Below are positions 1 through 64,000 of a DNA stretch of 64,000 bases, in pieces. Within the stretch, counting starts at the first letter, position 1. Each line of letters opens with the position of its first letter. The position numbers and the translations under genes were made by a program. This stretch comes from Gemmatimonadota bacterium (GTDB lineage: Bacteria > 4572-55 > J002), in assembly GCA_003697105.1 (NCBI GenBank), contig RFFQ01000173.1:4789-68788 (forward strand). Direction: 5' to 3'. The notes beneath the pieces were generated by a model that was not told the DNA's origin, made no database searches, and saw only the letters and a list, made by a program, of their open reading frames with translations.

Positions 1-1179
1 GGTGCGTTAGAACGGATGGACCCTACGTTGGAAGAAGCGGCACGAAGCTCTGGTGCCGGTATTTTCCGAGTCATGCGAGAAATCACCATCCCGTTGGTTT
101 CGCCCAGTATCGGAGCAGGTGCGGTACTGGTCTTTATCACATCTGCCGCCAATTTTGGTATCCCAGCTTTGATTGGAATGGAAGGACGTGTATTTGTTTT
201 GACAACCCGGATTGTTTATTACATCGAAAAAGGTGGCTTTACCGGTATTCAGGAAGCGACAAGTCTTTCGGTACTTTTGGTTTTAACGGCATCGATTGCC
301 CTATTTATTAATCGCTGGTATCTGGGAAAGCGAAACTATTCCATTATTGCCGGTAAAAGCACCACTCCCATGCAAACCAAATTGGGTAAATTTCGGATTC
401 CGCTCTTTTTGCTCTGTTCTGCTTTTGTGCTTATCACGGTTGTTGCACCGATTACCGTGATCTTTATGATTTCACTGTTGAAAGCATTCGGGATTAAGTT
501 CGCTTTGGGTAATTTGACACTTGCGAATTATGAGTGGATTTTATTTAAATCGGCGTACACGAAAGCATCAATTTTTAATAGTTTTGTGTTGGCGTCTTCT
601 GCGGCAACGATTCTGGTGTTGATCGGCTCTGTTATCGCTTATATTTTGGTTAAAACCAACGTCAAAGGCAGACAATTCCTTGATTTTCTGGCGAATTTAC
701 CCTATTCTATTCCGGGAACCGTTGTTGCGATTGCCATGATCTTAGCCTTTTCCGGAAAATACGGTATTGCCATTTATAACACCGCCTGGATTCTGCTGGT
801 GGCATATGTTGTGCGTTATATGGGCTTTGCGGTTAAAGCATTAACTGCCTCCCTAGAGCAGGTTCATGGATCATTGGAGGAAGCCGCCCGGATTTCCGGA
901 GCGTCTTGGTTACAGACATTTCGCACCGTGATTCTCCCCTTAGTCCGGCCCGGAATTATTGCCGCCTGGTTCTTAACCTTTATGCCCATTTTGCGAGAAC
1001 TAACCATGTCGATTTTGCTTTACGGACCCAATACCCGTACCATTGGGGTTGCCATTTTTGAGCTTCAAGATGGTGGAAATTATTGCACCTCAGCCGCGTT
1101 AGCCAGTTTAGTTTTGATGCTCATTATTGGTGGCAAAGTCATTATCAACCGGTTGTCCGGTGGAAAATTTAATATTTAG
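1..1179 (+). CDS. Iron-type ABC transporter permease, two fused permease domains (5' end cut by window)
   Basis: Inner-membrane permease of an Fe(3+)/thiamine-type ABC importer (FbpB/ThiP family by resemblance). The reading frame is open from base 1 (GALER before the first Met at base 16), so the start lies outside the window. Two permease units are fused: the EAA coupling loop appears first near the cut end (EEAARSSGA) and again near codon 297 (LEEAARISGA). Each loop is followed by the I-x-LPLV/P segment that docks on the ATPase, and hydrophobic helices lie between and after them. A single chain with two permease halves is typical of FbpB-like transporters. The ATPase gene follows after about 10 bases, so the two form an operon; the substrate-binding protein would be expected upstream. 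Iron as substrate is inferred from family resemblance only. Confidence 0.88.
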   Translation, partial: GALERMDPTLEEAARSSGAGIFRVMREITIPLVSPSIGAGAVLVFITSAANFGIPALIGMEGRVFVLTTRIVYYIEKGGFTGIQEATSLSVLLVLTASIALFINRWYLGKRNYSIIAGKSTTPMQTKLGKFRIPLFLLCSAFVLITVVAPITVIFMISLLKAFGIKFALGNLTLANYEWILFKSAYTKASIFNSFVLASSAATILVLIGSVIAYILVKTNVKGRQFLDFLANLPYSIPGTVVAIAMILAFSGKYGIAIYNTAWILLVAYVVRYMGFAVKALTASLEQVHGSLEEAARISGASWLQTFRTVILPLVRPGIIAAWFLTFMPILRELTMSILLYGPNTRTIGVAIFELQDGGNYCTSAALASLVLMLIIGGKVIINRLSGGKFNI

Positions 1180-1189
1180 GGGTTGAGTG

Positions 1190-2239
1190 ATGTCTCAGGT
1201 GATATTTGAACATGTCTATAAATCATTTGATGGAAATACCTATGCGGTCAACGATATGCATGTGCAGATTGAGGATGGTGAATTTGTCTCCTTTCTGGGA
1301 CCCTCTGGCTGTGGGAAAACAACCTCTCTTCGGATGATTGCCGGGTTTATGAACCCCACAAAAGGTAAAATCTACATTGGTGACCGGGTGGTGTCAGACC
1401 CAGAGCACGGTACTCTTTTACCCCCAGAAACGCGACGTATCGGTATGGTATTTCAATCGTATGCCGTTTGGCCGCACATGAATGTCTTTAAAAATGTTGC
1501 TTATCCCCTGAAGATTCAAAAAGTAAGTCGGACAGACATCCAAAAGCGCGTGAGACTTGCCCTCGAAATGGTACATTTGGAGGGTATGGAAACGCGTTTC
1601 CCCCACCAACTCTCCGGTGGACAACAACAACGGGTTGCCCTTGCGCGTGCTCTCGTAATGGAACCGGAAGTGCTGCTCCTCGATGAACCGTTGAGTAATC
1701 TGGATGCTAAACTCCGAGAAAAAATGCGGTTTGAAATCAAAGAATTACAGAGCCGAATCCATGTGACGGTCATCTATGTCACCCACGATCAGGCTGAAGC
1801 TATGGCAATGTCCGACCGAATTGTGGTGATGAACAAAGGCGTAACGCATCAAATTGGCTCGCCACGCCAAATATACGAAACACCGGCAGATGATTTTGTG
1901 GCAGGGTTTATCGGCTTAACCAATTTTATGAAATGTGAAATCATCGATCAACATAGAGTTCGCTTGCCCAATGGGGCGGAAATTGAGCCGGCGGTTGCCA
2001 CAGACCAACAAGGGGAAGCGCTACTTTCAGTCCGTCCTGAAAAAATCTATTTGGTCAAGAACGGGGGTGACTTGCAAGGTACTGTCAAGCGCCGCACATA
2101 TCTAGGTAATGTCCTGGATTATTTGGTTGATGTGGATGGTACCGATATTCGAGTGAGTAGCGAACCGCACATCATTTTTAATGAAGGTGATACGGTCGGT
2201 CTAGACATTAAACGGTGTGTGGTGTTCAATATGAAATAA
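1190..2239 (+). CDS. ABC transporter ATP-binding protein (FbpC/PotA-like)
   Basis: ATPase of the importer whose permease is immediately upstream. Visible motifs are Walker [10 protein letters not shown] (residues about 37-45), Q-loop FQSYAVWP (about 89-96), signature LSGGQQQRV (about 141-149), Walker B LLLDEP (about 162-167) and the switch histidine in YVTHDQAEA. After the nucleotide-binding domain (about 230 residues) a C-terminal TOBE-like extension of about 110 residues follows, as in iron and polyamine importers. An in-frame GTG lies directly before the ATG at 1190; I chose the ATG, with the purine-rich AGGGGTTGAG upstream as ribosome-binding site. The substrate cannot be fixed from sequence: iron is favoured because the permease halves are fused. 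Confidence 0.9.
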
Positions 2240-2297
2240 CACGCTCCTTCCTATTCTTTCCTTCTTCATTACCCATCTTCTAACTTCCTTCTTTTAA
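2240..2297 (+). other. Pyrimidine-rich leader between ABC ATPase and menC
   Basis: The 58-base gap is strikingly rich in C and T on the coding strand, with repeated CTTCC and TTCTT units and few G residues. No Shine-Dalgarno motif precedes the menC ATG, and no stem-loop terminator or TTGACA-type promoter is visible. How menC is initiated is therefore unclear. Confidence 0.6.
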
Positions 2298-3344
2298 ATG
2301 AATCTGACGAAAATCGACCTGTTTCGGTATTCAATCCCGTTTATACGTCCGTTGCAACTTCTCGGAACATGCCATACCCACCGTACGGGCTTGATCTTAC
2401 AGATATGGGATGATGCCAATCAGTGGGGATGGGGGGAAATCGCACCATTTCCCGGTTTGCATCCGGAAACACTGGCTGAGGCCCAAAACCAACTCATAAA
2501 ATGGATGCAAGCACCGGATAATACAGAAGATAGCGCCTTGTATCCAACGGTACGGTTCGGAGTAGAAAGCGCCCGATGGCACCTGAATGCCCGCCGGCAC
2601 GGTACATCTATGGCTCGGTGGATTCAACCGGATGCTTCATCCCGTATCTATATCAATGGGCTAATTACACTCTCTGATGATATTGAACCCAAAGTAAGCG
2701 ATTTATTATCTGCCGGTTACCGTTCCATTAAAATGAAAGTCGGGCAACTCCCGCTTCAGGAGGACATTGCCCGGGTAAAACAGGTTGGCCTCTGCTTACA
2801 AGGACGGGCGACCCTCCGGCTAGATGCCAATCGAGCGTGGACATTTGACCAAGCAATTGAATTTATGCGCGGGATTGACCCCGTTCCGGTGGAATATATC
2901 GAAGAACCGCTGATCGACCCCACTTTATTACCAAAATTTGCCAAAAAGACTGCTGTTCCCGTTGCACTCGATGAAAGTCTGTTGAACATAACTAGCTTGA
3001 ATGACATCCCTTATTTAGATACGGCTGCGGTGATCATTATCAAACCGAGTGTGGTCGGTGGAATTGCTAAAACCCTTGATTTTTTTCGCATCGCGCGGGA
3101 TCGGGGAATACAGGTCGTTATCAGCAGTGCGTTCCATACCAGTGTGGGTCTAGCGGCGGAAGCAAACCTTGCCGCTTGCCTGCAAACGAACATCCCGATG
3201 GGGTTGGATACCTCCAAATGGTTGCAAACGGATGTTTTACTGGCACGGTTTATATCCAATCAAGGTTGTCTTGATCTGGCGAATATCAATTGTTATAATC
3301 TTTTGAATTTGGACGTATTAGAGGAGATTTCGTGCCGAAACTAG
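2298..3344 (+). CDS. menC: o-Succinylbenzoate synthase (enolase superfamily)
   Basis: Dehydrates SHCHC to o-succinylbenzoate in classical menaquinone biosynthesis. The enolase-superfamily barrel motifs are all present: KMKVG (catalytic Lys147), LDAN (metal ligand Asp176), IEEPL (Glu202/203), ALDES (Asp225) and IIIKPS (Lys249). The N-terminal capping segment carries IPFIRPL and GLIL as in MenC proteins. Length, 348 residues, is typical. Dipeptide epimerases share the fold but carry a C-terminal DxD motif that I do not see, and a menF homologue occurs in the same window (41201-42487), so MenC is preferred. It heads the shikimate operon and overlaps aroE by 13 bases. The start lacks a clear ribosome-binding site. 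Confidence 0.82.
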   Translation: MNLTKIDLFRYSIPFIRPLQLLGTCHTHRTGLILQIWDDANQWGWGEIAPFPGLHPETLAEAQNQLIKWMQAPDNTEDSALYPTVRFGVESARWHLNARRHGTSMARWIQPDASSRIYINGLITLSDDIEPKVSDLLSAGYRSIKMKVGQLPLQEDIARVKQVGLCLQGRATLRLDANRAWTFDQAIEFMRGIDPVPVEYIEEPLIDPTLLPKFAKKTAVPVALDESLLNITSLNDIPYLDTAAVIIIKPSVVGGIAKTLDFFRIARDRGIQVVISSAFHTSVGLAAEANLAACLQTNIPMGLDTSKWLQTDVLLARFISNQGCLDLANINCYNLLNLDVLEEISCRN

Positions 3345-4132
3345 CTGTTATCGGTGACCCCATTGAACACAGCTTGAGTCCAGTCATGTTCAATGCGGCA
3401 TTTCAGGTATTAGGATGGCTGGATTGGACGTACGAAAAAATTCAGGTGAAACCCTCTGAATTAAAATCACTGTTACCTAAATTAAAATCAGAGGGTTATA
3501 TCGGATTAAACGTCACGATCCCCCACAAACAAGCCATGTTGAACTTCTTTGAACCGGATACCCCAGCCCGGGCAATCGGCGGGATCAATGCGGTTGATCT
3601 TCGTACCCATACCGGCACCAACACCGATTGGGTCGGGCTTATAGATGACTTACGTGCCCATTCCATCAAATTAAAAGGACAACGCATCCTCATTGTGGGG
3701 GCGGGCGGTGCCGCACGGGCGGCAATTTATGGATTGTACCAGACCGGTGCTCATATCAGCGTTTTTAACCGTACCCCGGAACGTCTGAATGCTGTGATCC
3801 ATGATTTTCCATTCATTACTCCCGAAACATCTTTAAACAGCTTACAGAATTATCAAGTGATTCTCAATTGTACACCGGTGGGAATGTACCCCCATGTGGA
3901 TGAATCCCCCATTCCTCCCCCATTCAGAATCCCGAAATCAACTGTGGTGTATGACCTGATCTATCGACCCCGCCAAACCAAACTGATGCGCCTCGCTGCC
4001 GCTCAAGGATGCCGCGTGATTGGCGGCTTCGGGATGCTGATCCGCCAAGGTGCCGCCGCATTTGAGTGGTGGACAGGACAACCGGCGCCGTTGGAAGTCA
4101 TGCGCATGGCAGTGGAGAAGGAGTTGGCATGA
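3332..4132 (+). CDS. aroE: Shikimate dehydrogenase (NADP+)
   Basis: Reduces 3-dehydroshikimate to shikimate. The N-terminal substrate-binding domain shows GDPIEHSLSP and NVTIPHK, with the catalytic Lys; NTDW supplies the partner Asp. The NADP-binding fold begins at VGAGGAARA, followed by NRTPER, a typical NADP-selective loop. Near the C-terminus GMLIRQGA is the family signature. Length, 266 residues, is normal. The start is GTG, inside the last codons of menC. The stop overlaps the aroC start in an ATGA arrangement, so translation is probably coupled. Confidence 0.95.
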   Translation: MPKLAVIGDPIEHSLSPVMFNAAFQVLGWLDWTYEKIQVKPSELKSLLPKLKSEGYIGLNVTIPHKQAMLNFFEPDTPARAIGGINAVDLRTHTGTNTDWVGLIDDLRAHSIKLKGQRILIVGAGGAARAAIYGLYQTGAHISVFNRTPERLNAVIHDFPFITPETSLNSLQNYQVILNCTPVGMYPHVDESPIPPPFRIPKSTVVYDLIYRPRQTKLMRLAAAQGCRVIGGFGMLIRQGAAAFEWWTGQPAPLEVMRMAVEKELA

Positions 4133-5301
4133 TTCGATTTTTGACTGCCGGAGAGAGCCACGGACCTGAACTGACCGCGATTGTTGAAGGCATTCCGGCG
4201 GGATTGCCACTCGATGTCAGCGCGATTAATCAGGAGTTAGCCCGCCGGCAAAAGGGATACGGTAGTGGTGGACGAATGCGTATTGAACACGATACCGTAC
4301 GGATTTCTGCTGGAGCGATGGGCGGCAAAACGACCGGCGCACCCCTCGCGTTGCACATCCCAAATCGAGATTTTAAGAACTGGCACGATAAAGAAATTCC
4401 CCCGATGACCATTCCCCGTCCGGGGCATGCGGATTTAACCGGCGCTATCAAGTATGGATATACCGATTTACGGTTAGCGTTAGAGCGAGCCAGTGCCCGA
4501 GAAACCGCTTTACGAGTAGCTGTGGGCGCCATCACCAAACAATTTTTAGCCCAATTGGGGATACAGACCGGGGGTTATGTTGTGCAAATTGGGCGCGTAA
4601 CGGCGGGGATGGACCCCAACCTGCCGTTTACCAACCGGTTTCATCTAGCGGAAAAAAATACAGTACGTTGCCCCGATGAATCTGTGGTCAAAGCGATGGA
4701 AAATGAAATCCGAGCGGTAAAAAAAGCGGGGGATACCGTGGGTGGAATCATCGAGGTTGTAGCGCTGAACGTACCACCGGGCATCGGCAGTTATGTTCAG
4801 TGGGATCGCCGGTTGGAAGGCATGATCGCGCAAGCTATGTTGAGTATTCCGGCAATGAAAGGTGTGGAAATTGGTCCCGGCTTTGAAAATGCCGGTAAAT
4901 GGGGCAGTGATGTCCATGACGCAATCCTGTTGAAGCCCAACCAACATTTGGGACGAAAAACCAATCGCGCCGGTGGAGTTGAAGGTGGAATTTCTACTGG
5001 AGAGCCGCTTCTCGTGCGGGTTGCCATGAAACCCATTGCGACGGTTCTCAAAGGGTTCGATTCGGTCGATTTAGCCACCGGACTACCCGCAAAAACCGTT
5101 TATGAACGGAGTGATTTTTGTGCCGTACCCCGGGCCGTACCCATTGTAGAAGCCATGCTTGCCATCGTGCTAACAAACGCTCTCCTCGAAAAACTCGGCG
5201 GGGATAGCATGGCGGAAATAAAGCCCCGTTTTGAAGCCCTACGGCGGGCATACGTGCCCGATTTGCCAATGGATAATGTCCCTTGGAGATTTGACTATTG
5301 A
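4129..5301 (+). CDS. aroC: Chorismate synthase
   Basis: Converts EPSP to chorismate with reduced FMN, the last step of the shikimate pathway. Family signatures: GESHGPEL at the N-terminus, RRQKGYGSGGRM, a long central RxSARETA segment, and a C-terminal region with RSDFCAVPRAVPIVEAM. Length is 390 residues. The frame stays open upstream, but the ATG at 4129 overlapping the aroE stop (ATGA) gives the family-standard MIRFLTAGES start, so the extra 21 residues are rejected. The stop TGA overlaps the TTG start of aroK. Confidence 0.96.
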   Translation: MIRFLTAGESHGPELTAIVEGIPAGLPLDVSAINQELARRQKGYGSGGRMRIEHDTVRISAGAMGGKTTGAPLALHIPNRDFKNWHDKEIPPMTIPRPGHADLTGAIKYGYTDLRLALERASARETALRVAVGAITKQFLAQLGIQTGGYVVQIGRVTAGMDPNLPFTNRFHLAEKNTVRCPDESVVKAMENEIRAVKKAGDTVGGIIEVVALNVPPGIGSYVQWDRRLEGMIAQAMLSIPAMKGVEIGPGFENAGKWGSDVHDAILLKPNQHLGRKTNRAGGVEGGISTGEPLLVRVAMKPIATVLKGFDSVDLATGLPAKTVYERSDFCAVPRAVPIVEAMLAIVLTNALLEKLGGDSMAEIKPRFEALRRAYVPDLPMDNVPWRFDY

Positions 5302-5792
5302 ATAATATCATTCTGACCGGATTTATGGGCACGGGCAAAACCACGGTGGGTAAGCTCGTCGCGAAAATGCTACAATGGTCGTTTATCGATTTGGATCATG
5401 CGATTGAACAACAGCGCGGAATGACCATCCACCAGATTTTTGAGCGATATGGCGAAGCCGCTTTTCGTTCCGCTGAAAACCGGTTTTGCCAATACCTCCT
5501 TCACTGTTCCCAAACGGTGATCGCCACTGGCGGAGGCACCATCCTCGATCCAGAAAACCGGTGCAATTTAGAAAAAACCGGTCTGTTGATCGCTCTCTTT
5601 GCCGACCCTTCCGAGATCGCGCGACGGCTACCAACCGCATCCGGTCGCCCGCTGTTTCAGGGGGACTGGCAAAAATTGTATGCGGAACGGTTGCCAGTGT
5701 ACCGTGACCTCGCGCATCAAATTGAAACCACCGGAAAAACACCTGCCCGTGTAGCACAGGAGGTTATCACGCTGTGGCAACACTTCCGGTAA
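5298..5792 (+). CDS. aroK: Shikimate kinase
   Basis: Phosphorylates shikimate at the 3-position using ATP. P-loop GFMGTGKTT lies at residues 8-16; IDLDHAIE supplies the substrate and Mg contacts; FRSAENRF and ATGGGT are the shikimate-binding RxxE and GGG motifs; the lid arginine lies in ASGRPLF. Length, 164 residues, is typical. TTG start, overlapping the aroC stop by four bases, gives MNNIILTGFMG, the expected N-terminus. The gene overlaps aroB by 19 bases. Confidence 0.95.
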   Translation: MNNIILTGFMGTGKTTVGKLVAKMLQWSFIDLDHAIEQQRGMTIHQIFERYGEAAFRSAENRFCQYLLHCSQTVIATGGGTILDPENRCNLEKTGLLIALFADPSEIARRLPTASGRPLFQGDWQKLYAERLPVYRDLAHQIETTGKTPARVAQEVITLWQHFR

Positions 5793-6835
5793 AAACACCA
5801 ACCGGTAGGTATGAGATTATCATCCAGCGAGGCATTTTGGATGATATTTCGGCACAAGTGGACATCACGTGCCCTCATGTTGTGGTCACCAATACGACCC
5901 TTGCCGGCTTGTACCAAACAAAACTAAAGACGGCATTACCGCAGGCAACATGGGTCGTTCTGCCGGATGGTGAACGCTACAAAACACTTGATACGCTCCG
6001 TTCCGTATATCCCCAATTTTTAGCCGCCGGGTTAGACCGCTCCGGTGTGGTGATTGCCTTTGGTGGTGGTGTTATTATTGATTTGGCGGGTTTCGCGGCG
6101 GCGACATTCATGCGGGGAGTGCGGTTTGTGCCAGTCCCGACCAGTTTGCTGGCGATGGTTGATGCGAGTGTCGGGGGTAAAGTGGGTGTGGATTTACCGG
6201 AAGGTAAAAATTTGGTCGGGGCGTTCAAACAGCCGGAACGGGTGCTGATCGACCCCAACGTCCTACAAACTTTACCGGAAGCGGAGTATCAAAACGGTAT
6301 GGCTGAGGTGATCAAGCATCATTTAATTGCCAATTTTGGCGTGCCGCTTTCTGTATTTATGCAAGATTTAGAGCAGGCGATTGCTCAAGCAGTACAGGTT
6401 AAAGTGAACATTGTTGAGCAAGACCCCTTTGAGCGTGGCATCCGAATGTACCTCAATTTAGGGCATACCTTTGCTCATGCCATTGAGCAGGTTAGCCAGT
6501 ACCGGATTCCACATGGTCGAGCGGTTGGAGTGGGTTTACGTTTAGCGGCGGAGTTGTCATTCCAGGAAGGATGGTGTCACCGGAATCTAGTTGATCAGGT
6601 GACTGGCTGGGTGCGAGACGCCGGATTGCCGACCCACTTGAACGGGCTTGACGCTCATCACCTTTATGCGGCGATGTTCCGGGACAAAAAGAAAACCGCA
6701 AACACTTTACGCTTTGTTTTGTTAAAGGATATTGGACAACCTGTTATTGTAGAAGGTGTTGATAAATCTAGTGTTATTCAGGTATGGGAGACCTTGCATG
6801 ACGCGGCTGTTAGTTCTACACGGACCAAACCTTAA
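5774..6835 (+). CDS. aroB: 3-Dehydroquinate synthase
   Basis: Cyclises DAHP to 3-dehydroquinate in an NAD- and metal-dependent reaction, the first committed step represented in this operon. Key features: PDGERYKT, the glycine-rich NAD segment FGGGVIIDLAGF, PTSLLAMVDASVGGKVGVD, GMAEVIKH, and NLGHTFAHAIE with a metal-binding His. Length, 353 residues, is normal. The start is GTG at 5774 within the end of aroK. The gene ends 38 bases inside aroQ, an unusually long overlap for this otherwise 4- to 19-base-overlapping operon. Confidence 0.95.
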   Translation: MATLPVKTPTGRYEIIIQRGILDDISAQVDITCPHVVVTNTTLAGLYQTKLKTALPQATWVVLPDGERYKTLDTLRSVYPQFLAAGLDRSGVVIAFGGGVIIDLAGFAAATFMRGVRFVPVPTSLLAMVDASVGGKVGVDLPEGKNLVGAFKQPERVLIDPNVLQTLPEAEYQNGMAEVIKHHLIANFGVPLSVFMQDLEQAIAQAVQVKVNIVEQDPFERGIRMYLNLGHTFAHAIEQVSQYRIPHGRAVGVGLRLAAELSFQEGWCHRNLVDQVTGWVRDAGLPTHLNGLDAHHLYAAMFRDKKKTANTLRFVLLKDIGQPVIVEGVDKSSVIQVWETLHDAAVSSTRTKP

Positions 6836-7238
6836 TCGATTGGGTTTACGTGAAACCGATATTTACGGAACGCTGACTCTTGATCAGATTAATGATCGTC
6901 TCCGGCAGTATGCGGCGGCGAAAGGGATTTCGGTTCATCCCGTTCAATCGAACCATGAAGGCGAATTAATCGATCAACTGCATCATGCCCAGACAACTTA
7001 TCAAGGTGTGGTGTTCAATCCGGCGGGTTACACGCACACGTCGGTAGCCTTGCGGGATGCCGTCGCGGCCATTGACTTACCGGTAGTTGAAGTACATTTG
7101 TCAAACATTTCTGGGCGGGAGGATTTCCGGCGCGTTTCGCTGATTGCGCCTGTCTGTGCGGGTCAAATCAGCGGGTTTGGCTGGCGGAGCTATCTACTGG
7201 GTATTGAGGCGGTGTTGGGATGTCTTCATGAGGGGTGA
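6798..7238 (+). CDS. aroQ: 3-Dehydroquinate dehydratase, type II
   Basis: Converts 3-dehydroquinate to 3-dehydroshikimate. Type II signatures: LHGPNLNRLGLRE (with the downstream Tyr of DIYGT as catalytic base candidate), QSNHEGELID, FNPAGYTHTSVALRDA and EVHLSNISGREDFR. Length is 146 residues, as expected for the dodecameric enzyme. The ATG at 6798 sits inside aroB; the longer open frame from 6756 would add an unsupported N-terminus. The 3' end overlaps the convergent small gene at 7226-7414 by 13 bases. Confidence 0.95.
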   Translation: MTRLLVLHGPNLNRLGLRETDIYGTLTLDQINDRLRQYAAAKGISVHPVQSNHEGELIDQLHHAQTTYQGVVFNPAGYTHTSVALRDAVAAIDLPVVEVHLSNISGREDFRRVSLIAPVCAGQISGFGWRSYLLGIEAVLGCLHEG

Positions 7239-7414
7239 GGTGCTCCGTAATCTTCGAGCCGTTTTTTGACCTTGCTCACATTCTTGGCATCGATCAGAAT
7301 GTGATAGTTTTCTGCTTTTAGCTCCCATTTTTTCAGTATTTTATCTTTGGCGATGATTTGCAACAACTCGCGGCTCGTTTTCTCAGGGATAGGGCGGGGC
7401 TTACGGTATTTCAA
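7226..7414 (-). CDS. Small basic hypothetical protein downstream of cytochrome c
   Basis: A 62-residue, lysine-rich soluble protein that I do not recognise. It begins with a TTG inside the last codons of the cytochrome c gene (14-base overlap) and ends inside the 3' end of aroQ on the other strand. The C-terminal half (NYHILIDAKNVSKVKKRLEDYG) reads like a beta strand plus amphipathic helix, as in a small alpha/beta fold. No other start is available and no good ribosome-binding site is seen, so expression would depend on coupling to the cytochrome gene. It may be real, but this is the weakest protein call in the region. Confidence 0.5.
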   Translation of the reverse strand: MKYRKPRPIPEKTSRELLQIIAKDKILKKWELKAENYHILIDAKNVSKVKKRLEDYGAPHPS

Positions 7415-8360
7415 ATTTTTCTACGGCATGATCCACCGGTTTTAGGGTTCGTAAATAGGCGTAGATTGCACCTAAATCGGCTTCGGTCATCCCCGCATAC
7501 ATTACCCACGGCATGGGGGTGTTGAACACTTCCGCGGGAAGTTGTTGGTTTTCCGGAAGTTCATATTTTTTGAACTGCTGGATAAACTGAGCGCGCGTCC
7601 AACCCCCGATACCGGTTTTTTCATGCGGTGTAATATTTGCCCCGCGTGCAACCTGACCATTGGAGAGTGCGATCTCAAATCCACCGGCAAACTCCATCCC
7701 CGGTACCATCTGTCCTTTTTCCTGCGGGGTGTGGCAAATAATGCACCCGCCGATTGTTGCCAGATATTTGCCATACGCGATGCTGTCGGATTCCGCCGGT
7801 TTGGGCTGGAAATTTGCCGGTTGCGGTATTGTGCGCACGATCAAATTCAGCGGGAATTTGAGCTGGGAACGCGGTACCGCGTTCTCAATCGGCTTCAATG
7901 TTTTGATGTAGGCTAAAATTGAATATAAATCTTCTTGATCCATGTGGGCATAAAGCCGGTAGGGCATGAGTGGAAAGAGTGGTTCACCATTTTTATCAAC
8001 ACCCTCCGAAACCGCTCGCAACAATTCACCATCCGTCCAATCCCCGAGTGCCGCTGGGGTAATATTGGGTGCGTAGAGCCTTCCGACTTCCGGAAAAAGC
8101 TCGCCTCCCTGACCTTCGGTTCCGGCAATCGGCGGTCCTCCATAAAAGTCCCAATTTCGCTTTGAGTGACAATCAATACAGACCGTAACATGGTTTGCCA
8201 GATACGCTCCACGGGCGAGTCGCTCCGGGGTGATCTCGATGGTAATCTCCGCGGGTGGGCTGACTTTAGGAAACGCGGTAAACAGGAATACCACCATACC
8301 GACAGCCCCCAAAATAGCAAGTAGGACTAAACTCCCGATCAGTTTCAGAATGAGTTTCAT
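7401..8360 (-). CDS. Membrane-anchored diheme c-type cytochrome
   Basis: Electron-transfer protein with an N-terminal hydrophobic anchor or uncleaved signal (residues about 6-28) and two cytochrome c domains facing the periplasm. Heme-attachment motifs are CIDCH at residues 61-65 and CIICH at 206-210. Candidate distal Met ligands lie in LMPYRLYAHM (first domain) and TPMPWVMYAGM (second). The two halves share the YSILAYIKTLKP / GAIYAYLRTLKP ending, so the protein is an internal duplication. Length is 319 residues. A GGAG site lies six bases before the ATG, and a TTGACA-17-TAATAA promoter is found about 170 bases upstream (8527-8555). The partner oxidoreductase is not in the window. Confidence 0.88.
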   Translation of the reverse strand: MKLILKLIGSLVLLAILGAVGMVVFLFTAFPKVSPPAEITIEITPERLARGAYLANHVTVCIDCHSKRNWDFYGGPPIAGTEGQGGELFPEVGRLYAPNITPAALGDWTDGELLRAVSEGVDKNGEPLFPLMPYRLYAHMDQEDLYSILAYIKTLKPIENAVPRSQLKFPLNLIVRTIPQPANFQPKPAESDSIAYGKYLATIGGCIICHTPQEKGQMVPGMEFAGGFEIALSNGQVARGANITPHEKTGIGGWTRAQFIQQFKKYELPENQQLPAEVFNTPMPWVMYAGMTEADLGAIYAYLRTLKPVDHAVEKFEIP

Positions 8361-8526
8361 GTGTTCTCCTCACAACTGGATATGTAAAAAATGGGTTAGA
8401 GCTATTATCTATATTTGGAGCATATTCCTATTATTCCGGTATATAATTTGTTCTCAATTGATTTTATTACAGACAAAAGCCGTGTTTTTTTGATTTTGTA
8501 ATCTAAGTAATATCAAGAACTTACAT

Positions 8527-8555
8527 TTATTAAGCGAATAGCAGGATATTGTCAA
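8527..8555 (-). promoter_or_regulatory. Predicted sigma-70 promoter for cytochrome c
   Basis: On the minus strand, TTGACA (8550-8555) and TAATAA (8527-8532) are separated by 17 bases. It faces the cytochrome gene and is divergent from the promoter at 8576-8604; only about 20 bases separate the two -35 boxes, so a shared regulator is possible. Confidence 0.65.
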
Positions 8556-8575
8556 GTAAAATATGACTTAACCTG

Positions 8576-8604
8576 TTGACAAAAAATATGCTTTCGCGTA
8601 CAAT
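8576..8604 (+). promoter_or_regulatory. Predicted sigma-70 promoter for the LamG/ASH repeat protein
   Basis: TTGACA (8576-8581), 17-base spacer, TACAAT (8599-8604): close to the sigma-70 consensus. The inferred leader to the ATG at 8769 is about 155 bases and ends in a strong AGGAGG site. Confidence 0.75.
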
Positions 8605-8768
8605 GCAAAATTACCCAATACCTTTATGGGTTCTTCGGTAATTTTGGTAGGAGCGGGTTACGCCACGGGTAATTGGTTCGGTTGTGAAAATATCCCCCGT
8701 GTTTTCAGGTACATTCCCCAAAATATCAGGAGAGCTACTGTATCCACATATCATTAGGAGGTCAAGTC

Positions 8769-11700
8769 ATGCAAAATTATAGACATGGTATTGAACTACT
8801 TGTCTGGGTGCTGGTCGTGTTTAGTTCCACTGCATTTGCCCAGATTCCAGATGGAGCAGTACTTTGGCTTGATGCCAACGTCGGGGTGACTGAAGTCAGC
8901 GGTTTGGTTCGTCTTTGGGAAGACCAATCGGGGCAAAATAATGATGCGTATCAAAACACCAGCGGTAATCGTCCCATTCAAGTGGATAACGCCCTTAACG
9001 GATTCCCCATCATCCGGTTTGATGGAGATGATGATTTTCTACAAGTAGATGATCAGAGTAGCTTGAATCCCGATCAATTGACTCTGTTTGTCGTCGGGAA
9101 GTACCGTGACGGCGTCTCCAATACGTTTGTAAACAAATCGACCAGTTCTTTGCGGACGGATGGCTATGGGATGGTTCAGGTGGAAGTAGATCAAGTGGCA
9201 GAAGTGGGACTTTATGTGGATAATGTAGTTCGTATTGCCAATGGTCCTGTGGTCAGTGATACTTATACCATTATGAGCGGGCGTTACAATGAAAGTTCTA
9301 TTGATTTTTATACTAATGGGTCTTTGCAGGAGAGCTATCTGTTTAGCAATTCGATTTCGCATTCCAGTAAAGAACTCCGGATCGGGGCAGCACGAGTTTC
9401 GAGCCTGAACAGCAACCCTACCCTCGCTTTGGAGGGCGATATTGCCGAAATTATCCTTTATCCGAGTGCCTTGGATGACTCAGACCGGTATGCGGTAGAG
9501 AGTTATCTTGGCACAAAATACGGTATTCCGGTAGCCGAATACGCCCCCGAAATTGTTGTCGATCCGTCAGAACTGGACTTTAATTTTACCCTCCAAAATA
9601 CCTCCTACAGTGTAACATTGACGGTTGAAAACGAGGGGAGTGCTCCCCTGATCGTTTCGGATATTACCGCTTCGGATGATGCGTTTGTTCCGGCAGAAAC
9701 GGCGTTTACAGTGGCGCCATTCTCAACCCATGATGTCATTGTAACGTTCACCCCTACGCATCTAACCTCCTACACCGCCGATCTGACCGTTTTGAGTGAT
9801 GATTATGATGAGCCTGAGAAGATTGTGCCCATGACTGGGGTTGGATTCGATATTCCACGTGGCATGAATCTCTGGTTGCGTGCGGATCGGGGTATCGTCG
9901 GTTCTACCAGTGATCTAAATTATCTCGTGCAGGAATGGCAGGATCAGTCTGGGCATGGTCATCATGCTACCCAATCTGCTATTATCAATCGCCCATTTTG
10001 GCGAGAAAATGTGATTGAACTCAACTGGCAAGCATCGCTCTACTGGGATTTAGAGTACAATCCACTGGGGCAGTTTCTACGCATTGCACACGATGCCGAG
10101 TTAGAACCCTCAACGATCACCCTTTTTGTGGTCGCCTCCATCCACACGGATTGGACGACCTGGGGTACGTTGATCACAAAAACACCCCATGAATATGCCC
10201 AAACGGGATATGCGCTTCAGCAAAATGGGGCATTTGACCAACTCAATTTCTGGATCAATCCCTATGCGGCAACCGGCTCCGGGGTTACCAGCAATTTTTC
10301 ATCCGGGGATGAAAATATTTTTATGGGGCGCTACACCCCCGGTGATTTGAGCATCTTTCGGGATGGACGACGTCAAGACCAAAGCACCTATGCAGATGGT
10401 ATTATTTATGAAGGAAATGTTGATGTCCTTATCGGGGCAGAGACCACCGAAAGCGGGGAGAGCACAACCAATTTTTATGATGGCTATATTGCCGAAATTT
10501 TGCTTTATCCATCTGCCCTTAGCCGGGAGGAACGGCTCGAGGTAGAAGACTATCTAAGTGCTAAATACGGTATTACCCTCGATTATGATGGCGCCGTGAT
10601 TGCCACCACCCCGACCTCCCTTGATTTTGGGGCGATCTGCCTCGATACTCCCCAAACGAGTGACCTCCGTATCATCAATGCCGGGGATCAGGATTTAGTT
10701 GTTACGGATATTACCCGCGATAATGACGCCTTTACCATCAGTGAAACGGCATTTACCGTGCCGTTTGGTAGCTCGCACGACATCCAAGTCACATTCACCC
10801 CAACCGCCGCAGAGAGTTACAGTGGTACCCTGACTATCATCAGTAATGCGGCTAATAATGATGCGTTGCAAGTGCCGGTAAACGGAACCGGCTTGAGCGA
10901 GGATGCCGCCGGGCATTCGCTCCATTTTGACGGTATGGATGATGTGGTGATCGTCAATGATACGCTGGGGCTGAATCTGACCTATGCCGCCCTCACGGTG
11001 GAAGCGTGGGTCTATTTGGATCGGTTGCCAGAGAATTACGCCACCGTCATCAATCAATATGATGATCAGGGGAATGCCACCTTCTGGCTGGGAGTGAATT
11101 CCGCCGGTAATGTGGAATTTTGGGTCTATGGCACAACCGATGCCCACCGGGTAAGTTCGGTTGCGCTAGAAGCCAATCGATGGTATCACATTGCCGGAAC
11201 TTTTGGCAGTTTGGTGGATTTGCATGTCTATATCGATGCGATCCGACAGGATGGAACGCTGGAAGGTACTATTCCGTACTATCTGGACGTGGTGGATCAG
11301 GATATTTGGATCGGTAATGAAGATAGCGGCGAGGAGCATGGTTTCAGTGGCAATATCGACCTGCCGCGTATCTGGTACGAACAGCGCAACCCGGCGGAAC
11401 TTTTGCGCACGGTCAATTGGGAAACCATCCCGGATAGCCTCAGCACGCAACTTATTGCCTCATGGAATTTTAATGAAGGCAGTGGCGACCTCGCGGCAGA
11501 TGACCGGAATCCGGCGTATGACGGGCACATTGAGGGGGCAAGCTGGCATTGTCCCGGAGCGCCGCTCAATATCAGTTATGATGCCATCATCTCTGCCTCG
11601 CGGGATTCGGTGGATTTCAGCGAAGTGGCAGTAGGTACCCTCGGTTTGGATAACGCGGATACCCTCTGGATTTACAATTCTGGTACAGATGACCTGGTTG

Positions 11701-13112
11701 TTTCTGATATTAGCTCATCGATTCCGGGGGTGTTCATTGCTGCCCCACAAAATTTCACCGTAGCTCCCGGTGAAAGGCAGTTGTTGACACTCACATTTTA
11801 CCCCATCGCCGAGCACGAATACAACGCCCAATTGTGGTTTTTCAGTAATGATCCCGATTTTGATCGGAATCCACTGGTAGTCAAGGTGCATGGGGTGGGT
11901 ATTCCTGACCCCGACCCGTATTGCCTCATGTTTGATGGCACAGATGACTATGTTTCCATCCCGCATGATCCGAGTCTGGACTTTACCGGACAGATGACCG
12001 CTGAATTTTGGATGTGGATCGATGCGTATCCGGTTGAAAATCAGTATCTTCTTGCCAAAACCCATGAAGCGGGTGACGCCAGTGACCCGGACCAGCCCTT
12101 CCAAATTTATGTTGATGCTACCGGATATTTGAATTTTGCGCGCGGTACCGGTTCACAATTGCTCACGGTGACCTCCACCCGAAGAATCCCCCTAGAGTTG
12201 TGGACGCATGTGGCATGTGTTTACAATGATTCTGCCCTGGTGATCTACCTCAACGGGGTGCGAGACGCCACGCAAGATGCTCCCGATCAAACATTCAGCA
12301 CAAGTGATGGTCTTTTGTGCTTCGGGGCGGCAAAATTGGAAAATAGTATCCACGGCAATTTCAGCGGAAAATTGGATGATGTGCGCCTCTGGCAGCGGGG
12401 GTTACGCGCGGTGGAAATCGAAACTTACAAAAATACAACACTCACCATTGATTTGAGTGAGCTAGGCTTGGTTTCCGCCTGGAATTTTGAAGAAAGTAGT
12501 GGGCAAACTATTGGGGATACGCAAGGTAATAATGATGGTTACCGGGGCGAAAATGCGAGCGTGTCAGGTGACGATGCCGACCCGGCGTGGACAACACCCG
12601 GATTTATTGCGTTCGCTGAGATTGCGTCTGACCCCACCAGTTTCGACTTCGGGCAAGTCTATGTCGGGAGTTCCGTTACACAAACCTTGACGATTCATAA
12701 TTTGGGGAATGAGTGGCTCACCGGTACCGCTTCCGTGGTCGATCCGTTTACCCTGAATAATCTGAATAACTTTGGGGTGGCGGTGGTCTGGTTGGGCACA
12801 CAAGAGATCAGCGTGACCTTTGCTCCTTCTACCGTTGGTCTCGTTGAGGATTTTGTGTATATTTCCACGAATGATGAGGACGAAAGTTTGCTGAGTCTGC
12901 CCATCCGGGGTGAGGGTATTTCGGCGCGACCCTGTGGTTATGATCTGAATTGCGATGGTGTGATCGATATTATTGATGTGGAAATGGTCTCGCACAAGGT
13001 GGGATCGATGGCACCGGAGGATTTAATCCGTCTCGATGTAGTGGTGGATGGTGTGATCGATGAAAAGGATGTCGATTTCATCAACCAACAGTGGGATCCG
13101 GCGACAGAGTAA
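8769..13112 (+). CDS. Large secreted protein: four LamG-like/ASH-like repeats and a C-terminal dockerin-like module
   Basis: A 1447-residue exported protein starting with a signal peptide (hydrophobic to about residue 24, ending AFA). Four long units alternate a concanavalin/LamG-like domain with an Ig-like ASH (HYDIN-type) domain. LamG-like parts start near residues 25, 361, 711 and 1047; ASH-like parts near 259, 608, 936 and 1281, recognised by SLDFG/DF and T..V.NEGSAPL.VSDI patterns. Recurrent IAEILLYPSAL and KYGI segments mark the LamG ends. The last 60 residues have two calcium-loop-like stretches (DLNCDGVIDIID and VVVDGVIDEKDV), matching the type I dockerin pattern. LamG domains often bind carbohydrate or protein, but no catalytic domain is seen. 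AGGAGG precedes the ATG. A surface or extracellular adhesive role is inference. Confidence 0.85.
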   Translation: MQNYRHGIELLVWVLVVFSSTAFAQIPDGAVLWLDANVGVTEVSGLVRLWEDQSGQNNDAYQNTSGNRPIQVDNALNGFPIIRFDGDDDFLQVDDQSSLNPDQLTLFVVGKYRDGVSNTFVNKSTSSLRTDGYGMVQVEVDQVAEVGLYVDNVVRIANGPVVSDTYTIMSGRYNESSIDFYTNGSLQESYLFSNSISHSSKELRIGAARVSSLNSNPTLALEGDIAEIILYPSALDDSDRYAVESYLGTKYGIPVAEYAPEIVVDPSELDFNFTLQNTSYSVTLTVENEGSAPLIVSDITASDDAFVPAETAFTVAPFSTHDVIVTFTPTHLTSYTADLTVLSDDYDEPEKIVPMTGVGFDIPRGMNLWLRADRGIVGSTSDLNYLVQEWQDQSGHGHHATQSAIINRPFWRENVIELNWQASLYWDLEYNPLGQFLRIAHDAELEPSTITLFVVASIHTDWTTWGTLITKTPHEYAQTGYALQQNGAFDQLNFWINPYAATGSGVTSNFSSGDENIFMGRYTPGDLSIFRDGRRQDQSTYADGIIYEGNVDVLIGAETTESGESTTNFYDGYIAEILLYPSALSREERLEVEDYLSAKYGITLDYDGAVIATTPTSLDFGAICLDTPQTSDLRIINAGDQDLVVTDITRDNDAFTISETAFTVPFGSSHDIQVTFTPTAAESYSGTLTIISNAANNDALQVPVNGTGLSEDAAGHSLHFDGMDDVVIVNDTLGLNLTYAALTVEAWVYLDRLPENYATVINQYDDQGNATFWLGVNSAGNVEFWVYGTTDAHRVSSVALEANRWYHIAGTFGSLVDLHVYIDAIRQDGTLEGTIPYYLDVVDQDIWIGNEDSGEEHGFSGNIDLPRIWYEQRNPAELLRTVNWETIPDSLSTQLIASWNFNEGSGDLAADDRNPAYDGHIEGASWHCPGAPLNISYDAIISASRDSVDFSEVAVGTLGLDNADTLWIYNSGTDDLVVSDISSSIPGVFIAAPQNFTVAPGERQLLTLTFYPIAEHEYNAQLWFFSNDPDFDRNPLVVKVHGVGIPDPDPYCLMFDGTDDYVSIPHDPSLDFTGQMTAEFWMWIDAYPVENQYLLAKTHEAGDASDPDQPFQIYVDATGYLNFARGTGSQLLTVTSTRRIPLELWTHVACVYNDSALVIYLNGVRDATQDAPDQTFSTSDGLLCFGAAKLENSIHGNFSGKLDDVRLWQRGLRAVEIETYKNTTLTIDLSELGLVSAWNFEESSGQTIGDTQGNNDGYRGENASVSGDDADPAWTTPGFIAFAEIASDPTSFDFGQVYVGSSVTQTLTIHNLGNEWLTGTASVVDPFTLNNLNNFGVAVVWLGTQEISVTFAPSTVGLVEDFVYISTNDEDESLLSLPIRGEGISARPCGYDLNCDGVIDIIDVEMVSHKVGSMAPEDLIRLDVVVDGVIDEKDVDFINQQWDPATE

Positions 13113-13145
13113 GCGGTGTGCCGTAATCATTCGATCTATCAACAC

Positions 13146-13182
13146 AAAAAAGCCCTGAACATATAATGTCCAGGGCTTTTTT
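13146..13182. terminator. Bidirectional intrinsic terminator
   Basis: A 12-base perfect stem (AAAAAAGCCCTG at 13146-13157 with CAGGGCTTTTTT at 13171-13182) and a 13-base loop. The A/T ends give a U tract on both strands, so it can stop both the large repeat gene and the convergent tRNA-Glu transcript. Confidence 0.88.
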
Positions 13183-13184
13183 GA

Positions 13185-13260
13185 TGGCGTCCCCAGGGGG
13201 ATTCGAACCCCCGTTACCGCCGTGAAAGGGCGGTGTCCTAGGCCCCTAGACGATGGGGAC
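13185..13260 (-). tRNA. tRNA-Glu, anticodon UUC
   Basis: On the minus strand the acceptor stem GTCCCCA pairs with TGGGGAC, followed by G and an encoded CCA. The anticodon stem CCGCC/GGCGG holds the loop CTTTCAC, giving anticodon TTC (Glu). The T arm GGGGG-TTCGAAT-CCCCC and D arm GTCTAGG...CTAGGAC are regular. It closely resembles the Escherichia coli tRNA-Glu. It lies just after accD on the same strand and may be processed from that transcript, ending at the terminator at 13146-13182. Confidence 0.97.
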
Positions 13261-13276
13261 GCACCTAAAATACATA

Positions 13277-14125
13277 TTAGTTAAAGAACGCTAAAATCGT
13301 TGATAGTCGGGACTTTAATTCGTTCCGGGGAACGATCATATCAATCATACCGTGATCCAGGAAAAATTCCGAGCTTTGAAATCCTTCTGGTAAATCCTCA
13401 CCGATGGTTTGTTTAATCACCCGTGGTCCCGCAAATCCAAGCAATGCTCCGGGCTCCGCAATGATGATGTCTCCTAAGGAAGCAAAGCTTGCCATCACAC
13501 CTGCGGTAGTGGGATTGGTCAGTATCGAGATATACGGTACTTTCGCGTGATCTAACTTACTTAACCACGCACTGGTTTTTGCCATTTGCATTAACGAGAG
13601 AACACTCTCTTGCATTCGCGCTCCACCGGAAGCGGAAACGATAATCAATGGCGTTTTGCTGTTATAGGCACGCTTTATTGCGCGGGTAATGGTTTCACCC
13701 ACTACCGAACCCATACTCCCACCGATAAAGGCAAAATCTAAAATGGCAAAGACCACCGGTAAACCATTTATGGTCCCGTCTCCAGAAATAATCGCATCTT
13801 TCGATCCGGTTTTTTCTTGATATTGTTTCAAACGGACGGGATACGGTTTAGAATCTACAAACGAAAGGGGATCCGTTGGTGCCAGGTTCTGATCATGCAA
13901 GGTTAATTTCCCATCATCTAGCAGAATTTTGATGTACTGCTTAGACGAGATACGGAAATGATGCCCGCATTTGGGGCAAAGGTGCAAGTGCTCCTGAAGC
14001 ACCTCATTAAAAACCGTCTCTCCGCAACCATCGCATTTTGTCCAAAGACCTTTCGGTACCGATTTCCTCGGTGGTGTTTTCGCTCCCTCAGCCGGCTTCT
14101 TTTTCTTTTTGCCGAACCACATCAT
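13277..14125 (-). CDS. accD: Acetyl-CoA carboxylase carboxyltransferase subunit beta
   Basis: With AccA it transfers the carboxyl group from biotin to acetyl-CoA, giving malonyl-CoA for fatty-acid synthesis. The N-terminal zinc ribbon is clear: CDGC at residues 31-34 and CPKC at 50-53. The crotonase-like core follows, with FIGGSMGSVVGE, SGGARMQES and the final FLDHGMIDMIVPR. Length, 282 residues, is normal. Two ATGs are adjacent (14125 and 14122); I kept the first. It has its own promoter (14155-14183) in the short gap after punA, although it also lies at the end of the punA operon. accA is not in the window. Confidence 0.96.
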   Translation of the reverse strand: MMWFGKKKKKPAEGAKTPPRKSVPKGLWTKCDGCGETVFNEVLQEHLHLCPKCGHHFRISSKQYIKILLDDGKLTLHDQNLAPTDPLSFVDSKPYPVRLKQYQEKTGSKDAIISGDGTINGLPVVFAILDFAFIGGSMGSVVGETITRAIKRAYNSKTPLIIVSASGGARMQESVLSLMQMAKTSAWLSKLDHAKVPYISILTNPTTAGVMASFASLGDIIIAEPGALLGFAGPRVIKQTIGEDLPEGFQSSEFFLDHGMIDMIVPRNELKSRLSTILAFFN

Positions 14126-14154
14126 TCCATAACCCTTTCATCATGAGGGCACAA

Positions 14155-14183
14155 TTTATACGGCATTTGTACCGGTTTGTCAA
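14155..14183 (-). promoter_or_regulatory. Predicted sigma-70 promoter for accD (and tRNA-Glu)
   Basis: On the minus strand TTGACA (14178-14183) and TATAAA (14155-14160) are 17 bases apart, fitted into the 66-base gap between punA and accD. Confidence 0.75.
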
Positions 14184-14191
14184 CAAAAAAA

Positions 14192-15016
14192 TCAGCCGTT
14201 TGTCATAAATTGTATCAAAAGCTGTGATAATTTTTCGCTGGCTTGGTTGGCTACGGTAATGACCTCTGTATGGGTGGTTTCCCCAACATGCCCGACTGCC
14301 ACATTTGTAATGCACGAAATACCGATAACATCCAGCCCAAGTGCTTTGGCAAACATCCACTCCGGCACCGTTGACATCGATACGGCATCCGCAAATTGGC
14401 GTAGCATTTCGATTTCCATCGGGGATTCATAATTGGGACCGTATGCCCAAGCAAAAACGCCCCGTTGTAATCGCAGACCTGCCTCCTGTGCCGCTTGTTC
14501 GATCTGACGGATTCGTTGGGGAGAGGTCATCTCTCGAATTGAGGGGCGTTGGGGGTGGACTTTCTGAAAATCTCGTAGGGGATCGGTAAAAGTGAAGTTG
14601 ATCACATCGGTGATGAGCATTAAATCCGCTGGACGGAAATGGCGATTTAGCCCGCCCGATGCGGTCGTTAATATCAAGGTTTGAACCCCCAGTAGGTGGA
14701 GCACAGCGACCGGAAAGACCACCTGCCTCAACGGATAACCCTCGTAAACATGAAAACGACCTTGCATCACGACAACGGATTGACCGGCGATTGTGCCAAG
14801 GGTCAATTTGCCGGAATGCCCTTTAACGGTAGAAACCGGAAAATGAGGAATCTCCGCATAGGAAATTTGTTGGTGGATGTGGATTCGATCGACAAACGCC
14901 CCTAAACCGGAACCAAGAACGATACCAAATGTGGGCGTACCTGCATCTTGGGTCTTTACATACGCCGCGGCTTCCTGTGCGGCTTCAAATATGGGATCCG
15001 TTTTAGCGATTATCAT
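14192..15016 (-). CDS. punA: Purine-nucleoside phosphorylase (trimeric class)
   Basis: Cleaves purine nucleosides with phosphate to base and ribose 1-phosphate, in cytoplasmic purine salvage. Family features: LGSGLG (phosphate site), GHSGKL, MQGRFHVYEGYP, TTASGGLN, GPNYESPMEI, STVPE and a final TNVAVGH-type segment lining the base pocket. Length is 274 residues, as for trimeric PNP; the shorter hexameric DeoD type does not fit. It overlaps the preceding lipoprotein gene by four bases, making it the last member of the coupled envelope operon. Why a salvage enzyme is coupled to envelope genes is unclear. Confidence 0.92.
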   Translation of the reverse strand: MIIAKTDPIFEAAQEAAAYVKTQDAGTPTFGIVLGSGLGAFVDRIHIHQQISYAEIPHFPVSTVKGHSGKLTLGTIAGQSVVVMQGRFHVYEGYPLRQVVFPVAVLHLLGVQTLILTTASGGLNRHFRPADLMLITDVINFTFTDPLRDFQKVHPQRPSIREMTSPQRIRQIEQAAQEAGLRLQRGVFAWAYGPNYESPMEIEMLRQFADAVSMSTVPEWMFAKALGLDVIGISCITNVAVGHVGETTHTEVITVANQASEKLSQLLIQFMTNG

Positions 15017-16494
15017 GGGACATATACCGAAACAGAAATAGGATTTAAAAAGAAAGATTCCGGCGTCACTGCCGTCATCAGACCCGTGTTACTAAAGTGA
15101 AATAACCGGTAGGAGTGGCGATCCACCACCCAACATCCGCCGTTAGTGGGATCGCTGGCAAGGGATGCGGGTCGGACTAAATCTAAGCCACCACCCCCAC
15201 TAAACGCAAGTGTTAACTCTCCGTTTTCCGAAAATTTGAGGAGTTGAGCACTTCCAAACGGGGTTTCTTCACTAATCCAACACTCACTGGACTGGGGGTC
15301 CACACTCAGGGCAAACGGTCGATGAAATTCCGTCCCGCTGAATACCTCTGGGAAACGATGCCAACCTGTCCCAGTTAAACGGGTGGAAATATCCGTGCCA
15401 TTTGAGATGGTGGGTTGTAATACGATTACCGATCCGGGAAATTGATCCGTGGCGGATTCCGCTTGGTAGGCATCGGCAACCCAACAGATACCGGTCACCG
15501 GATTAATTGCAAGTGCTACGGGGGCGGTAAACCCCTCAATGACGGCTTCTAGTGCGACTGATTCCGGGGTCGGTGATACCAACCGGAAAAGCATTCCCGT
15601 TTCGGCATCGACAACCCAGCAGTTCCCTCGTTGGGGGTCCACCTGAATCGCTGAAATATGCTGAAAACGATCATCTTCAAAGCGCACATGATGTGCCCCA
15701 CTGGTAGAGCTTACGTCGTAATTTGCCGGAATTTGATCGGTCTGAAACAGTTTAACCACCATTTGCCGCTCCTGATCCACAACCCAACATTCATGGTGCG
15801 GGTGATTGGCGGTGATTTGCACAATCGATCCGGACCAACCGGTGATGCGCCGCAAAATTGTACCTCCGGCACTCAGGTAGTAGAGTTGGTCTTCATCCAC
15901 TACCCAGCAATTACCACTCGTTGGATCGGCATCCACAAGGGTGGGCGACGTTAATGGGATGCTGTGAATCGTCACAAAACGGTCTTCCGGATCGGTGATA
16001 GCCGGGTTGTAGAGCATTTGGTATATACGGGGGCGCTGGCGGTTGCGATCTGTGACCCAACCATAAACCAGTTCCTCCGGTAACTCCCCAAATTGCGCGG
16101 TGGAAGGTTTGCTCTGGAGACCAAAATCATTGATGGCAATAATCTGGTAAGAGTAGCGTTGACCCGCGATGACGGTTGTATCCACATAAGTGCGCGTTTG
16201 GGTGATGTCCACTTCGGGCGAATCGAGACCGAGGGTGGCGATAACCTCAGAGGGATGATCTCCCATTTCTGAACGCCGTACCTGATATTGAACGGCATTC
16301 AAAACCGCACCCCACCGGATTAGCAGGTGACCGCCGTAAGGCTCAATCGAGGAAATTACCGGTGTTGCCAACGCTTGGCTTGCCGTATTCGGATTTTCAG
16401 GGTCCGCCGGATTACTGTGCTCTAAGGAACAGCCGATCAGTAGAACGAGACATCCATACCCAATTAAATATTTCAATCCAAATATGTCTTTCAT
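15013..16494 (-). CDS. Lipoprotein with FN3-like domain and six-fold CW-motif beta-propeller
   Basis: Outer- or inner-membrane lipoprotein with lipobox LIGC (Cys22). A fibronectin-III-like domain covers about residues 45-140. The rest is a repeat domain: a Cys-Trp motif (mostly G-x-CWVVD) occurs at residues 196, 236, 292, 337, 405 and 454, each preceded by a V/I-DP-x-x-G strand and followed by a hydrophobic strand. Six such units suggest a six-bladed propeller of NHL/YncE type, probably a binding scaffold. No catalytic residues are evident. It overlaps the DUF5683-like gene and punA by four bases each. Function unknown. Confidence 0.8.
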   Translation of the reverse strand: MKDIFGLKYLIGYGCLVLLIGCSLEHSNPADPENPNTASQALATPVISSIEPYGGHLLIRWGAVLNAVQYQVRRSEMGDHPSEVIATLGLDSPEVDITQTRTYVDTTVIAGQRYSYQIIAINDFGLQSKPSTAQFGELPEELVYGWVTDRNRQRPRIYQMLYNPAITDPEDRFVTIHSIPLTSPTLVDADPTSGNCWVVDEDQLYYLSAGGTILRRITGWSGSIVQITANHPHHECWVVDQERQMVVKLFQTDQIPANYDVSSTSGAHHVRFEDDRFQHISAIQVDPQRGNCWVVDAETGMLFRLVSPTPESVALEAVIEGFTAPVALAINPVTGICWVADAYQAESATDQFPGSVIVLQPTISNGTDISTRLTGTGWHRFPEVFSGTEFHRPFALSVDPQSSECWISEETPFGSAQLLKFSENGELTLAFSGGGGLDLVRPASLASDPTNGGCWVVDRHSYRLFHFSNTGLMTAVTPESFFLNPISVSVYVP

Positions 16495-17120
16495 GGAGAA
16501 ACCGTGACCGAAACTTCGACCGCTCGCGGTTGAAGTTGAAACTGAAGTTTACCCGTTGCCGGGTCTAATGCCTGATTGACCAACGTTTCAAACAACGCTT
16601 GATTGAGCTGACGAGCACTCCGTTGGGCATCATATATATTGTAAAGCCAAAGTATCGCGGCGCCGATCCAGAGTCCCTGAGAGATGTAGTAGTTGGTTTG
16701 TGCCTGATCGTATTGTTGTTGGATGTCATTCAAGGTGCGGGCGGTTTTGTAATTCGTATAGTGGGTTTGGGCATGGTGGTAAAAGAGTAGTGCCGAACCC
16801 AGTGCCAGCGTTTCTACACCCCCAAAAAGCCATCCTTTACGAGTCTGTCCCAACCGAAAATGCCCCAACCCGGGATACACCATTGCCCGGCGCCTAACTT
16901 GTTTGATCGAAATTTGTTGCTGTTGATAGTGTGCCAGCACCGTATCCATCACTCGCACTTGATCCCGGTCGATCTGGCGTTCGCTCTTTGTTTGCCAACC
17001 ATATTGTTGAATATCCAGAATGGATTCTACCGGTTGGGCGTGGCTGTTTCCCCTGAGAAGTAGGAACAGACCACTAAGAACTAGCACGTTATTGATACGT
17101 AATTTTTTCCGTAATTTCAT
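16491..17120 (-). CDS. DUF5683-like envelope protein
   Basis: A 209-residue exported protein: signal peptide or anchor at residues 12-29, then a charged helix, then PGLGHFRLGQTRKGW followed by hydrophobic segments (about 88-103 and 147-162). The PGxGxxxxGxxxKGW pattern next to two membrane-like helices is what I associate with DUF5683 and related TM2-like families; the assignment is by pattern, not search. A Gln-rich coiled region lies between the helices. It overlaps the TPR lipoprotein gene by 32 bases and the propeller lipoprotein by four. No ribosome-binding site is visible, so translation is probably coupled to the TPR gene. Confidence 0.7.
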   Translation of the reverse strand: MKLRKKLRINNVLVLSGLFLLLRGNSHAQPVESILDIQQYGWQTKSERQIDRDQVRVMDTVLAHYQQQQISIKQVRRRAMVYPGLGHFRLGQTRKGWLFGGVETLALGSALLFYHHAQTHYTNYKTARTLNDIQQQYDQAQTNYYISQGLWIGAAILWLYNIYDAQRSARQLNQALFETLVNQALDPATGKLQFQLQPRAVEVSVTVSP

Positions 17121-18462
17121 TTAAGGGTATGATTTTATTGGCTTGCGTATCAACCGACCACTCGTAAATACGTGGTTTTTGGTGGGGGAGGTCAATTTGA
17201 CATTCCACATGATACACATGAAGTTGTAAGCGATATGACCGCCATCTTTTTTTACCAGATTGTTGGGCAATCGCGTGCTGAATTTTCCCGTTTTGATACT
17301 GTTGTACCTGCCGGATAGCCTGATCTTCGGGGCGGTTAGGTTGGTGGTACTCACGTATATTGATTTGATCGATGATCGTTTGGGCGGCGGTGGCGGTTGG
17401 ATCGTGTGTTAAAGCACGGCGGGCGGCATCTTTCGCCGCCGTGTACTGTTGGCGTTGCATTAGTGCGTTTGCCTGAGCGATCAAGCTATCTGCCACAGCG
17501 ATTTGGTGGCGTCGTTGGCTGACGTGTGCCAGATAATGCTGTGCGAGGGAATGATCGGGCTCGTACTGTAAAATCGTTTGGTATATCGCGGCGGCGGCTT
17601 CCACTTGGCGGCGCTGGTCATACGTCTTTGCGTGGTGCATTAACTGTTGCAGTACGGTGTTGGTGCGTTTCTGCGTGTTCTGTTCTAGGGTACTATCGAT
17701 CCGTTTTGCCTGTTGATAGTCCGCGAGGGCGGGCTCTAATTCTCCAGATTCCAGATACCGGTTTCCCCGTTCCAAATAGGCGGTGGCTGATAAATGGCGA
17801 ATCTCGTATTGGGTATCTCCCACCGTTTCCAGCAGGGGTTTCAGAAGATCGATTGCCTTTGTGAAATCGCCGCGGGCGATCTGTTGCCGGGCACGGCTGA
17901 TGGCTTCCTGAACATCGGATTCTGGCACAAATGCCATGTGTTTCAGGCACTCTGCCTGCGGGTATTGTTGGCGAACCTGCTGTAATACCTGTTGTGCTTT
18001 TTCCCGCTTATCTTGCGCCATTAGGAGCTGAATTTTCAGGCAGTAACCATCGGTGATGCGCGTGGTATGGCTATAATCTGCGATTAAGGTATTCAGATGT
18101 GTTGCCGCTACCTCTAAATGGTGGGCTTCATAGGCTTTCGTGGCAATTTGCCAGAGGCATTCTCCGATCTGCTCATCCGCGGCATCTGTATTGGCAAAAT
18201 AGTATAAGTTCATGGCGGTGGAATAATCTTGCCGGGCAAAATAATCATCGGCGAGTTGCATATAACACCGGCTACGATTCTTTTTTGCGATTAGCACGTC
18301 TGGAGTTAGTTGGGGTGAGGAATGAATCCGGCGGGTATAATATTGGATGGCGGTAATACAATCCGTTTCTGGAGTGATCGCCACGGGAGAGGTCGCGCCA
18401 CAGCCTTGCCATCCGAAACTGATCGCAAACAGGCTTAAAAGAAGGGTAATTCGGGTAATCAC
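17089..18462 (-). CDS. TPR-repeat lipoprotein
   Basis: A 457-residue protein with an N-terminal signal and probable lipidation Cys21 (GWQGC, an atypical lipobox). Helical repeats fill residues about 30-390, with recognisable TPR units such as residues about 225-330 (A..Y..I...EP...A..YLA). A distinct C-terminal part (about 400-457) has alternating hydrophobic strands (YRLQLHVYHVECQID) and likely forms a small beta domain. It probably assembles or bridges envelope proteins encoded by the same coupled operon. It overlaps the LytR_C gene by four bases and the next gene by 32. Confidence 0.78.
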   Translation of the reverse strand: MITRITLLLSLFAISFGWQGCGATSPVAITPETDCITAIQYYTRRIHSSPQLTPDVLIAKKNRSRCYMQLADDYFARQDYSTAMNLYYFANTDAADEQIGECLWQIATKAYEAHHLEVAATHLNTLIADYSHTTRITDGYCLKIQLLMAQDKREKAQQVLQQVRQQYPQAECLKHMAFVPESDVQEAISRARQQIARGDFTKAIDLLKPLLETVGDTQYEIRHLSATAYLERGNRYLESGELEPALADYQQAKRIDSTLEQNTQKRTNTVLQQLMHHAKTYDQRRQVEAAAAIYQTILQYEPDHSLAQHYLAHVSQRRHQIAVADSLIAQANALMQRQQYTAAKDAARRALTHDPTATAAQTIIDQINIREYHQPNRPEDQAIRQVQQYQNGKIQHAIAQQSGKKRWRSYRLQLHVYHVECQIDLPHQKPRIYEWSVDTQANKIIPLNEITEKITYQ

Positions 18463-19025
18463 GGAGTATGCGAGTAATTTTTCAGAAAAGAGAATAGCTC
18501 GGGGTAATCCTGCCCGATAATCAGCGTAACTTCTAGGAGCCGCGCCGGGTCTTGTTGTTGAATGACATTGTGAGATTTGATGGTTTTACCGACTAATTCG
18601 GCAAAAGACCGGTCGCCAACCCGATCAATGATAACGGTTTCTTCATAATGAAAGCTCCGAGCATTATCAATATTGACGACATCAAAGCCATGATCCCGCA
18701 AATAATCTGTGACCGTTTTCGCGACACCGGGCAGACCGCATCCATTCAGCACTTCCACCCGTACCGGTTTCGGGCGCCCGTTTATATCCATCTCTCGGGT
18801 GATAAACATAGGGTCAGATGAGGCTTCAGCAATGCTTTTATCGTTGGTGTTAAACAGGGATGCCATAGAACTTAAATGAATCTTTTCTGTGGCGGAGAAG
18901 GCATCCGGTTGGCCCGGCACGAAAGCTAAGAGGGTTCCACCCCCAACAAGTACCAAAACCAGACTCAACACAACCGTAACCCGCCCCTTTTTGCCTCGCA
19001 TCCAATTTGATTTCTGAACCCACAT
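18459..19025 (-). CDS. LytR C-terminal domain protein, single-pass membrane
   Basis: A 188-residue protein with one membrane helix near the N-terminus (RVTVVLSLVLVLVGGGTLLA) and a periplasmic LytR_C domain. The diagnostic VEVLNGCGLPGVAKTVTDYL segment and the later DVVNIDNA, ETVIIDR and LEVTLIIGQDY strands match that family. LytR_C domains occur alone or attached to cell-wall polymer transferases; here no LCP catalytic domain is present. The ATG at 19025 has a TTGGAG site seven bases upstream; the longer open frame from 19067 uses TTG without such a site. It is the first gene of the five-gene coupled run down to punA and has a strong promoter. Confidence 0.82.
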   Translation of the reverse strand: MWVQKSNWMRGKKGRVTVVLSLVLVLVGGGTLLAFVPGQPDAFSATEKIHLSSMASLFNTNDKSIAEASSDPMFITREMDINGRPKPVRVEVLNGCGLPGVAKTVTDYLRDHGFDVVNIDNARSFHYEETVIIDRVGDRSFAELVGKTIKSHNVIQQQDPARLLEVTLIIGQDYPELFSFLKNYSHTP

Positions 19026-19079
19026 AGACAAACTCCAATTGATGATGTCGTGTATTGATGATTTCAACTCGTGAATATA

Positions 19080-19108
19080 AGTCTATCAGAATTTTATAGG
19101 AGTGTCAA
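19080..19108 (-). promoter_or_regulatory. Predicted sigma-70 promoter for the LytR_C-to-punA operon
   Basis: Minus strand TTGACA (19103-19108), 17-base spacer, TAGACT (19080-19085), about 55 bases before the chosen ATG. Confidence 0.72.
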
Positions 19109-19183
19109 TCATAAATTTTTAATAGGAGGGTTGCTTACCCGCCATCCCGTCTCCAAACGTTAAAACATCATCTGGAAATAACG

Positions 19184-19212
19184 TTGACCGCGTGTAAGTA
19201 ACATGCTATATT
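19184..19212 (+). promoter_or_regulatory. Predicted sigma-70 promoter for folB-folK
   Basis: TTGACC (19184-19189), 17-base spacer, TATATT (19207-19212), followed by a leader of about 50 bases to the folB ATG. Divergent from the promoter at 19080-19108. Confidence 0.75.
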
Positions 19213-19267
19213 TTGCCACAGTCCAGCCAATCAATTTTAAATGAACCTAATGGGAAAAGGTCATCTT

Positions 19268-19624
19268 ATGGATAAAATCACTTTAAAAGGAATGCGCTTT
19301 TACGGCTATCACGGGGTGTATGAAGTTGAGCGGGAGATGGGTCAATTTTTTGAGGTCGATGTGGAATTGTATGGTGATTTTCGCCAGGCGGCAATTTCGG
19401 ATGATCTGGCGGATACCATCGATTATGGTGCCATTTATGAGACCACCCAACATGCTATTACCACCCACAAATACAAATTATTAGAAGCCGTTGCCGAGCA
19501 TATCGCCGGTGACATTATGGCCGGGCACGACGTGTCGAAAGTGTGTGTGCGGGTGCGTAAAAAAACCGTGCCGGTCCTGGGGTATCTGGACTATGTGGAA
19601 GCGGAAATCACCCGCGAACGATGA
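19268..19624 (+). CDS. folB: Dihydroneopterin aldolase
   Basis: Cleaves dihydroneopterin to 6-hydroxymethyl-dihydropterin and glycolaldehyde in folate synthesis. Family hallmarks: FYGYHGVYEVEREMGQ (substrate-binding Tyr and Glu), TIDYGAIYE and LLEAVAEHIA, with a catalytic Lys in VRVRKKTVP. 119 residues, normal. The open frame extends nine residues upstream, but the ATG at 19268 has AAAAGG eight bases before it and gives the usual N-terminus. The last bases overlap the folK start (ATGA), so the two successive pathway enzymes are coupled. Confidence 0.94.
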   Translation: MDKITLKGMRFYGYHGVYEVEREMGQFFEVDVELYGDFRQAAISDDLADTIDYGAIYETTQHAITTHKYKLLEAVAEHIAGDIMAGHDVSKVCVRVRKKTVPVLGYLDYVEAEITRER

Positions 19625-20082
19625 GCACGGTATATCTGGGTTTGGGGTCTAATGTGGGGGATCGGGGTCGCTTTTTGGCACAAGCGGTGACGGCATTAAA
19701 CCAAACTCAAGGCATCTCCGTCCGCTGGTGTTCCCGCCTTGTAGAGACTTCCCCGCTCGGTGGAATGCCCCAACCGGCGTATCTGAATGCGGTGGTTGAG
19801 GTGGCGACCTCGCTCCGGCCGGAAGCGTTGCTCCGCTGTATTCAGCGGATTGAAACCAGTTTAGGGCGCCGGCGAACTATCCGCTGGGGACCGCGCCCGA
19901 TTGATATTGATATTCTGCTGTGGGAAGATCAGATTATCCGGTCTCCAGAATTGGTCATTCCCCACCCGGGCTTTCACCACCGCCCGTTTTTACTCCAGTT
20001 AATGATCGAGCGCCAACCGTTGATGAGACATCCGGTAGAACGATGTACCCTGTTTGAACTGTATCGATTATACAAAACCTAG
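19621..20082 (+). CDS. folK: 6-Hydroxymethyl-dihydropterin pyrophosphokinase
   Basis: Transfers pyrophosphate from ATP to the product of FolB. Signatures: YLGLGSNVGDR at the N-terminus, VETSPLGG, YLNAVVEV, RRxxRWGPRPIDIDILL (the HPPK signature with the two metal-binding Asp residues) and IPHPGFHHRPFLL. 153 residues, typical. Overlaps folB by four bases. A terminator follows at 20122-20155; folP is not adjacent. Confidence 0.95.
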   Translation: MSTVYLGLGSNVGDRGRFLAQAVTALNQTQGISVRWCSRLVETSPLGGMPQPAYLNAVVEVATSLRPEALLRCIQRIETSLGRRRTIRWGPRPIDIDILLWEDQIIRSPELVIPHPGFHHRPFLLQLMIERQPLMRHPVERCTLFELYRLYKT

Positions 20083-20121
20083 CTGCCACGCCTTTTTTTG
20101 ATGGTGGTTTATTTAATCCAT

Positions 20122-20155
20122 AAGCCTATTTTCGGAATGAAAATCGGGCTTTTTT
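20122..20155 (+). terminator. Intrinsic terminator after folK
   Basis: AAGCC-TATTTTC pairs with GAAAAT-CGGGCTT around the loop GGAAT, with one bulged base, followed by a run of T residues. Confidence 0.78.
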
Positions 20156-20234
20156 GGTGTTTGATATTACCTTACCGTGATATGCTTTGAAGTGTCTGCC
20201 GGTGGACTCAGCGTAAACCTCAAGGGAGGTCGTC

Positions 20235-21911
20235 ATGGAACAAACCCATCTTATCCTTCAAGAGCGATATGTCATCCAGACCGTTTTAGGGCGTGGTGGT
20301 TTTGCGACCACATATCTTGCGGAGGATACCCGCAGTGGGCATTCTGTCGCGATTAAATGCCTCTCTTTTGAGCACATTGACGAATGGAAAACGTGGGAAC
20401 TTGCCGAACGGGAAGCCAAGGTATTAAAACATCTCCATCACCCGCAAATTCCAGATTACATTGACTTTTTTACGCGGGAACATTCGGATCAGTTAGAGGT
20501 CTATTTAGTTCAGGAATTTGTGGAAGGCAAAAATCTGGCGCAATGGGTCAAAGAAGGTCGCCATTTTTCGGAAACCGAGGTGGTGCGTATAGCGCTAAGT
20601 CTTGCCGGTGTGCTAGAATATCTCCAACACCGTTCGCCACCCATTATCCACCGGGACATTAAGCCCAGCAACATCATCCTTACTTATGATAATCGACCCT
20701 ATTTGATTGATTTTGGAGCGGTACGGGATCAACTGCTTTCCGAACGCACGCGCTTGATGGGAGGTGTGACGATTGTCGGAACCTATGGTTACATGCCCCT
20801 TGAGCAATTTGAGGGTCGTCCAGTACCAAACTCGGATATTTTTTCTTTAGGGATGACCTTAATCTATTTGCTTTCTCATCGGGAACCGGCAGACATCGAT
20901 AAAAAGGGTTTAAAACTGAATTTCCGGCCGGTAGTGCATATTTCGGCAGGGTTTGCGCGCATCCTTGACAAGATGATCGAACCGGATCACACCCGGCGAT
21001 ATCCCAGTGCCACTGCGCTCAAACGAGATTTAGAAAACCTGCAACAGCGCCGGGTGCCCTATATACCGGTTGGAACACCTAAATTTTGGTTACCGGTGCT
21101 GGGGGTTATCCTCCTATTTTTGGTGCTGATGGTGCGTCCGGATAGACCGCCGGTCGCGCCGGAAGATACACCCTCTACCTCTAACATCACACGACAATCA
21201 AGCCGGTCAACAGAAAATACCCCCGCGCCTGAATATAAGCCCACCATCCCCGAAGGCAATCCAGTGGTAAAGGGGCAGTTGAGGTTTGATGGCCAACCGG
21301 TTCACCGCCTAACATCCGCAATTCCCCGATTTTGGTTTCGGAATGAAGATTCTGGCAAAGCATATACGGCGAATGCAGTCTATTTAGGAGAGAGCCAATT
21401 TGCGATTTACGACTTACCGGCAGGGCGATTTGGTATCAGTGTCAACATCGACGCAAACCCAGCGAATCCGTCCAGTTATCCGGGGGATTTTCGGGCATGG
21501 GAGGTGTTTCAGGTGACAGAGCAGAGACCTCTTTATTTAGAGATTGACCTGCAACAGATCATTCGCCTGCTTGCCCCTCAGGATAATGATCGAGTCCTCA
21601 AAGGGTGGGGTGCTGTTTGTGATAACGAGGTTGTGATCACTTCTCCGGTCACGTTTCGCTGGGAGTCTTTGGGAGAAGGGGTGTACTACGATTATGCGAT
21701 TCAATTGATCGGTTGCCCTTATGAATCCAAACGATCCATTGCCGGGGAGACCACACCCCGCACCACCCTTGAACTTAATTTACCCCCGAACGCCGCCAAT
21801 GAATTTTATTTACTGACCCTATATGCTCGCAAAAATGGGCGCCGGATTGGCATGTTAATGACCCATGGCGCTAATGGGTATGGCTGGGATTATCGATTTA
21901 GAGTCCGCTAA
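20235..21911 (+). CDS. Transmembrane serine/threonine protein kinase
   Basis: A 558-residue Hanks-type kinase. The cytoplasmic kinase domain (residues 11-270) has the G-loop LGRGGFATT, VAIK (Lys41), HRDIKPSNI (Asp141), IDFG (Asp159), GTYGYMPLEQF and the DIFSLGMTLIYLL segment; all catalytic residues are intact. One membrane helix lies at about 284-300. The outer part begins with a Pro/Ser/Thr-rich linker and then a beta-rich sensor region (about 350-558) that has no PASTA repeats; its VxGQLRFDGQPV start resembles regulatory-like Ig folds. A GGGAGG site precedes the ATG. Signal and targets are unknown; the bactofilins and amidase in the window are only speculative partners. It converges on mltF. 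Confidence 0.92.
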   Translation: MEQTHLILQERYVIQTVLGRGGFATTYLAEDTRSGHSVAIKCLSFEHIDEWKTWELAEREAKVLKHLHHPQIPDYIDFFTREHSDQLEVYLVQEFVEGKNLAQWVKEGRHFSETEVVRIALSLAGVLEYLQHRSPPIIHRDIKPSNIILTYDNRPYLIDFGAVRDQLLSERTRLMGGVTIVGTYGYMPLEQFEGRPVPNSDIFSLGMTLIYLLSHREPADIDKKGLKLNFRPVVHISAGFARILDKMIEPDHTRRYPSATALKRDLENLQQRRVPYIPVGTPKFWLPVLGVILLFLVLMVRPDRPPVAPEDTPSTSNITRQSSRSTENTPAPEYKPTIPEGNPVVKGQLRFDGQPVHRLTSAIPRFWFRNEDSGKAYTANAVYLGESQFAIYDLPAGRFGISVNIDANPANPSSYPGDFRAWEVFQVTEQRPLYLEIDLQQIIRLLAPQDNDRVLKGWGAVCDNEVVITSPVTFRWESLGEGVYYDYAIQLIGCPYESKRSIAGETTPRTTLELNLPPNAANEFYLLTLYARKNGRRIGMLMTHGANGYGWDYRFRVR

Positions 21912-21917
21912 ATCGAT
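21892..21917. repeat. Perfect inverted repeat over the kinase stop codon
   Basis: ATCGATTTAG and CTAAATCGAT form a perfect 10-base stem with a six-base loop; the kinase stop TAA lies in the 3' arm. There is no T tract on either strand. It sits at the convergent junction with mltF (18-base gap) and may act as an mRNA-end stabiliser or weak bidirectional terminator. Confidence 0.6.
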
Positions 21918-21929
21918 GCCGTTTGGCGA

Positions 21930-23354
21930 CTATTCGATCAATTCCGCGTAATGGACATACCGGTTGAGAATCTGATCAACGTAATTGACCGGCTCTTCCC
22001 CCCGGCAATAGCCATATTCAACCACATCATCGTTGTAGTAGGCTTCTTTGGATTTTAGCTGGAGGAAGTAGCTCACGTTATTTTCCCAGACATTGGGGTT
22101 TTTACCATATTTTATGGCTAAGCGGCGTGCATCCTCCACATGCCCTACTCCGGCATTATACGAGGCGAGTACAAATTTTAGGCGCTCGGTTGAATCCGGG
22201 ATCGATTCTGCCCAATACGCCGTGAGCCATTTGAGAAAATTTGTACCGGCAGTGATATTTTGACGGGGGTCCCATAAATCCCGGGCTCCAAATTTCCGGC
22301 CCGTTCGGGGCATCAGTTGCATTAGACCCGTTGCCCCCGCCCACGAACGGGCATTGGGATTAAATTGTGATTCCTGATAGATTTGAGCCGCCAACAAGCG
22401 CCAATCCCACCGGAGTTCGTCCGCTTTGGCTTTGAGCAGGTCATCATATTTGGAAATCCGCCCGCTGATTTTGGCAAAATAGTCACTATCTAACCGTTGC
22501 CGAAAGGCTCTTCGATTTTTGTAATACTTGTTGTAAACTACGTTATAAAGCGTGGTTCGCCGGTTTCTTGCCAACCAAGCATTGATTGAATCCAATAAGA
22601 CCGGTGCATTTTTTCGCACGCCCCAGGCAATTTGTTGCTCCAAGCTCACTGGTGTCGCCGCATCAATATTGGTATAATATCCCTGATTGATGTAGGCGAT
22701 GTTTTCATCGGTGACCGTATAATCAATCACCCCCTCGGAAACCTGCCGGATTAAGTCCTCTACGGATGCGCTGTCGGGCGCATACTGGATATTAATATCT
22801 CCCCCAATTTCTTCGGAGAGGGTTTTTAAGCGGGTTTCAAATGCCGACCCCCGTTTGACATAGACGGTTTTACCGATGAGATCTATCGGACTGCGGATCA
22901 GTTTGCGCTCCAGCTCGTACTCACGCATTTGCTCCCAACCATCCGGCTTTCGTTGTACCAATACTTGGCGGCTTGTCAGCAGTCGATCGGTGAATTGGAT
23001 CCGTTTGGCGCGTTCTTTGGTGACGGTTAAATTCGCCGCGATTATATCACCTTCCCCCGTATTGAGTTTGTGGATTGCCTCGCTGAGGTTTTTAACAATC
23101 ACAATTTTCAATTTTACCCCGAGATGTTCCGCCAGAATGTTCAGCATCTCATAATCATATCCCATCACCTGCCCTTTGTAGATAAAATAACTCGTCGCAC
23201 TATATCCGGTAATGCCGATTAGTTCCCCCCGGGCTTGGATTTCAGGTAGGTCAATCTGGACGTGGGGGGGAGAAGAGGTCGTTTCCTGTTTGGGTTCGGA
23301 TAGAGCAAGGATGGCAATGATGATGAATGCTGAAGCCAACACGTTCCGGATCAT
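21930..23354 (-). CDS. mltF: Membrane-bound lytic murein transglycosylase F-like
   Basis: Cleaves peptidoglycan glycan strands. Two domains: a periplasmic solute-binding (SBP_bac_3) domain, residues about 35-265, with the AANLTVTKERAKRIQFT motif of regulatory modules, and an SLT goosefoot domain, about 315-450, with QESQFNPNA (catalytic Glu328), GATGLMQLMP and NITAGTNFL, then YNAGVGHV. The N-terminus is a signal or anchor helix without a clear lipobox. I chose the ATG at 23354, five bases after a GGAGG that lies just inside the longer open frame from 23366. 474 residues, as in the MltF family. Likely bound to the periplasmic face of a membrane. Confidence 0.92.
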   Translation of the reverse strand: MIRNVLASAFIIIAILALSEPKQETTSSPPHVQIDLPEIQARGELIGITGYSATSYFIYKGQVMGYDYEMLNILAEHLGVKLKIVIVKNLSEAIHKLNTGEGDIIAANLTVTKERAKRIQFTDRLLTSRQVLVQRKPDGWEQMREYELERKLIRSPIDLIGKTVYVKRGSAFETRLKTLSEEIGGDINIQYAPDSASVEDLIRQVSEGVIDYTVTDENIAYINQGYYTNIDAATPVSLEQQIAWGVRKNAPVLLDSINAWLARNRRTTLYNVVYNKYYKNRRAFRQRLDSDYFAKISGRISKYDDLLKAKADELRWDWRLLAAQIYQESQFNPNARSWAGATGLMQLMPRTGRKFGARDLWDPRQNITAGTNFLKWLTAYWAESIPDSTERLKFVLASYNAGVGHVEDARRLAIKYGKNPNVWENNVSYFLQLKSKEAYYNDDVVEYGYCRGEEPVNYVDQILNRYVHYAELIE

Positions 23355-23410
23355 TTGCGCCTCCATTATGTGGGAACCGGTGTTGTGAATTTCAGCAGAA
23401 TAGCGCGATT

Positions 23411-23439
23411 AATATTTGGGATTCGGGGTAAAATGTCAA
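23411..23439 (-). promoter_or_regulatory. Possible promoter for mltF
   Basis: Minus strand TTGACA (23434-23439) with AATATT 17 bases away (23411-23416), about 57 bases before the ATG. The -10 is poor, so this is less certain than others in the window. Confidence 0.45.
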
Positions 23440-23459
23440 GATAAACTTGGCAAGATCAA

Positions 23460-23493
23460 AAATGCCCTATCCATCCTGAGATCAATAGGGCAT
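23460..23493 (-). terminator. Intrinsic terminator after the Ig-like lipoprotein gene
   Basis: Minus strand ATGCCCTAT and ATAGGGCAT form a perfect nine-base stem (outer limits 23462-23493) with a 14-base loop, followed by T residues. Confidence 0.8.
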
Positions 23494-23518
23494 GGAAGAT
23501 TCTGTTTTACTGAAGAGG

Positions 23519-25279
23519 CTACTGGTTTAGGATAAAATATACGTAGTCATCAAGAAGTGGCGCACCTCCCGGGTCGGTGGCGATAACTTCCACCCGCCAG
23601 TCCGGGTAGATGGTTGAAGTTAGCGTTCGGGTGACGGTGCGGATCGTGGCATTAGTGGTATTGATGGCAATTAAATCCCACGTTTGAGTATCGCTATTGT
23701 AATTTCGCCAACGGACGGTAAATCCATCAACGTTATCCAATTGCACTTCCCACCGTACCGTCACCGGATTATCCACCATTTCACCATCTTGTGGCTGGAT
23801 AATGTGCAGGTAGGACTCCGATTGAACTAGGGTAAAGTTGACCTGATCCGCATCGAGAACATTACCGTCTATATCGTAACCGGATACGGTTGCCCGGAAT
23901 TCCGTGATCGTTTCCGGCAACTCAATGTGAAAACTGTCGGCTTCCGTGGTTTCCTGCGTGATGATACCCCACTCACCGTTCTGATTTCCTTCGATCACGA
24001 TACCAAAATAGCTCAAGTCCATTCCTGAACTCCCCCAGTGGAAGGTGACCGGATTCGTTACTTCGGCGTTCTCATCGGGTTCGGTAATCTGGACGGTATG
24101 ACTCAGGGGGCTATTGGCGACCTGACGCCAGTCACTATCTGCGGGTTCGCCACCAATTCCGTTATTATTCTGATCGAGCGGGTAGCCCGTTTGGCTCATA
24201 ATCGTAGCGGACAGCCACACTTCCGCGACATCGCTTATCGGCGAGGGGTAATAATAATGAAAGCCACGTAGGTCACTATCAATGGTGATCGAGCCATAGA
24301 TCCATTCAGTTTGCTGGCGTACCCGAATATTGGCGGTTGTCAGTGTGGCGACATCCATCTTTTGATCGAACCGTAACCGGAATCCAATATCATTTGTCAA
24401 TAGGCGTATGCCGGCAACTGTCGGATACAGTTGTTCATCTGCTACTAAAAATTTCCATTCCAGATTTTCCGTGTAAGGGTAGTAGCGGTTATTGCGTCGT
24501 TCCATTAGGGGATTCCCACTGGTATCCTGCATGGCACTAACGTTCACACTGACGTGGTAGGTAGTATTATTTTGGAGCGGATCGACCGGTTCAAAGCGCA
24601 CTGTAGTGTTGGAGAGCGTGATGCGTTCCAAAGGTACCAGTTCCGTCCCTTCGGCAAAGAGTTTGACCGTATTGGTGTTCAGGTAGGTGGTATCCATGGG
24701 ACCGCCGGCAAACCGAAGTTGGATGATCGGGCGTCGGTCGGTCATCCGTCTTTCAGTGGGAGTCTGGTCGGTTAGGTACGGGTACTCAATATCACGCAGA
24801 CCCAGTTCGCCCCCGGCGGTGAAAAAGGTTGTCCGAAAATAGTCGAGTGGGGGTGCATCGATTTGCCCGTTGTCGTTGCCGTCCAATGGGTTTCCAGCAA
24901 TATCTTTGGCAGAATCTTGAATCGTCAGGATGAATGCACCTTGGGGTAGGGAGGCATCCGGGATAAAGGTTAACGTATAGGTGGGCACATGGTAGCTCAG
25001 CTCACCGGTGACCGGTCCCACATTGAGATCACCAGCCGTTTGATAGACGCTCACGGTGGTCTGATTCAACGTTTCGGGGTTCATAGCTTCCGAAAACTGG
25101 ACGACCAATTTGGCATACGGGGTGACCTCCCCGGAGGTGGCATTGACCACAGTTGGAGACACTTTATCGGTCAGACCCGCAAGGTCTCCTGGATCGGAGT
25201 CTGGGTGTAACGGGTTATCTTCCTGACTGCAACCCGCCACCAGCATCACCGTGAGTAAAATCGTGATTATCTGCTTCAT
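23519..25279 (-). CDS. Lipoprotein with bacterial Ig-like (Big_5/SbsA-type) domains
   Basis: A 586-residue lipoprotein (lipobox LVAGC, Cys17). Two SbsA-like Ig domains come first: residues about 40-150 (PTVVNATSGEV..., VQFSEAMNPETLN, LTIQDSAKDIAGNPL) and about 175-280 (IIQLRFAG, NNTTYHVSVNVSAMQDTSGNPL), with a third, weaker one to about 370. The C-terminal third contains two more beta-sandwich units with shared ITEPDENAEVTNPVTFHW and IIQPQDGEMVDNPVTVRW starts. No catalytic motif. The gene begins 13 bases after the outer-membrane-protein gene upstream and ends before a clear terminator, so the two form an operon. Confidence 0.82.
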   Translation of the reverse strand: MKQIITILLTVMLVAGCSQEDNPLHPDSDPGDLAGLTDKVSPTVVNATSGEVTPYAKLVVQFSEAMNPETLNQTTVSVYQTAGDLNVGPVTGELSYHVPTYTLTFIPDASLPQGAFILTIQDSAKDIAGNPLDGNDNGQIDAPPLDYFRTTFFTAGGELGLRDIEYPYLTDQTPTERRMTDRRPIIQLRFAGGPMDTTYLNTNTVKLFAEGTELVPLERITLSNTTVRFEPVDPLQNNTTYHVSVNVSAMQDTSGNPLMERRNNRYYPYTENLEWKFLVADEQLYPTVAGIRLLTNDIGFRLRFDQKMDVATLTTANIRVRQQTEWIYGSITIDSDLRGFHYYYPSPISDVAEVWLSATIMSQTGYPLDQNNNGIGGEPADSDWRQVANSPLSHTVQITEPDENAEVTNPVTFHWGSSGMDLSYFGIVIEGNQNGEWGIITQETTEADSFHIELPETITEFRATVSGYDIDGNVLDADQVNFTLVQSESYLHIIQPQDGEMVDNPVTVRWEVQLDNVDGFTVRWRNYNSDTQTWDLIAINTTNATIRTVTRTLTSTIYPDWRVEVIATDPGGAPLLDDYVYFILNQ

Positions 25280-25292
25280 GGTGTCGTCCTCC

Positions 25293-26984
25293 CTAGAATT
25301 TGATCGTTGCCGATAGTTGCCATGCCGATAGATCGGTCAATTTGGCAAAACCCATCAGATCGATTTGAAAATTGGTATTGACGTGATATCCGGCGCCATA
25401 AGTGTATTCGGTGTGAGTCATCGTGGTATTGTGTTTTTCAGATGTTCCCGTTTGGACTTCGTATGCTTCAGGTTGAATAGAACTCACAACGCGCCCATCA
25501 CCGTAGGTTATCACTTGCAAAGGTGGTTCGTTTAATTCAAACTGACGGGTAAGGGTCTCTTTGCGGGTGGTGATCGTGTGAAGTGCACCTAGCCGTAAAT
25601 CGATTTTCTTTGTCAAGGCAAATTCCATGGCTACCGGTAGTTTTAGCACTGTTTCGGCAGTGGTTTGTTTGGTGCTTTCTATCTCATGTGCGATAACTTC
25701 TTCTGCCGAATCATCCCCGTCATTGGGTTCATTATCGCCATCATTTACTGTGGTTGTGTTGTAAACGTGGCGATTAAAGGTTTGCTCAAATGTCTCTTTG
25801 CCGGTGGTGACTCCGAAACCATAGGCAAATTTTGCCCGGTCGATGAACCTATAAACGGTGCGGGTATAAAATGTAACCTCATCCCGGCTCAAATCACCCT
25901 TGATGCTGGCGGAATCGTTCTCAGTTGTTCGGGTAAATTGATCGAATTCCCCAAGGGTGTACCATTCTTCTGAGACATGTGACCTGTAGATTTTAGCATC
26001 GCTATCCACGTCACCGGAGGAATGTTTCCACAGCAGGTCCACCCACGTCGTTTGGTTTGCACTCCAATGGTATTGTGCATTTACTCCAAGATAAAAATCC
26101 ATGATCGAAAGCGGCATCTGTTGATCGGTGGCGGAGGACGCATGGGTATGATCCCGCAAGAGTGTATCTGCCGGAGCGCGATTCTGCCATTCTTCACTCC
26201 ATTGATAATCTTGTTGTTCTGTCGATTGGAATCCTAAGCCGATTTGTCCCCCGAAACGCATATAAGACGAATATTCCTGTCTCACTGACGCGACGAATAG
26301 ATGCTCGTCTTGGCTGGTTTTATACAGTTCCTCTTGCGATTGTCTTTCGGAGGTGGTGACCTGATTCCATACTAGCTGGGTTAGAGTCTGCTGTTCGGAA
26401 AAAGAGCGTGGGGTTTCTTCTGTCTGGGTGCGGTATTTATAGAGCAGTCCAAAACGGGTGTACATGATAGCATTGGCATAGCCGAGGAACATCTCACGGG
26501 TAGAACGTTCTTGCCGGGCATTGGCGCGTGCCTCAATGTCGGTTCGCATGTCATACGTGGAGTGATCCCCATTCTCATCGCTCCAGATGGTACGGATGGA
26601 CTCGCTTTCACCGTATTGCCCCAGTGCATTTTCCAATAATTCCTCAAATCGGGAGGTGTTATACAGTAAACCACCACTACCAAATATGAAATGTCCCGAT
26701 CCTCCCAACAGATAGGCGTTTTCACTTTGATTATCCGAAAATTGAGTCTCGCTACCGCTAACCAGATTACTCAGGTTGGTATAAACTCGCATTCCGTCAA
26801 TATAGGTCAATCCGACCGGATTTGCCAGCAATCCCGGCGAGTTATTAAGCCAAAGATCGAGGTCATCATCCAATAACCCCGCCGTAGCTTGCCGCCGGAA
26901 TGATTCCCCGACCCAGGCATCTACCGGTGTAAACCACATACTGATCACCCAGATGACCAGTATGACGCATTTAATATTGCCCAT
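25293..26984 (-). CDS. Predicted outer-membrane beta-barrel protein
   Basis: A 563-residue protein of unknown function. A signal peptide ends near VDAW (about residue 24). The mature part has many alternating strands separated by polar, Asp/Glu/Thr-rich loops, and ends in an aromatic-rich strand finishing WQLSATIKF; a C-terminal Phe is typical of outer-membrane barrels. The early LNNSPGLLANPVGLTYI segment resembles the NPAGL entry motif of FadL/PorV-like barrels. I chose the ATG at 26984, eight bases after GGGAGG, over the longer open frame from 27029. A sigma-70-like promoter lies at 27059-27088. Co-transcribed with the Ig-like lipoprotein. Confidence 0.72.
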   Translation of the reverse strand: MGNIKCVILVIWVISMWFTPVDAWVGESFRRQATAGLLDDDLDLWLNNSPGLLANPVGLTYIDGMRVYTNLSNLVSGSETQFSDNQSENAYLLGGSGHFIFGSGGLLYNTSRFEELLENALGQYGESESIRTIWSDENGDHSTYDMRTDIEARANARQERSTREMFLGYANAIMYTRFGLLYKYRTQTEETPRSFSEQQTLTQLVWNQVTTSERQSQEELYKTSQDEHLFVASVRQEYSSYMRFGGQIGLGFQSTEQQDYQWSEEWQNRAPADTLLRDHTHASSATDQQMPLSIMDFYLGVNAQYHWSANQTTWVDLLWKHSSGDVDSDAKIYRSHVSEEWYTLGEFDQFTRTTENDSASIKGDLSRDEVTFYTRTVYRFIDRAKFAYGFGVTTGKETFEQTFNRHVYNTTTVNDGDNEPNDGDDSAEEVIAHEIESTKQTTAETVLKLPVAMEFALTKKIDLRLGALHTITTRKETLTRQFELNEPPLQVITYGDGRVVSSIQPEAYEVQTGTSEKHNTTMTHTEYTYGAGYHVNTNFQIDLMGFAKLTDLSAWQLSATIKF

Positions 26985-27058
26985 GATATAAACCTCCCTG
27001 TGGTGTGAATTAAAATTTATTGCGCTCATCGCAAACGGTTTCCTGCTAATTGCCTATA

Positions 27059-27088
27059 ATTTTAGCATATTTGGAAAGTTAGTGTCAA
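27059..27088 (-). promoter_or_regulatory. Predicted sigma-70 promoter for the barrel/Ig-lipoprotein operon
   Basis: Minus strand TTGACA (27083-27088), 18-base spacer, TAAAAT (27059-27064). Confidence 0.72.
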
Positions 27089-27099
27089 CCGGTTAATCG

Positions 27100-27140
27100 C
27101 ACAAAAAAACTCCCTCTCATCAAATTGGGAGAGGGAGTTT
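27100..27140 (-). terminator. Intrinsic terminator after the 729-residue lipoprotein gene
   Basis: Minus strand AAACTCCCTCTC and GAGAGGGAGTTT form a perfect 12-base stem (27107-27140) with a 10-base loop and a run of seven T residues. Confidence 0.88.
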
Positions 27141-27171
27141 GGGATTTTTTTATCAATGCTACTGATGTGGG

Positions 27172-29361
27172 CTAGTTACTGCGTAATTTATCCATCACGC
27201 ATTGTACAACCGGCCGGGCTTGCTCTTTCGCCCGGTTGTATTCCTCATCTGGGTCATCACCCGGATTTGCTTCCGCCATATTCGAGAGCGGAAAGTTTGT
27301 CAGAATGGTTTGTGGGACATTCAAAACGGGCTTGAAGATCGTTCCCGCCACATTGGGCTGCGCATCGGAATAGGGGCGATATTCAAAAATCACTTCTGCA
27401 TTTTCGGCGGGATAAAAATCTTCACGATACGGGTACGGACGATTTTCCGGAGCATCTAGCCATTCGGCATCCACACCGTTACACGAGTTCATCCCAATAA
27501 TACTCAAATTGGAGGTTTCGGAAGCTCCTTGAGGGATGGTGGACCGCCGATTCACACCAAACAAGTAAGGAAAATCACCGCGTACAAACACTTTATCGTC
27601 ATAGCCTGATTTTTGAAGCAATTTGTTGCCGGATAACCAGACCTTACCTCCAGATAGAATATAAGCAGAGAGCTCATCTTGAATATTGATAAAGGGTGTA
27701 TGATTATTTGGGCGAACGCCTTCAAAATAGGATACTACAACCGCATACTGGCCAATCATTTCGATTAAACCCTCTTGATTATATGGAACAATCGTATAAT
27801 TCTCGGTATCTTCGGCGTTAAAATGCCCGGTTTCCGTAAGCACATCCAGATAAAAATCTTCCATTTCCCACGGAATCAATCCGGCATTCGGTTTATTCAA
27901 TCGATTGGGGTCATCGGTAATCAGCAATACTTCTTTTTCAAATGTGGCATGAATCACGTTGTATTCCCAAGTGGCGGGGATATAAATCGGGTTATTCGCA
28001 TCACCTTCGATCTGGTATTGTCCAATTTGATACGAATCATCCATGACTCGCACGTACAAGGTATGCATTCCCGGGCTAAATGCCTCGCCTTCTTGCAGTG
28101 CATCATACCACGTTAATGGGTTGGCGACTACCGCTCCGGTAAGGTCATAAACATCTTCTGTAACCGGTATGGGGTTGCCTTCGTCATCAAAAAAGCGCAA
28201 ATAGAACTCCGTTTCGGTTTCACTATCGACAGGGATCCACTCACTCCATGTTGTGGTATCATCAATGGACCACGAGTAATGGGTAATATAGCCTTCTTCA
28301 CCACCGCCGAACGCCTCGGGGATAGGGTCTGTATAGCTGATACGGAAGGGACCGATACCGTTCCAATTTTCCTGTCCAACGGATGGCTGGTTGGAACTGA
28401 TATGATTTGCTGGTACTAGCACGTTTTCGGCGGCACCAAATGTAATTTCCACTTGCGGGGTCAAGCTGGTTACCCGGTAATAGTAGCGGTCATAGTCCGC
28501 GGGGTCAATATTGGCAGGATTCGCCGGTCCGGCGGGCCAGGAATAAATCTCGCTCACCGCATTGCTCACATCCCAGGGCGCTAAGATCAGATTTTCTTCA
28601 TTGCCTAAATCAACAAAATCGCCCGTGGTGATAAGGGCTTGGGATAAATTAGCACCTTCCAGCAAGTCGGGGGTCGTGGGGTCATCGATATCGGTATCAA
28701 CACCGGGGGTGACCCCGGCCGTCGCCTCTGGACTGTCCAGATCAATCCGTACCGGGCGGGCGAGATAGGGATCGGTGTGATCCAAAGTAAATGCGTAGTA
28801 AGCCACCGGTTCATCCTGCTCGTCATAAACCCCGTAACCCCGCTGGCTACTATATTCCTGACCACTCAGGAATATTTCTTGATCGACCCCGGAATACATC
28901 AGGTCCCGGCTGGCTTTGTTGGCACGGCGGACCACTTCTTCGTAGCCGAGCCAGGAGGCGCGATTATCGACCGAAATCACCTGAAATTTGTGCATCCGGA
29001 TGGCGTCTAAGGTAACATCAAATTGGGCGTCCTCTGTCCAAATCCAGCGCCCGACTTCCGTTGGAGGTACTGCCGGGTCCGCCGGGGGATTATTCAAATC
29101 TGGGAAATCGGGATTGACCGAAATCACGCGCACAAAATAACCCACGACATCCCCATCCCCATCGAATCCGGCAAAACGGAAAGTCAATTTATAAAAATCC
29201 GCCGTACCAAATGGATTATCAATGGGTGTAGGCGGGCTGATTCTTGCCAGTGGTGGGATATTCTCGCTAATATCGCCGCTATAATCTTTATCACAACTCA
29301 TTAGGGTTACCGCCAGTATCACACTTAAGAAAAGCCCCCCGAAAGGGTACAATGTTTTCAT
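27172..29361 (-). CDS. Large lipoprotein of unknown function
   Basis: A 729-residue lipoprotein (lipobox TLMSC, Cys23). The first part (about 35-150) reads as an Ig-like module (PLARISPPTPID, YKLTFRFAGFDGDGDVVGYFVRV). The middle is beta-rich with many acidic loops and includes a second Ig-like unit near residue 400 (GMHTLYVRVMDDS). From about residue 475 the pattern changes to alternating helix and strand: KEVLLITDDPN, YAVVVSYFEG, ISAYILSGGKVWLSG-like, suggesting a Rossmann or glutamine-amidotransferase-like fold without visible catalytic residues. It has its own promoter and terminator. I do not recognise a named family; a surface or cell-envelope role is inferred. Confidence 0.78.
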   Translation of the reverse strand: MKTLYPFGGLFLSVILAVTLMSCDKDYSGDISENIPPLARISPPTPIDNPFGTADFYKLTFRFAGFDGDGDVVGYFVRVISVNPDFPDLNNPPADPAVPPTEVGRWIWTEDAQFDVTLDAIRMHKFQVISVDNRASWLGYEEVVRRANKASRDLMYSGVDQEIFLSGQEYSSQRGYGVYDEQDEPVAYYAFTLDHTDPYLARPVRIDLDSPEATAGVTPGVDTDIDDPTTPDLLEGANLSQALITTGDFVDLGNEENLILAPWDVSNAVSEIYSWPAGPANPANIDPADYDRYYYRVTSLTPQVEITFGAAENVLVPANHISSNQPSVGQENWNGIGPFRISYTDPIPEAFGGGEEGYITHYSWSIDDTTTWSEWIPVDSETETEFYLRFFDDEGNPIPVTEDVYDLTGAVVANPLTWYDALQEGEAFSPGMHTLYVRVMDDSYQIGQYQIEGDANNPIYIPATWEYNVIHATFEKEVLLITDDPNRLNKPNAGLIPWEMEDFYLDVLTETGHFNAEDTENYTIVPYNQEGLIEMIGQYAVVVSYFEGVRPNNHTPFINIQDELSAYILSGGKVWLSGNKLLQKSGYDDKVFVRGDFPYLFGVNRRSTIPQGASETSNLSIIGMNSCNGVDAEWLDAPENRPYPYREDFYPAENAEVIFEYRPYSDAQPNVAGTIFKPVLNVPQTILTNFPLSNMAEANPGDDPDEEYNRAKEQARPVVQCVMDKLRSN

Positions 29362-29457
29362 TACACAACCTCCTCGTGTAAGTGACGTGAAGTAAAATAG
29401 TTAAGATGGCTCAATTCCTTGGGTAGGAAACTCATAATGGTTTCAATGAGATAAAAG

Positions 29458-29486
29458 AGGTTATCAAATTCTATAGGGATTGTCAA
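29458..29486 (-). promoter_or_regulatory. Predicted sigma-70 promoter for the 729-residue lipoprotein
   Basis: Minus strand TTGACA (29481-29486), 17-base spacer, TAACCT (29458-29463), about 97 bases before the ATG. Confidence 0.7.
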
Positions 29487-29527
29487 CACCTTTTTTCGTT
29501 GTCACTTTCTCTTTGGGATGCTCGATT

Positions 29528-30130
29528 TCAGTTGGTTTGAGCGGCATAAAACAGGTAGATCAAGCTAGCAGTGATGCCGGTTACCATCACCGGTTCCCAG
29601 ATGGATGAGGCGGGTGGCAGTGCCGGATTTTGTTCGGTTTCCGTCGTGAGTTGTAGGAACGCTTGGGGCACCTGATCCGTAGTTTGTGCCCGGACACGAC
29701 CGGAGGCAACCAATTGCTGCTGGTGGTGAAGTTGGTAGGTCAATTGGGTGATACATTCGCGTTCTACCTGAACTTTCCGCCAGATTCCGCGCCGGTACGT
29801 GCGGGGGTATCGCACCCCTAATGCATCAATTTGCAAATATAACCGGTATATCTCCGGCTGGGTCGAGTCTGGGCGAACGGTTACTAACGAAATGGGCTTG
29901 GACTGCAACTCTTGACCCCATAGAGCGAGTAGAAAGAAGGCTTGATTTTTGTCATTTATCACTTCGGTATAAAGTTGGGATATGGGTACACCGGCAATTT
30001 CCGCCCAGAGGTTCCGGAGAGCTTGGCGTGTGGTCTGTTCCAACTGATCCGTGTTGGAGGGATAATCCAAACCGTGGAGGGCAGAGGCTGGGATGAGCAT
30101 GGCAAACAAGACTGCTATCAATCTGTGCAT
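29528..30130 (-). CDS. Hypothetical exported protein with C-terminal membrane helix
   Basis: A 200-residue protein. Starting at the ATG at 30130 it has a clean signal peptide (MHRLIAVLFAMLIPASALHG); the longer open frame from 30181 would hide it, so the short form is preferred. The central part is mixed helix and strand, and the last 25 residues form a hydrophobic helix (PVMVTGITASLIYLFYAA). It starts five bases after the tandem DnaA-like gene and closes that operon. No family recognised. Confidence 0.65.
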   Translation of the reverse strand: MHRLIAVLFAMLIPASALHGLDYPSNTDQLEQTTRQALRNLWAEIAGVPISQLYTEVINDKNQAFFLLALWGQELQSKPISLVTVRPDSTQPEIYRLYLQIDALGVRYPRTYRRGIWRKVQVERECITQLTYQLHHQQQLVASGRVRAQTTDQVPQAFLQLTTETEQNPALPPASSIWEPVMVTGITASLIYLFYAAQTN

Positions 30131-30134
30131 GGGG

Positions 30135-32228
30135 TTACAATTCCATATCCAGACGGGTGGGGGGTTTATTCCAATCGACAATCATGCGGGAGAGAAGGTC
30201 TCGGACTAACTCATTTGAGGGTTGTGGTGTCGTTGTACTGGCGGGTCGTTTTGCCGTTGAAGGTGCGGAAACGCTTGGCGTGGAATTTTCTCCTAATACG
30301 GAACGAAGTGTATCCAGCGTAATTGTGGTTTCTCCGTTGACAGAACACTGTGCTGTCAGGCGGTTTAAAATTCCTCGTAATTCCCGGATACTATGTTGGT
30401 ATTGGTGGGTAATATAGTCGAGAGCGCGGGGGTCTATTGTTAAGTTTAAGGCTTCAATATAATTTTTGACAATAGTTCGCCGTACTTCTGCTTTTGGCGA
30501 TTTGAGTTCGATCACCAACCCCCCTTCAAAGCGGGAGCGAATCCGGTGCTCTACTTCTGTCAATAGATTCGGGGGACGATCACCACTAATGACGATCTGT
30601 TTGTTCACGGAATATAAGGTATTAAAGCAGTGAAAAAACTCTTCTTGGGTGCGCTCTTTGCCGCTCAAACGCTGAATATCGTCCATCAACAGCACATCAA
30701 TTTCATTGTAATTCATCCGAAAGTCATCGGTGCGGCGCTCTTCAATTGCTTTGATTAAATGGCGGGCAAATTCATCCACGGTGATGTAGAGCACATTCAG
30801 ATGCGCGTGATGATCGACAATGTAATTCCCGATAGCGTGGAGCAGGTGGGTTTTTCCCAAGCCGACGCCGCCATGAATATAAAGCGGGTTGTATTGCTTT
30901 GCTGGCGCCTGACTGACCGCTTTGGCAATGCTCATCAGCATTTTATTTTCATCCCCGGCGATGTAATTTTCAAACCGGAAATCCAAGATCAAGGTTTGGC
31001 GATAGGTTTGGCGGCGTTCAATGCGGGTTTCGAGCCGTTTCAGGTCGGCGGCAATCTGGTCGATGGCTTCCGGGTTGAACAGATTTTGTTCGATTTTGCG
31101 GGCGTCTGCTTCCAGCCCTCGCACATCCAAACATGCCAATTGCTTTTGGAATTCCGCTAATCGTTTGGCATCGCGGGTGTATTCCCGAAAAACTCGTTCG
31201 ATCTCTTCCACATTACCATCAATCACTTGCTGCAACCGGACGACATTAAAGCCTTTCATCTCCCACACATAGAGTTTTTGCCGGTAAAATTCGCGGAGTT
31301 CCTCTTCTTCTTGCCGTTTTGAGATGGTCTGGCTGACATCATGTTCGACTTCTTCGATAAATTGCCCGAATTCTTCCGGTAAACTAGATTTGGCGGGGGA
31401 TTTGGCGAGGGATTGAGGCTCGGGTTGGGCTACTGGTGGGGGAGTGACCTCCACCGCTGGGGAGGGTGGGGGGGTTGTGTCATAGCGTTTCTGGCGTTCG
31501 GCTAGGAGTCGTTGAACCCATTCCACGGTTACCTGCGCATCATTCAGGCTGGAAATCGCTAGGACTTGATTCAAGAAGCCCTCTAATTCCCGGATGTTGG
31601 AGGTAATTCCCTGTGCGATCTCGTAGATCAACTCCTCCGGCAGGGTGATGTTACGCAGGGCGGCTTTATTGTTAAGGATGGCGACTCGTGTTTCAAAATC
31701 GGGTAGTTGGATATCGGCTACCAGCCCTCCTTCAAAACGGGAGCGTAACCGTTCATCCAAATCCATACTTTTCGGCGGACGATCACTGGTGAAGACGATC
31801 TGTTTTTGCAAGGTATAAAGTGTATCGAATGTATGCAGTAACTCCGTTTGGGAGCGGTCTTTATCGGCGAGGAATTGAATATCGTCGATGAGCAGGCAAT
31901 CCACATTGCGGTATTTGTTGTGGAAATCGTCAATGCTTTTGCGCCGTTCAAGGGCATCTAGCAGTTCATTCGCGAACTGTTCCGCGGTGGTATAGATGAT
32001 TTGAATCTCAGGATTCGTTTGAAGGAGTTCATTACCGATGGCGCTGATGAGGTGGGTTTTGCCCAAGCCCACACCACTATAGATAAAAAGCGGATTATGC
32101 ATAAAACCGGGCATATCCGCGACCCCTTTAGCGGCGGCATAAGCAAAGCGATTACTATTCCCAACAATAAAGTGATCAAAGGTAAAGTTGGGATTGAGGA
32201 AGAGTTGAAGTTGGTTACCTGCGCTCAT
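30135..32228 (-). CDS. DnaA-like protein with two tandem AAA+ ATPase domains and no DNA-binding domain IV
   Basis: A 697-residue protein in which two DnaA-type ATPase modules are fused. Module 1 (about 15-245): FDHFIVGNSNRFA, Walker A GVGLGKTH (52-59), Walker B LLIDDIQ (112-118), sensor TSDRPP, arginine-finger segment RLRSRFEGGL, and the small helical lid NIRELEGFLN. Module 2 (about 415-645): FENYIAGDENK, Walker A GVGLGKTH (454-461), Walker B LLMDDIQ (513-519), SGDRPP, RIRSRFEGGL, SIRELRGILN. Between them lie a Pro-rich linker and an acidic coiled-coil-like region (about 300-410). The C-terminus is a Ser/Thr/Pro linker plus a short helix; the DnaA domain IV helix-turn-helix is absent. It is therefore unlikely to be the replication initiator. 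It lies 24 bases after the TPR gene. Confidence 0.9.
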   Translation of the reverse strand: MSAGNQLQLFLNPNFTFDHFIVGNSNRFAYAAAKGVADMPGFMHNPLFIYSGVGLGKTHLISAIGNELLQTNPEIQIIYTTAEQFANELLDALERRKSIDDFHNKYRNVDCLLIDDIQFLADKDRSQTELLHTFDTLYTLQKQIVFTSDRPPKSMDLDERLRSRFEGGLVADIQLPDFETRVAILNNKAALRNITLPEELIYEIAQGITSNIRELEGFLNQVLAISSLNDAQVTVEWVQRLLAERQKRYDTTPPPSPAVEVTPPPVAQPEPQSLAKSPAKSSLPEEFGQFIEEVEHDVSQTISKRQEEEELREFYRQKLYVWEMKGFNVVRLQQVIDGNVEEIERVFREYTRDAKRLAEFQKQLACLDVRGLEADARKIEQNLFNPEAIDQIAADLKRLETRIERRQTYRQTLILDFRFENYIAGDENKMLMSIAKAVSQAPAKQYNPLYIHGGVGLGKTHLLHAIGNYIVDHHAHLNVLYITVDEFARHLIKAIEERRTDDFRMNYNEIDVLLMDDIQRLSGKERTQEEFFHCFNTLYSVNKQIVISGDRPPNLLTEVEHRIRSRFEGGLVIELKSPKAEVRRTIVKNYIEALNLTIDPRALDYITHQYQHSIRELRGILNRLTAQCSVNGETTITLDTLRSVLGENSTPSVSAPSTAKRPASTTTPQPSNELVRDLLSRMIVDWNKPPTRLDMEL

Positions 32229-32252
32229 AGATTTGGTGCTGTCAAGATAAGG

Positions 32253-34769
32253 TTAGGACACATCAGAAATTTCATCGGGTTGATGCGGTAGGGAAACATG
32301 CCCACCTCTGGAAAAGATACGCTCCCATTCCAACGCCACCTCCAGACTTTGCCGGGCACTTTCGCGTAGATTTTCATCTTCCGTGGAGGAGATAATCTGC
32401 TCCCACTGTTTGATGGCGCCTTTGTAAATCCGGCGGTAATTACACAGACCTAACTGATAATGGGCGTAGTGATAGGTTGGTTTGATGCGGATGACCGTCC
32501 GGTAGGTGTGTGCGGCTTCGTTATACTTTTGCTGTTGAAAATAGATGTCCCCTAGGGTTGTATAGACATAGGCATCATTTGCGTTGGTTTTGAGGGCTTC
32601 CTGACAGATATTTTCCGCGGTTTGCAGATCATCTTTACGAACATAAATTTTAGCTAAGCGGCGGAACGCCAATGAATTTTCCGGGTTGAGTTCGATAGCT
32701 TGCCGGTAGTAGTGGATTGCGTCATCGGGGCGTTCGGCATATTCAGAAAGAATGCCACAAATCAGTTGGGCTTCAAAATTCGTAGGTTCTAGTTCGATCA
32801 CCCGTTTGTACGCCTCCAGTGCTTTATCGTACAGCCCTTTTTTCTTATACACATTCCCTTTGGAGCGGTATATTTCGCTGCGGTCGGGTGCTAACTGGTT
32901 TGCTTTGCCCAAGTACAACAAAGCTTCGTCATACATGCCTTTGCGGGAGTATGCCCGGCCAAGCAGATATTGCGCCTCCGTATGTTGGGGGTCGAGTTCC
33001 ACGGCAACCCGGAGTTTGATCAGGGCTTCGTCCAGAGCACCAGCGTCGAAGTGCTCTTTTGCTTCTTGATAATACCGGTGAACTTCGGTGCGTTTAATGC
33101 GTTCGGCGCGATCAATACCTTGTTCGTGTTCTCCGGCTAAACGTTCTTGCAGCCGTTTGGCGGCGTCTTCGGGGCGGGCAACCGGAACGGTCAGGACTTC
33201 AAATTTGGGAGTGGGGAAGTCGATCATCAATTTGAAAAAGTACCCCGCATATTCGCTGCGTAAACTCCGTGCATCCTCAAATTGAACAATAGCTTCTTCG
33301 TACCGTCCCTGATGGACAAGTGCAAAGCCATAATTAAATTTTGCTTCGGCACTTTGCGCATTTACATGAACGGCATCACTCAAAAACGGGATTGCCTGAT
33401 CGTAATTGCCCAATTCCAAATGCACAATTCCCAAATTTGCCAACACCCGATAATTACTGGGTTCCCGCTGGCGGCACTCCTCCAAAATTTTCAGTGCTTC
33501 TTGATATTCATTTTGCCAACGATACACTAAAGCAAGATTGATTTGAGGCTCGATGTCTTTCGCGTCAAGCTGAATCGCTTGGCGAAATGCCTCGATTGCT
33601 TGGTCGTACTGACCTTGATTGACCAGTGCGACGCCCCGATTATTGTAACTGGGGGCATACTGTGGATTGACCTTCAATGATTTATCGTACCATACCAGTG
33701 CTTTTTGATATTCACCGGAGAGGTGATGCCCGACGCCGATATCGTTAAACATTCGGGCTGAATAAGGCTCTACCACTAGTGCTTTTTGGTATTCACGCAC
33801 CGCATCGTTGGCGTTACCTTTCAGCAACAGAATTTCTGCCACATTGCGGTATATCAATGCCGCATCCGGATCGATACCCAACGCCCGTTGAAATTCACCC
33901 AGCGCTTCATCAAAAAAGCCTTTATTGCGATAGGCGATCCCCATGTGATAATGATTCATAAAATTCTGGGCGGGGGATTGAGTGTGTGTTGTCCGCACGG
34001 AATCGGTATCGCTCAACTCGACATCACTATCGTCGATTTCAAGGTTTGTTTCCGCTTTGGCGTAATTGGGGTCTAGTTTGATTGCCGTGTTGTACGCTTC
34101 CTGTGCTTCGGTGAACATGCCTTTATCGCCGTAAACAAAACTCAGGTGGAAGTAGGCATCGGCAAGTTCGGGATCGATTTCGATCACCTTTTGGAATTGA
34201 GCGATGGCTTCTTCATCCATGCCCATGTTGTAATAGGCTTGTCCCAGTTTATCATGGATGATGGCGATACCGGGTTTAAGTTCCGCCGCAAATAGATATT
34301 CTTGAATTGCACGTTCACAATCTCCAATGCCCATCAAGCCGTTACCGAGGTGATAATGGGCAAGGTAATTCATCCGGTCCATCTCAACCACGGTGGTATA
34401 TTGTTCGATGGCATCTTGAAAATTACCGGCGGTTTCATAAACGTTGCCCAACTTGTAGTATGCCTGCACATCTTTCGGGTTCATCTGAATCCGCTGTTTG
34501 TATTTATTGATGAGTTCATCGTATTTGCCGGTTTTCCGGTACACGGCTTGTAAATTGCGGCGGGCAAGTGAAAAACGGGGGTCTAGGGAGAGGGCTTTGC
34601 GAAATTGTTGAATCGCCTCTTCATAAAAGCCTTTTTGGTAAAAGACGACTCCCAAATTGTTATGGGCGCCTGCATCTTTCGGATCCAGGCGATCCGAATA
34701 GCTTTGCAGGACTTTTATATCTCCATTCCGTGTCGTCTGGTGTTGGGTATCGGAAGCCATAGTTTCCAT
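32253..34769 (-). CDS. Long tetratricopeptide-repeat protein
   Basis: An 838-residue cytoplasmic protein (no signal peptide) made almost wholly of 34-residue TPR units. The consensus A..NLG..Y...G.Y.EAI..F..A..L.P recurs from about residue 30 to 820. One break near residue 240-265 is acidic (DDSDVELSDTDS), and another near 515-600 carries a region without clear repeats (FPTPKFEVLTVPVARPEDAAKRL). The open frame runs upstream into gatA, but those 60 residues are a shadow of gatA in another frame; the ATG at 34769, eight bases after AAAAGG, is preferred. TPR proteins are scaffolds; the adjacent tandem AAA+ protein is a natural candidate partner, but this is inference. Confidence 0.88.
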   Translation of the reverse strand: METMASDTQHQTTRNGDIKVLQSYSDRLDPKDAGAHNNLGVVFYQKGFYEEAIQQFRKALSLDPRFSLARRNLQAVYRKTGKYDELINKYKQRIQMNPKDVQAYYKLGNVYETAGNFQDAIEQYTTVVEMDRMNYLAHYHLGNGLMGIGDCERAIQEYLFAAELKPGIAIIHDKLGQAYYNMGMDEEAIAQFQKVIEIDPELADAYFHLSFVYGDKGMFTEAQEAYNTAIKLDPNYAKAETNLEIDDSDVELSDTDSVRTTHTQSPAQNFMNHYHMGIAYRNKGFFDEALGEFQRALGIDPDAALIYRNVAEILLLKGNANDAVREYQKALVVEPYSARMFNDIGVGHHLSGEYQKALVWYDKSLKVNPQYAPSYNNRGVALVNQGQYDQAIEAFRQAIQLDAKDIEPQINLALVYRWQNEYQEALKILEECRQREPSNYRVLANLGIVHLELGNYDQAIPFLSDAVHVNAQSAEAKFNYGFALVHQGRYEEAIVQFEDARSLRSEYAGYFFKLMIDFPTPKFEVLTVPVARPEDAAKRLQERLAGEHEQGIDRAERIKRTEVHRYYQEAKEHFDAGALDEALIKLRVAVELDPQHTEAQYLLGRAYSRKGMYDEALLYLGKANQLAPDRSEIYRSKGNVYKKKGLYDKALEAYKRVIELEPTNFEAQLICGILSEYAERPDDAIHYYRQAIELNPENSLAFRRLAKIYVRKDDLQTAENICQEALKTNANDAYVYTTLGDIYFQQQKYNEAAHTYRTVIRIKPTYHYAHYQLGLCNYRRIYKGAIKQWEQIISSTEDENLRESARQSLEVALEWERIFSRGGHVSLPHQPDEISDVS

Positions 34770-34788
34770 CTCAAATGCCTTTTCCCGG

Positions 34789-36246
34789 TTAGGAGGCTGA
34801 ATCAAGTCGCGCCTGCTCAAAGGCGTATGCGGTTTGTAGAAGTTGCTCTTCCGCATCGGGTTTCGCGATGAATTGTATGCCGGCAGGCAACTGCCCGGCA
34901 GGAATATCGCCCGGCACGGATATCGCCGGTAAGCCCGCCAGACTCGCAAGTACCGTGAATTGATCGGATTGGTACATCCGAAGCGGGTCTGTTAAGTGTT
35001 CGCCCCTACGAAATGCCGGTGTGGGTGTGACCGGTGATACGACCAATTCCACTTGTTGAAACGCTTGCTCAAAATCGCGGGCAATTTGGGTTCGGATTTG
35101 CTGTGCTCTTTGGTAGTACGCGGCGTAATGCTCCTGTTGCAAGACGTATGTGCCCAGCAAAATGCGCCGCTTGACTTCTGGACCAAACCCTTCTGTCCGG
35201 CTGTGACGGTATAGGCTATGCAAATCATTTGCCCGTTTTGAACGATGCCCGTACCGGACGCCATCATAACGCGCTAAATTTGCCGAAGCCTCCGCATTGG
35301 CAATGATATAGTACGTCGCTAGGGCGTAGGGTACATGGGGTAAGGAAATCTCCCGAAGCTCTACGCCACAGGCTTCTAATCGACGTAAACCGGCATCAAA
35401 CGCATACTGTACCACCGGCTCCAGAGTTACGTCCTGAAATTCTTTCACGATGCCAATCGGGAGACCGTTCAAGGTCTTATGGTTTTTCAGGGTTGAGGCA
35501 TCATAAGGGGGTGCCTTCCGGCTTGTAGAATCCTTCGGGTCTGCGCCAGCAAGTACCTGAAATAGAAGCGCGCTATCTTCCACCGTACGGGTCAGACATC
35601 CGATCTGATCAAATGAGGAAGCAAAGGCGACCAATCCAAAGCGGGAGATTCGCCCGTAGGTGGGTTTGAGTCCCACAACGCCGCAAAATGCGGCCGGTTG
35701 CCGCACAGAACCGCCGGTATCCGACCCTAACGCAACGGTTGCCGTATGGACTGCCACTGCCGCGGCAGACCCACCACTGGAGCCGCCGGCTACCCGCGCG
35801 GGATCGTGGGGGTGGCGGGTGGCTCCAAACACGGAAGTTTCGGTTGAAGACCCCATCGCAAATTCATCCAGATTGGTCTTCCCGATAATGATCGCGCCGT
35901 GTTCCCGTAAGCACTGGACAACGGTCGCATCATAGGGGGCAATGAACTCCTGCAACATTTTGGAACCACACGTGACCGGCACGCCTTTCACACAAATGTT
36001 GTCCTTAATGGCGACCGGAATGCCTAATAATGGTGAGGTGTCATCACCTTGATGTAAACGCCGGTCTGCTTGGCGGGCTTGTGCTAATGCCCTCTCCGCC
36101 AGCACGGTGATATAGGCATGGATTGCCGGTTCCGTACGTTCAATGCGGGTCAGGACTTCTCGTGTTATTTCTTCCGAAGTGATACATTTTTTTCGCAATA
36201 AGCCATACAATTCTGCGGCAGATTTATCGCTACATTCCAGAGCCAT
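34789..36246 (-). CDS. gatA: Asp-tRNA(Asn)/Glu-tRNA(Gln) amidotransferase subunit A
   Basis: Glutaminase subunit of GatCAB: hydrolyses glutamine and delivers ammonia to GatB to amidate mischarged tRNA. Amidase-signature catalytic residues are clear: Lys in IPVAIKDNI, and the Ser-cisSer pair in GGSSGGSAAAV and GSDTGGSVRQPA. Other signatures are GLKPTYGRISRFGLVAFASS and the C-terminal GLPAISVP. I chose the ATG at 36246, which gives MALECSDKSAAEL and the usual length of 485; an upstream TTG at 36261 overlapping the gatC stop is the alternative. gatB is not in the window. Confidence 0.94.
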   Translation of the reverse strand: MALECSDKSAAELYGLLRKKCITSEEITREVLTRIERTEPAIHAYITVLAERALAQARQADRRLHQGDDTSPLLGIPVAIKDNICVKGVPVTCGSKMLQEFIAPYDATVVQCLREHGAIIIGKTNLDEFAMGSSTETSVFGATRHPHDPARVAGGSSGGSAAAVAVHTATVALGSDTGGSVRQPAAFCGVVGLKPTYGRISRFGLVAFASSFDQIGCLTRTVEDSALLFQVLAGADPKDSTSRKAPPYDASTLKNHKTLNGLPIGIVKEFQDVTLEPVVQYAFDAGLRRLEACGVELREISLPHVPYALATYYIIANAEASANLARYDGVRYGHRSKRANDLHSLYRHSRTEGFGPEVKRRILLGTYVLQQEHYAAYYQRAQQIRTQIARDFEQAFQQVELVVSPVTPTPAFRRGEHLTDPLRMYQSDQFTVLASLAGLPAISVPGDIPAGQLPAGIQFIAKPDAEEQLLQTAYAFEQARLDSAS

Positions 36247-36257
36247 ACCAACACCGG

Positions 36258-36542
36258 TCAACGGAAAAGAGAGGGTACCCGAAAATGTTCCTGTGCCAGG
36301 TCTGGCGCCAGTTCTTCCAGAACAGTGAATGGCAATCCGATCTGGACTTGATCCGTGCGCAAAACATTTGTTGTCACTCCGGGTTGAACCATCGGTGATA
36401 TACCGGTGGTGTCCACTTCCGTGACCCGGGCGAATGCGGTGAGGATACGTTCCAGGTCGGTGTGGAATTGTGCCATTTCTGAGGGTGTAAGCTCCAGTTG
36501 GGCACGTTTTGTCAGATGGGTAAATTCGGCGTGTGAGATCAT
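36258..36542 (-). CDS. gatC: Asp-tRNA(Asn)/Glu-tRNA(Gln) amidotransferase subunit C
   Basis: Small subunit that stabilises the GatA-GatB interface. A 94-residue protein with the typical start ISHAEFTHLTKRAQLELTPSE, helix FHTDLERILTAFARVTEVDT, then GISPMVQP and the tail LRTDQVQ...FRVPSLF. The ATG at 36542 overlaps the tsaD stop (ATGA); a longer frame from 36590 is rejected. gatC precedes gatA as is common. Confidence 0.93.
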   Translation of the reverse strand: MISHAEFTHLTKRAQLELTPSEMAQFHTDLERILTAFARVTEVDTTGISPMVQPGVTTNVLRTDQVQIGLPFTVLEELAPDLAQEHFRVPSLFR

Positions 36543-37552
36543 TTGTTTATCGCGGTTAGTGGCTGTCGTGCAAAGACGCCTAGTTGCCAAGAATCCGATT
36601 TTCCGGTACGCAGGTAAAAGTCGCCTACGGCGGCAATCATTGCCCCATTATCGGTGCACAAAATCGGTGAGGGATACAGACAGCGCAAGCCATGTTCGGC
36701 GGCGGCGCTTTCGAGTGCGGCGCGTAACCGGCGGTTACAGGCGACTCCCCCCGCCATGGTGACGGTGGGATAGCCCGCATCTAAGCAGGCGGCTATTGTC
36801 CGCTCCACAAGGCTTTTTACCACCGCTTCTTGAAAGCTGGCAAGAATGTCGTTCCGGTGCGCCTGAATAAATTCGACGGTTTGTTTTTGCAGGTAATAGA
36901 GTACGGCCGTTTTTAACCCGCTGAAACTAAAATCATACGGATGGTTACGGATGATGGGGGGCGGAAATTCCACAAAATTCGGATCTCCTTCTGCCGCTAA
37001 TTTATCGATAATGGGACCACCCGGATAGCCTAATTCCAGCCATTTCGCAATTTTGTCAAATGCCTCACCGGCGGCATCATCACGTGTTTGGCCCCGCAAT
37101 TGATATTTGCCGCGTTCGGGCATGTCCACGAGCAAGGTATGCCCGCCAGACACGACCAAGCTGACCAATGGGGGTTCTAATTCCGCGCTGCCAAGGAAAT
37201 TAGAGAATAAATGCCCTTCTAAATGATTTACGCCTACCAACGGTTTTTGTGTTGTGTAGGCGAGTCCTTTAGCGACCGATACGCCCACCAGTAACGATCC
37301 AACTAAACCGGGCGCATTGGTGACCGCGATACCATCAATGTCGGTCAATGCGATATTTGCTTGGGCGAGTGCCGTTTCAATAATGGGGATAATCTTCTGG
37401 ACGTGGGCACGAGAGGCGAGTTCCGGTACAACACCACCGTAGGGGATATGGACGGCTTGTGAGGCAATGATATTGGAGAGAATGTGTGTGCCGTCCCGTA
37501 CAACCGCCGCCGATGTTTCGTCGCAGGAGGATTCAATCCCCAGTACCAGCAT
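36539..37552 (-). CDS. tsaD: tRNA N6-adenosine threonylcarbamoyltransferase
   Basis: Transfers threonylcarbamoyl to A37 of ANN-decoding tRNAs (t6A). ASKHA-fold signatures: LGIESSCDETSAAV at the N-terminus, the metal-binding HLEGH (about residues 110-114), VSGGHTLL, GEAFDKIAKWLELGYPGGP and GGVACNRRLR. 337 residues, normal. The ATG at 37552 has a GAGG site six bases upstream; a TTG six bases earlier is possible. It starts nine bases after the bactofilin gene and overlaps gatC, so a translation-accuracy set is coupled behind cytoskeletal genes. Confidence 0.95.
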   Translation of the reverse strand: MLVLGIESSCDETSAAVVRDGTHILSNIIASQAVHIPYGGVVPELASRAHVQKIIPIIETALAQANIALTDIDGIAVTNAPGLVGSLLVGVSVAKGLAYTTQKPLVGVNHLEGHLFSNFLGSAELEPPLVSLVVSGGHTLLVDMPERGKYQLRGQTRDDAAGEAFDKIAKWLELGYPGGPIIDKLAAEGDPNFVEFPPPIIRNHPYDFSFSGLKTAVLYYLQKQTVEFIQAHRNDILASFQEAVVKSLVERTIAACLDAGYPTVTMAGGVACNRRLRAALESAAAEHGLRCLYPSPILCTDNGAMIAAVGDFYLRTGKSDSWQLGVFARQPLTAINK

Positions 37553-37561
37553 TCCCAACCT

Positions 37562-37990
37562 CTATTTCCGTTTTCGGGAGGTACTTTGTCCCCCGCTGGA
37601 TGGCGTGTTTCCCGCGCTACTTCCTCCCCCGGAGGTGCCCTTGGGTTGATCACTTAAATAGGCGGGAACTTCTCGTTCTTTCATGTTCACTTTACCCCGA
37701 ATAATGGCTTCCGGATCGACTTCTAAGCCGCCGGTGGGGCATTCAATGTCCCCTTCTACCCGACCACTGGCATGAATATGGACTTTTTCTTTGGCAAAAA
37801 TATTACCAACCACTTTGCCTTCGACCGAAACAATGGTGCCTTCTACTTCGGCGGTCACCCGTCCATTTCTGCCGATGTGAAATTTGCCGTTGACCTTAAT
37901 TTTACCTTCAAATTCACCTTCAATGGTGATGTCCTCATCGCTGGTCATCTCCCCGGTAACTTTAATTCCTTTGCTGATTAATGATTGCAC
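37562..37990 (-). CDS. Bactofilin (first paralogue, Ser/Gly-rich tail)
   Basis: A 142-residue polymer-forming cytoskeletal protein. The bactofilin right-handed beta helix (about residues 8-100) is visible as regularly spaced hydrophobic residues: GIKVTGEM, DITIEGEFEGKIKVNGKFHIG, GRVTAEVEGTIVSVEGKVVGNI, EKVHIHASGRVEGDIECPTG, IIRGKVNM. The tail (about 110-142) is rich in Ser, Gly and Lys/Arg. GTG start with GGAGGAATT directly before it. Bactofilins form nucleotide-independent filaments for cell shape and for tethering hydrolases. Confidence 0.93.
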   Translation of the reverse strand: MQSLISKGIKVTGEMTSDEDITIEGEFEGKIKVNGKFHIGRNGRVTAEVEGTIVSVEGKVVGNIFAKEKVHIHASGRVEGDIECPTGGLEVDPEAIIRGKVNMKEREVPAYLSDQPKGTSGGGSSAGNTPSSGGQSTSRKRK

Positions 37991-38032
37991 AATTCCTCCA
38001 CATTGTTATCAACTTACATATTCTAAGGTTTA

Positions 38033-38464
38033 CTATTTGGATTCCGCTGATGGTGATGGTTTAGGGGACCGTTTTCGATCCGGCATTTCACAACTTCCCT
38101 TAAAAATAGCCCCATCTTCCACCACGAGACGCGGATTATCAATATTACCCGTCACGTGGGCCGTAGGGCGGAGATGTAGTTTATCTTGTGTGACAATGCT
38201 TCCATTCACCCGTCCGGAGACGATCATATTGCGAGCCCGGATGGATTCGCTCTCAAGGTTACCGGACTCCTCAATGGTGAGGTCTTCATTTAAGCTGATT
38301 TTACCATTGACTTTACCCATAATTCGTACCGAATCCTGACCGGAAATATCGCCTTTAATCACCACCCGCGAGCCGATGTAGGTATCTTGTTTGCGGTCTA
38401 ACTTCGGGATATTTGCCTGTTGTAAACGCTGTTCTTCTTTGTTTTTGTTACCAAACCAACCCAT
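38033..38464 (-). CDS. Bactofilin (second paralogue)
   Basis: A 143-residue bactofilin: a short charged N-terminus (MGWFGNKNKEEQ), then beta-helix turns YIGSRVVIKGDISGQDSVRI, GKVNGKISLNEDLTIEESG, MIVSGRVNGSIVTQDKLHL, AHVTGNIDNPRLVVEDGAIFKG and a basic tail (DRKRSPKPS). The N-terminal MGWFG may contact the membrane. It is first in the minus-strand operon, 42 bases before the first paralogue, and they may co-polymerise. A strong promoter lies at 38514-38542. Confidence 0.93.
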   Translation of the reverse strand: MGWFGNKNKEEQRLQQANIPKLDRKQDTYIGSRVVIKGDISGQDSVRIMGKVNGKISLNEDLTIEESGNLESESIRARNMIVSGRVNGSIVTQDKLHLRPTAHVTGNIDNPRLVVEDGAIFKGSCEMPDRKRSPKPSPSAESK

Positions 38465-38513
38465 ATATTCTCCTTTTTATCTTCCAAAATTATTAAGTAG
38501 AGATTCCGCGCTC

Positions 38514-38542
38514 AATATAGGTCTTTTACCAATCAGCGTCAA
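38514..38542 (-). promoter_or_regulatory. Predicted sigma-70 promoter for the bactofilin-tsaD-gatCA-TPR-AAA operon
   Basis: Minus strand TTGACG (38537-38542), 17-base spacer, TATATT (38514-38519), about 50 bases before the first ATG. Confidence 0.76.
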
Positions 38543-38590
38543 GCCTTATTCCGCGCCAAAGGGGTATCCTAGCAGGGCTAAAAACAAGGG

Positions 38591-38619
38591 TTTACAAATC
38601 CTTTTTTTTTTGCTAGGAT
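38591..38619 (+). promoter_or_regulatory. Predicted sigma-70 promoter for the amidase-aroA-menF operon
   Basis: TTTACA (38591-38596), 17-base spacer containing a long T run, TAGGAT (38614-38619), about 60 bases before the amidase ATG. Back to back with the bactofilin promoter. Confidence 0.6.
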
Positions 38620-38679
38620 CAGGGCGGTGTTTCCAACCAACGTGTTTCCTTTCACTTTGAATCCAGACGAAATCTATCC

Positions 38680-39876
38680 ATGCAAAAGTGGTTACTTATC
38701 GGGTTTATCTTGCTGGGCATGACCTCCATCGCCGTCCCGAAGATCAAACCGAGTGAACGACATGTCACGGCAGTGGCGCAACCGGGGGATGGCATTTATG
38801 CGTTACTGGCACGCTACCATCTACCTCAAAATCGTTACTATGTGGATCAGTTCCGGGCGTTGAATGCCTCGAATCTTGCAGGTAATGACCATCTGGTTGC
38901 CGGGCGAACCTACGAAATACCGATCAAAATATATACTTATAACGGGATCAGCATCCGTTCCACCGTGGGGATTTCGGATCGATCCCATGCGGAACGAATT
39001 CAAGCGTATAATCGCACGATGCTAAACGCCGGTTTTCAGGATCAGGACTATCTGATTAGTAAGGTGTTGTGGGTACCTTTCCACGAATTGGAATCGAACC
39101 CAGCCGCTTATGAAACTCGCCGTAAAACGTCGGGACGTTCGAGACCATTCTCGATTTTTGGTCCCCGATATGCGGAGGTGACTTTTACGGACTCAGACCT
39201 GCGTGGTTCGGTCTTTTATATTGTTGCTGGGCACGGTGGTCCCGACCCCGGCGCGACCGGTAAACGGGGAAATCACACGCTTTGTGAAGATGAGTACGCC
39301 TATGACATCGCTCTGCGGCTGACCCGCAATTTGCTGGCACATGGTGCCATCGCTTACGTGATTACCCGTGACCCTAATGACGGTATCCGCGATGAAGCGT
39401 ACCTAAAATGTGATACGGATGAGTATTGTTGGAAGGCTCAGGCGATCCCGCGAGGACAGTTATCCCGCTTGCACCAGCGAGCAGAAGCAATCAACCGGCT
39501 TTACTGGCGTCACAAAGGTGCCAAACAGCGGGTAGTTGTACTCCACGTGGACTCGCGCAGCCGTGGCAACCGGGTGGATATGTTTTTTTACTACCATTCG
39601 ACCAGCCATTCCGGTAAACGCTTGGCAGAAACCCTCCACCAGACGATCCGGCGGAAATATCAGATTCACCAACCGGCGCGAGGTTATCACGGGTTTGTGC
39701 GTGCCAGAGATGAGTTATACATGCTCCGCAAACCCCTTCCGACAACGGTTTATGTGGAATTAGGGAACATCAAAAATAGTTTTGACCAACTGCGGCTGAT
39801 CAAAGTGGATAATCGGCAAGCGGTTGCCAACTGGCTAACAGAGGGTTTAATCAAAGACATCAACGCCACCAAATGA
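38680..39876 (+). CDS. N-acetylmuramoyl-L-alanine amidase (Amidase_3) with LysM-like domain
   Basis: Periplasmic zinc amidase that removes stem peptides from peptidoglycan. Signal peptide at residues 1-19. A LysM-like segment (about 28-82: GDGIYALLARYHLP, LNASNLAG, VAGRTYEIP) probably binds glycan. The Amidase_3 catalytic domain (about 175-398) has zinc ligands His185 (VAGHGG), an acidic ligand in CEDEYAYD (203-205), His289 (VLHVDS) and the catalytic Glu360 (VYVELGN). 398 residues. It faces away from the bactofilin genes across a shared promoter region, a plausible shape-control partnership. aroA begins 13 bases later. Confidence 0.9.
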   Translation: MQKWLLIGFILLGMTSIAVPKIKPSERHVTAVAQPGDGIYALLARYHLPQNRYYVDQFRALNASNLAGNDHLVAGRTYEIPIKIYTYNGISIRSTVGISDRSHAERIQAYNRTMLNAGFQDQDYLISKVLWVPFHELESNPAAYETRRKTSGRSRPFSIFGPRYAEVTFTDSDLRGSVFYIVAGHGGPDPGATGKRGNHTLCEDEYAYDIALRLTRNLLAHGAIAYVITRDPNDGIRDEAYLKCDTDEYCWKAQAIPRGQLSRLHQRAEAINRLYWRHKGAKQRVVVLHVDSRSRGNRVDMFFYYHSTSHSGKRLAETLHQTIRRKYQIHQPARGYHGFVRARDELYMLRKPLPTTVYVELGNIKNSFDQLRLIKVDNRQAVANWLTEGLIKDINATK

Positions 39877-39889
39877 GACGCTACTGCTT

Positions 39890-41188
39890 ATGAAACGTTC
39901 CCTGATGGTACAACCGGCCGCGGCTCTACACGGGGACATCACGGTGCCGGGCGATAAGTCAATCTCACACCGGGCGGTGCTCTTGGGAGCACTGGGTGAC
40001 GGGCAATTTACCGTGAAAAATTGGCTTTCTGCCGGCGATACCGAAGCTAGCTTACAAGCCGTTCAGGATTTGGGCATCCCCGTGGAACGACCATCACCCA
40101 CCACCTTGATCCTCACGGGGGGAATGTTTCAACCGCCGGATCACCCGCTGAACTTGAGGAATACCGGTACCGGCTTGCGTTTGCTCGCCGGTATTCTTGC
40201 CGCCCAACCGTTTGAAAGCATTTTGGATGGCAGTTCGCAACTTCGCCAACGCCCAATGGGACGGATCATTGACCCGCTCCGGCGGATGGGCGCGGAGATT
40301 TCCGGCATGGACGGGTATGCCCCGCTCCACATTAAACCGGCGGCATTACGAGGCATCGATTATACGCTACCGGTGGCAAGTGCACAGGTCAAAAGCGCGA
40401 TTTTGCTTGCCGGACTTTTTGCCCAAGGGGAGACCATCCTCCGGCAAAATTACCCCTCCCGCGATCACACCGAACGGATGCTACAAGCGATGGGGGCAAA
40501 TCTGACCCAACAAAACGGTATCATCCACCTTCAACCGGGGAATCCCTTGAAAAATCAGGACATCTCCATCCCTGGCGATTTATCCGCCGCGGCGTTTCCG
40601 CTGGCGGCGGCATTGATTGTACCGGACAGCGACATCACTCTCCACGGGGTGAATCTCAACCCTACACGTACCGGCTTGCTTGACGTGCTCACCCGCATGG
40701 GAGCCAACCTGACGATCACGAAAACCGGGACCCAAGCTGGTGAACCGGTGGGCCGGATTCACGCCCAAACCAGCGAACTGCACGGGATCGAAATCGGGGG
40801 CGCAATGATCCCGCGCTTGATCGATGAAATTCCAATTTTGATGGTGATCGCGCTCCATGCGGAAGGGCAAACCCTTGTGCGGGATGCTGCCGAATTACGG
40901 GTTAAAGAGAGCGACCGCCTGTCCGTGATGACCGCGCAGTTACATCGGCTCGGTGCTTCGATCACCGAAACTCCCGAGGGTTTCCGGCTGGTGGGTAAGC
41001 AACACTTGACCGGTGCCGTCGTCGATAGTCACGAGGACCACCGGGTTGCCATGAGCCTGGCTATTGCCGGGCTAGTTGCCACTGGGGAAACGGTTGTTCG
41101 GAATAGCCCCTGTATTGGCGATTCCTTTCCCGATTTTGTTTCCCAGATGAAGTCTCTCGGGGCGCCTATCCGTACCCACACTTGGTAG
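39890..41188 (+). CDS. aroA: 3-Phosphoshikimate 1-carboxyvinyltransferase (EPSP synthase)
   Basis: Joins shikimate 3-phosphate and phosphoenolpyruvate. Signatures: GDKSISHRA at the N-terminus (Lys23), RNTGTGLRLL, LRQRPMGRI, SAQVKSAILLAGL, IPGDLSAAAFPL, DEIPILMVIA, RVKESDR and DHRVAMSLA. 432 residues, typical. This completes the DAHP-to-chorismate set split from the operon at 2298-7238. The ATG at 39890 lacks a strong ribosome-binding site; a downstream Met at 39905 is possible. Confidence 0.95.
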   Translation: MKRSLMVQPAAALHGDITVPGDKSISHRAVLLGALGDGQFTVKNWLSAGDTEASLQAVQDLGIPVERPSPTTLILTGGMFQPPDHPLNLRNTGTGLRLLAGILAAQPFESILDGSSQLRQRPMGRIIDPLRRMGAEISGMDGYAPLHIKPAALRGIDYTLPVASAQVKSAILLAGLFAQGETILRQNYPSRDHTERMLQAMGANLTQQNGIIHLQPGNPLKNQDISIPGDLSAAAFPLAAALIVPDSDITLHGVNLNPTRTGLLDVLTRMGANLTITKTGTQAGEPVGRIHAQTSELHGIEIGGAMIPRLIDEIPILMVIALHAEGQTLVRDAAELRVKESDRLSVMTAQLHRLGASITETPEGFRLVGKQHLTGAVVDSHEDHRVAMSLAIAGLVATGETVVRNSPCIGDSFPDFVSQMKSLGAPIRTHTW

Positions 41189-41200
41189 TCTGGAGAGATG

Positions 41201-42487
41201 ATGAACCGTATTGAAATTCCGATTCCGCCGCTTGATCCCTTAATCTGGCTTTCTCACCAATCGTTACCGCAAAAACTGTTTTGGGCGAATCGGGATCGCA
41301 CGGAGATCGTCGCCGGTAGTGGTGTAGCAGATGTTGTTCGCTGTGAGAACCGTTTGGATGCATGTTTTCAATCATTTGCTGAGGTGACATACCCGCAACG
41401 CTATTGGGGGGGATTCCGCTTTGACCCCACCCGACCTTTCGGGGCGGAATGGCGGGTAACCGGTAATGGATACTTTGTATTACCTAAATTTGAGGTGGGC
41501 TTGCGGGAGAATCGTTGGTTTTTGGCGGGTAACTTTCCAGAGGAAAAGAGAGCTGAGGTGGATGTCACCTTGCAGCAAATGCGGGCAAATGTTGCTTCGT
41601 TTTCACCGGCGAATCATCACTCCCTCGTACCTGCCCCACCTTTTTTGAAGCGCACCGACGTGCCCGATAAAACCGGTTGGATTAAAGCTATTAATACCAC
41701 CTTGCGCCAGTTTGTCCCCCATGCTTTTGAGAAAGTTGTCCTTGCCCGAAGGTCTATATTTGAAGCGGATCGAGGAATCGATCCGGTCTGGATTCTGCAA
41801 AAATTGGCGAAAGCGAATCCCAATACCTTTTTGTTTTTGATGCAATTTTCGGCGGATTCGGCATTTATCAGTGCCACCCCGGAGCGGCTCTACGCTCGTC
41901 AGCAGCGAATCTTACAAAGTGAAGCCCTTGCGGGAACCCGCCCACGGGGCAGATCGCCCGAAGAAGACGATCAACTGCAACATGTCCTTTTACACAGTGA
42001 AAAAGACCGCCGCGAGCACCGTATTGTAACGACAAGCATCCGGCAAGCCTTTGAACCATTGTGTGAATCCGTGACCGTCGAGGATGGTGTCAACGTCCTA
42101 AAATTGAGTCAGTTACAACACTTGTACCAGCGGGTTGAAGGCGTGTTATTGCCGGATCAAGGGGAGGCGGATATTATTAACCGGTTGCATCCGACCCCGG
42201 CAGTGGGGGGCAGACCGGCTACCCGGGCACTGCAACATATTCGTGAATGGGAAGTATTTGACCGCGGTTGGTATGCGGCGCCGGTGGGCTGGGCGAGTGC
42301 GGATGCGTCAGAATTTGCCGTCGGGATTCGTTCCGGGTTGGTGGCGGGAAGGCGGCTTTATCTGTACGCTGGAGCGGGTATTGTACCCGGTTCGCATCCA
42401 GCCGCGGAATGGCAAGAAATTGAAAATAAACAGAACAGCTTTTTGCGGGCATTAGGGGTGTACCCCCATGAAAAAACCGTGCGGTAG
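41201..42487 (+). CDS. menF: Isochorismate synthase (menaquinone type)
   Basis: Isomerises chorismate to isochorismate, entry to menaquinone synthesis. The chorismate-binding domain covers about residues 165-420: FEKVVLARR, ISATPERLY, EALAGTRPRG, SEKDRREHRIV, HPTPAVGG, EVFDRGWYAAPVGW, FAVGIRSG, YAGAGIVPGS. The EKDRREH and PTPAVGG motifs and no pyruvate-lyase features favour isochorismate over anthranilate or aminodeoxychorismate synthase. Two ATGs are adjacent; GGAG lies five bases before the second (41201). 428 residues. Pairs functionally with menC at 2298. A siderophore-type EntC role is possible but less likely without NRPS genes. Confidence 0.88.
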   Translation: MNRIEIPIPPLDPLIWLSHQSLPQKLFWANRDRTEIVAGSGVADVVRCENRLDACFQSFAEVTYPQRYWGGFRFDPTRPFGAEWRVTGNGYFVLPKFEVGLRENRWFLAGNFPEEKRAEVDVTLQQMRANVASFSPANHHSLVPAPPFLKRTDVPDKTGWIKAINTTLRQFVPHAFEKVVLARRSIFEADRGIDPVWILQKLAKANPNTFLFLMQFSADSAFISATPERLYARQQRILQSEALAGTRPRGRSPEEDDQLQHVLLHSEKDRREHRIVTTSIRQAFEPLCESVTVEDGVNVLKLSQLQHLYQRVEGVLLPDQGEADIINRLHPTPAVGGRPATRALQHIREWEVFDRGWYAAPVGWASADASEFAVGIRSGLVAGRRLYLYAGAGIVPGSHPAAEWQEIENKQNSFLRALGVYPHEKTVR

Positions 42488-42520
42488 ATATGAAAGGCTC
42501 TATCGCACGGTTCATTTTTA
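42475..42520. terminator. Bidirectional terminator between menF and the DUF6588-like gene
   Basis: ACCGTGCG/CGCACGGT plus TAGA/TCTA form a stem broken by one G-T pair. It begins inside the last codons of menF. A T-rich tail follows on the plus strand, and six T residues follow on the minus strand. Confidence 0.75.
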
Positions 42521-42539
42521 TGCCGGACGGATCGTCCGG

Positions 42540-43625
42540 TTAGAAGTTAAAATTCAAGCCGGAACTGATCGAATTGATATTGCCAATGTTAAAATCGGCA
42601 TTGAGGCTAAAAAAGCCAACGTGGAGCATCCCCCCAAGGGTGAACCGATATTTATTTTCCCCATCAATCTCAAAATTAATATCCACGTCCTCGGTACCCG
42701 CTTGACTTTCCAACTGGTAGGTATATGAAATGTCAATGGAGGAGCTTTCCAGCAGGAAACCGGCATACGGGGTAAATATCCCCATTGGTTTGCTAGCATT
42801 GATGCCATAAGCCATCGCGGTGACTTCCACAATATCACCGGCTTCTAGTTTTTGGGTATAAAATCCAAGTGCGACATCCACCGGCAACGGTGCAGGTAGC
42901 CACACCGCCGGGTTGTGCTGAATCCCGAAGCCAAACAGCCCCACATCCCCAATTTCCTCAGTAAGATTGATGCCCGGTACAAACCGGAACAGGAGTTTTG
43001 TGCCATACACCGTTCCGATCCCGAATTGGGGCACGGCGAGGGGTAACACAGGCAGTTCATCCAACACACCGGTCACTTGGGTGACTTCCACGGTCTCCGC
43101 GTCCAGTTGATAGGTTTGGGTCTGCCCGCCATCGCTTACCGTAAAGGTATCTCCGGGAAAAACGACTTGTACATGTTCATCTTTACTGCCCACTGCCGTG
43201 GGACCGGACATGCTCACGGTGTACGTTTTTTCAATCATTTGGTCGATCACGTCGTCTTGATAGGCAGAGGGGATATTTTCATCTGCCAAAATTTGTTCGG
43301 CTTGACGCCGGGTAAAATTGAAGGTGGTTGTGGTTTCAAAAACATCATCGTCGCTGGCAAAGAATGACCCCATTGCGATCAACCCGACCTCCACATGTAA
43401 ATCCAGAAATTGGGCGGTTGCGGCTTGACCCAGCCAACCGGCATTCATATTTGCCCCAAATGCCGAAGGAAGCGAGCCTAAATACGCCTCGGCGGCATCT
43501 TGTGAAAGATTTTCTAGGGCTTCATCCAATGATTGGCTCGTTTCGTCTTGTGCCTGCACGGGAGTTACCCCGATCAATACGGCGCTGAACGCTAATACCC
43601 CCAACTTCATTAATGACCGATACAT
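42540..43625 (-). CDS. DUF6588-like outer-membrane protein
   Basis: A 361-residue exported protein. Signal peptide at residues 1-26 (ending VQAQ); then an acidic helix (SLDEALENLSQDAAEAYLG). The phrase YLGSLPSAFGANMNAGWLGQA and the following strand pairs match what I know of DUF6588 proteins, which look like small outer-membrane barrels. The end (SSGLNFNF) has a terminal Phe as in outer-membrane barrels. The ATG at 43625 is four bases after AGGAGG; the longer open frame from 43766 hides the signal peptide and is rejected. Promoter at 43692-43720. Function unknown. Confidence 0.75.
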   Translation of the reverse strand: MYRSLMKLGVLAFSAVLIGVTPVQAQDETSQSLDEALENLSQDAAEAYLGSLPSAFGANMNAGWLGQAATAQFLDLHVEVGLIAMGSFFASDDDVFETTTTFNFTRRQAEQILADENIPSAYQDDVIDQMIEKTYTVSMSGPTAVGSKDEHVQVVFPGDTFTVSDGGQTQTYQLDAETVEVTQVTGVLDELPVLPLAVPQFGIGTVYGTKLLFRFVPGINLTEEIGDVGLFGFGIQHNPAVWLPAPLPVDVALGFYTQKLEAGDIVEVTAMAYGINASKPMGIFTPYAGFLLESSSIDISYTYQLESQAGTEDVDINFEIDGENKYRFTLGGMLHVGFFSLNADFNIGNINSISSGLNFNF

Positions 43626-43691
43626 AGTGCCTCCTAACAAAAAATGTGATGGTGAACGTAGATCAAGACAGGATATTCCATCCCGATAGGA

Positions 43692-43720
43692 ATCATACTG
43701 GTTTTGATGAGGTCTGTCAA
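43692..43720 (-). promoter_or_regulatory. Predicted sigma-70 promoter for the DUF6588-like gene
   Basis: Minus strand TTGACA (43715-43720), 17-base spacer, TATGAT (43692-43697). Confidence 0.76.
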
Positions 43721-43781
43721 TTAAATTTTTGAAATTAAATGAGTTAAGGCTGAATTCTGCAGACAAAATGTATATTTTCTA

Positions 43782-43810
43782 TTGATCGATACGGCATTTT
43801 TGATTATTAC
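43782..43810 (+). promoter_or_regulatory. Possible promoter for the small acidic protein and M32 carboxypeptidase
   Basis: TTGATC (43782-43787), 17-base spacer, TATTAC (43805-43810), about 55 bases before the ATG. Confidence 0.45.
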
Positions 43811-43870
43811 ATCAACATCGAAAAAACATCAGGATGTTTTGTTCAGTACTTCATTGAAAGGAGCAGGGTA

Positions 43871-44107
43871 ATGGTTAGTTTATATAATAAGCAGACGAAT
43901 GAATTTTTGGGTCAGGTGACCGATGAGCAGTTTCAATTTCTGGTCGATCACCTAGAAGAGGAATCCATGATAGATGATGATTATTTCATTAATGCGATGA
44001 CGCTGGACATGCTGGAAGACCAAGGTGGGGATACGGATTTGATGGAAATTTTACGGACCGGTTTGGGGTCTCAAGATGGAATTGAAATCACGTGGACCCG
44101 AGATTAA
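43871..44107 (+). CDS. Small acidic conserved protein
   Basis: A 78-residue, highly acidic cytoplasmic protein. MVSLYNKQTNEFLGQVTDEQFQFL, then LEEESMIDDDYFINAMTLDML and a final helix LMEILRTGLG. I recall a widespread family of short proteins with this layout (xLYDxxTGExLGxITExQxxFLxDxLEEE), sometimes misnamed galactosyldiacylglycerol synthase; the link is from memory. An AAAGGAG site precedes the ATG. It lies 10 bases before the carboxypeptidase gene and is likely co-transcribed. Function unknown. Confidence 0.78.
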   Translation: MVSLYNKQTNEFLGQVTDEQFQFLVDHLEEESMIDDDYFINAMTLDMLEDQGGDTDLMEILRTGLGSQDGIEITWTRD

Positions 44108-44117
44108 GGAAGCCATT

Positions 44118-45623
44118 ATGAAAGCAAAACTTGACGCATTGAAACATCAGTTGATGATCTCTAATGATTTAGAATCGGCGGCGGCGCTGTTGTTTTGGGA
44201 TCAATCCACCTACATGCCGCCGGGAGGGGCAACGGCACGAGCGCGCCAGAGCGCATTGCTCAGCCGGATGGCGCATGAGACGTTCGTGGACCCGCAGGTG
44301 GGTAAACTGTTAGATGAGTTGCGACCTTATGAAGAGAGCTTACCGTATGATTCAGATGATGCCAGCCTGATTCGGGTTGCCCGGCGGGAATACGAACGTA
44401 AGACTCAGGTTCCGGCAGACCTTGTGGCGGAAACCACGTCCCATTTTTATGCCTTGCACGGTATCTGGGCGGAAGCGCGCCCCAAAAATGATTTTGCCGC
44501 CGTACAACCCCATTTGGAAAAAACATTGGAACTTTCCAAACGATGGGCAGAATGCTTTCCGGATCACGATCATATTGCCGATCCCCTGATTAGTACGTGG
44601 GACTATGGCATGAAAGCGGAATCCATCCGGCAAATTTTTAGTGAATTGCGGGAAGCCCTTGTGCCATTGGTACAGGCAATCCGTAACAAAGCAGACATCG
44701 ATGATTCCTGTCTTGAGGGTTACTTCCCAGAAGCGCTACAGCAAGATTTCGGCTTGCGGGTTATCAAAGATTTTGGGTACGATTTTGAACGAGGCCGCCA
44801 AGACAAAACGGCGCATCCGTACATGATCAAATTTTCATTGGGGGATGTCCGTATCACGACCCGATTTAATGAAGCACGTCTATCCGATGCGTTGTTTAGT
44901 ACCTTGCATGAGTCCGGGCACGCGATGTATGAGCAGGGTATCAATCCGGCATATGAGGGTACGCCACTCGCCGGCGGTACGTCGGCAGGAGTCCATGAGA
45001 GCCAATCCCGCTTGTGGGAAAATATTGTCGGGCGTAGTCGTGGTTTTTGGGAACACTACTACCCGATCTTACGGGACACGTTCCCCGAACAATTACAGGG
45101 AGTCGATGTGGAATCATTTTACCGGGCGATTAATAAGGTCAAACCTTCCCTGATTCGGGTCGAAGCCGATGAAGTGACATACAATCTGCATGTTATGATT
45201 CGTTTTGATTTGGAATTGCAAATGTTGGAAGGTAAATTGGCGATCCGGGATTTACCCGAAGCATGGAATGCGCGCTATACTTCTGATTTAGGTGTGACAC
45301 CTTCCTCGAATCAAAACGGGTGTATGCAGGATGTTCACTGGTTTGATTCATTTATCGGCGGGGCATTTCAAGGATATACGTTGGGTAACATCATGTCTGC
45401 ACAGTTTTATGAGGCGGCACTGGAGGCGCACCCCTCCTTACCGGAAGATATTCGGTACGGGCAGTTTGACACCCTGCGGGGCTGGCTCACGGAACATATC
45501 TACCAGCACGGGAGTAAATACACCGCCCCCGAACTCATCGAACGCGTGACCGGAAAACCCTTAATGATTGCACCCTATATCCGCTATCTCCAGCAAAAGT
45601 ATGGCGAATTGTATTCGTTGTAA
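44118..45623 (+). CDS. M32 metallocarboxypeptidase (Taq type)
   Basis: Cytoplasmic zinc carboxypeptidase that removes C-terminal residues. The zinc motif HESGH lies at residues 264-268, followed by AMYEQG and the downstream VHESQSRLWEN zinc ligand; RVEADEVTYNLH and DVHW also match the family. The usual N-terminal helices are present (LLFWDQSTYMPPGG). 501 residues, as expected. The ATG at 44118 has TAAGGA eight bases before it; the longer open frame from 44076 lies over the previous gene. A terminator follows at 45636. Confidence 0.94.
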   Translation: MKAKLDALKHQLMISNDLESAAALLFWDQSTYMPPGGATARARQSALLSRMAHETFVDPQVGKLLDELRPYEESLPYDSDDASLIRVARREYERKTQVPADLVAETTSHFYALHGIWAEARPKNDFAAVQPHLEKTLELSKRWAECFPDHDHIADPLISTWDYGMKAESIRQIFSELREALVPLVQAIRNKADIDDSCLEGYFPEALQQDFGLRVIKDFGYDFERGRQDKTAHPYMIKFSLGDVRITTRFNEARLSDALFSTLHESGHAMYEQGINPAYEGTPLAGGTSAGVHESQSRLWENIVGRSRGFWEHYYPILRDTFPEQLQGVDVESFYRAINKVKPSLIRVEADEVTYNLHVMIRFDLELQMLEGKLAIRDLPEAWNARYTSDLGVTPSSNQNGCMQDVHWFDSFIGGAFQGYTLGNIMSAQFYEAALEAHPSLPEDIRYGQFDTLRGWLTEHIYQHGSKYTAPELIERVTGKPLMIAPYIRYLQQKYGELYSL

Positions 45624-45635
45624 TACTAGATGAAA

Positions 45636-45667
45636 ACCCCAATGTCATATCGGCTTGGGGTCTTTTT
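45636..45667 (+). terminator. Intrinsic terminator after the M32 carboxypeptidase gene
   Basis: ACCCCAA (45636-45642) pairs with TTGGGGT (45655-45661) around a 12-base loop, followed by CTTTTTC. Confidence 0.75.
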
Positions 45668-45689
45668 CTGCCTTTTGAACTGAGTTCAC

Positions 45690-47387
45690 ATGAAAATACT
45701 TCCCTCTTTTTTACGCATTCAATCCTCTTTACGCATCCAATCCCCAGAAAGCGCGGTACTTTATCTTTCTATGTTTGCAATGGGTGCCTGTGGTATTGCT
45801 TATGAATACACCCTAAGCAAGGTAGCGGCGGATTTATTGGGGAATTCGACCCGGCAATGGGCAATTATCATTGGTGTGATGATGTTTTTCATGGGATTGG
45901 GCGCCGATCTGCAAAAATATTTCAGTGACCGCCATCTATTTGATAAATTTATTGTGATTGAAGTGTTGCTGGGAATTTTGGGGGGGTTTGGTCCCATCAT
46001 TTTGCTCAATGTTTTTGGAAAATGGTATAGTCATTACGCCTTAGTACAGTACGTTTTTATCTGTTCGATTGGGCTTTTGATTGGCTTTGAAATCCCACTG
46101 CTGGCGCGCATTAATGAGAGTTATATGCACGAATTGAAGGTCAACATTGGCGGGATTCTCAAAATGGATTATATCGGGGCGTTGTTTGGGGCGTTGGCAT
46201 GGATTTTAATCCTGCCCAAATTTTTTACGCTTATTGAGATGGGCTTTGTGCTGGGGATTTTCAACATTGGGGTGGCGGCGTTGACCTTGTTTTACTTCCG
46301 CCGTTTAGTGGGGCAGAAGTTATGGATCGGTATATTAACCGCGCTCAGTTTGGTGATGTTGCTGACCGGGCTAAATCAGGGGCGCAATTGGACTCGCTAC
46401 GCCGAGCAGTACCTCTACCGGGATCGAATAATTTTTTCCCATACCACGGATTATCAACATATTGTGCTGACGAAATCTCCGGCAAACGACCTCTCCTGCT
46501 ACATCAACGGGCATTTGCAGTTTAATAGTTTTGATGAGCATATCTACCATGAAAATTTGGTGCATCCGGCGCTAAGTATTGCCCCTCAACGGGAGCGTAT
46601 TCTGGTGTTGGGGGGTGGAGATGGCTTGGCTGTGCGAGAAATTCTTAAATATCCTGAGGTTACTTCGGTCACGGTGTGTGACCTAGACCCTCAGATGACC
46701 GGTTTGGCGCAAACACAGCCCGATTTGGTACAGTTGAACCGAGGCAGTTTACTCGACTCGCGGGTGATGGTACTCCGCAACCACGCCCTCGTACCTGCCG
46801 GACAAGAGACCCTCTATGTGGAAAATCAGCAAAAGCCCTATTCGGGAGAAACGGGTGCTGTTGCCGTTGTCCAAGTTATCAATATGGATGCGGCAAAGTT
46901 TATTGAGCAGATTTCTGGGGTGTACGATGTGATCATCATCGATTTTCCCGATCCGAACTCCATTGAATTGGCAAAATTATATTCGCGTAAATTTTACACC
47001 GATTTACGTCGGAAATTAAGCGCCGATGGTATTTTGGTGCAACAAGCTACTTCACCGGTTCATGCCAAAGAAGCCTTTTTGTGCATCGGACGAACGATGC
47101 AAGCCGCCGGATTAGCAGTAGTACCGTATCATGATAATGTGCCCTCCTTTGGAGAATGGGGATGGTGGATCGGTGGTAGAGCAGACCGGTATTCCGCCTC
47201 CCACATTCGGGAACGGTTGAACCGGATCGATCATCTTCCGGCAGACCGAAAATACTTGACACCTTCTGTGATCCGATCTACATTGATTTTCGGTCAAAAT
47301 CAGTTAAAATCAGACTTTCAGGATATAAATACGATCGTTACCAATCGGGTGTATGATTATTACGTGCAAGGTTGGCAACGGTTTTGA
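45690..47387 (+). CDS. Membrane-embedded spermidine synthase-like protein
   Basis: A 565-residue protein with seven or so membrane helices (about residues 20-235; MFAMGACGIAYEYTLSKVA first) and a C-terminal spermidine-synthase-type methyltransferase fold (about 245-525). Motifs: HPALSI, the nucleotide loop LVLGGGDGLAVREILKY, the acidic loop VTVCDLDPQM and YDVIIIDFPDPNS with the key Asp. Between the acidic loop and NMDAAKF there is an insertion of roughly 27-30 residues (about 360-395: VPAGQETLYVENQQKPYSG) that is absent in the soluble enzymes I know. The polyamine substrate is unproven. The ribosome-binding site is weak; no clear promoter in the 66-base gap. Confidence 0.85.
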   Translation: MKILPSFLRIQSSLRIQSPESAVLYLSMFAMGACGIAYEYTLSKVAADLLGNSTRQWAIIIGVMMFFMGLGADLQKYFSDRHLFDKFIVIEVLLGILGGFGPIILLNVFGKWYSHYALVQYVFICSIGLLIGFEIPLLARINESYMHELKVNIGGILKMDYIGALFGALAWILILPKFFTLIEMGFVLGIFNIGVAALTLFYFRRLVGQKLWIGILTALSLVMLLTGLNQGRNWTRYAEQYLYRDRIIFSHTTDYQHIVLTKSPANDLSCYINGHLQFNSFDEHIYHENLVHPALSIAPQRERILVLGGGDGLAVREILKYPEVTSVTVCDLDPQMTGLAQTQPDLVQLNRGSLLDSRVMVLRNHALVPAGQETLYVENQQKPYSGETGAVAVVQVINMDAAKFIEQISGVYDVIIIDFPDPNSIELAKLYSRKFYTDLRRKLSADGILVQQATSPVHAKEAFLCIGRTMQAAGLAVVPYHDNVPSFGEWGWWIGGRADRYSASHIRERLNRIDHLPADRKYLTPSVIRSTLIFGQNQLKSDFQDINTIVTNRVYDYYVQGWQRF

Positions 47388-47412
47388 CCGGATGAGGTTT
47401 GTCCGATAATAT
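47384..47412 (+). promoter_or_regulatory. Predicted sigma-70 promoter for the antiporter gene
   Basis: TTGACC (47384-47389, overlapping the upstream stop codon), 17-base spacer, TAATAT (47407-47412), about 50 bases before the ATG. Confidence 0.62.
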
Positions 47413-47467
47413 CCGGGTGAGATCAAACCTGCCATTTTCACCAACCATTTAATGTGAGGTGCTTTGA

Positions 47468-49285
47468 ATGCGAAAATTTTATATCGTATTGATGTGGGTG
47501 ATGTTAATGGGTATGGTTGGCATTGTGTTTGCCGCCGGTGGTGGGTCTGGGGCAGATTCGACCTCAATCGCATTTCCGCCACCTCTTGATGGTTATCATG
47601 ATCAAGAGTTAACCTCTGCTTTTGCCATTATCAAACAGCGGGCAAGTGAAGTCCCCTTTAACGTGGTTGCCACATTGATCTTTTTTCTGGCGATTATCCA
47701 CACTTTTTTTGCCGGTAAATTCATGAAGGTTGCTCACCGGTGGCAACATGAGCATGAAACTCGCCAAAAGAACGGTGAAGCGAGTCCGAACTCCGTACAT
47801 TTGGGCGCCGAAATTCTCCATTTTCTGGGTGAGATAGAGGTTGTTTTTGGGCTATGGACAATTGCTCTGGGCGGGGCAATCCTTGTGTCTTATGATTGGG
47901 ATACCTTAGTGTACTATGTGGGGCACCATGTGAATTACACGGAGCCGATCTTTGTTGTCGTGATTATGACCCTCGCCTCAACGCGTCCGGTGCTGAAGCT
48001 CTCCGAGCAGATCATGGCACAAATCGTCAAGGTTTTGGGGAACACCTTAACCATGTGGTGGTTTATCATTTTAACGGTGGGACCTCTCCTGGGTTCTTTC
48101 ATCACGGAGCCAGCCGCCATGACGATCTGCGCCCTGCTATTAGGTAGTAAATTTTACCAGCTTAAACCGAGTCCCAAGTTTAAATATGCTACGCTAGGCT
48201 TGTTGTTCGTGAACATCTCGGTGGGAGGTACGCTGACCCATTTTGCAGCACCACCGGTATTGATGGTTGCCGCGCCATGGGGGTGGGATATGCCTTTTAT
48301 GATGCTCCATTACGGCTGGAAAGCCGCTTTGGGGATTTTGATCTCAAATCTGCTATACTACTTCTATTTTAAGCAAGAAATGGCAACCTTGGAGCATAAA
48401 CACCGGATGAATGTATTAGAACGTGCCATTCAGGAGAAATTTTTGCCGGATGATGCCTTTGAGGCACAGTTCAATGCGGTCAAAGCTGAGATCGATGAAA
48501 AATTAGAGCTTGCTAACCAATTTTACCGGCGGTGTGATGCGATTCGGACGGCACTGTGGGAGAAGACCTTAGCGCAGGTTGCTTCGGAAAATATCGACCC
48601 CGAAAGTCTGGAAAGTGCTTTCGAGGATCAATTTGAAAAGTTACGGTTGCGCGAGATGCGGAAATCCTTACCCGGTTTGTTGCCGGAAGCGGATCAGCCT
48701 CCTTACCATGACCCGGAGTGGGACCAACGTTCTGAAGAAGTGCCGCTGTGGGTCATGTTAGTACATGTGGGCTTTTTAATCTGGACGGTGGTCACGGCTC
48801 ATTATCCCGCACTGTTTGTGGGTGGCTTCTTGTTTTTTCTGGGATTTGCACAGGCAACAGCACCTTTCCAAAACCGGATTAATTTGAAACCGCCTTTGTT
48901 GGTGGGCTTTTTTCTGGCAGGTCTGGTGATTCATGGTGGGGTTCAGGCGTGGTGGATTGCACCGGTACTCGGCAGCCTAACGGAATTGCCGTTGATGATC
49001 GGGGCGACGATCCTGACTGCTTTTAATGACAATGCCGCGATCACGTATCTCAGTACGCTGGTGCCCTCGCTAACACCGAGTCTGAAGTATGCCGTTGTGG
49101 CGGGAGCCGTCACTGGCGGTGGGTTGACGGTGATTGCCAACGCACCCAATCCGGCAGGACAATCCATTTTATCCAAATATTTTGAAGACGGAATTTCCCC
49201 GGTAGGGTTATTGTTGGGTGCACTTTTCCCGACACTGGTGATGGGATTTTGCTTTATGGTTACGTTCTACTTATTGGGATTTTAA
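47468..49285 (+). CDS. Putative Na+/H+ antiporter (Na_H_antiport_3-like)
   Basis: A 605-residue inner-membrane transporter. An N-terminal signal-like helix (to AFAAG) and a short periplasmic part are followed by about five helices (to residue about 300). A charged, coiled-coil-like segment (about 302-430; HKHRMNVLERAIQEKF, EKLELANQFYRR, SEDQFEKLRLREMRK-type) comes next, then about six more helices. Conserved polar sites sit in helices: TEPAAMTICALLLG, VGGTLTHFAAPPVLM, AFNDNAAITYL and GGGLTVIANAPNPAG. The repeated ANAPNPAG/FAAPPVLM parts suggest two inverted halves. It resembles PF07399 antiporters from memory. The ion specificity is unproven. Confidence 0.82.
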   Translation: MRKFYIVLMWVMLMGMVGIVFAAGGGSGADSTSIAFPPPLDGYHDQELTSAFAIIKQRASEVPFNVVATLIFFLAIIHTFFAGKFMKVAHRWQHEHETRQKNGEASPNSVHLGAEILHFLGEIEVVFGLWTIALGGAILVSYDWDTLVYYVGHHVNYTEPIFVVVIMTLASTRPVLKLSEQIMAQIVKVLGNTLTMWWFIILTVGPLLGSFITEPAAMTICALLLGSKFYQLKPSPKFKYATLGLLFVNISVGGTLTHFAAPPVLMVAAPWGWDMPFMMLHYGWKAALGILISNLLYYFYFKQEMATLEHKHRMNVLERAIQEKFLPDDAFEAQFNAVKAEIDEKLELANQFYRRCDAIRTALWEKTLAQVASENIDPESLESAFEDQFEKLRLREMRKSLPGLLPEADQPPYHDPEWDQRSEEVPLWVMLVHVGFLIWTVVTAHYPALFVGGFLFFLGFAQATAPFQNRINLKPPLLVGFFLAGLVIHGGVQAWWIAPVLGSLTELPLMIGATILTAFNDNAAITYLSTLVPSLTPSLKYAVVAGAVTGGGLTVIANAPNPAGQSILSKYFEDGISPVGLLLGALFPTLVMGFCFMVTFYLLGF

Positions 49286-49301
49286 TCAAAATGCTTTTCC
49301 T

Positions 49302-49430
49302 ATGAGTACGACAGAAATTCTCTTTGTAATTTTGGTTATTTTCGCCATTCTTTGCTCTATTGCGGCGGGTGTGCTGATCCGCTATGTCCTGAAACAAGCG
49401 GAGCAGGAGGAACGTGAGGAGGACGTATGA
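49302..49430 (+). CDS. 42-residue single-pass membrane protein
   Basis: A short gene with ATG at 49302, 17 bases after the antiporter stop. The product has one membrane helix (ILFVILVIFAILCSIAAGVLI) and a charged tail (RYVLKQAEQEEREEDV). Its stop TGA overlaps the ATG of the lipoprotein protease gene in an ATGA arrangement. The purine-rich GAGGAGGA before that ATG is the next gene's ribosome-binding site and also encodes the acidic tail. The helix-plus-tail design resembles small regulators or subunits of membrane complexes; function unknown. Confidence 0.72.
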   Translation: MSTTEILFVILVIFAILCSIAAGVLIRYVLKQAEQEEREEDV

Positions 49431-50455
49431 ACTATCATCTGGGCTTGCTGGTGTTGTTCGTGGTACTAAGTGGTTGTTCCCAACGGATGTATGACGTCGC
49501 TTATCCTACGCTCTCGGATGGCAAATACGATAGTGAATTTCCCTACCGGAATGCTTCATCCCAACTAGCGGCAGTTAGTGAAACCATCAAAATGGTCAAT
49601 GTCATTGCCTATTATAAAACGTACCGGTTTGCCGTATCGGATGGAATACAACGGGAGGACTTAACCCGTGCGTTGGCGGAAGAAAAAGCGATTTCCACAG
49701 ATTATTTTAATGAGACCGCATCCGGTACGGCAACGGTCATTGACCGCGAAGGCCGGCGCGTGGCAGTATTGACCTGCGCTCATACGGTCAATTTCCCGGA
49801 TACCGTGATAAGTCTGTTTCCTCACTCATCTCAGACCATCCAATCGGTGGCGTTTAAGGAGAAGCAAATCAATTATATACGGGATCTACCCGAGGGGGGT
49901 GACCTTGATATTCTCGCGATGGACCCGGCCATTGATGTGGCAGTGCTTGGGCAAACGTTTTCCGTACCGGTGGAGGGATTTTTGCCAGTTTTCCACTACC
50001 CACTCGGTCAAGGCAAGGCGTTGGAATGGGGTGCGTTTGTTTATGTGATCGGCTACCCGATGGGCTATCAGATGATTACCAAAGGAATTGTTAGCAGCCC
50101 AAACCGCGATGGTCAGGGCTCGTTTTTAATCGATGCGCCTTTTAATCGGGGTTTTAGTGGGGGGGTTGTGTTAGCCATCCGTGATGGTGTGCCTAATTTT
50201 GAACTAGTAGGCATGGCAAAGTCTGTAGCGGCTGATTATGAAAATATCATCATTCCGGAGCCGCAATCCAGTGGGCAACGTTATGATCCGCATCTACCTT
50301 ATACCGGTGACCTGTTTGTCAAATCGAACGTGGTCATTAAATATGGGATTACCCATGTAATTTCGGCGGAACTCATCCAAAACTTTTTTGCCCGCTATCA
50401 AGCCGATCTTGAGCAAAAAGGGTTCTATTTTCGCCATTTACAGCCTCCCAATTGA
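49427..50455 (+). CDS. Trypsin-like serine protease lipoprotein
   Basis: A 342-residue lipoprotein (lipobox LSGC, Cys17). The trypsin/HtrA-like fold covers about residues 90-270: SGTATVI, catalytic His119 (TCAHTVNF), Asp170 (AIDVAVLG) and Ser244 (GFSGG), with the preceding IGYPMGY and TKGIVSS strands. The triad is complete and in order. There is no PDZ domain; the C-terminal part (about 275-342) is unique. Strong GAGGAGG site. Coupled to the 42-residue membrane protein and 140 bases from the antiporter. It may cleave envelope proteins or merely bind peptides. Confidence 0.82.
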   Translation: MNYHLGLLVLFVVLSGCSQRMYDVAYPTLSDGKYDSEFPYRNASSQLAAVSETIKMVNVIAYYKTYRFAVSDGIQREDLTRALAEEKAISTDYFNETASGTATVIDREGRRVAVLTCAHTVNFPDTVISLFPHSSQTIQSVAFKEKQINYIRDLPEGGDLDILAMDPAIDVAVLGQTFSVPVEGFLPVFHYPLGQGKALEWGAFVYVIGYPMGYQMITKGIVSSPNRDGQGSFLIDAPFNRGFSGGVVLAIRDGVPNFELVGMAKSVAADYENIIIPEPQSSGQRYDPHLPYTGDLFVKSNVVIKYGITHVISAELIQNFFARYQADLEQKGFYFRHLQPPN

Positions 50456-50516
50456 GGGGATGGGTTCGCTTATCCGGCTTGTGGGATGTTCACCGTATGG
50501 CCGGTTAAGAAAAGTC

Positions 50517-50545
50517 TTGACGAATGGAATAGGGCGATATATAAT
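50517..50545 (+). promoter_or_regulatory. Predicted sigma-70 promoter for the rpsP operon
   Basis: TTGACG (50517-50522), 17-base spacer, TATAAT (50540-50545): a perfect -10. About 60 bases before the rpsP start. Confidence 0.82.
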
Positions 50546-50605
50546 TCTGCTCCTTATTTTTTGGTAAAATCTTGTTTTTTCTTTTAAGAGGAGGTGAATA
50601 GCTCG

Positions 50606-50941
50606 TTGGTTCGACTTCGTTTAAAACGTATGGGGCGTAAAAAAGCACCCTTTTACCGGATTGTGGCGGCGGATTCTCGGAGCCCGCGGGATGGCCGGTT
50701 TATTGAAACCGTGGGATACTACGATCCGATGAAAAAACCGGCGGTTTTAGAAGTAGATGTGGAGAAAGCACTCAAATGGCTTATCAATGGGGCCCAACCC
50801 TCGGATACCGCGCGAAGTTTGCTACGAAAAGCTGGTGTGATGAAAAAATTCCATGAATATCGGATGGCGCAACGGGGACAATCTCCACGCGCCCACGTTG
50901 CTGAAGATATGCCTGAAGATACTACTGTTGCCGCTGAATAG
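50606..50941 (+). CDS. rpsP: 30S ribosomal protein S16
   Basis: Small-subunit protein bS16. The start [22 protein letters not shown], then [16 protein letters not shown] and RVGAQPSDT-like [13 protein letters not shown] are the family features. I chose the TTG at 50606, which gives M-VRLRL and lies 11 bases after AGGAGG; the GTG at 50594 would overlap that site. 111 residues with an acidic C-terminal tail. First gene of the rpsP-khpA-rimM-trmD-rplS operon. Confidence 0.96.
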
Positions 50942-50999
50942 TGGATTGAAGAACATCCACATCCTATGAACTCGGAGATAGCAAAGGAGTGCAAACGTT

Positions 51000-51233
51000 A
51001 TGAAAGAGTTGATCGAATATATTGCCAAAGCATTAGTTGACCATCCAGATGAGGTAGAAGTCACGGAAGTAGAAGGTGAAAAGGTGACGGTCTATGAACT
51101 TCGTGTAGGAGACGGTGACCTCGGTAAAGTTATTGGCAAACATGGGCGCACGGCACGCTCCTTACGAACCTTGTTAAATGCTGCGGCTGCAAAAATGGGC
51201 AAACGTGCCGTTTTGGAAATTTTAGAACCTTAA
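51000..51233 (+). CDS. khpA: KH-domain RNA-binding protein KhpA
   Basis: A 77-residue single-KH-domain protein. The KH loop [15 protein letters not shown] is clear, preceded by [14 protein letters not shown] and followed by a helix rich in Ala. KhpA binds RNA, often with KhpB, and affects cell division and cell-size control in some Gram-positives. It sits at its usual place between rpsP and rimM. AAGGAG precedes the ATG. Confidence 0.93.
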
Positions 51234-51261
51234 CTAGCAAATATAGGTCTTGGTGCGATTA

Positions 51262-51298
51262 AAGATGGAGTTTAGAGCGTTTGCTCTAACTCCATCTT
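51262..51298 (+). promoter_or_regulatory. Long stem-loop just upstream of rimM
   Basis: AAGATGGAGTTTAGAGC (51262-51278) pairs with GCTCTAACTCCATCTT (51283-51298) over 16 base pairs, with one bulged T and a GTTT loop. No T tract follows, so a simple intrinsic terminator is unlikely. It ends 15 bases before the rimM ATG and may be a processing, attenuation or translation-control element. Confidence 0.7.
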
Positions 51299-51313
51299 GA
51301 TTTATGGGTAGGT

Positions 51314-51829
51314 ATGCAAGAAGAGCTTTTTTTGATTGGGCGTATTACAAAGCCGCACGGTATCCGAGGGGAAGTTCGGGTGTTCCCAGAAACGGATTTC
51401 CCAGAACGCTTTTATGATTTGGAAACCGTTTTTCTGTGCCACCCTTACAATGCCGAGACAACGTCTCTGCAAGTGGTTTCGGCGAGACCCCACGGGACGT
51501 TTTGGATACTTAAATTTGCAGGGGTTGAGTCCCGGAATGAGGCGGAACTCCTCCGAAATTGGACCCTGGAAATCCCACAGCATCAATTGGTGGAACTGCC
51601 CGAAGATACCTACTATATTTTTGAGTTGATTGGCTTAGAAGTCCTGACAGACACCGGGCAATTGCTCGGGCGGGTAACAGATGTGTTGCAATATGGAAGT
51701 AGTGATATTTATGTAGTTCAAGACCACCAGCGGGAATATTTAATTCCGGCAATTCGAGATGTCGTGAAACAGATTGACCTCAGTCAAAAACGGATGTCAA
51801 TCCATCTAATCGAAGGACTGATTTCGTAA
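51314..51829 (+). CDS. rimM: Ribosome maturation factor RimM
   Basis: Assists 16S rRNA processing and assembly of the 30S head. The RimM N-domain starts GRITKPHGIRGEVRV and continues to FAGVESRNEAELLRN; the PRC-barrel C-domain shows YYIFELIGLEV, LGRVTDVLQYGSSDIYVV and LIPAIRDVVKQID. 171 residues, normal. The ribosome-binding site is weak and lies right after the 16-base stem-loop. Seven bases before trmD. Confidence 0.95.
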   Translation: MQEELFLIGRITKPHGIRGEVRVFPETDFPERFYDLETVFLCHPYNAETTSLQVVSARPHGTFWILKFAGVESRNEAELLRNWTLEIPQHQLVELPEDTYYIFELIGLEVLTDTGQLLGRVTDVLQYGSSDIYVVQDHQREYLIPAIRDVVKQIDLSQKRMSIHLIEGLIS

Positions 51830-51835
51830 TAATCC

Positions 51836-52582
51836 ATGAAAATTGAGATACTGACCCTCTTTCCAGAATTTTTTGAAGCCTTGTTGTCGGTTAGTATCTT
51901 GAAACAGGCAATTTCAAAGCAGATTGTCGATGTTGCTCTTTATAATATTCGGGATTATACGACGGATAAACACCGCACGGCAGATGATTATCCCTACGGC
52001 GGCGGAAGTGGGATGATCTTAAAACCGGAACCTATTTTTCGGTGCTTGCAAGAGATTAAAAACGCTGCAACTGTTCGACCTTATATTTTGTTGATGTCAC
52101 CTCAAGCCCAGCCCTTCGATCAAGCAAAAGCGATTGAATTGTCACACTACCCGCATTTGGTGATGATTTGTGGGCATTATAAAGCGGTGGATCATCGGGT
52201 GCAAGAGGCTTTTGTGGATGAAGAACTGTCCATTGGGGATTACATTTTAACCGGCGGAGAAATTCCCGCCCTGACGGTTATGGATGCGGTTGTCAGATTG
52301 TTGCCCGGGGTGCTGAGTCGAAAAGATTCCGCTGAAAGCGACTCTTACCATCGCGGATTACTGGATACAGACTATTATACTCGTCCAGAGGCGTATGAAG
52401 GGTATCCCGTGCCGGAAGTGTTGTTATCTGGACACCATGAACGTGTAAAGCAGTGGCGGCAAAAAGTTGCCCTCAAAAATACATTATTAAAACGACCCGA
52501 TCTGTTACAAGACCTTATATTAAATCAAGCCGACCTTAAATATTTAAATGAGATTAAAGCAGAAGGAATGAACAATGAATAA
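51836..52582 (+). CDS. trmD: tRNA (guanine-N1)-methyltransferase
   Basis: Methylates G37 of tRNAs to prevent frameshifting. SPOUT/TrmD motifs: [72 protein letters not shown] and the linker to [21 protein letters not shown]. 248 residues, typical. With tsaD elsewhere in this window it forms the two position-37 modifications most tied to reading-frame and decoding accuracy. Confidence 0.96.
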
Positions 52583-52931
52583 GTTAAAATCACTCGTTGA
52601 AGATCAATTACGTACGGATCATCCCGATTTTCGGGTAGGTGACACGGTGCGAGTTCACGTCAAGGTGGTTGAAGGCAATAAAGAGCGAATTCAGGTGTTC
52701 CAAGGGATTGTCCTGCAACGCCGCCATGGGGGGATCGAAGAAACATTCACCGTCCGCAAAGTTTCGGAAGGGATTGGGGTTGAACGTATTTTCCCGTTGC
52801 ATTCTCCTTCTATCGATCATATTGATATTACCCGTCATGGTCGGGTTCGTCGGGCGAAATTGTTCTACCTACGCCAGCGTCGCGGTAAAGCCGCCCGGGT
52901 TAGTGAACGCCGGTTCGTGCGGCCTCAATAA
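52575..52931 (+). CDS. rplS: 50S ribosomal protein L19
   Basis: Large-subunit protein bL19 at the 30S-50S interface. [57 protein letters not shown] and [14 protein letters not shown] are diagnostic. 118 residues, normal. The ATG at 52575 overlaps the end of trmD by eight bases. Last gene of the operon, followed by a strong terminator. Confidence 0.96.
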
Positions 52932-52970
52932 CATAAACACGATCCGTCACATTTTTGATGTTTTATAGCG

Positions 52971-53001
52971 AGCAGGACTTCACTCGAAGTCCTGCTTTTT
53001 T
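52971..53001 (+). terminator. Intrinsic terminator after rplS
   Basis: AGCAGGACTTC and GAAGTCCTGCT form an 11-base perfect stem with an ACTC loop, followed by a T run. Confidence 0.9.
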
Positions 53002-53014
53002 ATGTTATCCCCAA

Positions 53015-53043
53015 CAAAAAAGCGAAGATTTCAAATCTTCGCT
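53015..53043 (-). terminator. Intrinsic terminator after the MscS gene
   Basis: On the minus strand AGCGAAGATTT and AAATCTTCGCT nearly meet around one G, followed by six T residues. It faces the rplS terminator across 13 bases. Confidence 0.85.
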
Positions 53044-53072
53044 GAAAGTATCCTTCGGAAGTGCAACTCTTC

Positions 53073-54200
53073 TTATGGGATGGTCAAGCCTTTGTTTAGG
53101 GTCTCCCGTAATTGCTGAAAATGTACTTCCGAGGGATAGTAGGCTAATTGTACTCCCGTTTCTTCTAATACCCGCTTAATCGCCATATTCACCGCATGAA
53201 TGACCTGCCGGTAGTTCTGCTGATCCCAGGTTTTGCCGTCTTCCAAATGTTTTAACCACCAAATGACCTCTAGCACCAGTGAATGGGGCCCAAACTCAAC
53301 GAAACGGATTAACGTTTTATCTGGATTTTTATCCGTTTCCGGCACGGAAAAAATCGCCGTTTTAACTTGATCGATCAGGTGTTCGATCTGTTCGGTAGTG
53401 GTTTCATAGGCAATACCGATCTTCAATATAATCCGGCGATTGGGGTTGGCAGTGGTATTCTCCACAATACTATCCATTAGCGTTGCGTTTGGAATCACCA
53501 CAATCGACTTACGACTGGTACGGATCCGCGTAGTCCGTAACCCTACTTGTTCAACATGCCCCGTTTGTCCTTTAACGACAATTCGGTCCTCCAACTGGAA
53601 CGGTTTATCGAGAAAGATCGAAATCCCACCAATAATATTCTTGATTAAATCTTGAGCGGCAAGGGCAATGGCTAATCCACCAATGCCTAAGCCGGTGATT
53701 AAGGAGATAATATCAAAGCCTAAATTTGAGAGTGAAATGATAACCGCAAAAATAATGATAATAATATGGAGGGCTTGTTTGATAATCGGGAGCAATTGTG
53801 TCCCTAATTTACTATCTCGGACAGTCAACAGGGGACGAATGTACTCTTCAATCAGAATATTTACCATCCGGATCAATAGCCACGTGAGTGTTATGGCGAT
53901 GATCAGAAAAATGATGTTATCTAAAAGCGTTTCAAAATCCGTGTCGAAGGTCAGAAAGAGCTTGCCAACCCAAATACCCCCAGCCGTGATGATAAACACT
54001 AATGGTTTTTCAATGAGTTCAATGGCTTGTTGGAGTTGAACTTCGGCTTCCTGAACGAATTGGCGAAACCGGTTGCGAAACACATGATTAATGATTTTTC
54101 CACTAATAATCCCCAACAAAATACAACCCAAAAACATCAGGTAACGCCAAATGGCGTTGCCAAAAATAGTGTATTCCAAAACAGATTGGATGGATTCCAT
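53073..54200 (-). CDS. Mechanosensitive ion channel, MscS family
   Basis: A 375-residue channel protein that would open under membrane tension and release solutes. Helices lie near residues 12-33, 65-85, 98-120 and 145-172; the pore-lining helix TGLGIGGLAIALAAQDLIKNIIGGISI has the glycine/alanine spacing of MscS TM3. The cytoplasmic beta domain begins DRIVVKGQTGHVEQVGLRTTRIRT and is followed by VVIPNATLMDSIVEN, both canonical. I chose the ATG at 54200, with GGGAGG four bases upstream, over the longer open frame from 54263. It has its own terminator. Confidence 0.93.
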   Translation of the reverse strand: MESIQSVLEYTIFGNAIWRYLMFLGCILLGIISGKIINHVFRNRFRQFVQEAEVQLQQAIELIEKPLVFIITAGGIWVGKLFLTFDTDFETLLDNIIFLIIAITLTWLLIRMVNILIEEYIRPLLTVRDSKLGTQLLPIIKQALHIIIIIFAVIISLSNLGFDIISLITGLGIGGLAIALAAQDLIKNIIGGISIFLDKPFQLEDRIVVKGQTGHVEQVGLRTTRIRTSRKSIVVIPNATLMDSIVENTTANPNRRIILKIGIAYETTTEQIEHLIDQVKTAIFSVPETDKNPDKTLIRFVEFGPHSLVLEVIWWLKHLEDGKTWDQQNYRQVIHAVNMAIKRVLEETGVQLAYYPSEVHFQQLRETLNKGLTIP

Positions 54201-54542
54201 AAATCCTCCCCCTTGTGTTAAATGTGGGTAACAAGCGGTAATTACACCGTACGAGATAAGCAAACATATACGAAACCCACTTGGGGCGCAATGGCTTTTT
54301 CAGAAAGTCCCAATCACTTAACAACTTACATAAAGTGAAAAAATTTATCTCATTTATTATCAATAGGTTATGTTGTATTTTAGTGTGGGAAGGGTAAAAT
54401 TGCTAATTTTTTTGCAAAAAATTGCTTGACAAGATGTGGGATTTATGTTAAAAATTACTTCAGAAAGTACTTTAAGGGTTATTAGCCATATCATTTATTA
54501 TCATCAGCTTACGGTGATAATTTCGGTTGAGGAGACGGTGCG
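54201..54542. other. Divergent intergenic region, 342 bases
   Basis: AT-rich gap between the mscS start and the large secreted protein. It holds the promoter at 54426-54454 and a seven-base hairpin in the leader (ATTATCA 54497-54503 with TGATAAT 54515-54521). An AT-rich block just before the -35 could act as an UP element. No mscS promoter was convincing, and I see no coding frame with a credible start. Confidence 0.55.
54426..54454 (+). promoter_or_regulatory. Predicted sigma-70 promoter for the FlgD-tailed secreted protein
   Basis: TTGACA (54426-54431), 17-base spacer, TAAAAA (54449-54454, T at 54455), about 88 bases before the ATG. Confidence 0.68.
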
Positions 54543-57500
54543 ATGATAAACCATACACCTTATACACTCGCCACTAGCAAGCAAGTTGGATTGGGGATCT
54601 TTTTGCTGTGCTGGCTGGTTTTTGTCGGAACGGCGGGATCATGGCCCTTTGATTTTGATACCGCGGATGGTATCGATACGTTCAATGGGACAACGTACAT
54701 CGATACCGATGCCGGAGAGTTGATGATTTCGGCACCACCTGTAATTTTAACTGATGGAGAAGGCGGTACACCCTTCGCTGATACTCTGAGCGGTGCCAAT
54801 GCCTCGCGAGTAACGGTCCGCCCCGAGTTAATCCATCTGAAAAATATTGATATTTTTACTGAAGATTTTACCACCACACAGTATCGAGGTGAAGCCACAA
54901 CGGCATTATGGGTCACCAGACGGGGGGGCGGTATCACCTTACAATTCGCGGAAGGAAATTGGAGACCCCAAGAATCGGGTTCGATTCGTGATTTTAATGA
55001 CATTGAGTTTATCTCCAAAGATATAGGCTGGGTTGCTGGCGGGAATGCCGCGACCCCCGCCATGTACAAAACGACTGACGGGGGCGCCACATGGACCAAT
55101 ATTACCGCATCGCTTCCGCCGGGTACAAGCGAATTACAGGATATTGATTTTTCCAGTTCCTCAATGTTAGCTGTGGGAGGAGGTATTTCGGGTACCATTA
55201 TCATCTCCGAAGACCGGGGTGAAACGTGGATACGATTGAACCGCCCCGTAGATGCTGACGGGGATTCTTTATTCGATATTACCTCCGTCGATTTTATAGA
55301 CCGGATGGAAGGATGGGTTTCGGCAGAATATGGACACATTTTTCATACAACAGATGGTGGTCAAACGTGGGTAGATCAACTGGAAGGTGTGGACCGGGAT
55401 ATCAACGACCTTGTTTTCATCGATCACCAGCAGGGATGGGCCTTTGGCGGGCAAGGCACTATTTTGAAGACGACAAACGGTGGCGAAGAGTGGATCCCGA
55501 TCAATGCGGGTCTCAGCGCAACGTTACACGATGGTACCTATCGCCGTTGGAACTCCACCAATTATATTTTTACGGTCGGTGACGGTGGGGTGATTAGCCG
55601 GACCACCTCCGGCGGTAATGAATGGAGCGGTACGGAATTAAGTGACCAAGCCGGTAATCTAAATTCAATTGTCGTACGGGAATTTGACAACGCCCTGCAC
55701 GGTTGGATTAGTACGGAAAGTGGGGCGATTTACCGTTGTATCAATTTGCAGGATGACCCGGCGGAGTGGAATTGGTTTGCTCAGGAAACCGGCACGCGTG
55801 AAAGTCTGCATGATATTACGGTGCGGGTGGTCACCGGCGCGATGCAAGAATCAAATTTTGTGGCGTGGGCGTGTGGCAGGCGTGGCACCATTCTTTACAA
55901 TCCATTATATGAGGGAGAAGGTGAAGTGGTTTCCACGGATGTGGTGGCAACCCACCCCACCGCAATTACGGGGGTGACTCTTACGGCAGATTTAGATTCC
56001 CTAGACGGGAGCGGGCATATCACGTTTTATGTTTCCAATAATCGTGGGGATTCATGGACACAGATTGATGAACTGGGTGTGTTTCAGCCCATACCGGTTA
56101 GCTCTGGATGTGATTGTAACACGCTAGCGTGGCGGGCGGAACTGAGTACGGATAATTTGGATTTTAGTCCCGCGATTTTTGAAGTACGCATTGACTACCA
56201 GCATGGGTATGAAACCTCTGGAACGTACGCCTCTCCCATTTATGATTTTGGCAGTGCTGCCCAACAGCGCCGTTTTCAAGCGGTAACATGGGCATCTACG
56301 GTTCCGGAAGGCACGAGTTTGCACCTGTGGGGTGACCTCTACGATGCAGACCGCAACCTCCTCCGGAGTATTGATATGGGTACGTCCGGTTCCTATACAT
56401 TTGATCTTCAAAGTTTGCTCAGTGTGGGCAACCAGTTCCGTTATCGGGTTGTTATGCAGACCGGAGACATGAGTGCCACGCCAGAATTAACACAAGTGGT
56501 TGTGCAAACGGCTTACCTTAGTAGTGGACGGGCTAAACCGGAAAATCGATTAACCGCTGTGAATATTAAAGAATGGGATCGGGTCATTGTGGATCTGGCA
56601 GAGTTCAATCCCCCCACCCATAGCTTAGAAATGCTGGTTTTTAAAAACGGTGCTCAGATATTCGATCTGCCTCCCCTGGTTTATGAAACTGGTCGGGTTA
56701 CTCGGGATGTTTCTGGAATCCCCACCGATGGTGACCTCAATGTAGAACTGCGACTTTCCACGGCTTCGGGTAGTACAACCCCCCGTATCAACCGCCTGAC
56801 GATCACATACCAATCCTACAGCCAGACCTACTTTGTGGATGAAAATGGGAACTCTCGCACGAAATATAATCTTGGTGAACCTATCTGCGGAGAAGTGGTA
56901 GATCGCGATGCGAACACCGACCCTACTTCCACCCAAACCGTTCCGGTAACATTCTCGTGTGATGAAACCGGTGATGTGCTCGTGACGACCTTGACCGAGT
57001 TAGGCATCAATAGCGAGCGATTCCGCGGATGTATCCTTCAGGAAGTTAACCCGGTCGCTAACGTGGAAGATGCCATTTTACAGGTTGTTGATGGTGCTAC
57101 GATCCGCGTGCGCTATGTTGACCCCGAAGACCCCGAGGACCAGAGCGAAGATCAGGCACGGATCGGTCAAGCCGAAAAAGGGGTCTCGTTTATTGATGAA
57201 AATGGCAATCCAGTGGATCGTTATGACGTTACGGATTCCGTTTGTGTGGAAGTCATCGACCCCGAAGCGAATCTTAGCCCCGTAGCAATAGATAGTGTGG
57301 ACGTATTGCTTTACAACGATGTTACGCTCGATACACTATTTGTCTGGCTCTTTGAAACCGGCAATGATACCGGGGTGTTCCGGGGCTGTATCGAAACAGA
57401 AATCAACCCCATTCGTGATTTAGCGGATCGCAAACTGCAGATTTATGATGATAGTGACATCGGGGTGATCTACTGTCCCGATAGTGACCCGGATAACTGC

Positions 57501-58613
57501 GAAACGGATCGGGTGCCGGTGGGAGGTAACAAGGGCAGTTTTGTGGACGATCAGGGTGACCCCGTTGACCGTTACAATCTGGGTGACCCGGTCTGTGTGG
57601 AAGTGCTGGATAATGACGCCAATATTAATCCGGTGGGGGTGGATAGCATCGATGTGGTGCTTTTTTGTGTGGAAACATTGGATACGCTGGAAACGATACT
57701 TTACGAAACGGGTGTGAATACCGGCTGGTTTAGTGGCTGTATCGATATTGAAGTCAATCCCATTCGTAATTTGGCAGATGATACGCTGCAAGTGATAGAT
57801 GGTGCCGAATTGGGTCTGATTTATTGCCCCGAAGTGGGTGCCGAACCTTGCGTGGAAGACCGGGCGATCTACGGCGGAGCGGGTGAAAATTACGCCGGAG
57901 ATGCCGCTTTTAAAGATGCTGGCTTTGCAAATCTTAGTGGGGATGAAATCTGCTTAAATCGTGATTTGTACTTGCAAGTAGAAGATGATACTACCACCAT
58001 GAACCCCGACCGCACGCTAGATGCGTCGCTTTATGTGGCAAGTAATCCAAATAATATTTTAGCCGTTACACTGGTACTCGATGAGACGGACCGGGAGGGT
58101 ATTACAAGTCCATTGCGGGCGTATTTTCGGGCGCAACTGCCGTGGTCGCAGGTGCAAGCCGCGCTCAATCTACAATTGGACGATTCAGTGGTCTTGGCAT
58201 ATGCCGATGCCAATGATGGTGATGCCGACCCCGATAACAATATCAAAACCGCCCAAGTACGGGTAACCAACTGTGATGTCCCTGTTGAAGGGGGTTATTT
58301 GATTGTTTTTCCGAACCCATATAAAGAGACGGATGAAGGAACTGACCCGGTCTTTGAGTATCGTCCCAAAGGATTAGCTACCCTTGATAATCTCACCATG
58401 ACGATCTACAATATTGCCGCTGAGGAGGTACGACGTGTCGGCTTGGCAGATTTTGAGGCATGTACTATTCGTGGCGGTGCTCTCTGTTTCGCTTGGGATA
58501 AGACGAACAATAATGGTAAGGCGGTTTCCAGCGGGACGTATTTTGCCGTTGTAGAAGCCACTGGCGGTGGCAAGTCAGACCGGCAAACCGTCAAGCTGTT
58601 TCTGGTACGATAA
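54543..58613 (+). CDS. Large secreted protein: YCF48-like repeats, Cys-rich repeats and FlgD-like C-terminal domain
   Basis: A 1356-residue exported protein. An N-terminal hydrophobic stretch (about residues 16-34) serves as signal. Residues about 150-340 hold YCF48/BNR-type repeats (GWVAGG, YKTTDGGATW, FHTTDGGQTW, LKTTNGGEEW), a beta-propeller found in sensing or assembly proteins. Then come beta-rich domains. Three tandem repeats of about 110 residues start near 762, 881 and 998 (see the repeat entry), followed by a more divergent unit near 1120-1235. The last 100 residues (VFPNPYKE, MTIYNIAAEEVRRV, WDKTNNNGKAVSSGTYF, VKLFLVR) match the FlgD-Ig-like tail seen on many exported proteins of FCB bacteria. 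GAGGAG precedes the ATG. It lies 33 bases before the PorV-OmpA fusion gene. Confidence 0.86.
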   Translation: MINHTPYTLATSKQVGLGIFLLCWLVFVGTAGSWPFDFDTADGIDTFNGTTYIDTDAGELMISAPPVILTDGEGGTPFADTLSGANASRVTVRPELIHLKNIDIFTEDFTTTQYRGEATTALWVTRRGGGITLQFAEGNWRPQESGSIRDFNDIEFISKDIGWVAGGNAATPAMYKTTDGGATWTNITASLPPGTSELQDIDFSSSSMLAVGGGISGTIIISEDRGETWIRLNRPVDADGDSLFDITSVDFIDRMEGWVSAEYGHIFHTTDGGQTWVDQLEGVDRDINDLVFIDHQQGWAFGGQGTILKTTNGGEEWIPINAGLSATLHDGTYRRWNSTNYIFTVGDGGVISRTTSGGNEWSGTELSDQAGNLNSIVVREFDNALHGWISTESGAIYRCINLQDDPAEWNWFAQETGTRESLHDITVRVVTGAMQESNFVAWACGRRGTILYNPLYEGEGEVVSTDVVATHPTAITGVTLTADLDSLDGSGHITFYVSNNRGDSWTQIDELGVFQPIPVSSGCDCNTLAWRAELSTDNLDFSPAIFEVRIDYQHGYETSGTYASPIYDFGSAAQQRRFQAVTWASTVPEGTSLHLWGDLYDADRNLLRSIDMGTSGSYTFDLQSLLSVGNQFRYRVVMQTGDMSATPELTQVVVQTAYLSSGRAKPENRLTAVNIKEWDRVIVDLAEFNPPTHSLEMLVFKNGAQIFDLPPLVYETGRVTRDVSGIPTDGDLNVELRLSTASGSTTPRINRLTITYQSYSQTYFVDENGNSRTKYNLGEPICGEVVDRDANTDPTSTQTVPVTFSCDETGDVLVTTLTELGINSERFRGCILQEVNPVANVEDAILQVVDGATIRVRYVDPEDPEDQSEDQARIGQAEKGVSFIDENGNPVDRYDVTDSVCVEVIDPEANLSPVAIDSVDVLLYNDVTLDTLFVWLFETGNDTGVFRGCIETEINPIRDLADRKLQIYDDSDIGVIYCPDSDPDNCETDRVPVGGNKGSFVDDQGDPVDRYNLGDPVCVEVLDNDANINPVGVDSIDVVLFCVETLDTLETILYETGVNTGWFSGCIDIEVNPIRNLADDTLQVIDGAELGLIYCPEVGAEPCVEDRAIYGGAGENYAGDAAFKDAGFANLSGDEICLNRDLYLQVEDDTTTMNPDRTLDASLYVASNPNNILAVTLVLDETDREGITSPLRAYFRAQLPWSQVQAALNLQLDDSVVLAYADANDGDADPDNNIKTAQVRVTNCDVPVEGGYLIVFPNPYKETDEGTDPVFEYRPKGLATLDNLTMTIYNIAAEEVRRVGLADFEACTIRGGALCFAWDKTNNNGKAVSSGTYFAVVEATGGGKSDRQTVKLFLVR
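56829..57860 (+). repeat. Three tandem protein repeats of about 115 codons
   Basis: Within the 1356-residue protein, starts near 56829, 57187 and 57537 encode similar units: FVDENGN-x-x-x-x-YNLG, C-x-EV-x-D-x-(D/E)AN, V..V.F/L..(D/E)T.D.L, ETG.N(T/S)..F.GCI..E(V/I)NP, LQ(V/I).DG..I.(V/I).Y. Two Cys per unit are conserved (PxCxEV and GCI), suggesting an internal disulfide or metal site. The copies have diverged at the DNA level. Confidence 0.82.
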
Positions 58614-58646
58614 ACCCAAAGCGTATAAGTTGAGGAGGTTTTTACA

Positions 58647-60506
58647 ATGAAACAAATTCTGCGTATTGCTCTTATCATGGCGCTGTCCATGTTCGCTTGG
58701 GGGAGCGTATCTATCGCGGTTGCCGCGGAGGATGATGCCGGTACGGATGGCGCGGCGTTTATGAAGGTTGCTTTGGGTGCGCGTCAAGCGGGAATGGGCG
58801 AAGCTTTTACCGGTCTGGCAGATGATGGCTATGCGATTCAGTATAACCCTGCGGGGATCGTGTTTATGGGTCGCTGGCGGCTTGATGCCGTCGGTAATCC
58901 GATGGTGCGGAAGTGGAACTGGGAATTTACCTTCATGCGCAACCAATGGATGGATGATACCAACCAGAATTATGTCGGGCTGGTACATCCCATGGGGGAT
59001 TGGGCGCTTTCGCTCGGTGCCATCTATTTTGATGAAGGCTCCGTCGATGAACGGGATCGTATGGGGAATCTGACCGGTAGTAGCGCCAGTGCCTATGATG
59101 CCGTTCCATCGCTGGGGATTGCTTACCGGCTCAGCAAACATCTCGGGGTAGGTGTTACCGGACGGATGTTATACAGCAATATCGCGGACGAGACCGCTAC
59201 CGGTTTCTCTGCGGATGTGGGTTTACTGGCAAATTTTGAGACCTTTATGATCGGAGCTTCAGCCCAAAATCTGGGGTCAACGCTTCAATTTTTGGAGCAA
59301 TCGGATAATAACCCGATGGTCTTTCGGGGTGGGATTGCGATTCCATTGCTCAGTTGGGTCTCCCAACCGGCATTGAAAAGTGACCTTGTCATTACCAGTG
59401 ACATCGTTTACCGGCAAGATAATAAACCCTACTTTAATGTGGGGGGTGAATATGTCTGGAATGATTTACTGGCATTACGTGGTGGCTACAAAGCCCAAAC
59501 GGATATTGAAGGGTTGACTCTGGGAGCAGGATTCATGTTAGGTGATCGTGATAACTATGAGTTGCAAATTGATTATGCTTATGCGCCGCTCGATGTCATC
59601 CAAGAGGATATGCACCGGGTGAGTTTGACGTTACGATTTGGTCCGCAGTTAGGTAAAACACGCACGGCGCCGATAATGACCCGCCCACCAGCGCCTGCCC
59701 CACCGGCTCCCGTGAAGAGTGAACGCGAAATATTAGCCCAGCCCGAGCGCGTTGAAGATATTGTGGGCACGGATGATGAATCGATTGAAATTGTCGCCCC
59801 GGAAAGTGCGGAAGAGTGGATCCGGTTGCGGGTGCGCATCAATTTTGATTTTGATAAATCGGATATTCGCCCCGATATGGAACCGACCTTACAAAAAGTG
59901 GGTGAAATCTTACGGTTAGCTCCCAATAGCATGATTCAGTTGGAAGGTCATACCGATGCAATTGGTTCCGAAGCGTACAATATTGGTTTGTCCTATCGCC
60001 GGGCAACTTCGGTGATGGATTGGCTCATCAAGCATGAACAGATTGCCAAAAAGAATTTCCTGAAACCGGTAGGGTACGGGGAAACCCGCCCCATTGCACC
60101 GAATTCTACGGCGGAAGGTCGCTGGATGAATCGCCGCGTGGTTGTGATTGTCTATAACCCGGGCGTGAAGAACAATGTTAAACCGGCAACCGAATTGAAA
60201 GACGTTCAGGTTCGGTCTGGGGCATTAGGAGGAAGTGTCGAAGTGGCGATGACATTTGATGGCATGATTCAACCTCAAACACCCTTCAGCCTACCCAATC
60301 CGGAGCGGTTGGTGATCGACTTGCCGGGAGTGCTGGCAGCTTTTGAGTCCAAAACCATTCCCAGTACACTCGGTGCCGTCCAGCAAGTTCGGGTGATGTC
60401 CCACCAGGAGGGGAATTTCACCCGTGTCGTACTCGACTTGACCAAACCCTCCTCATACGAAATGAAAGTTGAAGATAATCAAGCAATTCTTTTAATCAGT
60501 CCCTAA
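58647..60506 (+). CDS. PorV-like barrel fused to OmpA and AMIN domains
   Basis: A 619-residue outer-membrane protein. Signal peptide to about residue 27. Residues about 30-335 match PorV/PorQ-type (UPF0164-like) barrels: AFMKVALGARQAGMGEAF, DDGYAIQYNPAGI and a final strand HRVSLTLRFG. A Pro-rich linker (about 345-385) follows. The OmpA domain (about 392-505) shows INFDFDKSDIRPD, LEGHTDAIGSEAYN and YGETRPIAPNSTAEGRWMNRRV, binding peptidoglycan. The tail (about 520-619) is AMIN-like (FDGMIQPQTPFSLPNPERLVIDLPG, VRVMSHQEGNFTRVVLDL), a domain that targets periplasmic proteins. The GAGGAGG site is strong. It follows the FlgD-tailed cargo by 33 bases, so the pair may form a carrier-cargo unit. Confidence 0.88.
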   Translation: MKQILRIALIMALSMFAWGSVSIAVAAEDDAGTDGAAFMKVALGARQAGMGEAFTGLADDGYAIQYNPAGIVFMGRWRLDAVGNPMVRKWNWEFTFMRNQWMDDTNQNYVGLVHPMGDWALSLGAIYFDEGSVDERDRMGNLTGSSASAYDAVPSLGIAYRLSKHLGVGVTGRMLYSNIADETATGFSADVGLLANFETFMIGASAQNLGSTLQFLEQSDNNPMVFRGGIAIPLLSWVSQPALKSDLVITSDIVYRQDNKPYFNVGGEYVWNDLLALRGGYKAQTDIEGLTLGAGFMLGDRDNYELQIDYAYAPLDVIQEDMHRVSLTLRFGPQLGKTRTAPIMTRPPAPAPPAPVKSEREILAQPERVEDIVGTDDESIEIVAPESAEEWIRLRVRINFDFDKSDIRPDMEPTLQKVGEILRLAPNSMIQLEGHTDAIGSEAYNIGLSYRRATSVMDWLIKHEQIAKKNFLKPVGYGETRPIAPNSTAEGRWMNRRVVVIVYNPGVKNNVKPATELKDVQVRSGALGGSVEVAMTFDGMIQPQTPFSLPNPERLVIDLPGVLAAFESKTIPSTLGAVQQVRVMSHQEGNFTRVVLDLTKPSSYEMKVEDNQAILLISP

Positions 60507-60821
60507 TCTTTTTTAGACGCCCAAACGATACTTTCGGAAGGAAACCAAGGGTTGAGTTATGCGACCAGAAGCATTGTGATATGGAATTCGTAGCGGATTT
60601 TCGGATACGTGACCGTGACCGGCTTCTGATCGGATTGGGGGAAATGACCACAGCGATGTTAAGTCACACGGAGTTGGCGGTTTTGAACTCTGAGGTTTAG
60701 ACCCCTCGCTAAAGACAGACAAAGCAAAGCAAAAAACGGGATTCTTTACTGGTGCTCACGTGATGCTTAATTCCTGTGGTCGTCCCCCGAAACCCTTAAC
60801 CGATGTTATCATGCCCTCACA

Positions 60822-60856
60822 AAACCGCATTAGTTGCCCACTGATGCGGTTTTTTT
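60822..60856 (+). terminator. Intrinsic terminator upstream of ndk
   Basis: AAACCGCAT (60822-60830) and ATGCGGTTT (60844-60852) form a perfect nine-base stem with a 13-base loop and a T run. It lies 315 bases after the nearest upstream stop codon, so it may end an unannotated transcript. Confidence 0.82.
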
Positions 60857-60861
60857 CATGC

Positions 60862-60891
60862 TTGACAATTGCGGTAGGATTTTGCTAGCAT
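60862..60891 (+). promoter_or_regulatory. Predicted sigma-70 promoter for ndk
   Basis: TTGACA (60862-60867), 18-base spacer, TAGCAT (60886-60891), about 70 bases before the ndk start. Confidence 0.68.
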
Positions 60892-60963
60892 TATTGGGGA
60901 TGCGTCCGGCGCATCCCTAAATTCAATTTCCTATTTTATCACTTTCATTTTCAGGAGGTTATC

Positions 60964-61374
60964 TTGGAAAAAACGTATACTATGATCAAACCGGACGCCG
61001 TAAAAAAGGGCGTGATCGGCAAAATGATCTACCGGATTGAAGAAGCCGGTTTTGCGATTCGTGCCATGCGAATGGCAACGTTAACAACCGAACGGGCGCA
61101 AGAATTTTATGCTGTACATAAAGAACGTCCTTTTTACGGTGAATTGGTGGAGTTTATGACCTCCGGACCGGTCGTGATGATGGTCTTGGAAAAGGAGAAT
61201 GCCATCGCGGACTTGCGGGTGCTCATGGGTGCGACCAATTCCAAAGAAGCCGCTCCGGGTACGCTTCGCCAGTGCTACGGAACGGATATTCAAGAAAATG
61301 CGATTCACGGCTCCGACTCCCCTGAAACCGCACAAACCGAAATCGCTTTTTTTGAAAAATATTACAACAACTAA
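60964..61374 (+). CDS. ndk: Nucleoside diphosphate kinase
   Basis: Transfers phosphate among nucleoside di- and triphosphates through a phospho-histidine. Features: [48 protein letters not shown] and the active-site motif NAIHGSDS with His115. 136 residues, typical. The start is TTG at 60964, five bases after GGAGG. It has its own promoter. A possible terminator lies at 61387-61416. Confidence 0.96.
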
Positions 61375-61386
61375 CCTTTCTTGGGG

Positions 61387-61430
61387 TCTCGCGGGGGTCG
61401 TATGGCTCCCGTGAGATGGCATTTTATCTG
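61387..61430 (+). terminator. Possible terminator after ndk
   Basis: TCTCGCGGG (61387-61395) and CCCGTGAGA (61408-61416) form a nine-base stem with one G-T pair; the following ATTTTAT is only weakly T-rich. Confidence 0.45.
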
Positions 61431-61480
61431 TAATTGGGGATCGGTACTTGCCTAACGTCATTCACGTTGTAATTTGTTTC

Positions 61481-61509
61481 TTGACAAGTAACTTTAAGTA
61501 TGCTATCAT
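61481..61509 (+). promoter_or_regulatory. Predicted sigma-70 promoter for the terminal repeat lipoprotein
   Basis: TTGACA (61481-61486), 17-base spacer, TATCAT (61504-61509), about 85 bases before the ATG. Confidence 0.75.
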
Positions 61510-61593
61510 AAATTCATTATTATAACTAAGATAGGGAAATTATCTGGTACTACATGCATCTCGTTTTTAACTTTCAGGAAAGGTGAGTTCATC

Positions 61594-64000
61594 ATGGCAA
61601 GAACCCTCGCTTTTGTGCTATTGGTTTGTTTACTACCCTGGACGGTTGCCTCTTGTGCCCCTCCCGATTTTGCCGAGAGTAACAACGGTTCCACGGTTTC
61701 CTTAAATGCAGGACCCATTACGCTGGAAGGGATCATTTACGCCGAGGGGGGTTCGTTGGCGGATGGGTATACAGTCCGGTTGCTGAAAGGGAATACCTTT
61801 ATCAAATCCACGCAAACCTCAGCAATCGGTTCCTTTCTGTTCAAAGGACTTTCCGCCGGTAGTTATAAGGTGGAAATTTTTGATCTGAGCGGAAATTTGA
61901 TTCATGAAAAGAAAGGGATCAATCTCAAGGAGGGTCTTAATCGCCAACGGGTGGAAATCTGGTTGACCGAGTCTCCCTCATCGCAAGCCGCTCAGGAATA
62001 TGCCACGATTGAAGGGGACGTTTCGCTGAAAGATGGCACGATCCTACCCAAACATATGCTCGACCTAAAAACGGATACCGGTACCGGGGCGTTCCGGCAA
62101 ACTATGACCAATGAGGCCGGGCACTACCGGTTTAGTGGCGTTCCGATGGGTCAATATTACCTCGATGTGCGCTCGCCGGAGGGTGAAATCCTGAAGCAAA
62201 ACCAACCGATCCGGATTTCCGCGACGGATAAAGTCTATACCATTGATGTTCAGATTAGCAAAGATGCACCTTCGCCATCCATGCCTCACCAGATGGGAGA
62301 CGTAAAAGGAAAAGGGCAAATTTCGGTGACGGTCACCACATCGGATGATGACCCTCGGATGTACCGCGTCCGTTTAGAAGGTCCGGTAGTAACTGAAACT
62401 CAAAATACAAATGTGGAAGGGTGGGTGGTTTTCCGTAATATCCCCTATGGGGAATATCGCGTTTCGGTCTTTTCAGAAGATGGACGCTTGATTTCCGCTG
62501 ATGAAGTGGCGACGATCAGTTTGGTAAATCCGAGTGATATGGTAAAAGTGATCTTGTCCCCGCAGATAACGGGGACGGTATCTTCCAAGCAAGAACTGGG
62601 TCAGATCAACATTGTTCTGGAAGGTCGAAAGCCGAATGCCCGGTATCGAGTGGTTTTACTCGACAAAGATAATCAAGCGGTGCGTTATAAATGGTCAAGT
62701 GCTACTAACGGAACCGTTTCGTTTGGAAATCTACCGCTAGCCACGTACCGGGTCCAAATCTATTCCGAAGATACCAAACGAATTGTACATGATGGGGAAC
62801 TCATTAGTATTTCCCCGCTGTTCCCGACGGATGAGCGCACGATCCATCTTGGCGAAACTGCCTCCAAACAAGGGAAAATTACGGTAACGGCATTGAATAA
62901 TGGACAACCAAATCCGAGTGCAAAATTTATCCTTGCCCCGAAAACGGATCCAGCCCAAACTGTAGAACTCCACGTTGACCGGCAGGGTAATGCCGAGTTT
63001 AAGAATCTTGCCTTTCAGAGCTATGTTTTAACCGGATTCTATATGAATCGTAGCGGTCAAGCGGTTCAGTATGTCTCGCAGGAGATTACGCTCACGGAAC
63101 AACAACCGGAATTTAGTGCCTCTTATGACCTGAACCGCTCTACATCCCAGCCAGAAAAGCCGGTTCAAGTGACCGTCCGGTTTGTGGATATGAATCTGAT
63201 GCCCATTACCGATGCTCCGGCAGTTTGCATACTTAAAGGCGATAAAAATGATTATTCTGCGCAAAAAACAATGCAAAACGGGCAAGCGGTATTTGAGGAT
63301 GTGCCGAGTGGCTCCAAGCTTTTAGCGATAGTTACCTATAAGGGGAAAGAATACAGCAATAATTTTCCGGTGATGGCGCGGAAGAATTTCACGCTGGATG
63401 TCATTAATTCTTCTGATGAGGGTTCGTCACTATCTGCTTCGGCGGGGAGCGGTGTTTTTGAGGGGGTTCTCTCGGATGGGGGTTCTGGGATGGTGTACCG
63501 ACTGGAACTGGTCGGGATTGATATCAATAAGAAAGAATTGGGATGGAGTACGGCAGAAGGGCGCTTTAAATTTGTTAATTTGCCCGATGGAACATACCGG
63601 TTGCGGGTGTATTGCACCTCTAGCCAACGGTTAGTGAGCAATAACACCAATGTCACGATCTCGGAACTGTTCCCCACCGTCTTTAAGGAAGTTCGAGTTG
63701 GCGGCTGTGATAATCCGGCAAGCATGACTCCGTTTGACGAAGCATGTATGGGGATGCTGGAAGGATCGGTTCAATTTGCTTCCGGTGAAGCACAGGCAGG
63801 GACATATCTGGTATTAGAACATCAAAATAGTGATGCGAAGTTTTTCCGCTGGACGGAAGAGGATGGGACGTTCCGGTTCGATAACCTTTGCTATGGGACG
63901 TACCATCTCAAAATTTACAAGATGCCGGAGCGAGAACTGTTGAAACAAGATATTGAAATTACGGTCTCGGAACTTATGCCACTTGTTTCTCGCAATGTGA
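61594..64000 (+). CDS. Repeat lipoprotein with CnaB/carboxypeptidase-regulatory-like Ig domains (3' end cut by window)
   Basis: The frame is open from the ATG at 61594 to the window end, giving at least 802 residues. It is a lipoprotein (lipobox VASC, Cys21). The rest is about seven or eight beta-sandwich repeats of 90-130 residues with the pattern Y.V.L.G.....F.F.NLP.GTYRV.I......L......I.IS.L.PT. This is the architecture of CnaB or carboxypeptidase-regulatory-like repeats in surface proteins. Clear units end near residues 110, 215, 325, 420, 695 and 795; SELFPT/SPLFPT-type phrases recur. No catalytic site. GGAAAGG lies before the ATG. Surface structural role inferred. Confidence 0.85.
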   Translation, partial: MARTLAFVLLVCLLPWTVASCAPPDFAESNNGSTVSLNAGPITLEGIIYAEGGSLADGYTVRLLKGNTFIKSTQTSAIGSFLFKGLSAGSYKVEIFDLSGNLIHEKKGINLKEGLNRQRVEIWLTESPSSQAAQEYATIEGDVSLKDGTILPKHMLDLKTDTGTGAFRQTMTNEAGHYRFSGVPMGQYYLDVRSPEGEILKQNQPIRISATDKVYTIDVQISKDAPSPSMPHQMGDVKGKGQISVTVTTSDDDPRMYRVRLEGPVVTETQNTNVEGWVVFRNIPYGEYRVSVFSEDGRLISADEVATISLVNPSDMVKVILSPQITGTVSSKQELGQINIVLEGRKPNARYRVVLLDKDNQAVRYKWSSATNGTVSFGNLPLATYRVQIYSEDTKRIVHDGELISISPLFPTDERTIHLGETASKQGKITVTALNNGQPNPSAKFILAPKTDPAQTVELHVDRQGNAEFKNLAFQSYVLTGFYMNRSGQAVQYVSQEITLTEQQPEFSASYDLNRSTSQPEKPVQVTVRFVDMNLMPITDAPAVCILKGDKNDYSAQKTMQNGQAVFEDVPSGSKLLAIVTYKGKEYSNNFPVMARKNFTLDVINSSDEGSSLSASAGSGVFEGVLSDGGSGMVYRLELVGIDINKKELGWSTAEGRFKFVNLPDGTYRLRVYCTSSQRLVSNNTNVTISELFPTVFKEVRVGGCDNPASMTPFDEACMGMLEGSVQFASGEAQAGTYLVLEHQNSDAKFFRWTEEDGTFRFDNLCYGTYHLKIYKMPERELLKQDIEITVSELMPLVSRNV

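Follow-up and report, generated by a model that had tools for sequence, protein, structure and literature searches.

A family of tandem DnaA-type ATPases, apparently non-replicative, tied to chemosensory–MglA polarity operons

The tandem gene and its protein

The gene at positions 30135–32228 of the window (the whole 64,000-nucleotide stretch of DNA analyzed) encodes a protein with two DnaA-type AAA+ modules, and a TPR protein gene lies directly upstream of it on the same strand. The features of this locus are:

30135..32228, minus strand: tandem DnaA-type AAA+ ATPase gene (697 aa, ATG start, frame uninterrupted)
32199..32213, minus strand: N-terminal QLQLF, resembling a sliding-clamp-binding peptide (motif from PMC3836487)
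31482..32201, minus strand: N module, DnaA domain III (residues ~10–249), with Walker A/B, arginine finger, and sensor 2
30999..31376, minus strand: helical linker (residues ~285–410), with the family signature EF..F...W...GF.....L
30282..30995, minus strand: C module, second DnaA domain III (residues ~412–649), R245-type residue kept
30138..30215, minus strand: C-terminal tail peptide LLSRMIVDWNKPPTRLDMEL, a candidate docking peptide with low model confidence
32253..34769, minus strand: TPR protein gene, with its stop ~25 bp before the ATPase start, a homologue of the TPR gene of the operon described below

An earlier note on this DNA had read the protein as two complete DnaA-type ATPase modules without a DNA-binding domain, and both parts of that reading hold. 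Using Pfam, two Bac_DnaA stretches were found (E 2.7e-123 together) and no Bac_DnaA_C or DnaA_N match at E<=1, whereas the genome's own DnaA matched all three families in the same scan (Bac_DnaA 2.8e-73, Bac_DnaA_C 2.3e-27, DnaA_N 2.1e-11). The AlphaFold2 model (mean pLDDT 83.1, pTM 0.64) contains two confident AAA+ modules (~10–249 and 412–649) that are joined by three helices (291–324, 340–366, and 386–405). The N module overlays on DnaA domain III (8bv3) with Z 29.3 and an rmsd of 1.8 over 234 residues, and the next-best structures are those of Hda (Z 19.9 at best). Because just two short, low-confidence helices follow the second module (past ~residue 649), in a tail that is modeled as disordered or weakly helical, the protein has no folded domain IV. 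At the other end, where domain I stands in DnaA, the first module already begins at ~residue 10. The joint between the modules had been described as coiled-coil-like; it is helical, and is more accurately a conserved segment with its own signature, for which a profile search against solved structures returned chance-level matches only (E 1.4 and 3.3). The conserved C-terminal tail peptide had been missed.

To describe the ATP sites, residues were surveyed in 35 tandem proteins and 55 ordinary DnaAs (E. coli numbering). Both halves of the window protein carry the Walker A lysine, the two Walker B aspartates, R281, the R285 arginine finger, and the sensor-2 R334. Across the tandem proteins, K178, D235/D236, R281, and R285 are kept in 34–35 out of 35 in both halves, and R334 in all N modules (35/35) and most C modules (32/35). 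The sensor-1 ‘DR’ is absent from the C module of most Gemmatimonadota and present in the window protein. Judged by these kept residues, the survey supports the view that both modules are ATPase-competent.

The window genome contains a normal dnaA on contig C63 (464 aa; domains I, III, and IV), showing that the tandem gene is not its only dnaA. Its Bac_DnaA matches comprise this one DnaA and two tandem pairs, the second being a 701-aa paralogue on contig C64 that shares 41% identity with the window protein over 667 aa, linker included. Given the normal dnaA and the second tandem paralogue, the window gene does not encode the initiator and did not arise as a frameshift fusion; a false fusion, which the earlier note had raised against its own reading, is also ruled out by the tandem relative in the same class and by ~100 tandem proteins of Gemmatimonadota. 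Automatic pipelines are nevertheless likely to call the tandem protein a second replication initiator, because its two modules together score 615.9 bits with the DnaA model, against a cut-off of 343.9.

Gene order around the ATPase

In a Gemmatimonadota genome (G062, contig QHVB01000031.1), the tandem ATPase lies within a long cluster in which CheA, CheC, a TPR protein (936 aa), a DUF4388 protein (which we take to be PATAN-type), a TPR/roadblock protein, a roadblock protein, MglB, and MglA precede it, and a DUF4388/TPR protein, CheR, CheD, CheB, and CheW follow. The genes of this cluster were named from sequence, with Pfam confirming DUF4388, CheC, CheW, and CheA on the homologues in G001 (a member of the window's class) and on contig C64, and CheD and CheB on homologues in the window genome.

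This gene order recurs across the phylum. Among 48 named Gemmatimonadota loci, which were fetched by the linker and not by their neighbors, MglA lies directly 5' of the ATPase in 40 of the 42 testable cases and the DUF4388/TPR gene directly 3' in 45 of 46; in the best-scoring 30 loci, MglA is upstream and DUF4388/TPR downstream without exception (30/30). Further downstream in the linker-fetched loci, CheR, CheD, and CheB are present in 28/30 and CheW in 25/30, and where more than 8.1 kbp of upstream sequence is available, MglA and MglB occur in 28/28 and CheA and CheC in 26/28. In 35 of 43 loci, the end of the MglA gene and the start of the ATPase gene share 4 or 1 bases. Using whole-genome coordinates, the MglA–ATPase pair is adjacent in 70 of the 75 Gemmatimonadota genomes checked; of the other five, three or more are affected by a contig end. 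All of these counts come from genomes related within one phylum and are not independent of each other. The family f131, which belongs to a third phylum-level group, repeats the same order (CheC-TPR-DUF4388-roadblock-MglB-MglA-ATPase-DUF4388/TPR-CheR-CheD-CheB). The cluster is also carried by G401 (L132), whose assembly is a single contig of 4,636,964 bp.

In the window's own class, G001 encodes a tandem protein in the order CheA, ExeA-like ATPase, CheW, CheC, TPR, DUF4388, tandem; the ExeA-like AAA ATPase between CheA and CheW lies at L037:1951-2793. The TPR gene upstream of the window ATPase (start ~34769, judged from alignment and the end of gatA) matches the operon's TPR homologues with E 1e-101 in Gemmatimonadota, 2e-124 in f131, and 3e-115 in G001, compared to 1e-31 for an unrelated TPR protein of the window genome. 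The second tandem copy follows a DUF4388 gene and a gene for a 241-aa protein (L036:4670-5395), which has no Pfam match. Elsewhere, the window genome encodes CheW, CheY, CheA, and CheC in one cluster and CheR, CheD, and CheB in another, an mglB-mglA pair that lies three genes away from the gene for a PilB-type ATPase, and a gene with an MglA domain that precedes a DUF4388/roadblock gene; in total there are six MglA homologues and four PilT genes over the cut-off. No mglA was found beside either tandem copy in this genome. We therefore hold pathway membership strongly for Gemmatimonadota and the f131 group, and less firmly, if still with good confidence, for the window copy, since the parts of the pathway are scattered in its genome.

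Two adjacent bactofilin genes are located in the window at 37562-37990 and 38033-38464 on the minus strand (PF04519, E 3.9e-23 and 1.7e-26), ~3 kbp upstream of the TPR gene start. Bactofilins are polymer-forming cytoskeletal proteins.

Distribution, history, and constant parts of the family

A full-length tandem profile (E<=1e-90) was run on 386 genomes spread over the domain and gave full-length matches in three only: the window genome, G001 from the same class, and G062; the phylum of the window genome is represented by two genomes in this collection. The linker profile alone, run on the same genomes, matched seven: the same three, two further Gemmatimonadota, and two of f131. Within Gemmatimonadota, the tandem protein was found in 106 of 298 genomes at E<=1e-120 (50 of 119 genera), which is a lower bound because shorter forms score less. 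In the phylum-level group of f131, the gene is present in 10/10 genomes as a one-module version.

In a tree that covers the window protein, its paralogue, G001, and the Gemmatimonadota proteins, the N modules fall into one clade (95/81) and the C modules into a second (99/97). Together with the common linker and tail, these clades suggest that the tandem arrangement arose once, in an ancestor, and not by several independent duplications. A recent origin of the pair, by duplication of a module within the window gene itself, was considered and rejected, given that the two clades extend across two phyla and the linker and tail are shared. A tree forcing the two halves of the window protein together was not significantly worse (p-AU 0.276), so that this rejection rests on the clades and the shared linker and tail.

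The second module is shortened or lost in several relatives, in Gemmatimonadota at loci with a low score for the tandem. Two Gemmatimonadota forms (L185 and L187) have a C module without the lid, and two others (L184 and L186, the latter with degraded module motifs) consist of one module, linker, and tail; all four lie between MglA and DUF4388/TPR. The f131 ATPase is likewise made of one module, linker, and tail. The constant parts of the family are thus the N module, the linker, and the C-terminal peptide, and the built-in pair of modules named in the earlier note does not define it, as one-module versions with linker and tail occur in two Gemmatimonadota families and in f131. As tail peptide, Gemmatimonadota proteins have SREKMVWDWP...DRVIEELR, f131 has IEENWPWVEDRLMEE, the window protein MIVDWNKPPTRLDMEL, and G001 LISDWPIQDDLIEWEF; the second tandem copy of the window genome has no clear match to it.

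Other DnaA-type proteins of unusual make-up were met in these searches. One set (L060, L061, L064, and L069; in a wider sense L080, L081, and L083; also L077 and L078) comprises proteins of ~615–730 aa with one DnaA-type module and an N-terminal extension. These proteins have no domain IV match where tested, and in several genomes they are encoded close to PilT, just a few genes away and frequently separated from it by glycine-cleavage genes. L074 (G149:C14) and L075 (G287:C299) belong to one family with 12 and 10 Bac_DnaA matches per genome, in which the modules lie in long frames with repeats that resemble, by appearance, the N-terminal domain of pilus ATPases. In L076 (G013:C1 ~2399969-2406395) and L082 (G300), a DnaA-type module lies within frames of 2145 and 1752 aa, and L084 (G025:C145, 3515-8776, minus strand), a frame of 1754 aa, gives a DnaA-type match and carries two widely spaced Walker A motifs.

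Probable role and comparison with known systems

DnaA-type ATPases are known for their work on DNA, and the components thought to drive the MglA polarity pathway are a GTPase with its GAP, TPR proteins, and receiver proteins. Because relatives in two other phyla adjoin genes that set the direction of surface movement almost wherever the contig permits a check, a role in cell polarity is probable for the window protein. On balance, we favor the explanation that this DnaA-derived AAA+ ATPase no longer serves replication and is now a fixed component of a cell-polarity pathway that leads from chemosensory proteins to MglA and probably controls type IV pili or another surface-motility machine. The conserved context agrees with one suggestion of the earlier note, a repurposed motor working on something else. 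If this explanation is correct, a replication machine has moved to cell polarity through a family that kept the ATPase and dropped the DNA-binding domain, and the MglA polarity pathway includes an AAA+ component. In the open-access literature searched, nothing relevant linked DnaA to MglA or DUF4388, and no earlier description of the tandem family was found; this conserved family of DnaA-type ATPases appears to be new.

Within the pathway, we infer that the ATPase acts as an ATP-dependent switch or scaffold for surface motility. ATP-bound modules would pack head to tail via their arginine fingers, as in DnaA, and this packing could create a nucleotide-gated oligomer or switch, with the linker spacing or pairing the modules. 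The C-terminal WP peptide may dock a partner, most likely the adjacent DUF4388/TPR protein or MglA. Beside MglA-GTP, the ATPase would then place or license the motility machine at the pole, in a position that may correspond to that of SgmX, FrzS, and SopA in Myxococcus, where MglA-GTP recruits the TPR protein SgmX, and thereby PilB, to the pole, and FrzS and SopA tune the process (PMC11580455). More tentatively, the initiator's ATPase could have been turned into a nucleotide-gated polar assembly, i.e., a DNA-free DnaA-type polymer that couples the chemosensory array to the Ras-like switch MglA, with the tandem protein as a prefabricated two-subunit block. The one-module and degraded versions imply that two ATPase modules are not required in every case, and a head-to-tail polymer is therefore unproven.

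The same pathway membership could be combined with another mechanism, in which the protein is not a scaffold but a remodeling ATPase that pulls apart or recycles MglA–effector or roadblock complexes. The AAA+ fold, the hydrolysis residues in both modules, and the close genomic association with MglA and a number of roadblock proteins would suit such an activity. We consider it rather unlikely, however, because the closest structures are those of DnaA domain III, a nucleotide-switched assembler and not a threading motor, and because one-module and degraded versions occur.

An Hda-like regulator of replication, one of the possibilities raised in the earlier note, would sit on the sliding clamp via QLQLF and, with its arginine finger, make DnaA hydrolyze its ATP. 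The position of the peptide in the chain matches that of Hda's clamp peptide (PMC3836487), the arginine finger is kept, and no Hda separate from the DnaA and the two tandem pairs was seen in the window genome. However, a QLxLF-like N-terminal peptide is present in 1 of 79 family proteins, the window protein, and its absence from the other 78 means that a replication role would be particular to the window copy. The Hda model (TIGR03420) gives 193.9 bits with both modules summed, below its cut-off of 194.8, the two modules and linker are unlike Hda, and the conserved operon is of the chemosensory/MglA type and not of replication. As the main role of the family, we regard this as improbable.

Less probable again is a nucleic-acid-binding regulator whose C module still contacts ssDNA or RNA. 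V211 and R245 are ssDNA-contact residues of E. coli DnaA (PMC12122000, PMC11853086), and the surveyed C modules keep I/V at the V211 position (34/35) and R245 (35/35). Against this, the N modules have mostly lost both (R245 is replaced by E in 33/35), part of the ssDNA-contact helix is deleted in the one-module protein of f131, some relatives lack the C module entirely, and there is no domain IV. At these two positions the window protein has L/R in the N module and I/R in the C module, which is less extreme than in the family. Finally, a surplus or decaying copy of dnaA that has no function of its own, which the derivation from DnaA and the second paralogue might suggest, is hardly credible and already contradicted by conservation, given the open frames, the kept catalytic residues, the deep separation of the N and C clades, and the shared operon order in Gemmatimonadota and f131.

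Compared to known systems, the tandem AAA+ machines p97/Cdc48 and Rix7 also have two AAA+ modules per chain, but their full-length fit is poor (rmsd ~18–27 Å) and the window modules belong to the DnaA clade. The DUF4388 proteins that flank the ATPase recall the PATAN regulators of type IV pili; we know of no DnaA-type AAA+ ATPase in the cyanobacterial PATAN/type IV pili systems. In cyanobacteria, PATAN response regulators bind the pilus motor PilB (PMC10519157). The Frz-MglA-SgmX/FrzS/SopA system of Myxococcus xanthus shares the CheA-type system, MglA, MglB, and a long TPR protein, with PATAN proteins co-occurring, whereas mglA there is not near the genes of its pathway partners (PMC4316618) and no DnaA-type ATPase is described for it in PMC11580455 or PMC4316618. 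A survey of MglA proteins reported hosts that include Gemmatimonadetes, as well as PATAN neighbors in certain MglA groups, and did not mention DnaA (PMC4316618). Hda/HdaA, the DnaA inactivator, is a DnaA-type ATPase without domain IV that shares the arginine finger, and the N-terminal QLQLF of the window copy resembles its clamp peptide; in contrast, the tandem proteins have two modules and a linker, and their relatives sit in chemosensory/MglA operons. With DnaA itself the likeness lies in the modules, both being domain III by sequence and predicted fold with the ATP-site residues kept, and the window protein differs from it in having two modules, a helical linker, and a tail peptide, in lacking domains I and IV, and in being encoded alongside a normal dnaA.
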